Source: Herminiimonas sp.
Lineage (GTDB): Bacteria > Pseudomonadota > Gammaproteobacteria > Burkholderiales > Burkholderiaceae_D
Direction: 5' to 3'
DNA: 45,158 nucleotides
Assembly: GCA_014377845.1 (NCBI GenBank)
Contig: JACMOV010000059.1
Coordinates: 1-45,158 of the forward strand
The translations under genes and the position numbers were made by a program. How positions within the stretch are numbered: position 1 is the stretch's first letter; each line of letters starts with the position of its first letter. The notes beneath the pieces are model-generated. The model saw only the letters and a list, made by a program, of their open reading frames with translations, made no database searches and was not told the origin of the DNA. Shown piece by piece: positions 1 to 45,158 of the stretch.

Positions 1-409
1 CGAGTTCATAGAAATCGGCGGTGACGGCGGTGTACTTCATGCCTTCGGCCTTGTTCACCACCAGCATGACGGAGCGGCCCGACTTGCGCAGGAAATCCGT
101 GATGGTCTTGTCGTGCGGCGTGATCCCCTGCCGCCCATCGACCAGGAAAATCACGATGTCGGCTTCGGCCACGGCCTGCTTGGTCTGCTTGGCCATCTCG
201 TGCAGGATGCCGTCTTTTGCGACCGGCTCGAAGCCGCCGGTGTCGATCGCCAGGAACGGCCGTTCACCCATGCGGCCTTCACCGTAGTGACGGTCGCGCG
301 TCAATCCAGGCAGGTCCGCTACCAGCGCATCGCGCGAGCGGGTCAGCCGATTGAACAGCGTGGATTTGCCGACGTTGGGTCGACCTACGATTGCAATTAC
401 CGGCTTCAT
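1..409 (-). CDS. der: Ribosome-assembly GTPase Der (EngA), N-terminal part, cut by window edge
   Basis: Der is a tandem-domain GTPase that binds the 50S subunit late in ribosome assembly. About 136 N-terminal residues are present. The protein opens [17 protein letters not shown], which holds the P-loop (G1) GRPNVGKS, followed by the G2 region [11 protein letters not shown], the G3 motif DTGGFEP and the first-domain G4 motif NKAEG. The start is the ATG at 409 because the P-loop begins 8 residues later, as usual in the family. The second G domain and the KH-like domain lie outside the window. bamB ends 76 bases upstream, on the same strand. The order bamB-der is common in proteobacteria. Identification is secure; only completeness is unknown. 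Confidence 0.96.
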
Positions 410-485
410 TCGATTTACTTCTTCACTGCGACACCTGTCGCAAATACATTACATACCAATGCCGACCGGCTGCCCGGCCGGCGGC

Positions 486-1640
486 TTACTCTGTCGTGAC
501 CGCAACCAGTGCACCCGCGCGGGTCTGGACGATCAGGTTCGATCCCGAAAGCACCGGCGCGGCGACGATCTCGCTGCCATCGGTCGCAATCCGCCCCAAT
601 ATCGCGCCGTCCTCACGACCGAGGAAATGCACGTAGCCCTGATAATCACCGACTGCAACCGCGCGCCCGGTCGACACCGGGGCCGACAGTCGGCGATAGC
701 CAAGCTGTGTATTCTTCCAGACGCTCGCGCCGGATTCGCGCGTCAGGGCGATGACGCTGCCGGTGACGTCGGCGGCGAAAATGAACCGTTCGTCCGCACC
801 GAGGCCGACATCCGAAGACAGATCCTTCGACCAGCCGACGGTGCCGTTGGCTGCATCGAAGCAGACCGCCCGGCCCTGGAAGGAGACCGCGCAGACCGCG
901 CCGCCGACCGCCACCGGCATGCCGGCGGTATCGATGACCCGTTCAAGTTCGGTGGTGCCGCGCGCATCGCCAACCGATGCTTCCCAGCGCGGTGCACCGG
1001 TTGCCAGCGTGATGGCGAGCAGTTTGCCGCCCGGCAGGGCCACATAGGCATTCGGCGCAGCGATCAGGATGCCGGGCGCGGCACGCAGGATCAGTGGTGG
1101 CGCCGTTCTCTGCACCACCCACTTGCGGGCACCGGTGTCGGCGTCGAAACCGACGATGCGGTTGTCCTGGCTACGAACGATCACGAGCCCGAGACCGACC
1201 GCCGGTGCTGACAGTACCTCGCTCGAGGTCTGCGCCGTCCAACGCACCTTGCCGGCAGCATCGAACGCCATCAAGGCCCCTTTTTCACCTGCCACGACCA
1301 CGGTATTGCCGTCGGTACCCACGCCTGCCGTCAGCGTGGTGCCGGCATTGATCCGCCAGACGGTTTTTCCGGTGGCGGCATCGACCTTGCTCACCGCGCC
1401 GTCCCTGGCCGCCGCATAAATACTTTCACCGGAGACGGCCGGTGAGAAGCTGTACGCGCCACTGCTTCCGATCGGCACCGACCATGCGGTGCGAACAGCC
1501 AGCGTCGGCTTGAACTGCACCAGCGCCGCCGGCGGCGTGCGGGTTTTCGATTTCGACGCAAACGGATTGATCGATGACAGCGACGGCAGTGACGCGCAGC
1601 CCGAGACCGCAGCGACCAGGGCGAGCGCAGCAAGTCGCAT
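486..1640 (-). CDS. bamB: Outer-membrane protein assembly lipoprotein BamB
   Basis: BamB is the beta-propeller lipoprotein of the BAM complex, which inserts beta-barrel proteins into the outer membrane. From the ATG at 1640 the product is 384 residues, close to the 392 of E. coli. It begins with a hydrophobic signal ending in a lipobox VSGC (Cys15) and continues with repeated PQQ/propeller-like blades carrying patterns such as FDAATGKTVW and FDADTGARKW. An in-frame ATG at 1721 overlaps the yfgM stop as ATGA and would add 27 residues ahead of the signal peptide. I prefer 1640 because a lipoprotein signal should be N-terminal, although neither start has a strong Shine-Dalgarno sequence. It lies between yfgM and der, as in many proteobacteria. 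Confidence 0.93.
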   Translation of the reverse strand: MRLAALALVAAVSGCASLPSLSSINPFASKSKTRTPPAALVQFKPTLAVRTAWSVPIGSSGAYSFSPAVSGESIYAAARDGAVSKVDAATGKTVWRINAGTTLTAGVGTDGNTVVVAGEKGALMAFDAAGKVRWTAQTSSEVLSAPAVGLGLVIVRSQDNRIVGFDADTGARKWVVQRTAPPLILRAAPGILIAAPNAYVALPGGKLLAITLATGAPRWEASVGDARGTTELERVIDTAGMPVAVGGAVCAVSFQGRAVCFDAANGTVGWSKDLSSDVGLGADERFIFAADVTGSVIALTRESGASVWKNTQLGYRRLSAPVSTGRAVAVGDYQGYVHFLGREDGAILGRIATDGSEIVAAPVLSGSNLIVQTRAGALVAVTTE

Positions 1641-1717
1641 GATCACGGTCGACAAGGCGGATGAACCCCTGCCGCCTCCGACAGCGATGAGGCCCGTGGC
1701 CGCAGAATCCACGCCGC

Positions 1718-2374
1718 TCATTGCGCGGCTTTCGGCGAGGCCGGTGCGGCGCCGAGGGCGTCGAGCTTCAGCTGAATCAGCTGGCGCCCCGGATTGCGCG
1801 GCTCCATCGCCGCGAGCGCCGCTTCATACGATGCGCGGGCCTCGGGCAGCTTGTTCTGCGCCCCCAACAGGTCACCCTTGCGATCGGCGACCAGGCCGGC
1901 GAATGCCTTCGGAAAATCCGTTACCAGCAATTTCAGACCGTCGTCGTAGGCTTTCTCATCGAGCAGCACGCCGGCCAGCCGGACCTTCGCCACCGCCTTG
2001 TATTCTTCGTCGGCTGCGTGATCGATCACCCACTGCAATTGCAGCTTCGCGGTTTTCAGATCGTTCGAATCGAATGCTGATTTCGCCGCTGTCAGGCCGG
2101 TCATCTGCGCGTACGCGGTGCGCGGGAATTTTTCTTCCATGTCCTGCGCCGCGCGCTGTACTTTCACGTTGTCCTTCGCGGTAACCGCCTTTTGCAACTC
2201 GTCGAAGAGCTGGCCGGCCTGCACGGCCTGGTTGCGCTGATAGTAGTTCCAGCCAGACCAGCCGGCATACACCGCGAGTGCCGCGATCAGCAGCCAGGTC
2301 ACCAGGTTGCCGTGCTGCGTCCACCAGGCCTTCATGGTTGCCAGCTGTTCTTGTTCTTCGAGATCGTATGCCAT
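1718..2374 (-). CDS. yfgM: YfgM-like membrane-anchored tetratricopeptide protein
   Basis: This family (TPR_21, YfgM) comprises single-pass inner-membrane proteins with a periplasmic TPR domain. In E. coli YfgM associates with PpiD and the Sec translocon and takes part in periplasmic chaperone networks. The 218-residue product starts MAYDLEEQEQ. It has one membrane helix at about residues 24-41 (LVTWLLIAALAVYAGWSG) and then an alpha-helical region rich in Ala, Leu and Lys consistent with TPR repeats. The ATG at 2374 is chosen over the in-frame TTG at 2392 because MAYDLEEQEQ matches the family start. Its stop overlaps the distal bamB ATG by 4 nt. The exact role in this organism is inferred. Confidence 0.87.
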   Translation of the reverse strand: MAYDLEEQEQLATMKAWWTQHGNLVTWLLIAALAVYAGWSGWNYYQRNQAVQAGQLFDELQKAVTAKDNVKVQRAAQDMEEKFPRTAYAQMTGLTAAKSAFDSNDLKTAKLQLQWVIDHAADEEYKAVAKVRLAGVLLDEKAYDDGLKLLVTDFPKAFAGLVADRKGDLLGAQNKLPEARASYEAALAAMEPRNPGRQLIQLKLDALGAAPASPKAAQ

Positions 2375-2405
2375 GTTGTCTGCTGCCGCCAATAGAAAGA
2401 ATGGG

Positions 2406-2424
2406 CGTGGCCGCGAGGGCCACG
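2406..2424 (-). other. Intercistronic hairpin between hisS and yfgM
   Basis: A 7-bp GC-rich inverted repeat, CGTGGCC at 2406-2412 and GGCCACG at 2418-2424, has a 5-nt loop. It sits in the 65-nt gap between hisS and yfgM. On the coding (minus) strand no T-tract follows it, so it is not a standard rho-independent terminator. It could be an mRNA-stabilising or processing structure. Confidence 0.45.
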
Positions 2425-2439
2425 TCGAAAAAAAGGTGC

Positions 2440-3804
2440 TCAGTGCCGGTAGTGCACGTGGTCGCCGTGATCGTGCTCGTCGCCACCGACGATCTGGTCG
2501 ACCATGTAGCTCGCCAAGTCTTCAAGGAGTACCGAGGACTGGACGCCTGCCGCGCCACTTTCGGCGCCGGCCGCCGCGCGCAGCGGCTTGACGGAGACCA
2601 TGCCCTTGGCCACCTCGTCTTCACCAATGATCACGGCGAATGCTGCGCCGCTGGCGTCGGCCCGCTTCATCTGCGCCTTGAAACTGCCGGCCCCGCCCGC
2701 CGCCGCGCAATGTAGCACAACATCGAGGCCGGCATCCCGTAATCTCTCGGCCGCAACCGATGCCTGCAGCTGCGCCGGCTCACTCTGATGCACGACATAG
2801 ACGTCGCACTGGTTCACCGCGAAGCGCTCGCCGCTGGCCTTCATGAGTTCGAGGATCCGCTCGACACCGATGGCGAAGCCGCATGCCGGCGTCGGCTTGC
2901 CGCCGAACATCTCGACCAGGGGATCATAACGGCCGCCGCCACAGACGGTGCCTTGCGAGCCGAGCTGGTCGGTGACCCATTCGAAGACGGTGCGGTTGTA
3001 ATAATCCATGCCACGCACCAGGCGCGGGTTGATCGAAAACGGGACGTTGTTGTGCCGCAGGATCGCCTGCACGCCTTCGAAATGCGCCAGCGATTCGGCC
3101 TGCAGATAATCGAGCAGCTTCGGCGCGGCGTTGACCAGTTCTTGCATGGCCGGATTCTTGGTGTCGAGGATCCGCAGGGGATTGCTGTGGAGCCGGCGCT
3201 GGGCGTCGGCATCGAGCATTGCCGCATGCGCTTCGAAGTACGCGATCAGGTCGGCGCGATGCCGGCTGCGTTCTTCGGCATTGCCGATCGAATTGAGTTC
3301 CAGCCGCACGTCCTGCAGTCCGAGATCGTCCCACAGGCGCTGGCACAACATGATCAGTTCCGCGTCGATATCCGGACCGGCAAAGCCGATCGCTTCGGCG
3401 CCGACCTGTTGGAACTGCCGGTAGCGGCCCCGTTGCGGCCGCTCGTGCCGGAACATCGGACCCGCATACCAGAGCCGCTTCGGACCGTCGTACGTAAGAT
3501 TGTGTTCCAGCGCCGCGCGCACCACGCCGGCGGTGCTCTCGGGTCGCAGCGTCAGCTGGTCGCCATTGAGGGAGTCGGTGAAGGAGTACATTTCCTTTTC
3601 GACGATATCGGTCACCGCGCCCAGACCGCGCGAAAACAGCGCGGTCGCCTCGACGATCGGCGTGCGGATCTGCTGGAAACCATAGCTCTTCAAGACCGTC
3701 TGCACCGTATTTTCGAACAGCTCCCACAACGGCGCATCGGCCGGCAGCACATCGTTCATGCCCTTGATGCCGACAATTTTTTCTGTTTTTTTATTTTCTG
3801 ACAT
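2440..3804 (-). CDS. hisS: Histidyl-tRNA synthetase
   Basis: HisS is a class II aminoacyl-tRNA synthetase that charges tRNA-His. The 454-residue product has TLRPE at 85-89 and class II motif 2 around [14 protein letters not shown] (118-131). The histidine-specific loop [14 protein letters not shown] lies at 262-275, followed by GGGRYD (289-294) and motif 3 GFAIGVER (309-316). A C-terminal anticodon-binding domain starts near residue 330. E. coli HisS is 424 residues; part of the excess here is an unusual acidic and His-rich tail (residues 440-454, including [11 protein letters not shown]). The first codons are A-rich (MSENKKTEK). It lies 106 nt after ispG, an order common in proteobacteria. 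Confidence 0.97.
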
Positions 3805-3910
3805 TTTTCGTTCGGCTCGCGCCGCAATACGGTTCTATCGAAATTCGGATGCTGTTGTGCCAGAGAGGGCAAGCTGGCGAGGGCAATCCCTCCAGCGTCG
3901 ATCCGCGTTC

Positions 3911-5194
3911 TCAGCCGGCGACACCCTGCCGGCCATAATGCGACCGGACGTACTCCAGTACGATTGCCTGGAATTCTTCTGCAATGTTCTCGCCGCGCAG
4001 TGTCACGGTCTTTTCTCCATCGACGAACACTGGTGCGGCAGGCGATTCGCCGGTGCCGGGCAGACTGATCCCGATGTTTGCATGCTTGGACTCGCCGGGG
4101 CCGTTGACGATGCATCCCATGACCGCCACGTTCATGCTCTCGACGCCGGGATAGTCTTTTTTCCAGACCTGCATCTGGTCACGCAGATAGGTCTGGATCT
4201 TGTCGGCAAGTTCCTGGAACGTGGTCGACGTCGTACGGCCGCAACCCGGGCAGGCGATGACCATCGGTGTAAATTTGCGCAAGCCCATCGTCTGCAGGAT
4301 TTCCTGGCCGACGATCACTTCGCGGGTACGGTCGCCGCCGGGTTCGGGCGTGAGTGAAATACGGATCGTGTCGCCGATGCCTTCCTGCAGCAGTACCGCC
4401 AGCGCGGCGGTCGATGCGACGATGCCCTTGCTGCCCATGCCGGCTTCGGTCAGACCCAGGTGCAGCGGATAATCGCAGCGCAACGCCAGGGCGCGATAGA
4501 CCGAAATCAGATCCTGCACGCCCGACACCTTGCACGACAGGATGATGCGATCGCCGGCCAGCCCGACTTCCTCGGCCCGCACCGCATTCTCGATTGCCGA
4601 CGTGACCAGTGCTTCGTACATCACGGCCTGCGCGCTGCGCGGCGCGCTGCGGGCGGCATTTTCATCCATGATCCGCGCCAGCAGCGCCTGGTCGAGGCTG
4701 CCCCAATTGACGCCGATGCGTACCGGCTTGTCGTAGCGACAGGCGATCTCGATCATCTGGGCGAATTGCGTATCGCGCTTGGCGCCCTGCCCGACATTGC
4801 CTGGATTGATGCGGTATTTCGACAGCGCTTTTGCGCACTCGGGGAAATCGGTCAGCAATTTGTGGCCGTTGTAATGGAAGTCACCGACCAGCGGTACATC
4901 GATCCCCATCTTGTCGAGCTGTTCGCGAATCGCCGGTACGGCGGCGGCAGCTTCCGGATTATTGACCGTGATGCGCACCAGCTCGGAACCCGCACGGGCC
5001 AGCTCCTTGACTTGAATTGCCGTGCCGATCGCGTCGGCGGTATCGGTGTTGGTCATCGATTGCACCACGATCGGCGCACCGCCGCCGACCATCACGCGCT
5101 TCTCGCCATAGGCCACTACCGCGCCACGGCTGGCGCGACGCGACGCCGGTCCGGACGCGCCGGAGAAATCGTCGTTCATGTCCGTCGTCATCAT
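3911..5194 (-). CDS. ispG: 4-hydroxy-3-methylbut-2-enyl-diphosphate synthase IspG (GcpE)
   Basis: IspG converts MEcPP to HMBPP in the MEP isoprenoid pathway, using a [4Fe-4S] cluster. The 427-residue product has the N-terminal TIM barrel (VQSMTNTDT near 44-52) and the C-terminal cluster ligands Cys315 and Cys318 (ACPGCGRTT), Cys361 ([10 protein letters not shown]) and the nearby Glu368. The ATG at 5194 overlaps the rodZ stop as ATGA, which favours translational coupling. A second ATG follows immediately and a third lies at residue 6, so the true start could be slightly downstream. The rodZ-ispG-hisS order is conserved in beta- and gammaproteobacteria. Confidence 0.96.
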
Positions 5195-6195
5195 TTCAGC
5201 CGCAATCGCACAACGTTGCCGGTGGCGACGCTGGCCAGTTCCAGTGGCGCGCCGCGCAGGGTCGCCTCGACGCCCGCGATATTGCCGATCGTGAGCGTCA
5301 CCGGCTCGGCGATGTCGAAAGTCTCCACTGACCCGGCCTTGATGACCCTGGCGATTACCGGCGTGTTGTCAGCGCGCTTGATCTCGACCCAGGAATCCTG
5401 CTGTATGTTGAGCACCAACGGATTGCCAATCGCTGCCGCGGCAGGCGCGGTTGTGGCCATGGCTGCGGCCGTGGCTGGCATATCCGTCGTGGCAGATGCG
5501 CCAGGCAAGCCTGGCGCAGGCGCAACCATGGCCACCACACCGCTGGCCATGGCGCCGGCCGGTGCAGTCTCCGCTGCGGTTGGCATGCCAGCCATCAGTG
5601 CCGTGGCCGGACCGTCGGTGGTGATCGTCGAACCTGAAACAGGCGCCGCGGAAGTCGGTGCAGCGCCATCCGGAGCGAGCGCACCGAGCTTGAATTGTCC
5701 GGCCCGGCGCGACAAGGCCTCCGGCCACCATCCCAATGCGTAGGAGGCGGCGGCTGCGACGACGAGCACTGCGAAGCCGGCGACAACCGGCATCGTTTTG
5801 CTGCGCTTGCCAGAGCCGGTCAGCGTCGGCAGCCGCGTTTCGGAAAACGAAGCCGACAGCGCGTGCCGCATCGGTGCGGTTGACGATGCGGGTTTGTCGA
5901 CCAGCAGCGCCAGCAGCGGCGCAGGATCGACCTTGAGCAACTTCGCATAGCTGCGCAAGAAACCACGCACGATGACCATGCCAGGCAGAGCAGCATAGTC
6001 ATCCGCCTCCAATGCCAGCACCTGCCGGGGCGCGAAGTTGAGCTGACTGGCCACCTGATCGATCGTCAGCCCGCGCGCCTCGCGCGCGGCAGCAAGCCAG
6101 GCGCCCGGCGCGCTCGGTGTCGGCGCACCCGGCGCCTCGTGCGCGCCGACGTCGCCGGCGCGAATGACAGGATCGTCGGATTGCAGGTTATTCAT
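5191..6195 (-). CDS. rodZ: RodZ-type cytoskeletal/helix-turn-helix membrane protein
   Basis: RodZ links MreB filaments to the cell-wall elongation machinery. The 334-residue product has a cytoplasmic Cro/CI-like HTH at about 31-95 ([20 protein letters not shown]). A basic stretch GKRSK precedes one membrane helix at about 135-153. A long Ala/Pro/Met/Thr-rich periplasmic linker (about 165-260) leads to a C-terminal beta domain of the DUF4115 type (from [16 protein letters not shown]). The ATG at 6195 overlaps the pilF end by 8 nt and has GGAG six bases upstream (GGAGCTTTCGATG), inside pilF. The position between pilF and ispG is the usual one for rodZ. Confidence 0.9.
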
Positions 6196-7018
6196 CGAAA
6201 GCTCCACGCTGCAAGGCAGCATATTCCGCCGAATTCGGATGACGCCGGCGCAGTTGCGTCGCCAGGCTCGCTTCTACCGCCTTCTCGCCGAGCTTGTGCT
6301 CGACCCGAATTGCCAGCCACAGCGTCTCGGCGCTGACCGCATCGTCCTTGGTCGCGCGGCCAACATAGAAGCGCGCCCGCGTGTAATCGCCTTTCTGGTA
6401 ATAGGTCTTGGCGAGGTTCACGTTGGTTGAAGGATTGCCGGGATCGAGCTGGAACGCCTGTGTCAGGTAACGTTCTGCCGCCGCCAGGTCGCCCAGCTTG
6501 AGACTGCACATGCCGGCGTTGTTGAGTGCTTTTCCCGGCGACTGGTAACTGCGGTTCTTCAGCGCCGCATCGAAATAGGCGATCGATTGCGCTGCCCTGT
6601 CGTTCTGACACAGGTACCAGCCATAATTGTTATTGATGTCAGGATTATTTGGCGACAGCCGCATCGCCGTCTGGAAATTTTCCTCTGCCAGCCGGGTTTC
6701 ACCCATGGCCATGTAGATCAGCGCACGTACGCTGTAGGCATCGACGAAATTTGGATCCGCAACGAGCGCGAGCTTGACTTCATCCAGCGCGACCGGATAT
6801 TGCTTCTGCTCGAAATAGCCGATCGCGAGTTGCAGGCGAATCTGCGCGCGCTTCTGAGAATCGGTCTGATCCGAACTGGTCGGCAGTTCCGCCTGCTGTG
6901 AGACGGCGCCACTGCGCATCCCGGCACAACCGGACAGCCCGACGATCAGTGCAAACGATGCTGCCACCAGCAGCACCGTCGGGTATTGCTGCGGCAAACG
7001 CTGCCTACGGATTCTCAA
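6188..7018 (-). CDS. pilF: PilF/PilW-type type IV pilus biogenesis TPR lipoprotein
   Basis: PilF (PilW) is the outer-membrane pilotin lipoprotein needed for assembly of the PilQ secretin. From a TTG start at 7018 the product is 276 residues. A basic N-terminus (MRIRRQR) is followed by a hydrophobic signal with lipobox LSGC (Cys31), then about five to six TPR units with family signatures such as [14 protein letters not shown] and [15 protein letters not shown]. The TTG is chosen because it overlaps the rlmN stop as TTGA, is preceded by GGAG at a 7-8 nt spacing (GGAGATATCGACTTG), and gives a complete signal peptide. No other type IV pilus gene is in the window. This gene is commonly found between rlmN and rodZ. 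Confidence 0.9.
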
Positions 7019-8193
7019 GTCGATATCTCCACGATGCGACCGAAATCGTCGCCAAATTTCTTCTTGTACCCGGCCATCTTCTGCATCCGTTCCTGCACGT
7101 TGGTGCGATCCTGCACTTCGCCGGCCAGCTGGCCGCAGGCGGCATCGATATCGTCGCCACGCGTCTTGCGCACCGTCGTCACGATCCCGGCGTCGAACAG
7201 GATCTGGGAAAACGCCTTGATGCGCGGATTCTTCGAGCGCAGCAGGCCGGACTCCGGAAACGGATTGAATGGAATCAAATTGAATTTGCACGGCACCGCC
7301 ATGCCGCCGGGTCCGCCGTGCTGCACCAGCGCCACCAGTTCACGCGCGTGCTCGTCCGTGTCGTTGACGCCATCGAGCATGCAGTATTCAAAGGTCACGA
7401 AATCGCGCGGCGCGTAATCGAGATAGCGCACGCAGGCCGCCATCAGGGCGCGCAGCGGATGCTTGCGATTGAGCGGCACGAGGTCGTCGCGCAAGGCATC
7501 GTTGGAGGCATGCAGCGACACGGCCAGCGCGACCGGGCATTCCTGCGCCAGCCGGTCGATCATCGGCACCACGCCCGAAGTCGACAGCGTCACGCGGCGG
7601 CGCGACAAGCCATAGGCGTTATCGTCCAGCATCATCTTCAGTGCAGTCACGGTCGGTTCGAAATTAAGGAGCGGTTCGCCCATGCCCATCATGACGACGT
7701 TGGTAATCTGCCGCTCGCCCTTCGGACCAGGTTCGATGCCCTTGGTCCGGCGTAACTCGAATTCCGCCATCCAGAGCTGGCCGATGATTTCCGCCACTGT
7801 CAGGTTACGGCTGAAACCCTGTTTGCCGGTCGAACAGAACCGGCAGTTCACGGCGCATCCGGCCTGGGTGGAAATGCACAGCGTGCCGCGATTTTCTTCC
7901 GGGATGAACACCGTTTCCACGGCATTGCCCTGGCCGACATCGAGCAGCCATTTGCGCGTCCCGTCGGTCGAGGTATGGTCGGAGATGACGGACGGCGCCA
8001 CCACCACCGCCCGCGTCGCCAGTTTCTCGCGCAGCGACTTCGCCAGATCGGTCATCTGGTCGAACTGGCTGGCGCCGAACTGGTGTATCCAGCGCTGCAA
8101 CTGCTTGGCCCGAAACGGCTTTTCGCCCAGCGAATCGCAGTACGCGACCAGTTGGGCGGGATCGAAATCGAGCAGGTTCACGGGAGCTGTCAT
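7015..8193 (-). CDS. rlmN: Dual-specificity 23S rRNA/tRNA adenine-C2 methyltransferase RlmN
   Basis: RlmN is a radical-SAM enzyme that methylates C2 of A2503 in 23S rRNA and of A37 in some tRNAs. The 392-residue product carries the radical-SAM cysteines Cys113, Cys117 and Cys120 (GCAVNCRFC), the SAM-binding MMGMGEP motif (168-174), and the C-terminal catalytic Cys353 (DIDAACGQ). The ATG at 8193 gives the usual family N-terminus ([12 protein letters not shown]) and has GAAGGA 12 nt upstream. In-frame alternatives are an ATG at 8205 and a TTG at 8232. It overlaps pilF by 4 nt and follows ndk by about 60 nt. Confidence 0.96.
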
Positions 8194-8224
8194 CAGGCCG
8201 GTCATTCCTTCGATCCGCTCGCTA

Positions 8225-8238
8225 CCCCGCAATCGGGG
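8225..8238 (-). other. Hairpin between ndk and rlmN
   Basis: CCCCG (8225-8229) and CGGGG (8234-8238) form a 5-bp stem with a CAAT loop in the short ndk-rlmN spacer. No T-tract follows on the coding strand, so read-through from ndk into rlmN is expected. Function unknown. Confidence 0.3.
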
Positions 8239-8253
8239 CGGCTGTACGGCGTG

Positions 8254-8679
8254 TTAGCGCGAATAGACGTTGAGCGCCGGGAAAAAGTAGGCGATCTCGG
8301 TTTGCGCGGTTTCTGCAGCGTCCGAACCGTGTACCGCGTTCGCATCGATCGAATCGGCGAAGTCAGCGCGGATCGTGCCTTTTTCAGCCTTCTTCGGATC
8401 GGTCGCGCCCATCAGGTCGCGGTGACGGGCAATCGCGTTCTCGCCTTCGAGCGCCTGCACGATGACCGGGCCGGAAATCATGAAATCGACCAGGTCCTTG
8501 AAAAATGGACGGGCGCTGTGGACCGCGTAGAAGCCTTCTGCTTCAGCGCGCGACAGGTGCATCATGCGCGCCGCGATGATCTTGAGGCCTGCGCCTTCGA
8601 AGCGCGAGTAGATTTGACCAATCACGTTTTTTGCGACTGCGTCGGGCTTGATAATCGACAGTGTGCGTTCAATTGCCAT
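8254..8679 (-). CDS. ndk: Nucleoside diphosphate kinase
   Basis: Ndk transfers the gamma-phosphate from NTPs to NDPs through a phosphohistidine. The 141-residue product is the standard length. It starts [15 protein letters not shown] and has the active-site His117 in NAVHGSDA, plus ATDPKKA at 92-98. The ATG at 8679 has GGAG nine nt upstream (GGAGTTTTTCAGATG). It appears to be the first gene of the minus-strand block that continues to rlmN, pilF, rodZ, ispG, hisS, yfgM, bamB and der. Confidence 0.98.
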
Positions 8680-8741
8680 CTGAAAAACTCCAATAAAAAG
8701 AAAGGGTTATGTGTAAAAAAGTTAGATTCGATCAACCCTTG

Positions 8742-8750
8742 ATTTTAGCA
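8742..8750 (-). promoter_or_regulatory. Candidate extended -10 promoter of the ndk block
   Basis: The minus strand reads TGCTAAAAT here, an extended -10 element (TGn plus TAAAAT) about 65 nt upstream of the ndk ATG, with no clear -35. The leader between it and ndk contains a 7-bp inverted repeat, AAGGGTT at 8702-8708 and AACCCTT at 8734-8740. This is prediction only. Confidence 0.4.
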
Positions 8751-8940
8751 TGAAACCCCCGATCTGGCGAGCAGGCAACGGCGTCCTCGTGTAACTTTCG
8801 AGTGAATCGTGAATTCGCGTACCCGGCATCAAACGCCACGCGTGCTATCCTCGACACACAGCGATACGGCGCAAGGCCACGACTCAAGCCAGACTCAGGC
8901 CACGACCCCAAGCCGCAACCCAATCTTCATCGGAGGCAAT

Positions 8941-9648
8941 ATGGACCAGAACCTGCAAACTAACTTCGGCGCATCCCCGCGCCCGGTCGGCGACGATCTG
9001 GCGGTGACCCGCCACCGCGTCCTGCGCAACACCTACTGGCTGCTCGCGCTGTCGATGATCCCGACGGTGGCCGGCGCCTGGCTCGGCGTGCAGTTCAACT
9101 TCAGCCTGTTCGCCGGCAGCCCGATGATCGGCTTCATTGCCTTCATGGCAATTGCCTTCGGTTTTTTCTATGCGATCGAAAAAACCAAGAATTCCGGCGC
9201 CGGCGTCGCCGTCCTGCTCGGATTCACATTCTTCATGGGCTTGATGCTGTCACGCCTGATCAGCCACACGCTCGGCTATTCGAACGGCGCGGCACTGGTC
9301 ATGACGGCCTTCGGCGGCACCGCCACCATCATGGGTGTCATGGCGACCGTTGCCACCGTCTCGAAACGGGATTTTTCGGGACTCGGCAAGTGGCTGTTTG
9401 CGGGAGTTCTCGTGATCCTGGTCGCCAGCGTGGCAAATATCTTCCTGCACCTGCCAGCGCTGCAACTGGCGATTTCGGTGATCGCCATCGGGATCTTTTC
9501 AGCCTACATCCTGTTCGACGTGCAGCAGGTGATCAATGGCGGCGAAACCAACTACATTACCGCCACGCTCAACATCTACCTGGACCTCTACAATATTTTC
9601 GCAAACCTGTTGTCGCTGCTCGGCATCTTCGGCGGCAGCCGCGACTGA
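8941..9648 (+). CDS. Bax inhibitor-1 (YbhL/YccA) family membrane protein
   Basis: Members of the Bax inhibitor-1/TMBIM family are multi-pass inner-membrane proteins. E. coli YccA modulates FtsH, and BsYetJ is a calcium channel. The 235-residue product has about seven hydrophobic segments and the conserved C-terminal stretch FDVQQVINGGETNYITATL followed by NIYLDLYNIF, including the aspartates typical of the family. The ATG at 8941 has an excellent Shine-Dalgarno sequence (CGGAGGCAATATG). The gene stands alone on the plus strand, is divergent from ndk and ends at a strong terminator. Its substrate or partner cannot be told from sequence. Confidence 0.9.
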   Translation: MDQNLQTNFGASPRPVGDDLAVTRHRVLRNTYWLLALSMIPTVAGAWLGVQFNFSLFAGSPMIGFIAFMAIAFGFFYAIEKTKNSGAGVAVLLGFTFFMGLMLSRLISHTLGYSNGAALVMTAFGGTATIMGVMATVATVSKRDFSGLGKWLFAGVLVILVASVANIFLHLPALQLAISVIAIGIFSAYILFDVQQVINGGETNYITATLNIYLDLYNIFANLLSLLGIFGGSRD

Positions 9649-9682
9649 ACCTGCGCTGTTGCGGGTTGCGCGGTACCGACAG

Positions 9683-9704
9683 GCCGGCGCAAGCCGGCTT
9701 TTTT
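9683..9704 (+). terminator. Rho-independent terminator after the Bax inhibitor-1 gene
   Basis: GCCGGC (9683-9688), loop GCAA, GCCGGC (9693-9698), followed directly by six T residues (9699-9704). It lies 35 nt past the stop codon. The T-tract overlaps the last codon of the convergent rlmD gene. Confidence 0.85.
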
Positions 9705-11067
9705 ACGCCTCTACAGCAGGCAGATCGAACACGGCGATCGATTCGACATGCGCCGTGTGCGGGAACATGTTCATCACGCCGGCTTGCCGCAGCACGTAAC
9801 CGGCGCTGTTCACAAGCACGGCGGCGTCACGCGCCAGGGTCGCCGGGTTGCAGGACACATAGACGATTCGTTGCGGCTTGCATGCCGCGTTGCCTGCATC
9901 GAGCGCCGCGAGCGCCTCGCACACCGCGACTGCGCCCTCGCGCGGCGGATCGATCAGCATGCGGTCGAATCTGCCCAGCGCGACGAATTCACCGGCGGTG
10001 ATGTCGAACAGGTTTCGGCTGGCGAAACGGGTCTTCTCAGCCAAGCCGTTTGCGGCGGCATTCGCGATCGCCCGGTCGGTCAGCGTGACGCTGCCTTCGA
10101 TGCCGACCACCTCGCGCGCCTGGGTCGCCAGCGGCAGCGTGAAATTTCCCAACCCGCAGAACAGGTCGGCGACCCGATCCGTCGGCTGCACATCGAGCAG
10201 GCGCAAGGCGCGGCCCACCAGCACCCGGTTGACCTGATGATTGACCTGGGTAAAGTCGGTCGGCTTGAACGGCATGCGCACACCGAATTCCGGCAACAGA
10301 TAATGCAGGTCCTGATCCAGCGGATAGAACTGCACCGCCGTCTCGGGACCGGCGCTCTGCAGCCACCACTGCACCGCGTGCTGATCGGCAAACGCCTTGA
10401 GCGCGAGCGCGTCGGCTGCCGACAGCGCCGCCATGATGCGCAACACCATCGCGGTGACGAGACCGGTTTCCCCTTCGCCGATCGCCAGTTCGATCTGCGG
10501 CACCTGCTCCATGATCGACAGTCCGGCGATCAGTGCGCGCAGCGGCACCAGCATGGCAGAGACATGCGGCGGCAGGATTTCACAGCTGCGCATATCCGTG
10601 ACATAGCCGGATTTTCGCTCATGGAAGCCAACCAGCACGCCGCCCTTCTTGGGCACGTTGCGCACCGAAATACGGGCCCGGAAGCGGTATCCCCACGTCG
10701 GCCCGTAGATCGGACGCAGGATCATTTCCGGCTTGATCCGGCCGATGTGCTTGAAGTCGTCCTCGAGGACGCGCTGCTTCATCGCGACCTGCGCCGCCGG
10801 CTCCAGGTGTTGCATCGCGCAGCCGCCACACACACCGAAGTATGCGCATTTCGGGCGTACCCTCTGCGACGACTCCCGATGCAGCGACAGCATGGTGGCC
10901 GCTTCCCATTTCGCCTTCTTGCGGTACGACACGAAGCCGACCCGCTCGCCCGGCAAGGCGCCTTCGACGAAGATCACCTTACCGGATGTGCCATCGTCGT
11001 TTGCCAGATGGCCGACGCCGCGGCCTTCCATGTCGAGGGATTTGATATCGATGAGATTTTGCGGCAT
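9703..11067 (-). CDS. rlmD: 23S rRNA (uracil-1939-C5)-methyltransferase RlmD
   Basis: RlmD (RumA) methylates U1939 of 23S rRNA. The 454-residue product starts with a TRAM-like domain ([19 protein letters not shown]). It has the [4Fe-4S] ligands Cys74, Cys80, Cys83 ([10 protein letters not shown]) and Cys162 (MRSCEI), a SAM-binding [10 protein letters not shown] segment, and the catalytic Cys in [12 protein letters not shown]. The ATG at 11067 puts the TRAM domain at the N-terminus. An in-frame ATG at 11115 would add 16 residues, and neither has a clear Shine-Dalgarno sequence. It lies downstream of rpoS but probably has its own promoter near 11136-11141. Confidence 0.94.
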
Positions 11068-11135
11068 GGATGGCTGACGGACGGTGGAAAGATGCCGGAT
11101 GAAGCGGCAGGACATGCGCGGGCGAGCGCCGCCGT

Positions 11136-11141
11136 ATTATA
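11136..11141 (-). promoter_or_regulatory. Candidate -10 element for rlmD
   Basis: The minus strand reads TATAAT exactly, in the rpoS-rlmD gap. A weak -35 (TTTTAA) lies 17 nt upstream. A start site near 11129 would leave a leader of about 60 nt to the ATG at 11067. This suggests rlmD is not purely dependent on the rpoS transcript. Confidence 0.5.
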
Positions 11142-11168
11142 ACGACCGCGCGGACAGTTTAAAAACGG

Positions 11169-12332
11169 CTACAGCAGTGAATCGCGGCCGACGCCCGTGG
11201 CACTGAGCGCACGCTTGAGCTTGACCAGCGCCTCCTGCTGGATCTGGCGCACCCGCTCGCGCGTCACGCTCATCTCGGCGGCGAGTTGTTCCAGTGTGGC
11301 GGGATCGTCGTCGTCAAGACCGAAGCGGCGAATGATCACCAGTCGCTGCTTGTCCGGCAGCTTCTTGAGCCAGTCGCGCACCAGGACGGTCACCTCGTGC
11401 TGCTCGGCGCGTGCGTCCGGGCCCGCCTCGCTATCCCCCGGCAGCAGGTCCATCAGGCTCGCCTGAGGATCATTGTCGAGCGGCGCATCCAGCGAACTCG
11501 CATGTTCAGACAGCGCCAGGATATCCTGCACGTCTTCGATCGGGCGGTCGAGCAGGTGGGCGATGTCCTCGGCGCTGGCATCCTTGCCGTCGTGATGCTG
11601 GGCTTCGAGATGGTATTTCGCGCGCAGGATCTGGTTCAGTTCCCGCACCACGTGGACCGGCAGCCGGACGGTGCGCGCCTGGTTCATGATCGCGCGCTCG
11701 ATGCTCTGCCGGATCCACCAGGTGGCATAGGTCGAGAAGCGAAAGCCGCGCTCCGGTTCGAACTTGTCGATCGCCCGCATCAGGCCAAGGTTGCCTTCTT
11801 CGATCAGGTCGAGCAGCACCACGCCGCGGTTGATGTAGTGCTTGGCGATCGAGACCACCAGTCGCAGGTTGTGCTCGATCATCTTCTGGCGCGCTGCGAA
11901 TTGGCCTTGCTTGGCGAGCGTCGCGAAATGCACTTCCTCTGCCACCGTCAGCAAGGCGCGGGCGCCTATCTGATTCAGGTAGTGCTGGGTGGTGTCGGTC
12001 GAGAGTTCGGCGGCCAGCACCTTTTTCAGGTCCTCGACCGTATCGACTACGGTTGTCGCGGGACCGGTCTTTGCAGCGGCGGGGCTGTCGGCTTCGTCGC
12101 CCATGCTATCGGTGTCCACGGCAGTGTCCTGCTCTGCGGGATCGGCGTCGTCAGGCTCGGATTCTGCGGCGGCGTCGCGCACCCGCTCGTCTTCGTCCAG
12201 ATCGTCGTCCGACTGGCGCGTCCCGCCCGCCAGGACTACCTTTGCAGCACCCCGCTCCGCCTGCGGCGCTGCCGTTCGGATGTCACCAGGAGGCGTGGCG
12301 GAGCCGTTCGGCGAGCGGGGTTTTCGGGTCAT
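11169..12332 (-). CDS. rpoS: RNA polymerase sigma factor RpoS (sigma-38/S)
   Basis: RpoS is the general stress and stationary-phase sigma factor. The 387-residue product has sigma70 region 1.2 ([19 protein letters not shown]) and regions 2.1-2.4 at about 150-222 ([20 protein letters not shown], then [16 protein letters not shown]). Region 3 follows, and the region 4 HTH is near the C-terminus ([19 protein letters not shown]). It is longer than E. coli RpoS (330 residues) because of a disordered N-terminal extension with an acidic run at residues 41-82. The ATG at 12332 directly abuts the nlpD stop (TAAATG). The nlpD-rpoS order is the classical one; in E. coli the main rpoS promoter is inside nlpD. 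RpoS and housekeeping RpoD are similar, so the nlpD context supports the call. Confidence 0.94.
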
Positions 12333-13355
12333 TTAGCGGGCTGGTAAGAACTTCGATGGATCGACGGGCTTGCCTTGCTGGCGAATTTCGAAATGCAGCT
12401 TGACCGCATCGGAATCGGAGTTACCCATCTCCGCGATTTTCTGGCCCTTGGCGACAGTTTGACCTTCCTTGACCAGGATGGTTTTATTGTGTGCGTAAGC
12501 CGATAGCAGATTGCTGGTGTGCTTGACGACCACCAGGTTGCCGTAGCCGCGGATGCCGCTGCCGGCATACATCACCTTGCCGGCGCTGGCTGCCAGAACC
12601 TGCTGGCCGCTCTTGCCGGTAATGTCGATGCCCTTCTTGCCATCGTCGAAACTGCTGGCGACCTTGCCATCGGTCGGCCAGATCCAGCTGATGTTGTCGT
12701 CGTCGGCAAGCGGCGTCGCCGGTGCGGCAGGCGTACCTGCGGCCGGTTTCTCCATCGCCTTCTCGCCCGGCCTGGCTTCCCCCGGCTTCGGCGTCAGGGT
12801 CGCCACCGTGGATGACGGCACGGCCGACATGTTGTTATTGCTCTCCGGCTTCTGCAGTTCGGCCAGTGCGGACTCGGAATACGCACGCTTCTCGCCGCGC
12901 GGACCGATCTTGTTGGGCACGCTGCCGCCCGGCGCGGGCATCGTGCCGGCCGCTGCAGCAGACGGCGCGGCGCCAAGCGGACGTACCTCGACCCCTGACC
13001 CGACACTGACACTGGCGGCCTGCGGGGCGCCGCTGCCGGGCTCGGGCGGCAGCACCCGGAGTTGCTGGTCGACCTTGATATCGTTGGCGTTTGCCAGATT
13101 GTTCCAGGTCACGAGGTCGCGATAGTTCTGGCCGAATTCCAGCGCGATATGCAGCAGGGTGTCGCCCTTGCGCACCGCGTAGTACCCGTGTTCATCAGCC
13201 ACGCGTGGCGCTGCCGCGTTCGCGCGGTTCGATTCGACCGGCCGGCTGGCGGTGCCGCGCTCGACCACAGGCGCCGGGCTACGTGGCGTCGTGCACGCGG
13301 CCAGGACGAGGATCGATGCCAACGGACAGAGCAGGCGGGAGTTTTTCATTCTCAT
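12333..13355 (-). CDS. nlpD: NlpD-like LysM/M23 lipoprotein (murein amidase activator)
   Basis: NlpD activates the cell-division amidase AmiC from the outer membrane. The 340-residue product begins with a lipoprotein signal with lipobox LAAC (LVLAAC). A LysM domain lies at about 57-105 (YYAVRKGDTLLHIALEFG), followed by a Pro/Ala-rich linker and a C-terminal LytM/M23 domain from about residue 228. Two zinc-ligand positions seem degenerate. The expected HxGxD motif reads KKGIDITG, and the terminal HxH reads KLHFEIR. This fits a non-enzymatic amidase activator rather than an active endopeptidase. Two ATGs, 13355 and 13349, are possible starts. It is followed immediately by rpoS. Confidence 0.93.
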   Translation of the reverse strand: MRMKNSRLLCPLASILVLAACTTPRSPAPVVERGTASRPVESNRANAAAPRVADEHGYYAVRKGDTLLHIALEFGQNYRDLVTWNNLANANDIKVDQQLRVLPPEPGSGAPQAASVSVGSGVEVRPLGAAPSAAAAGTMPAPGGSVPNKIGPRGEKRAYSESALAELQKPESNNNMSAVPSSTVATLTPKPGEARPGEKAMEKPAAGTPAAPATPLADDDNISWIWPTDGKVASSFDDGKKGIDITGKSGQQVLAASAGKVMYAGSGIRGYGNLVVVKHTSNLLSAYAHNKTILVKEGQTVAKGQKIAEMGNSDSDAVKLHFEIRQQGKPVDPSKFLPAR

Positions 13356-13385
13356 CGTTTTGTAAGTTTGATTCTGCAGATTCGG

Positions 13386-14246
13386 TCAGATGGTGCCGGC
13401 GCGCAGCGGCACGAAATGGCAATCTTCCAGCGTGGTAGTCATCCATTCGGTCGATCCGACGCGTTCGATCAGTTGCAGCATCTGGTGTCGGCCGCCGACG
13501 GGTGCGACGAGGCGGCCGCCGATAGTCAGTTGTTCGAGCAGTGCAGGCGGCACTTCCATGCCGGCGGCCGCAAGGATGATGCCGTCGAACGGGGCCGCTT
13601 GCGGAAGCCCGAGCATACCATCTCCGTAATGCAAGCGGATGTTCGCCACCCGCATCGGCCGCAGATTGGCGCGGGCGAGTTCATGTAACGGCTTGATGCG
13701 CTCGATTGAATACACGTCGCCAGAAACTTGCGCCAGCACCGCCGCCTGATAACCGCAACCGGTACCTATTTCGAGCACCCGCTTCATGACGCCGCCGTGG
13801 CGATTGGCGCGCATCACCTCGATCATGCGCGCCACGATGTACGGCTGCGAAATCGTCTGGTGGTAACCGATCGGCAGCGAGGCATCGATGTAGGCCTGGC
13901 TTGCCAATCCCGGCTCCATGAACAGGTGGCGCGGCACCGCGTCCAGCGCCGCCAGCACCTTCTGATCCTGCACGCCCTGGCGGGCAACGCGCTCGACCAT
14001 TGCGCGCCGGACCGCTGGCGAGATCATCGGCGCATCCCGTTCCCGATCATTTGAAATTGTCTGGGCCGGCGCGCGCTCACGCGCCGTGACAGGTATCTCG
14101 CGCTCGCCATGGCTGGCGGCATTGCGGGTCGCCGTCTGCGGGGTGGCGACCGATCGCCGCACCGCATTGCGATCGTCGATTGCGCGCGGCGAGCGTGTGC
14201 CGAGCGAAGCAAGCGAGAGCGGGAAGCGCTTGTCCTTGCCCGTCAT
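13386..14246 (-). CDS. pcm: Protein-L-isoaspartate O-methyltransferase with N-terminal extension
   Basis: Pcm repairs isoaspartyl residues in aged proteins using SAM. The C-terminal 210 residues match the family, with motif [21 protein letters not shown], the helical N-terminal part of the fold ([20 protein letters not shown]) and the region [14 protein letters not shown]. About 73 residues of basic, probably disordered sequence precede this core, so the product is 286 residues against 208 in E. coli. The ATG at 14246 (TGATG overlap with surE) is used. A GTG at 14249 or an internal ATG at 14027, which would give the canonical length, cannot be excluded. It sits in the usual surE-pcm-nlpD-rpoS order. 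Confidence 0.93.
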
Positions 14247-14980
14247 CACAGGCTCTTGCGAAGCGCATCGAGCTGCGCCGTATGGGTCAGGTCGATCTGC
14301 AGCGGCGTGATCGAAACGAAACCGGCGGCTGTCGCATTGAAGTCGGTCCCCTCGCCGGCATCACGCACCGCACCGGTCGGCCCGATCCAGAAAATTTCAC
14401 GCCCATGCGGATCTTTCGCGCGGATCACCGGCTCCGACATATGGCGCTTGCCGAGCCGCGTGGCCCGGATGCCCTTGAGCGCCGCGCGGGGCAGGTTCGG
14501 CACGTTCACGTTCAGCAGGAACGGACGCGGCAGATCGGCGAAGCCCCGCTCCACCAGTTCACGCGCCACCTGCGCTGCACCATCGAGTTCGGCCCAGCCA
14601 CCATGCACCTGCGAAAACGCGATCGCCGGGATGCCGAACAGGTAGCCTTCGGTCGCTGCAGCGACGGTACCTGAGTACAAGGTATCGTCTCCCATGTTCT
14701 GGCCATTGTTGATGCCCGAAACAATCAGGTCGGGCTTGAAGCCGAACATGCCAGTCAAGGCGATGTGGACGCAATCGGAAGGCGTGCCGTTGACGAAATA
14801 AAAACCGTTGGCAGCCCTGGTCACCGATAGCGGCCGGTCCAGCGTCAGGGAGTTGGAACTGCCGGAGCGGTTACCGTCCGGCGCGATGACCATGATGTCG
14901 GCGATTGCCGACATGGCCTCGGCGAGGGCCGTGAGTCCCGGCGCAAGATAGCCATCGTCATTACTGATCAGAATTTTCAT
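14246..14980 (-). CDS. surE: 5'/3'-nucleotidase SurE
   Basis: SurE is a metal-dependent stationary-phase survival phosphatase acting on nucleoside monophosphates, and in some species on polyphosphate. The 244-residue product opens with [11 protein letters not shown], whose Asp8 and Asp9 bind metal. It has [15 protein letters not shown] (residues 33-47) and the metal-site Asn in [12 protein letters not shown]. The ATG at 14980 has no good Shine-Dalgarno sequence. A TAAAAT hexamer lies only about 9 nt upstream on the minus strand, so a very short leader is possible. It is the first gene of the surE-pcm-nlpD-rpoS block and divergent from the oxidoreductase gene. Confidence 0.96.
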
Positions 14981-15091
14981 AAAGATATTTTACTCGAAGC
15001 AACATCGCCGGATGATGGCGCACATGCCATTTTGCTGCATAATCCGGAAATCAAACGACCGTTCTATTTTAAGAAAATCCAAGGAGACCGC

Positions 15092-16072
15092 ATGAAAGCC
15101 ATCGTCTGCAACAGCTGGGGATTACCCGACACCCTGGTGCTCGAAGACCTGCCGGATGTGGTCCCTGCGGCGGGACAGGTTGCGATCGACGTCCAGGCTG
15201 CCGGCGTCAACTTTCCAGACGTGCTGATCATCCAGAACAAGTACCAGGTCAAGCCGGCGCTGCCGTTCATTCCCGGCAGTGAACTGGCCGGCACCATTCG
15301 CGCAATCGGCGACGGCGTGACCGGCTTCAAGGTCGGCGACCGCGTGATCGCATTCGTCGGCCAGGGTGCATTCGCCCAGCAGGTCGCCGTGCCGGCACAG
15401 GCGGTCATGCCGATGCCACCGGGGATGGATTTCGATATCGCCGCCGCCATCACGCTGACCTACGGGACCTCGCATCATGCGGTGGTCGACCGGGCGCAGC
15501 TCAAAGCCGGCGAGACCATGCTGGTGCTGGGCGCCGCTGGCGGTGTCGGCCTGGCCGCCATCGACATCGGCAAGGCACTCGGCGCCCGCGTGATCGCCGC
15601 CGCGTCGTCGGATGAAAAACTGGCGGTCTGCAAGGACCATGGCGCCGATGAACTCATCAACTACAGCACCGAAGACCTGCGGGAAGCAATCAAGCGCACC
15701 ACCGGCGGCAAGGGTCCCGACGTGATCTACGACCCGGTCGGCGGCGTGTATGCCGAGCCGGCGTTCCGCTCGATTGCCTGGCGCGGCCGCTATCTGGTCG
15801 TGGGTTTTGCCAACGGCGAAATTCCGAAATTGCCGCTCAACCTGACGCTGCTCAAGGGAGCGTCGTTGATGGGTGTGTTCTGGGGCGATTTCGTACGTCG
15901 CGAACCGGCGGCCAACCTGGCGGCGATGCGTGAGTTGATGGGATGGCTGGCGGCCGGCAAAGTGCGGCCACATATCTCCGGTCGTTACGCACTGGCCGAA
16001 ACCCCGGCCGCCCTCAACGACATGGCGGCGCGCAAGGTGACCGGCAAGATCGTCATCGAGCCGCAACGCTGA
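15092..16072 (+). CDS. NADPH:quinone oxidoreductase family MDR protein (zinc-independent)
   Basis: This is a medium-chain dehydrogenase/reductase of the quinone oxidoreductase (QOR) type, predicted to reduce quinones or enones with NADPH. The 326-residue product has a GroES-like N-terminal domain with the QOR-like motif GVNFPDVLIIQNKYQ and the segment LPFIPGSELAGTI. The Rossmann motif is VLGAAGGVGLAAIDIG. The Cys ligands of structural and catalytic zinc sites are absent. The ATG at 15092 has AAGGAGACCGC just upstream. It is a single-gene unit, divergent from surE and convergent with dinG (12 nt between stops). A CATAAT hexamer at 15038-15043 could be its -10. The natural substrate is unknown. 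Confidence 0.9.
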   Translation: MKAIVCNSWGLPDTLVLEDLPDVVPAAGQVAIDVQAAGVNFPDVLIIQNKYQVKPALPFIPGSELAGTIRAIGDGVTGFKVGDRVIAFVGQGAFAQQVAVPAQAVMPMPPGMDFDIAAAITLTYGTSHHAVVDRAQLKAGETMLVLGAAGGVGLAAIDIGKALGARVIAAASSDEKLAVCKDHGADELINYSTEDLREAIKRTTGGKGPDVIYDPVGGVYAEPAFRSIAWRGRYLVVGFANGEIPKLPLNLTLLKGASLMGVFWGDFVRREPAANLAAMRELMGWLAAGKVRPHISGRYALAETPAALNDMAARKVTGKIVIEPQR

Positions 16073-16084
16073 AGATGCCCGATC

Positions 16085-18130
16085 TTAGCCGGCGTCGGCG
16101 TCCGCGTCCGCTTCCGGCGCCTTCGACTGCAGGAACGCGGTCACCACCGCGAGATCGCGCGTGCGCTTGAACGGCGGCAGGCTTTGCCAGATGCGTTTGC
16201 CGTAGGGCTTGCTGATCAGGCGCGGGTCGCACAGCATCAATACGCCGCGGTCGGTTTCATCCCGGATCAGGCGGCCAGCGCCCTGCTTCAGGTTGATGAT
16301 GGCTGCCGGCAGCTGATGTTGCATGAAACCGTTCAGTCCCTTCTTTTCCAGCGCATCGAGGCGCGCCGCCAGCACCGGATCGTCAGGCGGCGAAAACGGC
16401 AGCTTGTCGATCACCACCACCGACAATGCATCGCCGCGCACGTCGACACCTTCCCAGAAGCTCTGGCTGCCGACCAGCACCGCATTGCCAGCCGCACGAA
16501 AACGGTCCAGCAGTTCGGTGCGACCGGCTTCGCCCTGCACCATCAGCGGAAACGGCAACTGGCGCCGGGCGAATTCATCGCGCAGGCGTTGCGCCGCACG
16601 CGCCACCGCGCGATTGGTGGTGCACAACAGGAAAGCGCGGCCACCGGAGGCGATGATCACAGGCAGTGCCGCATCGACCACGGCATCGGTGTAGTCCGGC
16701 GAGTTCGGCGCCGGCAGATTGGCAGGTACGTACAGCAAGCCCTGCTTGTCGTAGTCGAACGGGCTGCTCCACGACACGGCAGTCTCGTTCCACAGGCCCA
16801 TCTGCGCGTTGTAATGGCTGAAGTCGTTCTTCACCGCCAAGGTGGCCGAGGTAAAGATCCAGGCGCGCGCTGCTCCCTCGCGCTGCTTGTTGAAGATCGG
16901 TGCAATCGATAGCGGCGTCTGGTGCAGTTGCAAGGACTGTGAAAATGCCTCCACCCACAACACCCGGTCGCCGGTATCCGCCTCGGCAGCCTCCGTGGCA
17001 GCAGCCGCGCTTCGCGCCGCCACGCCGGCGCTGTTCCAGGCCGCCAGCTGGCCTTCCAGGTCGTTTGCCCGCACCCTGCACTGTTCGATCGTCTCGGCCC
17101 GCTGCGCCTGGGTCGCCAGCGTGCCGACCATGTCGTGCAGGGCGTTCTTCAAGGTCTCTAGCGCTGGAAAGAACAGACTCGATGGGGCAATCTGGTTCAC
17201 CGCAAGCCGCACGACTTCCTGCGGAAACGCCAGCCGCAGATCGCGCGCTGCCCGCTCGACACCACTGACCAGCTTGCCCCAGTCGGCGCCGTCGCGGGCG
17301 TGCGTCAAGCCTTCGGCCAGCACGTCGCGGCACAGCTCCATGACTTGCGAGGTCGAGATCGTGTCGCCGAAGAACAGCGTGGCCGTCTCGGGCAGTTGAT
17401 GCGCCTCGTCGAAAATGACCGTGTTTGCCGAGGGCAGCAGTTCGGCCACGCCGGTGTCTTTCAGTGCGACGTCGGCAAAGAACAAGTGGTGGTTGACCAC
17501 CACCACGTCGGCCTGTTGGGCTTCCTTGCGGGCCTTCATGACAAAGCAGTCCTGGTAGTACTGACACTCCGAACCGAGACAGGTATCGCGGGTGGATGTG
17601 ACCAGGTTCCAGATCAGCGCAGTTTCCGGGACGGCCGACAGCTCCGACTTGTCGCCGGAGGAGGTGGTCTTCATGAAGCGGGAAATCTCGCGCAGATGCC
17701 CGACGTCGTCGCGTGATGTCATGCGGCCGTTCTGCAGCGTGCGCTCCAGATGGAAATGACAGACGTAGTTCGATCGCCCCTTCAGCAGGGCTACCGACAC
17801 CGGCACGTTCAGGGCGCGCCGCACCGTCGGAATGTCGCGCAGATAGAGCTGGTCCTGCAGGTTCTTGGTGCCGGTCGAGACGATCGTCTTGCCGCCCCAA
17901 AGCAGCGCCGGCACCAGGTAAGCAAAGGTCTTGCCGGTACCGGTGCCGGCCTCCGCGATCAGGGTGCTCTGGGTGGCGATCGCATTGGCGATCGCCTTGG
18001 CCATCTCGGTCTGCGCATGGCGCGGGCGGTAGCCGCCGACCGCGCTTCCGAGCGGGCCGGTGGGGCCGAACAGCTTGTCGAGTTCGAGGTCGTGCGTGCC
18101 CGACGGTCTGTTGGGGGTGGAGGCAGTCAA
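16085..18130 (-). CDS. dinG: DinG/YoaA-family Fe-S ATP-dependent DNA helicase
   Basis: This is a superfamily 2, XPD-like 5'-3' helicase related to DinG and YoaA, involved in repair or replication stress. The 681-residue product has Walker A AEAGTGTGKT (60-69), four cysteines suitable for the Fe-S cluster (Cys124, Cys184, Cys189, Cys195) and the DEAH box at 241-244. C-terminal motifs include GSQSFWEGVDVRGD and QGAGRLIRDETDRG. The reading frame opens at a TTG (18130) shortly after an in-frame stop, and there is no upstream ATG, so a TTG start is likely. The C-terminus ends in a short Glu/Ala/Asp repeat. Whether it is the orthologue of DinG or of YoaA cannot be decided here; YoaA-type is quite possible. 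Confidence 0.9.
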   Translation of the reverse strand: MTASTPNRPSGTHDLELDKLFGPTGPLGSAVGGYRPRHAQTEMAKAIANAIATQSTLIAEAGTGTGKTFAYLVPALLWGGKTIVSTGTKNLQDQLYLRDIPTVRRALNVPVSVALLKGRSNYVCHFHLERTLQNGRMTSRDDVGHLREISRFMKTTSSGDKSELSAVPETALIWNLVTSTRDTCLGSECQYYQDCFVMKARKEAQQADVVVVNHHLFFADVALKDTGVAELLPSANTVIFDEAHQLPETATLFFGDTISTSQVMELCRDVLAEGLTHARDGADWGKLVSGVERAARDLRLAFPQEVVRLAVNQIAPSSLFFPALETLKNALHDMVGTLATQAQRAETIEQCRVRANDLEGQLAAWNSAGVAARSAAAATEAAEADTGDRVLWVEAFSQSLQLHQTPLSIAPIFNKQREGAARAWIFTSATLAVKNDFSHYNAQMGLWNETAVSWSSPFDYDKQGLLYVPANLPAPNSPDYTDAVVDAALPVIIASGGRAFLLCTTNRAVARAAQRLRDEFARRQLPFPLMVQGEAGRTELLDRFRAAGNAVLVGSQSFWEGVDVRGDALSVVVIDKLPFSPPDDPVLAARLDALEKKGLNGFMQHQLPAAIINLKQGAGRLIRDETDRGVLMLCDPRLISKPYGKRIWQSLPPFKRTRDLAVVTAFLQSKAPEADADADAG

Positions 18131-18244
18131 GTCAGCGATTCTTCAATGGTTTCCGACGACCCGGCAGTGTCGCCAGGATGCATGCCTGCTGTGAGGATCA
18201 GGCCGATGATCCTGTACGCCGATCCGGCTGCTGGCACTCGGGCC

Positions 18245-18445
18245 TCAGGCCGGAATATCCGGCACCAGCTGCATCTTCAGCATCGTGATGTGATCCTTGA
18301 GCTGCAATTTGCGCTTCTTCAACCTGCGCAACTGCAGTTCCTCATGCCGAAGATCGTGGATGAGCGTCTCGATCACCGCATCGAGGTCGCGATGTTCGAC
18401 TTCGAGTTCGATGATGCGGCGCTGGATGTCGTCGGATGGGCTCAT
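18245..18445 (-). CDS. YdcH family (DUF465) small coiled-coil protein
   Basis: The 66-residue protein is predicted to be entirely helical: a heptad-like MSPSDDIQRRIIELEVEHRD segment, then LKKRKLQLKDHITMLK. This is the typical size and C-terminal KKxKLxLKDxI pattern of the DUF465/YdcH family, whose function is unknown. It lies 114 nt upstream of dinG on the same strand and may be co-transcribed with it. Confidence 0.85.
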   Translation of the reverse strand: MSPSDDIQRRIIELEVEHRDLDAVIETLIHDLRHEELQLRRLKKRKLQLKDHITMLKMQLVPDIPA

Positions 18446-18686
18446 GTGCGCATTGTGTCACAGGGCATGCCGTGTCGGGTCGGAAAAACTACGCAAGGTG
18501 GCCGGCCCTGCGGCACAAGCATGGTCAATCAGTCCAGGCGCCACCGCCGTCCACCCTGCCGCATCCGACTTGTTGATCATGGTTACAATAAAAACGATTG
18601 CCATCCGGCCGCAGCTGCTTTTTGCATGCAATAATCGCCGATGTTAATGTTGCCAAAAAGAACTAGTCTTTCTTTGACCTGATGCC

Positions 18687-19487
18687 ATGAGCCCATACAA
18701 GATCGAAGCCGGCACCGGCCAGCACCTCGGTGACCGCAGCGAGCAGCAAGACCGCATTGGCCTTTTCACGGCGCCGCGTGCGCCCGGCTACATGATGGCC
18801 GTGCTGGCGGACGGCATGGGCGGATCGAGCGGCGGCAGCATCGCCGCCGAGCAAGCGATCCGCACGGCGCAACAGGTATTCGAAAATTTTTCACCGCGCA
18901 TCGAGGAAATTGAAACGATGCTGCAGGAAATCGTCGCCGAGATCCATACCGTGATCCAGCTGATGACCCTGGCCACCGAGATGCGGCCGCACACGACGCT
19001 GGCAATCCTGGTGATTACGGCAGATGGCAAGGCAGTCTGGGGCCATGTCGGCGACTCCCGGGTGTACCGGTTTTCAGGACCCAACCTGGCGGAACGAACG
19101 CTCGACCACTCGTATGCCGAGCAGATGATCGACCGCGCGAGCGCTGCGCAAGGCGGCCCCGGGCCAACGCAGACGATCCTGGCGAACGTGATCGGCAATC
19201 CATTGGCAGCGCCAGTCCTGACGCTGGGGGGATATGCGAACCTGCAGGCGGGCGACGCCTTCATGCTGTGTTCGGACGGGGTCTGGCATTACTGCAACGA
19301 TGAAGAGTTCGGCGCCGCCATTGCCATGAATTCGCCGCGGGATGCGGCCCAGATGCTGATTGCGAAAGCGCGCAAGCGGGCCACCGGCGGCGATGCCGAT
19401 AACTGCACTCTCGGCGTCATCAAGCTGATCACGCCTCCCAAGCCGGTCAGTAACTTCCAGGTCGACACCATGCGCCGCGCGATCTGA
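18687..19487 (+). CDS. PP2C/PPM-family serine/threonine phosphatase
   Basis: The 266-residue protein has the PPM metal-binding motifs in order: GDRSEQQDR (Asp22), ADGMGGSSGG (41-50), VGDSRVYRF (121-129), CSDGVW (195-200) and ADNC (237-240). These contain the aspartates that hold the two Mg/Mn ions, so an active phosphatase is likely. No membrane segment or extra domain is seen. No serine/threonine kinase, FHA or type VI secretion gene is adjacent, so the substrate is unknown. The ATG at 18687 has no Shine-Dalgarno sequence. The 241-nt upstream region contains a 10-bp palindrome TTGCATGCAA at 18622-18631. Confidence 0.92.
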   Translation: MSPYKIEAGTGQHLGDRSEQQDRIGLFTAPRAPGYMMAVLADGMGGSSGGSIAAEQAIRTAQQVFENFSPRIEEIETMLQEIVAEIHTVIQLMTLATEMRPHTTLAILVITADGKAVWGHVGDSRVYRFSGPNLAERTLDHSYAEQMIDRASAAQGGPGPTQTILANVIGNPLAAPVLTLGGYANLQAGDAFMLCSDGVWHYCNDEEFGAAIAMNSPRDAAQMLIAKARKRATGGDADNCTLGVIKLITPPKPVSNFQVDTMRRAI

Positions 19488-19555
19488 TCAGCCCGATCCT
19501 GTCTATCCGAACCGGACTGCGATCGATAGGCTGGCTTGCCTGACGGGTGACTGAG

Positions 19556-20350
19556 TTACCTGGGCGCTCGTGCCGCCTCCGCTTCCGCCTGTTGCTTGGC
19601 GTTGTGTTCGGCCTGCTTTTTCGCGTGGCTGCGCTCGTTTTCCGCTTTCTTCGCTGCGACCTCTTTCTGCCGTTGCAGGGACTCTGCCGCCTTGCGATCG
19701 AAGGATGCCATGTTTCTGGCTTGGGTCGCCGCGTCGATCGAGGGGGTGCTCGGTTTCGCCACGTGCGGCTTGCGCACGTTGCTCGGTGCCGGTTTGGCCG
19801 CCTTCAGGGCGGTTGCGTCGGGGCCTGCTCCTTCGACGACCGTCCTATCGGCGTCTGGCCGCTCTGGCTTTCTGACCTTGAGCGCGCGCTGCTCGGGCGT
19901 CGCTTCCTCTTCTGCTTTGAGGCGCTTTTCGTCCAGCAGGCGGTCGCGTTCGACGACGCGGTCGCGGCGCTTGAACGCATTCGCTTCGATTTCGATCGGT
20001 CGCAGCCGGGCCAGCGCGGCGCGGCGGCGCTCCTTGGCGCTATCGACGCAACGGGTCATGAAGAACGCCGGTGCGCAAGCTTGCTCATCGCGCGCGTGCT
20101 CGGCTTCCACCAATGCCCGTTCGCGCGAGACATCTGCCAGTGCAGCGTCGGCAGTGCCGACCGAATCGATCGCGCCCGGCGGATGACGCCGGACCAGATC
20201 GGCTGCCGTGTCGGTAATCCGGTCTGCGCCGGCGGTTTTCGCGGCGCCTGGCTTATCGTCGATCGCGGCGACTGGCGCCTGACAATACGCAGCCGATGCA
20301 GCTAGCCACAGCAGACAGGTCGCCAGCTGCTGGTTAGATCGACTCGGCAA
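19556..20350 (-). CDS. Exported Ala/Lys/Arg-rich protein of unknown function
   Basis: I do not recognise a characterised family. From a TTG at 20350 the product is 264 residues. It begins with a basic start and hydrophobic stretch (about 9-22, LATCLLWLAASAAY) followed by QAPVAA, consistent with export. The mid-region has a conserved-looking block with two cysteines, EQACAPAFFMTRCVDSAKER, and then a highly charged helical segment (RRDRVVERDRLLDEKRLKAEEE). The Lys/Ala/Gln-rich tail is probably coiled coil. The TTG overlaps the zapE end by 17 nt; the only in-frame ATGs lie deeper inside zapE. It is probably the last gene of the lpdA-lipoprotein-zapE run. The start is uncertain. Confidence 0.72.
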   Translation of the reverse strand: MPSRSNQQLATCLLWLAASAAYCQAPVAAIDDKPGAAKTAGADRITDTAADLVRRHPPGAIDSVGTADAALADVSRERALVEAEHARDEQACAPAFFMTRCVDSAKERRRAALARLRPIEIEANAFKRRDRVVERDRLLDEKRLKAEEEATPEQRALKVRKPERPDADRTVVEGAGPDATALKAAKPAPSNVRKPHVAKPSTPSIDAATQARNMASFDRKAAESLQRQKEVAAKKAENERSHAKKQAEHNAKQQAEAEAARAPR

Positions 20351-21428
20351 CCGCACGCCGCTGCGACCCCATGTAATGGCTCGATTGCATTTCATTGATA
20401 CGGGATACGGTTCGGTGAAATTCATTTGCCAGCGTGCCTTCGGTATATAACTGATCTGCCGGGACTTCCGCCGACATGATCAATTTTACGTTGTGATCAT
20501 AGAGGACGTCGATCAGCCAGGTGAAACGCCTAGCTTCCGACGACATCGAAGCCGACATGCACGGTACCGCCGACAGGACCATGGTGTGAAAGCGACTGGC
20601 CAATTCCAGGTAATCGTTCTGCGAACGCGGTCCGCCGCACAGGGTGGCGAAGTCGAACCAGATCACGCCGCCGGCGCGCCGCAGCGCCCGGAATTCGCGC
20701 GATTCGATGCGCACCACCGGATTTTCATCGGCCCGCTCGGCGATCCGTGCAAACGCGTCGCGCAGGGCCTGGTCGGACGCCGCATTGAGCGGCACATGAT
20801 ACGCATCGACCTGCTCGAGCGCGCGCATGCGGTAATCGGTACCGGCATCGACATTGACGATGTCGAGCTTGTCCTGCAGCAGCGCGATGGTCGGCAGCAT
20901 CCGGTCGCGGTGCAGGCCTTCCGGATACAGCGTCGACGGTTCGTAGTTGGAGGTGATGATGAACGAGACACCGTGCTCGAACAGCGCCTTGAACAGGTTG
21001 TAGAGGATCATCGCGTCGGCGATGTCGGACACGTGGAATTCATCGAAGCAGATCAGCCGGTAGCGTTTGGCGATGCGTCGCGCCACGTCATCGAGCGGAT
21101 CGGCCACGCCCTTCAAGTCATCGAGCTCGCGGTGCACGCCGCGCATGAATTCATGAAAATGGATGCGCGTCTTGCGCACCAGCGGCACGACCGTAAAAAA
21201 GCTGTCCATCAAAAACGATTTGCCGCGACCGACGCCGCCCCACATGTACACGCCGCGCGGAATCGCCGGACTGTGGATGAAGCGTTTGAAGGGGGTCGCG
21301 CGCTGGCCGCGATAGGCGACCCATTCGTCGTAGGCCTGCTGCAGCCGCGTGACCGCCGCTGCCTGCGCCGCATCGGCGGTGAAGCCGCGTTGCGCCAGCG
21401 TGTGTTCGTACAGCTCGCGTACATTCAT
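20334..21428 (-). CDS. zapE: Cell-division ATPase ZapE (AFG1 family)
   Basis: ZapE is an AFG1-like P-loop ATPase that destabilises FtsZ rings and, by homology to mitochondrial AFG1/LACE1, may have a protein-quality role. The 364-residue product has Walker A GGVGRGKS (64-71), Walker B LICFDEFHV (125-133) and downstream family motifs TSNYEPSTLYPEGLHRDRM and EARRFTWLIDVLYDH. The ATG at 21428 gives the family-typical MNVRELYEHTL; an in-frame GTG at 21509 would add 27 residues. It lies just downstream of a lipoprotein gene and lpdA, an arrangement in which zapE trails the odh genes. Confidence 0.93.
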   Translation of the reverse strand: MNVRELYEHTLAQRGFTADAAQAAAVTRLQQAYDEWVAYRGQRATPFKRFIHSPAIPRGVYMWGGVGRGKSFLMDSFFTVVPLVRKTRIHFHEFMRGVHRELDDLKGVADPLDDVARRIAKRYRLICFDEFHVSDIADAMILYNLFKALFEHGVSFIITSNYEPSTLYPEGLHRDRMLPTIALLQDKLDIVNVDAGTDYRMRALEQVDAYHVPLNAASDQALRDAFARIAERADENPVVRIESREFRALRRAGGVIWFDFATLCGGPRSQNDYLELASRFHTMVLSAVPCMSASMSSEARRFTWLIDVLYDHNVKLIMSAEVPADQLYTEGTLANEFHRTVSRINEMQSSHYMGSQRRAVAESI

Positions 21429-21515
21429 TGGATGACCGGCTTCACGCGACTGGCCGGCAGCCGGCAAAAAAGAGGCGAGCACTGGCTCGCCTTCGGAGGG
21501 ATATTTCACAGTCGG

Positions 21516-21944
21516 TCAGGGACGGTTGAGGTCGAGAACGAGGTGCTCGGGATAGCGTGAACCGACGCCGCCAAGCGGAAAAGCCGCATCCAGCGCTGCG
21601 CTGCTGCTGTAACTGCCGAACGCCGCCGAGAGGCCCGGCGAGGTCATCGGCGCCGGCTTGAAGATCAGCTCGGACGTGCGAAACCCCGGATGATTGCAGA
21701 CGATGCGCAGGACGCCGTTCGCACTGCCCAGCGAAATCCTGGCAGGCGTCACGACGTCCCATCTCGTCGAATCGATCATCGCCACGCATGCCACGCCGGG
21801 CACAGGCTGGCCGGCGGCCGCAGTCTCGATCAGGATCCCGGGCGGTGGACCGGCCATGCCGGCGCATGCAGTCAGCAAGCACGGCGCCAGCGCTGCACAC
21901 AGCGTCCTGCATCGGGTCCATCCCCTGCGGCTTTGCGATTCCAT
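21516..21944 (-). CDS. Small predicted lipoprotein, function unknown
   Basis: The 142-residue product has a basic N-terminus, a hydrophobic segment and a lipobox LLTAC (Cys27), so it is predicted to be a lipoprotein. The mature part has GQPVPGVACVAMIDSTRW, TPARISLGSANGVLRIVC and NHPGFR, a pattern like carboxypeptidase-regulatory or PEGA-type small beta domains with two cysteines that could pair. The ATG at 21944 has GAGG five nt upstream and lies 10 nt after the lpdA stop, so it is probably co-transcribed with lpdA. An upstream in-frame extension into lpdA is not credible as protein. No function can be assigned. Confidence 0.75.
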   Translation of the reverse strand: MESQSRRGWTRCRTLCAALAPCLLTACAGMAGPPPGILIETAAAGQPVPGVACVAMIDSTRWDVVTPARISLGSANGVLRIVCNHPGFRTSELIFKPAPMTSPGLSAAFGSYSSSAALDAAFPLGGVGSRYPEHLVLDLNRP

Positions 21945-21954
21945 CACGGCCTCG

Positions 21955-23382
21955 TCAAAAGTTAAGCGCCCGCTTCTCGACGGCGAGCGCCGCTTCCTTG
22001 GTCGCTTCCGACAGCGACGGATGCGCGTGGCAGATGCGCGCAATGTCTTCGGACGATGCGCGAAACTCCATCGCCACCACGGCTTCGGAAATCAGCTCGG
22101 ATGCCATCGGGCCGACAATATGGACGCCCAGGATTTCATCCGTTTTCGCATCGGCCAGAAACTTTACCATGCCCGCGGTATCGCCGAGTGCGCGCGCCCT
22201 GCCGTTGGCCATGAACGGGAACACGCCGGCCTTGTAGGCAACCCCATCGGCTTTCAACTGCTGTTCGTTCTTGCCGACCCAGGCGATTTCCGGCGCAGTG
22301 TAGATCACCCAGGGCACGGTATTGAAGTTGACATGGCCATGCTGGCCGGCGATGCGTTCGGCAACCGCCACGCCCTCCTCCTCGGCTTTGTGCGCCAGCA
22401 TCGGGCCGCGCACCACGTCGCCGACGGCCCACACGTTCGGCAGGTTGGTCTTGCAGTCGTCGTCGACGGCGATGAAGCCGCGGCCGTCCAGTTTCAGGCC
22501 CACGATGTCGCCGCCCAGGCCAATGGTGTTGGGTACCCGCCCGATCGAAATGATCAGCTTGTCGAACACGGCTTTCTGTTCGATGCCCTTGTCGTCGGTG
22601 TAGGCGACCGAAACGTCGTCGGCACCTTGCGTGATCGCACCGATCTTGACGCCGAGGTTGATCGCAAGGCCCTGCTTGACAAACAGCTTGTGGGCTTCCT
22701 TGGCAATCTGCTCGTCGACCGCGCCGAGGAAGGTCGGCAGCGCTTCGAGCACCGTGACCGCCGCACCGAGCCTGCGCCAGACGCTGCCCATTTCCAGGCC
22801 GATGACGCCGGCACCGATCACGCCCAGACGCTTCGGCACCGCTTCTATCGCCAGGGCGCCGGTGTTCGACAGGATCAGCCTTTCATCGAACGGCGCGCCC
22901 GGCAGTTCGCGCGCATTGGAACCGGTGGCGATGACCACATGCTTGGCCGTCACGGTTTCGGCGGCCGTGCCGGTGACGCTGATCGTGTAGACGCCCGCCT
23001 CGGCCTTGGCAAAGGCGCCACGACCATGGAAGAAGCTGACCTTGTTTTTCTTGAACAGGTACAGGATGCCGTCGTTGTTCTGCTTGACCACGGTCTCCTT
23101 GCGGCTCAGCATCTGCCGCAGATTCAGGCTCAGGCCGGCAATGTCGATGCCGTGCTCGGCGAATGCATGCCCCGCGTGCTCGAAATGCTCGGACGACTGC
23201 AGCAGCGCCTTCGACGGAATGCAGCCGACGTTGGTGCAGGTGCCGCCCGGGGCGGGGCCGCCTTTTTCGTTTTTCCATTCATCGATACAGGCAACCGAAA
23301 AACCCAGTTGCGCTGCGCGGATTGCGGCGATGTAGCCGCCAGGTCCGCCACCGATTACCACCACATCGAAATTTTTTGCCAT
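21955..23382 (-). CDS. lpdA: Dihydrolipoyl dehydrogenase, E3 of the 2-oxoglutarate dehydrogenase complex
   Basis: E3 reoxidises the dihydrolipoyl group of E2 with FAD and NAD+. The 475-residue product has the FAD motif GGGPGG (11-16), the redox pair Cys49 and Cys54 ([14 protein letters not shown]), an NAD-binding [18 protein letters not shown] and the C-terminal active-site HAHPSLSEA. The ATG at 23382 is chosen because the FAD fold begins within 10 residues; its Shine-Dalgarno sequence is weak. It is third in odhA-odhB-lpdA, with a 115-nt gap after odhB that contains a strong hairpin. The context marks it as the E3 of this complex, though E3 subunits can be shared. Confidence 0.96.
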
Positions 23383-23468
23383 GTCTTTACCAGGAATGAG
23401 AGAGGTCCAGCGGATCGGCACTACCGCAATGCAGGCTTCCATGCAGCGAATCGCACGCTATAAGGTCA

Positions 23469-23488
23469 CGGCGGGTGTCGGCCCGCCG
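23469..23488 (-). other. GC-rich intercistronic hairpin between odhB and lpdA
   Basis: CGGCGGG (23469-23475) and CCCGCCG (23482-23488) form a perfect 7-bp all-GC stem with a 6-nt loop, just 9 nt after the odhB stop. No T-tract follows on the minus strand, so full termination is not expected. It could protect the upstream odhAB message or lower lpdA expression relative to E1 and E2. Confidence 0.6.
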
Positions 23489-23497
23489 CATGCGTGA

Positions 23498-24784
23498 TCA
23501 GAGGTCCAGCAGCAGGCGCGCCGGATCTTCGAGCGCCTCTTTCATCGCGACCAGGCCGAGTACTGCCTCGCGGCCATCGATGATGCGATGGTCGTATGAC
23601 ATTGCCAGGTAGTTCATCGGACGGATCACGATCTGGCCGTTTTCAACCACGGCGCGGTCCTTGGTCGCATGCACACCCAGGATCGCCGATTGCGGCGGGT
23701 TGATGATCGGCGTCGATAGCATCGAACCGAAGGTGCCGCCATTGGAGATCGAGAAGGTACCGCCGGTCAGGTCGTCGAGCGTCAGCTTGCCCTCCTGAGC
23801 CTTCTTGCCGAATTCACCGCTCTTCTTCTCGATGTCGGCAATCGACATCTGGTCGGCGTTGCGCAGGATCGGCACCACGAGGCCACGCGGCGAGCCGACA
23901 GCGATGCCGATGTCGAAGTAGCCGTGGTAGACGATGTCGTTTTCATCGACCGAGGCATTGATGATCGGGTATTTCTTCAGCGCGGCGACGGCGGCCTTGA
24001 CGAAGAACGACATGAAGCCGAGCTTGACGCCGTGTTCCTTCTCGAACTTGTCCTTGTACTTGTTGCGCAGGTCTATCACCGGCTGCATGTTGACTTCGTT
24101 GAACGTCGTCAGGATGGCATTGGTCGACTGCGATTGCACCAGGCGCTCTGCGATGCGGGCGCGCAGCCGGCTCATCGGCACGCGCTCTTCAGGACGATTG
24201 CCGAGGTTTGCTGCCACCGGTGGTGCGATCTGCTGCAATGCCGGCTTGGCCTGCGGTGCCGGGATCGGAGCACGCGGAGCGACCGGCACGGGTGCCGGTG
24301 CGACTGGGGCCTTGTTGTCGAGCGCATTGATCACGTCGCCCTTGGTGACGCGGCCATCCCGGCCGGAGCCGGCGACGTCGGTTGCAGACATGTTGTTCTC
24401 AGCCAGCATTTTTGCTGCGGCAGGCATTGCCACGCCGGCAGAGGCGCCCGCTACCTGGGCTGTCGGCGGCGAGTCTTCGGCTGCGGCGGCCAGTGCAGGC
24501 TGCGGCAAGGTCGTGACTTCCATCGGGCTGACCTTGACCGACGCATCGGTATCGATCAGGGCGATGACTTCACCGGCGACGACGGTGCTGCCGTCCGGCT
24601 TGACGATCTGGGTGATCACGCCGGCATCCGGCGCAGGCAATTCGAGGACCACCTTGTCGGTTTCGATATCGATCAGGTTTTCATCGCGGGCAACCGGCTC
24701 GCCAACCTTCTTATGCCACTGCAACAGGGTCGCTTCAGCGACCGATTCCGACAGTTGCGGTACCTTGACTTCTAGAATTGCCAT
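23498..24784 (-). CDS. odhB: Dihydrolipoyllysine succinyltransferase, E2 of 2-oxoglutarate dehydrogenase
   Basis: E2 carries the succinyl group on lipoyl-lysine to CoA. The 428-residue product has one N-terminal lipoyl domain with the lipoylated Lys44 ([12 protein letters not shown]), a peripheral-subunit-binding domain near 118-155 ([19 protein letters not shown]) and Ala/Pro-rich linkers. The catalytic domain ends in [12 protein letters not shown], with His399 and Asp403 as the acyltransferase residues. The ATG at 24784 has GGAG eight nt upstream (ACGGAGAGTTACATG). It is also called sucB. It follows odhA by 60 nt. Confidence 0.96.
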
Positions 24785-24844
24785 GTAACTCTCCGTTTCG
24801 GGTGGTTCAGGCGGCGTGCCGGTTTCCAGCGCGCCGCTCGTTCA

Positions 24845-27700
24845 TCATTTCGTCAGTACAAAGCCCTTGAGCTTCGAAAATGCAGTCTCGATCAGCGCTT
24901 TCTGCTGGGCGTAGTGCTTGTCGTAATACCCCACCGCCGGCGATGCGCTTGCCGGACGGCCGGCGTAGGCCAGCTTCTGGCCATCGACCAGGTTCTCGAA
25001 GATGTTGTGCTGGATCTGGAACCATGGACCCTGGTTCTGCGGCTCGTCCTGGGCCCACACCAGCTCGGTGAAGTTCGGGAATTTCTTCAGTTCTGCCGTC
25101 AGTGCCTTGTGCGGGAACGGATACAGCTGCTCGAGGCGCACGATCGCGGTATCGGATTGGCCGCGCTCCTTGCGGGCGTTGACCAGATCGTAATAAACCT
25201 TGCCGGAACAGGCGACGACCCGCTTGATCTTCTTCGGATCGATCTTGTCATCCACCTCGCCGATCACGGTCTGGAACGACCCCTTCGACAGGTCCGACAG
25301 GGCTGATCCGGCATCCTTGTTACGCAGCAGCGACTTCGGCGTCAGGATCACAAGCGGCTTGCGGAACAGCCGGATCATCTGGCGGCGCAGCAGATGGAAA
25401 ATCTGCGCAGCCGTCGTGGGTTGCACGACCTGCATGTTGTTGTCCGCGCAAAGCTGCAGGAACCGTTCAGGCCGTGCCGAGGAATGCTCCGGCCCCTGCC
25501 CTTCGTACCCGTGCGGCAGCATCATCACCAGACCCGATGCCCGGCCCCATTTCACCTCGCCAGAGCTGATGAACTGGTCGATGACGACCTGCGCGCCGTT
25601 GGCGAAGTCGCCAAACTGCGCTTCCCAGATCGTCAGGGTATTCGGCTCGGCCGTCGAGAAGCCGTACTCGAATGCGAGCACCGCCTCTTCCGACAACACC
25701 GAGTCGATGATCGTGAATGGCGACTGTTGTTCCGAGACGTTTTGCAGCGGAATGTAGCTGCCGGCATCCCAGCGCTCGCGGTTCTGGTCGTGCAGCACGG
25801 CGTGACGGTGCACGAACGTGCCACGGCCTGCGTCCTGGCCGGTAATGCGGATCGCGTAACCCGATGCCAGCAGCGATGCGTACGCAAGGTGCTCGCCCAT
25901 GCCCCAGTCGAGGTTCATCTCGCCGCGACCCATCGTGGCGCGATCGCCCAGTACTTTTTCGACGAGTGCGTGGACCTTGAAATTCTCCGGTACCGTCGTG
26001 ATGCGCGTGGCCAGACGCTTGAGTTCAGCCATCGGCACGGCGGTATCGGCTGCATCGGTCCACTTTCGGTTCAGGAACGGCATCCAGTCGACTGCGTATT
26101 TGCTCTTGAAATTCGAGATCACCGGATCGACCGTAAGACGGCCGGCATCCATCGCATCCCGGAATTCCTTGACCATCGCATCACCGCCCTCGGCGCCGAT
26201 CGTGCCCTGTGCCGACAGCTTGTCCGCATACAACTTGCGGGTGCCGGGATGCTGGCCGATCTTCTTGTACATCAGCGGCTGGGTCAGCGCCGGTGTGTCC
26301 TGCTCGTTGTGGCCGAGTTTGCGATAGCAGATGATGTCGACGACGATATCTTTCTTGAACTCCATCCGGTAGTCCAAGGCAATCTGGGTGCACAGGACGA
26401 CCGCTTCCGGATCGTCGCCGTTGACGTGCAGCACCGGTGCTTCGATCATCTTCACAACGTCCGAGCAATACAGTGTCGAGCGCGAATCACGCGGATCCGA
26501 TGTGGTGAAGCCGATCTGGTTGTTGATCACGATATGGACGGTGCCGCCCGTGCCGTAGCCGCGGGTCTGAGCCAGGTTCAAGGTCTCCATGACCACGCCC
26601 TGGCCGGCGAATGCCGCATCGCCATGCACCAGGATCGGCAGCACCTGCGCGCCGTCCTTGTCGCCGCGCCGCTCCATGCGCGCCTTGACCGAGCCTTCGA
26701 CCACCGGGTTGACGATTTCCAGGTGCGACGGGTTGAACGCCAGCGACAGGTGGACCGGGCCGCCCGGCGTCGTGATGTCGGATGAAAAACCCTGGTGATA
26801 TTTGACGTCACCGGCCGGCAAATCATCGGCATGCTTGCCTTCGAATTCCGAAAACAGCTCCTGTGGCGTCTTGCCCAGGATGTTGACCAGAACATTCAGG
26901 CGACCGCGATGGGCCATGCCGATGACGATCTCCTGCACGCCACGTTCGCCGGCGCGCTGGATGGTTTCATCGAGGGAGGCGATGAAGCTCTCGCTGCCTT
27001 CGAGCGAAAAGCGCTTCTGACCGACGTACTTGGTGTGGAGATAGCGCTCCAGGCCTTCGGCAGCTGTCAGGCGCTCAAGGATGTGACGCTTCTTGTCCGA
27101 GGAAAAGTTCGGTGTGGAACGGATCGATTCCAGCTTTTCCTGCAGCCAGCGTTTTTGCGCGGGGTCGCTGATGTACATGAATTCAGCGCCGACCGACCGG
27201 CAATACGTATCACGCAGCGCATGCAACAGGTCGCGCAGCGTCGCGGTCTCGGTGCCGAAATAGGTGTTGCTGATGTTGAACACGATGTCCATGTCGGCAT
27301 CGGTGAAGCCGTAGGATGCCGGTTCGAGTTCGGGAATGCTCGGACGCTCCTGGCGCTGCAACGGATCGAGGTTGGCCCAGTTGTTGCCAAGGAAGCGGTA
27401 GGCAGCGATCAGCTGTGTGACGGCAACGCGCTTGCGCCCCATTTCAGCATCGACCGAGGCCACCACCGTACGGATCGGACCCTGCTTGGCACGTTCGGCG
27501 AAGGAAGCAATCACGGGTGCATGCGCCACGTCGGGCTTGTTGGAGCCATCGACCGCCGGCACATGTTGCATCGTGTCGAAATAGGCGCGCCAGTTATCCG
27601 GGACGGAACCGGGATTGTTCAGATAGGCTTCGTACAGTTCTTCAACGTACGGAGCATTGCCTCCGAACAGATAGGAGTTGGCTTGGTATTGCTGCATCAT
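24845..27700 (-). CDS. odhA: 2-oxoglutarate dehydrogenase E1 component
   Basis: This thiamine-diphosphate enzyme decarboxylates 2-oxoglutarate and succinylates the lipoyl group of E2. The 951-residue product (E. coli SucA 933) has the N-terminal E2-binding segment (SYLFGGNAPYVEELYEAYL), the ThDP region GDAAFAGQGVVMETLN with NNQIGFTTSDPRD, HNEQDTP, and the C-terminal transketolase-like part (MLPHGYEGQGPEHSSARPER). The ATG at 27700 is preceded by AAGAAAGG at suitable spacing. GTG at 27709 and ATG at 27697 are minor alternatives. It heads odhA-odhB-lpdA. The structured leader suggests post-transcriptional control. It is also called sucA. Confidence 0.97.
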   Translation of the reverse strand: MMQQYQANSYLFGGNAPYVEELYEAYLNNPGSVPDNWRAYFDTMQHVPAVDGSNKPDVAHAPVIASFAERAKQGPIRTVVASVDAEMGRKRVAVTQLIAAYRFLGNNWANLDPLQRQERPSIPELEPASYGFTDADMDIVFNISNTYFGTETATLRDLLHALRDTYCRSVGAEFMYISDPAQKRWLQEKLESIRSTPNFSSDKKRHILERLTAAEGLERYLHTKYVGQKRFSLEGSESFIASLDETIQRAGERGVQEIVIGMAHRGRLNVLVNILGKTPQELFSEFEGKHADDLPAGDVKYHQGFSSDITTPGGPVHLSLAFNPSHLEIVNPVVEGSVKARMERRGDKDGAQVLPILVHGDAAFAGQGVVMETLNLAQTRGYGTGGTVHIVINNQIGFTTSDPRDSRSTLYCSDVVKMIEAPVLHVNGDDPEAVVLCTQIALDYRMEFKKDIVVDIICYRKLGHNEQDTPALTQPLMYKKIGQHPGTRKLYADKLSAQGTIGAEGGDAMVKEFRDAMDAGRLTVDPVISNFKSKYAVDWMPFLNRKWTDAADTAVPMAELKRLATRITTVPENFKVHALVEKVLGDRATMGRGEMNLDWGMGEHLAYASLLASGYAIRITGQDAGRGTFVHRHAVLHDQNRERWDAGSYIPLQNVSEQQSPFTIIDSVLSEEAVLAFEYGFSTAEPNTLTIWEAQFGDFANGAQVVIDQFISSGEVKWGRASGLVMMLPHGYEGQGPEHSSARPERFLQLCADNNMQVVQPTTAAQIFHLLRRQMIRLFRKPLVILTPKSLLRNKDAGSALSDLSKGSFQTVIGEVDDKIDPKKIKRVVACSGKVYYDLVNARKERGQSDTAIVRLEQLYPFPHKALTAELKKFPNFTELVWAQDEPQNQGPWFQIQHNIFENLVDGQKLAYAGRPASASPAVGYYDKHYAQQKALIETAFSKLKGFVLTK

Positions 27701-27715
27701 ATTGCGCACCTTTCT

Positions 27716-27755
27716 TCGCGTTTCGCGAGATTAGCGGGTTAATCTAACCTTCCGC
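27716..27755 (-). promoter_or_regulatory. Structured 5' leader of odhA (sucA); candidate sucA RNA motif
   Basis: On the coding strand the 56 nt before the odhA ATG can form three helices. Hairpin A spans 27734-27755: GCGG with CCGC, enclosing GGTTA and TAACC. Hairpin B spans 27728-27745: AGATTA with TAATCT around a 6-nt loop. Hairpin C spans 27716-27728: TCGCG with CGCGA around AAA. A and B share bases and cannot coexist. C sits directly beside the Shine-Dalgarno region AAGAAAGG. A conserved 'sucA RNA' cis-regulatory element has been described upstream of sucA in Burkholderiales. Position and lineage fit, but I could not compare the consensus. Confidence 0.55.
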
Positions 27756-27971
27756 GACACGGCCTGACCGGTTAGCGGATTGCACATCAAGTTGTGGGGA
27801 AGGGCTTTTAGTCCGGGGTCGTTATGTGAAATGCTGCTGTTTTGCAAAGCTTGCAGAGGATAGCATGGCAATCCCCGCCCGCACCAATGGCGGACACGAT
27901 TGCCCGCCAGTGTTGAAAAGATTTGCGCGGATGCGACAGGCGCGCCGTCGCAGCCGTCTGCTCACCTTCGA

Positions 27972-29276
27972 TCAGCCGCGCTCGGCCAGTGGCTTGACGT
28001 TGCGGCTCGGCGAGCCAATATACAGCTGGCGCGGACGGCCGATCTTCTGTTCCGGATCCGAAATCATTTCATTCCATTGCGCGATCCACCCCACTGTACG
28101 CGCCATGGCGAAGATGCCGGTGAACAGCGATACCGGGATGCCGAGGGCCGACTGCACGATGCCGGAGTAGAAGTCGACATTCGGATAGAGCTTGCGGGAA
28201 ACGAAGTATTCGTCTTCGAGCGCGATCTTTTCCAGCGCCATCGCCAGCTTGAACAGCGGATCATCCTGCAGGCCCAGCTCTTCCAGGACCTCATAGCAGG
28301 TTTCACGCATCAGCTTGGCGCGTGGATCGAAGTTCTTGTATACCCGGTGACCGAAACCCATCAGCTTGACGCCCGAGTTCTTGTCCTTGACCTGCTTGAT
28401 GAACTCCGGAATCTTGTCGACGGTGCCGATTTCCTTGAGCATGTTCAGTGCGGCTTCGTTCGCCCCACCGTGCGCCGGGCCCCACAGGCAGGCGATGCCG
28501 GCAGCGATACAGGCGAACGGATTGGCACCGGACGAACCGGCGAGGCGCACCGTCGAGGTCGACGCGTTCTGCTCGTGATCGGCATGCAGGATCAGGATGC
28601 GGTCCAGCGCACGCACCAGCACGTCGTTGCTCTTGTACTCCTCGCAGGGTGTCGAGAACATCATGCGCATGAAGTTGGCGCTATACGACAGGTCATTGCG
28701 TGGGTAGACGAACGGCTGGCCAACATTGTATTTGTACGCCATCGCCACCAGGGTCGGCAGCTTGGCGATCAGGCGGATCGCAGATACCTCCCGATGATGC
28801 GGATCGGTGATGTCGAGCGAGTCATGGTAAAACGACGACAATGCGCCGACGGTGCCGACCAGAACCGCCATCGGATGCGCATCCCGGCGGAAGCCGCGGA
28901 AGAAAAACTGCATCTGCTCGTGCACCATGGTGTGCTTGGTCACGGTGTCCGAAAACTTCTTGTTCTGCGTGGTATCGGGCAGCTCGCCGTTCAGCAGCAG
29001 GTAACAGGTTTCGAGGAAATCGCAATTGACCGCCAGTTGTTCGATCGGGTAGCCGCGATAGAGCAGTTCTCCCTTGTCGCCATCAATGTAGGTGATCGTC
29101 GAGTTGCACGCTGCCGTCGACATGAAACCGGGGTCATATGTGAATTTCCCCGTGCCGGCGTAGAGCTTGCGAATATCGATCACGTCGGGACCGACGGTGC
29201 CCTTGTAAATTGGAAAATCAACCGATGGCGTACCGTCGGAAAATGACAGGGTGGCTTTGGTCTCTGAGTTGGTCAT
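27972..29276 (-). CDS. gltA: Citrate synthase (type II)
   Basis: GltA condenses oxaloacetate and acetyl-CoA into citrate. The 434-residue product is the size of hexameric, NADH-sensitive gram-negative enzymes (E. coli 427). The catalytic triad is visible as His269 ([12 protein letters not shown]), His310 ([15 protein letters not shown]) and Asp368 ([10 protein letters not shown]). The N-terminal domain rich in beta structure (residues 1-60) is typical of type II. The ATG at 29276 has GAAGGAAGCGCC upstream. It lies 75 nt after sdhE and 271 nt before odhA, in a cluster running sdhCDAB-sdhE-gltA-odhA. Confidence 0.98.
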
Positions 29277-29351
29277 GGCGCTTCCTTCAAACGGGGCGGG
29301 TGCAACGGGGTTATGAAATTCGTTGATTCGTCGTGCGGGGTCGGTGCGTCG

Positions 29352-29618
29352 TCAGGCTGCGCGCATCCGGGACAACAATGCACGCACATGCGGCAGGTCG
29401 GCGTCGCCGCTCGGTTCGCTGCGCGCCAGCAAAAGTCCGAGCAGATCATTGTCGCCCAGCTCCATCAATCTGGAAAACGCATCGACATCTTCGTCGGTCA
29501 GCGTCGCTTCATGCGCATCGAGAAAGCGGGTTACCAGCAAATCGTTCTCGAGCAGTCCGCGGCGGCCGCGCCAGCGCAATCGCGCGCGCTTGATCGGGTC
29601 GGCCTGATGGGCTATCAC
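29352..29618 (-). CDS. sdhE: FAD assembly factor SdhE (succinate dehydrogenase assembly factor 2)
   Basis: SdhE promotes covalent attachment of FAD to SdhA. The 88-residue protein has the family signature RGLLE (Arg20, Gly21, Glu24; the RGxxE motif) in RWRGRRGLLENDLL. The rest is a compact helical domain with FLDAHEATLTDEDVDAFSRL. The start is GTG at 29618, with GAGGTGA just upstream and an in-frame stop directly before it. It lies 70 nt after sdhB and before gltA, which fits its role with the neighbouring succinate dehydrogenase. Confidence 0.93.
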   Translation of the reverse strand: MIAHQADPIKRARLRWRGRRGLLENDLLVTRFLDAHEATLTDEDVDAFSRLMELGDNDLLGLLLARSEPSGDADLPHVRALLSRMRAA

Positions 29619-29688
29619 ATGTCACCTCGCTGATCGAAACAGACGGCGGCGCGCGGCGCAGTGCAGCGTACGCCACCACCCTATTACA

Positions 29689-30399
29689 CTACACGGTGCG
29701 GCGCACCATCAGATCCTTGATCTTGCCGATCGCGCGGCTCGGGTTCAAGCCCTTCGGACACACGTCGACGCAATTCATGATGGTGTGGCAGCGGAACAAC
29801 CGGTATGGATCTTCCAGGTTGTCGAGCCGCTCGGCTGTTGCCTCGTCGCGGCTGTCGGCCAGGAAGCGGTACGCTTGAAGCAGGCCGGCCGGCCCGACGA
29901 ACTTGTCCGGATTCCACCAGAACGACGGGCATGAGGTCGAACAGCAGGCGCACAGGATGCATTCGTAGAGGCCGTCGAGCTCTTCGCGCTCGGCCGGCGA
30001 TTGCAGCCGTTCCTTTTCAGGCGGAATCGAATCGTTGATCAGGTATGGCTTGATCGAGTTGTATTGCTTGAAGAACTGCGTCATGTCGACGATCAGGTCG
30101 CGAATCACCGGCAGGCCGGGCAGCGGACGCAAGACGATCGGCTGCTTCAGCTCGTTGAGATTGGTGGTGCAGGCCAATCCATTCTTGCCGTTGATGTTCA
30201 TCGCGTCAGACCCGCAGACGCCCTCGCGGCACGAGCGGCGCAGCGCGAGCGAATCGTCGACATCCGCCTTGATGCGCTGCAGTGCATCGAGCAGCATCTT
30301 GTCGGTGTCCTTCAACTCGACCGACAGGTCCTGCATGTACGGCTTGGCATCCTTGTCCGGGTCATAGCGGTAAATCTGGAATTTCATTATCCGTGGCAT
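29689..30399 (-). CDS. sdhB: Succinate dehydrogenase iron-sulfur subunit
   Basis: SdhB passes electrons from FAD to quinone through three Fe-S clusters. The 236-residue product has the [2Fe-2S] ligands Cys57, Cys62, Asp65 and Cys77 ([16 protein letters not shown]), as in E. coli. The [4Fe-4S] motif is [12 protein letters not shown] (Cys147, 150, 153, 157), and the [3Fe-4S] and [4Fe-4S] set continues in [17 protein letters not shown]. The ATG at 30399 has AAAGGAACGAT directly upstream. An 88-nt gap separates it from sdhA, more than the other sdh junctions. Confidence 0.97.
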
Positions 30400-30487
30400 A
30401 TCGTTCCTTTGATTCTTGTCGTCACTCGTGGTCTTTGAGGTGTTGCAGGACAGCGCGCAGCCCTGGCTGGCGCCTTCCTTCACTTCA

Positions 30488-32266
30488 CTAGAAAGTCCTG
30501 GCCTTCGGCTTGAATGATTCGACCGTCAGGGGCTTGAGGTTGACCGGCTTGTAATCGAGCCGGTTACCCTCCGAGTAATACAGGGAATGCTTCATCCAGT
30601 TGACATCGTCGCGCGTCTCGTAATCGCGGTGCGCGTGCGCGCCACGGGATTCCTTGCGAGCGGCGGCCGACGCGATCGTGGCCTTCGCCGTTTCGATCAG
30701 GTTGTCCAGCTCCAACGCTTCGATGCGCGCGGTATTGAAGACCTTGGACTTGTCCTTGAACGAAACATGCTTGCGCCGCTCGTCGAGTTCCATGATCTTC
30801 TTGTAGCCCGCCTGCAGCAGTTCATCGGTACGGAACACACCGCAATAAAACTGCATCGCGGCGCGGATATCATTGGCGACATCCTGGACGCGCTCGCCAC
30901 CGGTACTGTTTTCCAGGTGCGCGAGTCGAGACAGGGCAAGATCGGCAGCACCGGCCGGCAGGGGCTTGTTCTCGCGCAGCTTCAGGCCGCTGGCCACGAT
31001 GTGGTTGCCTGCCGCACGGCCGAACACCAGCAGGTCGAGCAGCGAATTGGTGCCGAGACGGTTTGCGCCATGGACCGACACGCAAGCGCATTCGCCGATC
31101 GCGTAGAGACCATTGACGACTTCGTTCGAATTGCCGTTTTTCGGGGCGACCACCTGCCCGTGAATATTGGTCGGAATGCCACCCATCTGGTAATGGATCG
31201 TTGGCACCACCGGGATCGGCTCCTTGGTCGCATCCACGTTGGCAAACTTGTGGGCGATTTCGAGAATCGAGGGCAGCCGCTTCTGGATCGTCTCGGCGCC
31301 GATATGCCGCAGATCGAGCAGCACATGGTCCTTGTTCGGTCCGCAGCCACGGCCTTCCTTGATCTCCTGGTCCATCGAGCGGGATACGAAGTCGCGTGGC
31401 GCCAGGTCTTTCAGCGTCGGCGCATAACGCTCCATGAAACGTTCACCCTCGCTGTTGACCAGGATGCCGCCCTCGCCGCGCACGCCTTCGGTGATCAGCA
31501 CACCGGCGCCAGCGACACCGGTCGGATGGAACTGCCAGAACTCCATGTCTTCCAGCGGCAGGCCTGCGCGTGCCGCCATGCCCATGCCGTCGCCGGTGTT
31601 GATGAATGCATTGGTCGACGCCGCCCAGATACGACCTGCGCCACCGGTGGCGAGTACCGTGGTTTTGGCTTCCAGCATCATGACTTCGCCGGTTTCCATT
31701 TCCAGCGCAACCACGCCGATGACGTCGCCTTCCGCATCGCGCATCAAGTCGATCGCCATCCACTCGACGAAGAAATGGGTCTTGGCCCGCACGTTGCGCT
31801 GGTACAGCGTGTGCAGCAGCGCATGACCGGTTCGATCGGCCGCAGCACATGCGCGCTGCACCGGCTTTTCACCCATGTTGGCGGTGTGCCCGCCGAATGG
31901 TCGTTGATAGATCGTGCCGTCCGGATTGCGGTCGAACGGCATCCCGAAGTGCTCCAGTTCATAGACCACTTTCGGCGCTTCGCGGCACATGAATTCGATC
32001 GCATCCTGGTCGCCGAGATAGTCGGAGCCCTTGACGGTGTCGAACATGTGCCAGTACCAGTTGTCCTCGGACATGTTGCCGAGCGACGCACCGATGCCAC
32101 CCTGCGCCGCGACCGTATGCGAACGGGTCGGAAAGACTTTCGAAAGAACCGCAACGTTCAATCCTGCTTCAGCCAGCTGCAGGGATGCCCGCATGCCGGA
32201 ACCGCCTGCGCCGATGATAACGGCGTCGAAACGGCGTGAAGGGATCGTGGATTTTATTGCTGCCAC
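30488..32266 (-). CDS. sdhA: Succinate dehydrogenase flavoprotein subunit
   Basis: SdhA oxidises succinate to fumarate with covalently bound FAD. From a GTG start at 32266 the product is 592 residues (E. coli 588). It has the FAD motif [17 protein letters not shown], the FAD-linking His50 in [12 protein letters not shown], the active-site region [20 protein letters not shown] and the C-terminal [11 protein letters not shown]. The GTG lies 2 nt after the sdhD stop and has GGAGAG about nine nt upstream. An upstream frame extending through sdhD is only a shadow. Partner of SdhB, SdhC, SdhD and SdhE. Confidence 0.97.
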
Positions 32267-32268
32267 AG

Positions 32269-32634
32269 TTAAGCTCTCCAGAGTATTTGTGCCGCCCAGC
32301 CGGCACAGCCGATCAGCCACAACATAGTGGCTACCTGACAAATCAGACGAATCGAAACGGGTTTGACGTAATCCATCCAGATGTCGCGCATGCCGACCCA
32401 GGCGTGATAAAACAGGCCGACCAACGTGACGAAAGTGGCGATCTTGAACCACTGGTGGGCAAATAGCCCTGCCCAACCCTCGTAGCTGAAGTCGCTGGCA
32501 AGGAAAAAAGACACCAGCAGGATCACCGTGTAGAGCGCCATCACGACCGCCGTGGCGCGCTGCGCCATCCAGTCCTTGAGGCCGTAATGCGCGCCGACGG
32601 CCAGGCGGTTTGGTCCAATGTTATTTTTTGGCAT
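32269..32634 (-). CDS. sdhD: Succinate dehydrogenase membrane anchor subunit SdhD
   Basis: SdhD is one of the two membrane anchors that bind haem b and quinone. The 121-residue product has three membrane helices (about 28-46, 60-80 and 96-117) and the family motif [17 protein letters not shown], with His77 as the likely haem ligand and the Asp/Tyr pair near the quinone site. The ATG at 32634 follows the sdhC stop by one base (TGACATG) and has GGAGG upstream within sdhC. Translational coupling with sdhC is likely. Confidence 0.94.
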
Positions 32635-32635
32635 G

Positions 32636-33043
32636 TCAGAAACCTCCGAACAATTTCAGTGCAACCAGCGCAGTCAACGTCAGGCTAATCGCCAGCACTG
32701 CAACCGACGTCTGGCGCGAGGACTGCTTTTCCATGCCCATGTGAGAATCCATCGCCAGATGCCGGATGCCGGCACAGAAATGGTGCAGATACGCCCATGA
32801 CAAGGCCAGGATGATCAGCTTGACAAACCATTGGGATGCAAAGCCGCGCAGGTACGCGAACGTGTTTTCCGAGGTGAGGCTCAACTCGAGCAGATACAGC
32901 ACCAGCGGCAAAAGGAGAAACAGCAACGCGCCGCTGATGCGGTGCAATATGGAGATCAGGCCAGCCAGCGGCAACCGGTAATGCGCGAGTTGCGTGATGT
33001 GGATGTTACGGAACTCCGGCCTTTTTTTTGTTACTTCCGACAT
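32636..33043 (-). CDS. sdhC: Succinate dehydrogenase cytochrome b556 subunit SdhC
   Basis: SdhC is the second membrane anchor of complex II. The 135-residue product has the SdhC pattern SILHRISGALLFLLLP (Ser31, His34 and Arg35 near the quinone site), three membrane helices, and the haem-region motif LHHFCAGIRHLAMDSH with His95. The ATG at 33043 is preceded by GGGAGCAGGGA. It is the first gene of the sdh cluster and follows gntR by 227 nt. A weak -10-like CATAAT on the minus strand lies at 33197-33202. Confidence 0.95.
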   Translation of the reverse strand: MSEVTKKRPEFRNIHITQLAHYRLPLAGLISILHRISGALLFLLLPLVLYLLELSLTSENTFAYLRGFASQWFVKLIILALSWAYLHHFCAGIRHLAMDSHMGMEKQSSRQTSVAVLAISLTLTALVALKLFGGF

Positions 33044-33270
33044 TCCCTGCTCCCGACGTGATGATGGTGTGCTTATGAAAAGTGCTGTGGCGCTGCGATT
33101 TTGAGGTGTGATTTCAAGCTGCAATTTCAAATCGTTGTCCAGATGCCCGCGGCCTGGACAAGGATTTCACCGATTTTGTGCAGCACACCAATCCGTATTA
33201 TGCATGATGGGCAATTTCTCCGCTGCCGCAATCAAACCCGCCCGACCGCAGCCAGACTTGCCAATAAAGG

Positions 33271-34089
33271 TCAGCCGAGTTCGTTTTGATAATGGTGACG
33301 ACTGGTCAAGTAAAGACTGCGGCGCACCTCGACAGGGCGGTCGCCGTAACTGTAGGAAATACGCTCGACGCTCAGCAGCGGCGTATCGCAAGCAATCGCC
33401 AGCAAGGCCGCGGCATCAGCGTCGGCGCCGATAGCCCTGACCCGTTCGGACGCACGGATCATGCGGGTACCGAACTCGGTCTCGAACAGACCGTACATCG
33501 GCCCCTTGTATTCGATCAGCCGCTCCGCAGTCAGCCCTTTGAAAAGCAAACCCGGCAACCATAGCTCATCGATGATGGTCGCCGCGCCGTCGAAGGACTG
33601 GATGCGTTTGATGAATATCACGGAATCGCCGGATTTGATGTCGAGCGAACGGGCAATCTCCGCCGGCGCCCGCAGCCGCTTGACGTCGATGATCCGATTG
33701 TCAGGGTAGTGCGTCTCGCCGGAATCCGATTCGAGCCGCAAGAAACGAAACTGCGCCCGGGCCTCGTGATGCGTTGCAACAAATGTGCCCTTGCCCTGCC
33801 GCCGCACGACCAGGTTTTCAGCCGATAGCTCGTCGATCGCCTTGCGCACGGTACCCTGGCTGACCTTGAAGCGCATCGCCAGCTCGACTTCGCTCGGAAT
33901 CAATTCGCCGGGCTTCCACTCGCCGGATTGCAGGCTCTGGGTAATCAGCGCCTTGATCTGCTGGTAGAGCGGGCTGAAGGTCGGCGACGCGTTGCCGGCG
34001 CCGGTTGCCAAAGCCGGAGCCGGAGCGCCGCCACCGACAACCGCGAGGTTGCCCGGCATGCCATTCGAAGCGACGGGTAGTGAGCTCAT
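33271..34089 (-). CDS. GntR-family (HutC/UTRA type) transcriptional regulator, probable TCA-cycle regulator
   Basis: The 272-residue product has a GntR winged helix at about 39-106 (PLYQQIKALITQSLQSGEW, PSEVELAMRFKVSQGTVRKA, RRQGKGTFV). A C-terminal UTRA ligand-binding domain follows at about 124-267 (VIFIKRIQSFDGAATIIDEL, PLLSVERISYSYGDRPVEV). About 35 Gly/Ala-rich residues precede the HTH. The ATG at 34089 is chosen, with GGTGA 11 nt upstream; the ATG at 34107 would add six residues. It is flanked by sdhCDAB on the same strand and divergent mdh, so control of TCA-cycle genes is a reasonable inference. A perfect palindrome at 34150-34161 in the divergent region is the likely operator. The ligand is unknown. 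Confidence 0.88.
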   Translation of the reverse strand: MSSLPVASNGMPGNLAVVGGGAPAPALATGAGNASPTFSPLYQQIKALITQSLQSGEWKPGELIPSEVELAMRFKVSQGTVRKAIDELSAENLVVRRQGKGTFVATHHEARAQFRFLRLESDSGETHYPDNRIIDVKRLRAPAEIARSLDIKSGDSVIFIKRIQSFDGAATIIDELWLPGLLFKGLTAERLIEYKGPMYGLFETEFGTRMIRASERVRAIGADADAAALLAIACDTPLLSVERISYSYGDRPVEVRRSLYLTSRHHYQNELG

Positions 34090-34149
34090 AATGGAAGATT
34101 TCACCATGAAACACCACTTGCCGTCCAGAAAAAAATGATTGGTGATATG

Positions 34150-34161
34150 TCTTATATAAGA
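34150..34161. promoter_or_regulatory. Perfect 12-bp palindrome, putative GntR operator
   Basis: TCTTATATAAGA is an exact 12-bp inverted repeat in the gntR-mdh divergent region. It lies 14 nt upstream of the mdh -35 and 61 nt upstream of the gntR ATG. On the minus strand it contains TATAAG, a plausible gntR -10, so binding there could autorepress gntR and influence mdh. GntR regulators bind short palindromes next to their own genes. I found no second exact copy in the intergenic regions I inspected. Confidence 0.6.
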
Positions 34162-34174
34162 TAGAGGATTGTAA

Positions 34175-34203
34175 TTGACTTCACACTTCCGCGCGCCTAC
34201 ACT
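34175..34203 (+). promoter_or_regulatory. Sigma70-type promoter for mdh
   Basis: TTGACT at 34175-34180, a 17-nt spacer, and TACACT at 34198-34203 form a good housekeeping promoter on the plus strand. Transcription would start near 34210, leaving a leader of about 217 nt before the mdh ATG. Confidence 0.65.
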
Positions 34204-34426
34204 CGCGGGCAACTGTGGGCCGCCGTGGGCCGCTGCGGGCGATCCGGGGCAGTGGGCCTGCTGCCGGTGCGGGAACCGCTGCCGGCCGCGATACCGGCGC
34301 GACGAGCACCGCTTTCGACGGTATCATTGCGCACCTGCCTCCGGGGGCGACACACCTGTATTGGTGTCGTCACCACTGGATCAAGATTCGGCACTCTCGT
34401 TTTTCTTACCTTCGTGGAGATTCATC
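34204..34426 (+). promoter_or_regulatory. Long structured mdh leader
   Basis: No gene is seen in this GC-rich stretch. It holds two copies of GTGGGCCGC (34212-34220 and 34222-34230). A perfect 7-bp stem pairs GATACCG (34290-34296) with CGGTATC (34319-34325). A hairpin near 34348-34369 pairs CGACA with TGTCG and CC with GG around a TGTATT loop. The Shine-Dalgarno sequence GGAGA lies about 8 nt before the ATG. The length and structure suggest post-transcriptional control, but no known riboswitch consensus is recognised. Confidence 0.4.
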
Positions 34427-35416
34427 ATGGCTAAAGCCCCAATGCGCGTTGCCGTCACCGGCGCCGCCGGTCAGATCGGTTATTCCCTGCTGTTTCGCAT
34501 CGCCAATGGCGACATGCTCGGCAAAGATCAACCGGTCATCCTGCAGTTGCTTGAAATCCCGGACGAAAAAGCGCAAAAGGCTCTCAAGGGCGTCATGATG
34601 GAAATCGACGACTGCGCTTTCCCGCTGCTGGCCGGCATGACAGCGCACGGCGATCCGATGACGGCCTTCAAGGACGCCGATGTTGCCCTGCTGGTTGGTG
34701 CACGTCCACGCGGCCCGGGCATGGAGCGCAAGGACCTGCTGGAAGCCAATGCGCAGATCTTCACGGTGCAAGGCAAGGCGCTCGACGCCGTCGCCTCGCG
34801 CAATGTCAAGGTCCTGGTGGTCGGCAACCCGGCCAATACAAATGCGTATATCGCCATGAAATCCGCGCCGAGCCTGCCATCGAAGAACTTCACTGCGATG
34901 TTGCGCCTGGACCACAATCGCGCCCTGTCGCAGATCGCCGCGAAGACCGGCAAGCCGGTCACTGCGATCGAAAAGCTGTTCGTCTGGGGAAATCACTCGC
35001 CGACGATGTACGCCGATTACCGCTACGCCACCATCGATGGTAAATCGGTCAAGGACATGATCAACGACGAAGCATGGAACCGCGACGTGTTCCTCCCAAC
35101 CGTCGGCAAGCGCGGCGGCGCGATCATCGAGGCGCGTGGCCTGTCGTCGGCAGCCTCGGCGGCCAATGCGGCAATCGACCACGTCCATGACTGGGTGCTG
35201 GGCACCGGTGGCAAGGTCACCACGATGGGTATTCCATCCGATGGCTCCTATGGCATTCCGAAGGACACGATGTTCGGCTTCCCGGTCACTACCGAGAATG
35301 GCGAATACAAGATCGTCCAAGGCTTCGAGATCGATGCCTTCTCCCAGGAGCGCATCAACCTGACGCTCAAGGAACTGACCGAAGAGAAAGACGGCGTCAA
35401 GCACCTGCTCGGCTGA
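34427..35416 (+). CDS. mdh: Malate dehydrogenase (NAD+, type with GAAGQIG motif)
   Basis: Mdh oxidises malate to oxaloacetate. The 329-residue product has the NAD motif [16 protein letters not shown] (GAAGQIG at 12-18), the substrate-loop arginines in [15 protein letters not shown] (Arg93, Arg95 region), LRLDHNRA with Asp162, and the catalytic His190 in [11 protein letters not shown]. It belongs to the cytosolic-type/plant-like Mdh group typical of betaproteobacteria rather than the E. coli type. The ATG at 34427 has GGAGA upstream. It is divergent from gntR and followed by a CitE-like gene 115 nt later. Confidence 0.97.
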
Positions 35417-35531
35417 TCGCCGGCATGCAGGTGTGCGCGGCGTGCAGCCTGCGCCGCGCACACCGAAGCACGACAGTCGCAACCTGCAGTACCCCGCCAC
35501 CGAACCTGAAGACCTAGGCACTGACCGGCAA

Positions 35532-36503
35532 ATGCACCCTTCCGAAGTTCTGTTCCTGGGCTTTCGCCCGCCTGTCTCGCTGCCGGTCTGCGATCACTAT
35601 GCCGGCGCGGAAAAACTGATGCGCAAGTCACTCGCGCTGCAACAGGAATCGGGGCCGGTATTCGACATCACGCTCGATTGCGAAGATGGCGCGGCAGCCG
35701 GCAACGAAACAGCGCACGCGCACATGATCGGCGCCTTGATCGCCAGCGAAGAAAATCATTTCAACCGAGTCGGCGTGCGCGTGCACGACGTCGGTCATCC
35801 CCATTTCGAATCCGATATCGCGAGCATCTGCGAGGCTGCAGCCGCGCGCCTCGCATACATCACGATACCGAAAGCCGACAGCCTGGCTGAAGTCAAGCGC
35901 GCCATCGCCGTCGTCAACCGCCACGCCAAACGCGGTGGCCGCGCCAACCTGCCGGTACAGATCCTGATCGAAACCCAGGGTGCGCTGGCGGATGCATTCG
36001 ACATCGCGGCATTGCCGCAGGTCGAAGCACTTTCGTTCGGGATCATGGATTTCGTCTCGTCGCATTTCGGCGCGATACCGGCGACGGCGATGCGTTCGCC
36101 GGCGCAGTTCACGCATCCGCTGGTTGCGCGCGCAAAACTCGAGATCGCCGCCGCCTGCCATGCGCATGGCAAGGTGGCTTCGCATAATGTGACGACCGAA
36201 ATCAAGGACACTGCGGTAGTCGCAAACGACGCGACCCGCGCTGCAGCCGAATTCGGCTACACCAGGATGTGGAGCATCCATCCGGACCAGATCAAACCGA
36301 TCCTGAAATCCTTTGCACCCCGGATTTCGGAAATCAATGAAGCAGCGGCGATTCTCGCCGATGCACAGGCAAATCAATGGGGTCCGATACAGCACAACGG
36401 CAAGCTGCACGATCGCGCCAGTTATCGGTATTACTGGACGATCCTGCAAAGAGCGAAGGCCGGCGGCCTGCCTTTGCCCGAGTCTGCTGCCGGACTGTTA
36501 TGA
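35532..36503 (+). CDS. HpcH/HpaI aldolase / citrate lyase beta-like (CitE-like) protein
   Basis: The 323-residue product is a CitE-like TIM-barrel lyase of the CoA-ester lyase superfamily. Visible motifs are VFDITLDCEDGAAAG (Glu51 and Asp52 near the Mg site), LIETQGALADAFDI with the second acidic metal ligand, LSFGIMDFVSSHFG, and the C-terminal MWSIHPDQIKPI. No citD, citF, citC or citX is present, so this is a stand-alone enzyme, not citrate lyase proper. Stand-alone relatives cleave malyl-CoA or citramalyl-CoA, or act as malyl-CoA thioesterases. The ATG at 35532 lacks a Shine-Dalgarno sequence. It lies between mdh and acnA; substrate unknown. Confidence 0.87.
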   Translation: MHPSEVLFLGFRPPVSLPVCDHYAGAEKLMRKSLALQQESGPVFDITLDCEDGAAAGNETAHAHMIGALIASEENHFNRVGVRVHDVGHPHFESDIASICEAAAARLAYITIPKADSLAEVKRAIAVVNRHAKRGGRANLPVQILIETQGALADAFDIAALPQVEALSFGIMDFVSSHFGAIPATAMRSPAQFTHPLVARAKLEIAAACHAHGKVASHNVTTEIKDTAVVANDATRAAAEFGYTRMWSIHPDQIKPILKSFAPRISEINEAAAILADAQANQWGPIQHNGKLHDRASYRYYWTILQRAKAGGLPLPESAAGLL

Positions 36504-36519
36504 ACGACAGGAGCATCAC

Positions 36520-37068
36520 ATGACACACCACATAAAACACTTGCTGGCAATTTTCACGGCAGCCTGCCTCGCCACTGGCGTCCAGGCTGCCGACACCAAA
36601 ACCGAAAAAAACCCGTCCGCAAAAACCACGGCAAAACACAAGGCAGCAAAGCCAGCCGAAAAACCGACCGCCGCCGTGCTGGATGACGACGGCAATGAGT
36701 TTCACGCCGGCGTCGACGCCGTGACCGAGGTGTCCTGCGAGCTGGGCAACAAGCTGACGCTGTATCGCAACGCCGAGGATAACGACCATCTGGCGCTGCG
36801 CTGGAAGCAGCGTGTGCACCGCATGACGCGCGTCTCCACCACCACCGGCGCCAACCGCTTCGAGAACGACCGTTTCGGCCTGGTCTGGATCGGCATTCCG
36901 GCCAAGGGCATGCTGCTCGATTCGAAGCATGGCCAGCAGTTGGCAAACGAATGCAAGGATGCGGAGCAGATGGCGCCGAAGCCTGTGGCGCCGAGCGAGC
37001 CGACCAAGTCGGCCGACCTGCCGCCGCCGATCGAGGCACCGCGCGCCGATGGCAAGAAGACTTTATAA
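36520..37068 (+). CDS. Small exported protein of unknown function
   Basis: The 182-residue product has a cleavable signal peptide (hydrophobic core LLAIFTAACLATG, cleavage after VQA near residue 23) and then a Lys/Ala/Thr/Pro-rich linker (about 24-52). A compact domain follows with DAVTEVSCELGNKLTLYRNA, LALRWKQRVHRMTRV and FGLVWIGIPAKGMLLDSKHG. The C-terminus is Pro-rich. Two cysteines in the domain (SCELG and NECKDAE) could form a disulfide. The ATG at 36520 has ACAGGAGCATCAC upstream and is 16 nt after the CitE-like stop, so it is in the same transcript. I do not recognise a characterised family. Confidence 0.8.
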   Translation: MTHHIKHLLAIFTAACLATGVQAADTKTEKNPSAKTTAKHKAAKPAEKPTAAVLDDDGNEFHAGVDAVTEVSCELGNKLTLYRNAEDNDHLALRWKQRVHRMTRVSTTTGANRFENDRFGLVWIGIPAKGMLLDSKHGQQLANECKDAEQMAPKPVAPSEPTKSADLPPPIEAPRADGKKTL

Positions 37069-37125
37069 CAAGAACGACAGCAAAAAAATTAATTTCAACA
37101 CGTGATTCGCACCCGAGGAGAGGTC

Positions 37126-39861
<2,736 letters not shown>

Positions 39862-39892
39862 TATCGGCTAGACGACCGACACGTCTGTCCGG

Positions 39893-39928
39893 AATGGCCC
39901 GAAGGTTCGATGCGACCTTCGGGCCATT
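39893..39928 (+). terminator. Strong hairpin after acnA, probable terminator
   Basis: AATGGCCCGAAGGT (39893-39906) pairs perfectly over 14 bp with ACCTTCGGGCCATT (39915-39928) around an 8-nt loop, 32 nt after the acnA stop. The T-tract is minimal (ATTTG), so termination may be incomplete, but the stem is the strongest in this part of the window. Confidence 0.7.
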
Positions 39929-40059
39929 TGTCCATTCAGGGTCTTTGTGCGCGGGCAGACTTTTGCAGAACTACGGTTCTGCCGGACCGCAGTTATTCCG
40001 GCGGCCGCTGTCATATCCACTACAATACAAGCCGTCTGCTTCACTACGGTTTGCCCCAC

Positions 40060-41307
40060 ATGCGTCGTCCTTCCAAGAATTCCCCCCAAAAATTATCTGC
40101 CGAAAGTCTGCGACTGGTCATGCTCGCGCAGGGCGTGATCCAGTCCGGCAGCCGGCTCGAAGCCCGTGCATGGGAAAACGCGCTCGATGCGCAGACCCAC
40201 AAGCTCCTGAAAAGCCATCACCAGGCCGGGATCGACCACGCACTCGATCACCTGTTCTCGATCGAACCCGACGGCTACGATGCGTTGATGGAAGCGGTCG
40301 AAGCAGCCAGCGAATCGGTGACGGTCGAACATGATGGCAAGCAGTTCGATGCGCTCCTGATCGCATTGCCGATCCTGGCATGGACGCGGTTTTCGATCGC
40401 CTCCGGTCCGATCGGCGCAGACATCGTCGATACGCTGGCCGCGCATCTCTATGCGCACGTCCTGGCCAACGACACGCGCCTTGCCATGGCGCCGATGCTG
40501 TACGCGATCGACCAGCTACCCCGCACCCCCGCCGACACTTACGCACTGACCCACAAGCTAGCCCAGGCCGCCTTGAAGAAGGAAGTCGTCAAGGTCGTGT
40601 CGAACGCGCCCGAAACCGCTCCGTTCCTGGCCGATACCCGCTACCTGCTGGCGGCGGCCGTGGTGCCGGCCGGCAGTCCGCTGTTTCGCTGGCAGGCCTC
40701 GCTCGATCTGCGCGACCGCAGCAACGCACTCGAGCAGTGGCAGGCCCAGGCGCTGCCGAACATCACGCGGCTTCTGCCAGGCTGCGGCATCGAACTGCTG
40801 CTGCCGCAGGCGTACTACATGGCGTGCCGCGAAGCCGATCGCAACATCCGGCCGGCATCGATTCACGCGGCCGTGCACTACCTCACCAATACCCTCGACA
40901 TCGAGGCCGAGGCACTGCAAGCGGTGGTCGGCGCATTCGGCGAAGATGCCGCCGAGGAGCGGATCGATGAATACCGGGTCGGCTTCATGCTGGCCGACGA
41001 CACCGATGTCCTGTACGGCATCGTGTGGCCGCTCTACGGCGCAGAGGACGCCGAACAGGTCATGCACGGCTCGCCGGAAAGCGCTGCGACCAAGACGACC
41101 ACGCCCTCAGCGGCGCTGACGCCGGTCGATGAAATCATCGCCCTGCTCAAGGAATCCGGCGTGACCCGGATTCATCAGCACGACGAACGCTTCCCGATGG
41201 AGTTCTGCGACGATTGCGGCGCCCCCCTCTACCCCGACCTTGAAGCCGAGCTGGTGCATGCGGAAATGCCGGAAGACGCGCCACAGACGACCACGCACTT
41301 TCACTAA
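40060..41307 (+). CDS. DUF2863 family protein
   Basis: This 415-residue protein matches the DUF2863 family, found mainly in Burkholderiales and functionally uncharacterised. It is largely helical, with a conserved-looking N-terminal segment (LRLVMLAQGVIQSGSRLEAR) and a central region LPILAWTRFSIASGPI. The C-terminal CDDCGAPLYPD at Cys383 and Cys386 resembles half of a zinc ribbon. No signal peptide or membrane segment is seen, so it is probably cytoplasmic. The ATG at 40060 has no clear Shine-Dalgarno sequence; an upstream in-frame extension overlaps the acnA terminator and is unlikely. It stands after the acnA terminator as its own unit. Confidence 0.83.
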   Translation: MRRPSKNSPQKLSAESLRLVMLAQGVIQSGSRLEARAWENALDAQTHKLLKSHHQAGIDHALDHLFSIEPDGYDALMEAVEAASESVTVEHDGKQFDALLIALPILAWTRFSIASGPIGADIVDTLAAHLYAHVLANDTRLAMAPMLYAIDQLPRTPADTYALTHKLAQAALKKEVVKVVSNAPETAPFLADTRYLLAAAVVPAGSPLFRWQASLDLRDRSNALEQWQAQALPNITRLLPGCGIELLLPQAYYMACREADRNIRPASIHAAVHYLTNTLDIEAEALQAVVGAFGEDAAEERIDEYRVGFMLADDTDVLYGIVWPLYGAEDAEQVMHGSPESAATKTTTPSAALTPVDEIIALLKESGVTRIHQHDERFPMEFCDDCGAPLYPDLEAELVHAEMPEDAPQTTTHFH

Positions 41308-41695
41308 TCGTGGCGGTCACAGTGGTCAGCGCAAAGGGGCGCAACGCAAAGGGGCGCAACGCAAGCATATTGCCGTTTTGTTGTTTATAGTCAATTATTA
41401 TAGCTAGCCGGATCTCAGTACCCGGCCAGGATAAATTGGGAAATGGATGTGGTCCCGATGGGATGCTGGGCAAGGCGGTCGGCCCACCGCAGTGCGAGCA
41501 CTGCAAGAGGCGGCCAACGCAGCCACGCGCCCACCGGGGTCGCAGACATTCACAATTTATTCTGGTCGGGTACTTCGTCCGCATCAGATCAAAACAATTC
41601 ATCGTCGTTCCCGGAAATCGGGCGATGCGGGTGCGTATTCATTTGAACCAGCATCGGCTTCGCCCTTTGGGGAATTGGTCGTGAAAGGTGAAACC
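41308..41695 (+). other. 388-nt spacer before the DUF1631 gene, no gene seen
   Basis: The spacer holds a tandem repeat of a 15-bp unit (CGCAAAGGGGCGCAA, 41330-41359, with a partial third copy). An unusually AT-rich block follows (about 41365-41405, including TTGTTTATAGTCAATTATTA) and may contain promoter elements, although no well-spaced -35/-10 pair stands out. The remainder is GC-rich. Open frames here read as low-complexity shadow sequence. It could hold the DUF1631 promoter and a leader RNA. Confidence 0.5.
41330..41364 (+). repeat. Short tandem repeat, 15-bp unit
   Basis: Two exact copies of CGCAAAGGGGCGCAA (41330-41344 and 41345-41359) are followed by CGCAA of a third. It is located 22 nt after the DUF2863 stop. 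Copy number could vary between strains by slippage. Confidence 0.8.
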
Positions 41696-44311
41696 ATGGA
41701 TCGCAATGCGTTACTCGCTGCGACGCGAGCGGAATTCCTGAAATCGTTTCTGGAGTCTATCGACAGTGCGATGGCGATGGCAACGGTGACGGTGTTCCGC
41801 AAGGCCGATCTCAGCTTTTCCCCCACAGAGCAACGCACGCTGCTCGATGCCTATCGGGTGTTAAAGGATAGGCAGCCCGAGCTTCGCATACATTTTCAGC
41901 GCACCATGGAACAGCTCCTGAACCGGAGTTTTCAGACAACCTACAGTACGTTTCGACCTTCGTTTTCGGCGGAATTCAGCAGCAGCAGTCTGTCTCTCGT
42001 GGACGCATCGCAATTCGAAGATCAGTTGCGTGTCGATGAAATCACCAACCGCTTCCGCAATGCGGCCGATCAGCAGTTGCGCGACCTGAACATCCGGATT
42101 GCTTTGTTGTTCGAGCAGTCGACTATCAAGGAGCGGGAGAACCCGTTTCGACCCTGGCTCTTCACCCAATGCCTGGCGACCGGTGCCGAAGGACTCGGCG
42201 TCAATACCGTTCTGGCGCAGGTCGTCAGCGAACAGATCGCGGAACCGCTGCAGGAAGCCGTCGCGGTCATCTACAGCCGGCTCAATGCCTTTCTTGCCGG
42301 GCACGGGATCGCCGCGCAGTTGCCGTTGAAAGCCAACCCGCGCAGCGAGAAAGTGATCGCCGACCGGCGTTCGGAAACGATGCCTTACGCCCAGCCACCC
42401 AGAACGAGCAACGGCGGTGGCGGTGGCTTCCTCAACACCGGGCAGCATCATGCAGAGCCGAATAGCAACGAAGCTGCTGCCAGCGCGCGCCTCGACATCG
42501 ACATTGCAACCTCTGCAGAGCGCATGGTCGACCTGATGGAGCGGGTACGACATATGGCCTCGAGCGACGGCCCGCACGATAGTGCGCAGCCCGGGTTATC
42601 CACGCCACCAAAGAACCATGCGAGACAAGACGGCTTCGCTGGCGATGTGGTCACGGCTCCGGATCGCAGCCGATCCGCTGCGCCGAATGCGGCGCCTGCA
42701 ACCTGGCTCACCTATCGCAATCTCGGCAGCATGATGCGCCGCTTCCTGGCGGGCGAATCCGCATTGCGTACCTTCGGCACGGCCGAGCCCGACGGCCGCA
42801 TCGAACCGCGCTTCGGCTCTTCGGTCGACCGCTCCGTCAGCCATCAGCTGACCCAGTCGATCCAGGCGTTGATGGAAAGGCGGGGCGACGCCGGTGCACC
42901 GGATCCGTCGAAACCGATTCGGAACCTTATCCTCGAGGAACGGGCTGTCCTTGTGGGGGTGACCGGTGATGTCAGCGAGCAGATGACCATCGATGTGGTG
43001 GCGATGCTGTTCGAATTCATCCTGCGCGACAACCAGATTCCCGCCGAAGTGCGCGCACAACTTGGACGATTGCAGTTCCTGGTGCTCAAGATTGCGCTCC
43101 GCGAGTCAACACTTCTGACGCAACAGGGCCATCCCGCGCGGACGCTGGTCAATCGTATCGGTTCGATTTCGATCAGCGTAGGACAACTCGATCCAAGCGG
43201 TACTCGCATCAACAAGGAAATTGTCCGAATCGTCGAAGCCCTCCTATCCGGCGACACCAGTTCCTCGTCGCTTTTTCTGACGATGCTCGACGAGTTCGAC
43301 AGCTTCATCGCCAACGAATTTCGGGTTGCAGAAGAGCATGTTGAGCGGGCAGTACAAGTCATCAAACATGCGCAGAGCCGCACACTGCGCTTCACGCACA
43401 TTTCGGCACAGCTCGATGAAGCGTTGTTCGGATTGTCGATCGATACCTTCCTGCGCGACTTTCTGATGACGACCTGGACTTATGTGATCGAGCGGGCGGA
43501 GCGGAGCAACGATGAAGAAGCGTTACGGTTTCGCCGACTCGTCCCCGACCTGCTGTGGACCATCGTGCCGCGAGCGGCAGCCAACAACCGCACCGAGCTG
43601 CTCGGTTTGCTACCTACCATCGTAAGAACCATTCGCGATGGCCTGATCCTGATCGAGTGGGACCTTCAGCGACAACAGCCGATCCTCGACTGGCTGGTCG
43701 AGGCGCATCGCAGCGTGCTGCGCGGTGTGCCGGGAGCAGTGCAACCACCGACGCGGGAAGCGTTGCGGCAGCATTTCGCGCGCTTCCTGTCCGGGTCGTC
43801 GGACGAGACCACGACGACGCTCGCTACCGGGCCGTCGAACGCACTCCATCAGGAAATATTCCTCGAGCAGGCAATCCGGGACGCCGATGCAAGCGGCGCA
43901 GTCCATGCAATCGAAGAGAACACCAGCCTGCCGAATGGCGATAGTGCCGGTATGTCCGAGGAAGTCGATCGAACCGACGGTTCAGCGGCGGCGGACACGA
44001 CATTGACGGTGACCGAGATGAAGCTGCCGCCCGAGATTGCCGAACCGGACCCCGCCACGCTGGAGCTGCTGCGCACCGGTGTATCCGTCACATTGAAGCT
44101 CGGGGGTGTACCCGGCAAGGCGCAGCTGACCTGGATCGATCAAAAAAAATCAACGCTTGTATTGTCCATCGAAGGCCAGCAAGCACCTGTCCTGATCAGC
44201 ATGCGTATGTTCAAGCGCCTCTTCGCAGCTGGCCGCCTATCGTTCCTGGAAACCGCACCGCTGTTCGAGCGCGCCGTCGACTCGGTGCAGCGGTCTGCGG
44301 ATATGGCCTGA
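41696..44311 (+). CDS. DUF1631 family large protein
   Basis: The 871-residue product matches the DUF1631 family of proteobacteria, which has no established biochemical function. No signal peptide or membrane helix is apparent. It has an N-terminal helical region (1-210), a disordered Gly/Asn/Pro-rich linker (about 225-340) and a central helical region (340-690) with LRTFGTAEPDG and PAEVRAQLGRLQFLVLKIAL. A second linker leads to a small C-terminal domain (789-871) with LRTGVSVTLKLGG, AQLTWIDQKKSTLVLS and LFAAGRLSFLETAPLFERAV. This domain resembles the PilZ-like module of the family, but the c-di-GMP-binding RxxxR motif is not seen. The ATG at 41696 has AAAGGTGAAACC upstream. It is a single-gene unit. 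Confidence 0.85.
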   Translation: MDRNALLAATRAEFLKSFLESIDSAMAMATVTVFRKADLSFSPTEQRTLLDAYRVLKDRQPELRIHFQRTMEQLLNRSFQTTYSTFRPSFSAEFSSSSLSLVDASQFEDQLRVDEITNRFRNAADQQLRDLNIRIALLFEQSTIKERENPFRPWLFTQCLATGAEGLGVNTVLAQVVSEQIAEPLQEAVAVIYSRLNAFLAGHGIAAQLPLKANPRSEKVIADRRSETMPYAQPPRTSNGGGGGFLNTGQHHAEPNSNEAAASARLDIDIATSAERMVDLMERVRHMASSDGPHDSAQPGLSTPPKNHARQDGFAGDVVTAPDRSRSAAPNAAPATWLTYRNLGSMMRRFLAGESALRTFGTAEPDGRIEPRFGSSVDRSVSHQLTQSIQALMERRGDAGAPDPSKPIRNLILEERAVLVGVTGDVSEQMTIDVVAMLFEFILRDNQIPAEVRAQLGRLQFLVLKIALRESTLLTQQGHPARTLVNRIGSISISVGQLDPSGTRINKEIVRIVEALLSGDTSSSSLFLTMLDEFDSFIANEFRVAEEHVERAVQVIKHAQSRTLRFTHISAQLDEALFGLSIDTFLRDFLMTTWTYVIERAERSNDEEALRFRRLVPDLLWTIVPRAAANNRTELLGLLPTIVRTIRDGLILIEWDLQRQQPILDWLVEAHRSVLRGVPGAVQPPTREALRQHFARFLSGSSDETTTTLATGPSNALHQEIFLEQAIRDADASGAVHAIEENTSLPNGDSAGMSEEVDRTDGSAAADTTLTVTEMKLPPEIAEPDPATLELLRTGVSVTLKLGGVPGKAQLTWIDQKKSTLVLSIEGQQAPVLISMRMFKRLFAAGRLSFLETAPLFERAVDSVQRSADMA

Positions 44312-44338
44312 AGTCCGGTACTGGCCTTGCCTGATGAA

Positions 44339-45158
44339 TCAGCCCGCCACGCCACCCTGGCTGCCGCCGAACGCCGCCAGGATCGGCACCAGCATGGCCG
44401 CACCCAGCGTGGCACTGCGACGGCCGTCCCAGCCGACCGCAGGGTCTGGCAGGATCGCATTGTCCTTGAACGGCATCTCCAGTGTCAGCGACACGCACTT
44501 GAAATGGTGTGCGACGTATTTCGATGCAAGGCGCAACACCTCCTCGCGGTATTTGCTGGCAGCGTAACCGTACTGGGTCTGGAAATCCGGACTTGCCGCT
44601 TTCAGGCAATCGATGAACGCCTGCTGCTGCGTCGCCTGTTCGGCGCTGAAGCCCTCCAGCATCTCGCTGCCGGCCACGAATACATACGGCAGGCCCTCAT
44701 CCCCATGAATATCCAGAAACAGGTCGCAGCCGGTCGCATGCATCAAGGTGCGCACGGCGAGTACTTCGGGGCTGTGCTGCGCCGTCGGTGTCACCCATTC
44801 GCGGTTCAGGTTGGCGCCGGTCGCGCTGGTGCGCAGGTTGCCGCGGACCGCGCCGTCCGGGTTCATGTTCGGCACGATGTAGAAAACGACTTTCTCGCGC
44901 AGGCGGGCCGCCAGCGGATTGGCACGGTCTAGCAAGGCGTCCACCATGCCTTCGACAAACCATTCGGCCATCGTTTCACCGGGATGCTGGCGCGCGATGA
45001 CCCACACCTTCTTCGGCGCGTCCTCATTGCCGATCACGATTGCATTCAGGTCACGTCCGTCGCGGGTCGTCGCCAGATCGCGGATCGCGACGCCCGGCTC
45101 CTGCTGTGCGCGTCCCAGCAGGTCGAGATGCCGCTCCCATGAATACGGCTCGAAGTAC
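44339..45158 (-). CDS. M14 family zinc carboxypeptidase, N-terminus outside window
   Basis: About 272 C-terminal residues are present. The reading frame continues upstream past the window edge (YFEPYSWERHLDLLGRAQQE is the first visible segment), so the start is missing and an apparent GTG at 45037 is internal. M14 zinc-ligand motifs are RQHPGETMAEW (His and Glu) and the later LDIHGDEG (His). The catalytic Glu is probably in SLTLEMPF. NMNPDGAVRGNLRTSATGANLNREW is the substrate-binding region, split here by its usual Arg and Asn-Arg. It resembles cytosolic-carboxypeptidase-like bacterial enzymes. It is convergent with the DUF1631 gene, 27 nt apart. The substrate is unknown. Confidence 0.9.
   Translation of the reverse strand, partial: YFEPYSWERHLDLLGRAQQEPGVAIRDLATTRDGRDLNAIVIGNEDAPKKVWVIARQHPGETMAEWFVEGMVDALLDRANPLAARLREKVVFYIVPNMNPDGAVRGNLRTSATGANLNREWVTPTAQHSPEVLAVRTLMHATGCDLFLDIHGDEGLPYVFVAGSEMLEGFSAEQATQQQAFIDCLKAASPDFQTQYGYAASKYREEVLRLASKYVAHHFKCVSLTLEMPFKDNAILPDPAVGWDGRRSATLGAAMLVPILAAFGGSQGGVAG

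Follow-up and report, generated by a model that had tools for sequence, protein, structure and literature searches.

Which RNA precedes odhA (sucA), the 2-oxoglutarate dehydrogenase gene of a Herminiimonas sp. genome, and which of its helices exclude one another? We addressed this question in a window of 45,158 nucleotides (GenBank assembly GCA_014377845.1, contig JACMOV010000059.1, positions 1 to 45,158), the whole stretch of DNA analysed here, in which odhA lies on the minus strand. The original prediction had proposed a candidate sucA RNA with two competing hairpins before the Shine-Dalgarno site and a third helix touching the ribosome-binding region.

The odhA leader is a full-length sucA RNA

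A cmscan search matched the leader to all 83 positions of the Rfam model for sucA RNA (RF01070) with 81.2 bits, against a gathering cut-off of 40, and the suspected family membership was thereby confirmed. The match ends 2 nt before the first ATG of odhA (27700), and it was the only RF01070 copy found in the source genome assembly (96% complete). In the Rfam fold, P1 closes the whole structure, P4 adjoins P5, and the ribosome site lies inside the RNA (Table 1). The element is a strong, ordinary member of a known orphan RNA family. A 91-nt leader taken from the window also folded better than its shuffled versions (z −2.0; 3 of 200 shuffles equally good). The leader heads odhA-odhB-lpdA within a cluster of TCA-cycle genes, as had been predicted: the genes for OdhA, SucB and lipoamide dehydrogenase follow it, and those for citrate synthase and three succinate dehydrogenase subunits precede it. 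Most likely, it controls translation of odhA and hence expression of odhAB-lpdA. Between 27690 and 27990, neither a consensus promoter nor an intrinsic terminator was found, and a CC3552 candidate at 27955-27888 was rejected because it reached only 18.8 bits against a cut-off of 50.

Table 1. Features of the odhA leader and the genes behind it, all on the minus strand
Feature	Coordinates	Strand	Basis or remark
CCUUCC, putative 5′ strand of competing helix P0, not covered by the Rfam model	27798..27803	-	exact inverted repeat with 27748-27753
sucA RNA RF01070, P1-P5, full length (model 1-83), Shine-Dalgarno site included	27703..27785	-	cmscan
UCCGC, P2 5′ strand	27775..27779	-	Rfam alignment
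Putative switch strand GCGGAAGGUU: P2 3′ strand (GCGGA), P3 5′ strand (GGUU) and proposed P0 partner GGAAGG (27753-27748)	27746..27755	-	
AACC (P3 3′ strand), then CGCU (P4 5′ strand, partner of the ribosome-binding site)	27733..27740	-	
P5 hairpin, the TCGCG-AAA-CGCGA helix of the original prediction	27714..27729	-	double-sided changes at 7/7 pairs
Shine-Dalgarno AAAGGUG; GGUG with CGCU forms P4 in the Rfam fold	27707..27713	-	
odhA/sucA, 2-oxoglutarate dehydrogenase E1, gene behind the leader	24845..27700	-	NF006914, 1382.8 bits
odhB/sucB, E2	23498..24784	-	NF004309, 598.8 bits
lpdA, dihydrolipoyl dehydrogenase	21955..23442	-	TIGR01350, 523.5 bits

Under strict filters, 50 of 399 genomes sampled across Burkholderiales carried RF01070. 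A sample of the class gave 3 positives among 274 genomes, each of them within Burkholderiales; none of 14 control genomes contained the RNA. When counted by family, the RNA occurred in 106 of 117 genomes of the window's own family (f1), 183 of 200 of f31, 170 of 180 of f49 and 161 of 180 of f4, with lower counts in f17 (4/26) and f3 (2/5). It was also present in 142 of 151 genomes of a Polynucleobacter-like genus. Judging from leader similarity, f31 probably corresponds to Burkholderia and f4 to Achromobacter/Advenella; we further infer that a Paucimonas MAG falls within f1, that Variovorax falls within f49 and that Polynucleobacter is the genus labelled g38. A profile built from 50 leaders detected the RNA at 30 of 80 named odhA loci, and at none of those that we take, by organism name, to be from Rhodocyclaceae, Neisseriaceae or gamma-proteobacteria. 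We kept 346 distinct leaders (256 + 26 + 64), all of which have an OdhA-like protein encoded within 400 nt downstream; 320 were found through the RNA model and 26 through OdhA itself, so that the odhA context is circular for those 26. Two matches each were seen in four fragmented genomes (G766, G786, G1005 and G1078), which may reflect duplication or an assembly artefact.

The Rfam fold is conserved, unlike the hairpins first proposed

Covariation was assessed on 31 diverse leaders, drawn from those whose core measured 78-86 nt and whose profile score exceeded 44; the Polynucleobacter set (f31p) was left out. For the Rfam fold, 88.8% of cells were paired compared with 77.8% after shuffling, and 87 cells carried double changes compared with 32; in neither measure did any of 500 shuffles score as high. 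The covariation score was 0.341 against 0.153 for shuffled leaders, and sliding the partner strand lowered pairing to 33-48%. Support differed among the helices. It was strongest for P5, where both sides vary at all seven pairs. P2 was paired in 100% of cells, with double-sided change at one of its five pairs, and P3 in 87.1%, with no such change. P4, which covers the ribosome site, was paired in 80.2% of cells and varied on one side only at all four pairs, and P1 reached 72.8%. The number of pairs with double-sided change over the whole fold (10) was not above that in shuffles (8.9), and the covariation came mostly from P5. These results support a conserved fold with covariation that is uneven and mainly in P5. 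The helix TCGCG-AAA-CGCGA of the original prediction (27728-27716, minus strand) is exact and corresponds to this P5.

The two competing hairpins fared differently. AGATTA (27745-27740) and TAATCT (27733-27728) form an exact inverted repeat on the minus strand of the window, but the repeat is not conserved in relatives: 35.7% of cells were paired across the 31 leaders compared with 32.7% after shuffling, and many close relatives have other sequence in place of the AGATTA loop. For the alternative helix GCGG-GGTTA/TAACC-CCGC, the inner GGTTA/TAACC is present, whereas the outer GCGG/CCGC is one C short (the sequence is TAACCCGC), so that outside the inner helix only GCG/CGC could stack, with a GAA bulge. 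This helix likewise showed no excess (73.5% of cells paired against 72.5% in shuffles), and the middle pair of its outer part fails in 17 of the 31 leaders. Compensatory changes in related leaders thus exist for the Rfam fold and not for either of these helices, and a switch between the two hairpins is very improbable despite the exact repeat in the window. The idea of mutually exclusive helices was right in spirit, although the conserved competitor proved to be another strand, CCUUCC, which lies outside the region in which the hairpins had been placed.

A conserved strand upstream of the Rfam core

CCUUCC (27803-27798) exactly complements GGAAGG (27753-27748) across 44 nt. GGAAGG runs from the last bases of the P2 strand GCGGA into the first of the P3 strand GGUU, and a helix between the two hexamers, here called P0, would therefore compete with both P2 and P3. 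CCTTCC occurred in 46 of 61 f1 leaders (shuffle mean 2.3), in 40 of 48 f31 leaders with Polynucleobacter left out (1.6) and in 71 of 73 f49 leaders (3.4). The f4 leaders instead carry CCTTCT (53/55), whose pairing can extend into the GC of GCGG; the low f4 count in the shuffle comparison (13/55) arose because the searched stretch ended 5 bases before the core. In an information profile built on leaders holding CCTTC[CT], where the site has 2 bits by construction and the flanks alone are informative, the 2-6 bases directly 5′ of the strand were partly conserved (up to 1.7 bits), as was the stretch 3′ of it in f1 and f31, with little conservation farther upstream.

The strand is also missing from part of the family. 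Among 78 Polynucleobacter leaders, 73 lack CCTTC[CT]; 65 of these have hexamers such as GGATGG or GAATGG in place of GGAAGG, and 8 have a compatible one. Several f1 MAGs and at least six Cupriavidus-like leaders (L006, L010, L237, L238, L243 and L290) also lack it, the latter while keeping GGAAGG. P0 is therefore common but dispensable.

Promoter-like sequences suggest that CCUUCC is transcribed. Simple patterns detected a −10-like box in 47 of 73 f49 leaders, ending 15-21 nt before CCTTC[CT] in 46 of them and 27 nt before it in one; the corresponding distances were 19-37 nt in f31 (29 leaders) and 29-47 nt in f4 (46 leaders). With this spacing, CCUUCC would lie in the mRNA near its 5′ end. 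Differential RNA-seq of B. cenocepacia lists a 118-nt sucA RNA in the part of the report available to us (PMC4603805). If that leader reaches the start codon, its 5′ end would fall 11 nt before CCTTCC, as measured from the odhA start of B. latens, used as a proxy for B. cenocepacia. A 94-nt sucA RNA predicted in H. seropedicae, with its match from nt 12 (PMC7011215, in excerpt), starts too late and would not reach CCUUCC. We infer a working leader of about 115-120 nt rather than 83, with CCUUCC at its 5′ end.

Possible pairing of the upstream strand with the core

Of the 234 leaders with CCTTC[CT] outside Polynucleobacter, 233 have a hexamer of their own that pairs with it at all six positions; this is GGAAGG in 222 cases, GGGAGG in 7 and GGAGGG in 4. 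A compatible hexamer (GG, two purines, GG) was present in 238 of 239 leaders with the site and in 30 of 107 without it, or in 233 of 234 and 22 of 34 when Polynucleobacter was set aside, both comparisons being uncorrected for kinship. In 178 representatives, the upstream site was chosen by its resemblance to CCTTCC, irrespective of pairing. Full P0 was formed in 106 of them, compared with a mean of 85.3 when partners were dealt out at random, and none of 2000 such randomizations reached this count. Double-sided cells numbered 10 against a shuffled mean of 3.8, a number attained in 7 of 2000. In both tests, related leaders counted as independent. Of 37 variant leaders, 25 remained once near-duplicates were dropped, and a cruder swap test on these gave p = 0.056. 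When each leader was shuffled on its own, the upstream complement reached p <= 0.05 in 104 of 282, 48 of them from f4, and p = 0.089 in the window itself. The case for P0 is moderately supported and rests on recurrence and coupling across leaders, not on single leaders.

Individual leaders inspected by eye also show matched changes on the two strands. L175 has CCUUUCC with GGAAGGG, one extra base per strand; L049 has CCCUCC with GGGGGG, L214 has CCUCC with GGAGG, and L309 has UUUCUG with CAGAAG. In L205, CCTTCC is kept and the hexamer, GAAAGG, no longer pairs fully.

These observations bear on two other readings of the upstream strand. The 83-nt fold may regulate odhA alone, with CCUUCC kept for start-site context, as a protein site or for stability of the 5′ end. 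The fold has independent support, its core persists without CCUUCC in most Polynucleobacter, and the Cupriavidus-like leaders named above retain GGAAGG without the strand; the close coupling of site and hexamer and the matched changes in L175, L049, L214 and L309 would nevertheless be unexpected, and we consider this reading unlikely, while keeping it ahead of the other alternatives. In the second reading, CCUUCC would be a direct anti-Shine-Dalgarno strand with AAGG/GGAGG of the ribosome site as its target, and GGAAGG would act as a decoy by capturing CCUUCC. An unconstrained fold of the window leader does pair CCCUU with the ribosome site, and runs of 4-5 such pairs can be drawn for 226 of 234 leaders. 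However, six pairs with the Shine-Dalgarno region can be formed in only 4 of 234 leaders outside Polynucleobacter, against 233 of 234 with the hexamer, and in L049, L214 and L309 the upstream strand tracks, by eye, the hexamer and not the Shine-Dalgarno sequence. This makes a direct anti-Shine-Dalgarno role doubtful.

Proposed competition between P0 and the sucA fold

We lean modestly towards a switch at the level of translation, within a leader of about 115-120 nt: P0 would form in competition with the sucA fold, in which the ribosome site is covered. The lack of double-sided change in P4 weighs against this model. CCUUCC at the 5′ end of the leader would pair with the conserved GGAAGG to form P0, and since P0 would be incompatible with P2 and P3 as drawn, the leader would adopt two states. 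In state A, P2, P3 and P4 would be formed and the ribosome site covered, whereas in state B, P0 would be formed and the sucA core opened. One of the two would be favoured by a signal, for which a metabolite near the 2-oxoglutarate node is the most likely candidate. As to direction, we incline slightly to state A as the repressed, signal-bound form.

ViennaRNA calculations on the window gave −34.7 kcal/mol for the free ensemble, −34.6 for the P2 state and −32.6 for the P0 state, so that P0 costs about 2 kcal/mol relative to P2. The predicted accessibility of the Shine-Dalgarno site was 0.04 with P2 and 0.27 with P0. Both values were obtained for 14 of the 22 leaders tried. With P0, accessibility rose in 8 of these (by no more than 0.02 in some), stayed the same in 1 and fell in 5; folding energies therefore do not decide the direction of the switch.

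Relation to known RNAs and possible signals

The window element resembles RF01070 in its full 83/83 match, in the gene it precedes and in its position over the Shine-Dalgarno site. The difference is that the model match starts at 27785 and leaves the conserved CCUUCC outside. The motifs sucA-II (RF01758) and sucC (RF01759) are likewise named for suc genes but belong to other taxa, being listed for Pseudomonadales and gamma-proteobacteria in the available part of PMC2864571; neither matched at the gathering threshold in the window. Our reading of the upstream strand as a competitor follows a familiar design. Translational riboswitches with a competing strand have one strand common to two exclusive helices and hold the ribosome site within the fold. 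The sucA leader would share both the common strand and the enclosed ribosome site; its extra strand lies 5′ of the core.

In the portions of the literature covered by our search, sucA appears as predicted, with unknown ligand (PMC3766115), and as probably a riboswitch (PMC4603805), and a 2020 paper still calls the ligand unknown (PMC7011215). A predicted 3D model exists under RF01070, where the RNA is called sul1 RNA (PMC10636060). There is no mention of sucA in the excerpts of PMC10043782 and PMC7266159, and PMC4448311, as excerpted, refers to sucA of B. subtilis and E. coli. These partial sources gave no ligand or mechanism for sucA RNA, and the search retrieved no paper on a named 2-oxoglutarate, succinyl-CoA or sucA riboswitch. 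The upstream CCUUCC is likewise unmentioned in the excerpts searched, a set that did not include the original motif paper. The sucA RNA of H. seropedicae is reported to be highly expressed with nitrate (PMC7011215, in excerpt), which is compatible with control at 2-oxoglutarate and is not evidence of binding.

CsrA-type proteins bind GGA motifs. A leader read by a protein, for example one of this type, rather than by a metabolite would fit the conserved GGA motifs of the sucA RNA and the lack of a ligand in the literature searched, although the complex conserved junction suggests an aptamer, and we regard protein reading as improbable.

What was known is sucA RNA as an orphan family; what the present analysis adds is a moderately supported, testable upstream extension of it. 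We hold it to be about an even call whether the fuller statement is true, namely that sucA RNA extends about 30 nt beyond the public model, that CCUUCC is the competing strand of a two-state riboswitch of the 2-oxoglutarate node in Burkholderiales, and that 83-nt constructs would lack the switching strand. If the upstream strand belongs to the RNA, ligand screens should use the leader of about 115-120 nt. A 2022 review names too-short constructs as one cause of failed validations (PMC10043782, in excerpt). The two-state model also yields point mutants with clear predictions for how flux is set at 2-oxoglutarate, the meeting point of carbon and nitrogen metabolism.

Variant leaders

Several groups of leaders depart from the common arrangement. 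A MAFFT alignment of 208 whole leaders was gappy upstream of the core, and pair counts were not taken from it. An alternative that counts against P0 exists in f4 and in one Polynucleobacter subgroup, where AAGG or GGAA immediately upstream offers a local partner for CCUU or UUCC. A Polynucleobacter subgroup (L174, L364, L365, L369-L372 and L374) has a local hairpin immediately upstream of the core, for example GCGGAA..UUCCGC in L364; its 5′ arm copies the GCGGAA strand of the core, and the arms seem to co-vary (L370, L371). Five other Polynucleobacter leaders (L032, L034, L036, L189 and L295) showed an 8-pair match at −43, which was set aside as it lies, by eye, upstream of the likely −10 box and is probably untranscribed.

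Among the f1 MAGs, L206-L211 and L215 have, by eye, a P3 region that is longer or rebuilt relative to other f1 leaders, and they lack CCUUCC. In f49, L119, L123, L124, L129 and similar leaders carry a local hairpin, CCCGTCCCCTT ... AAGGCGGG, between CCUUCC and the core, and keep CCUUCC although it starts 37-55 nt upstream of the core. In short f49 leaders such as L117 and L130, CCUUCC often sits in a small hairpin loop closed by GGC...GCC (AGGCCCUUCCCCAGCC), as though exposed for pairing between loop and strand. In L199, L200 and L305 (a Thiomonas MAG), CCUUCU is retained upstream and the profile match ends just past GGAAGG; the sequence that follows (ATGTTTTCCCACTGAGCGCC) is unlike P3-P5, possibly representing a variant with a different platform. 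Finally, four f49 leaders (L253, L254, L255 and L256) contain a near-repeat of the strand AACCAGCT in the P3/P4 region (such as AACCAGCTTTAACCAGCT in L254), which could provide two competing partners for GGUU or for the ribosome site.
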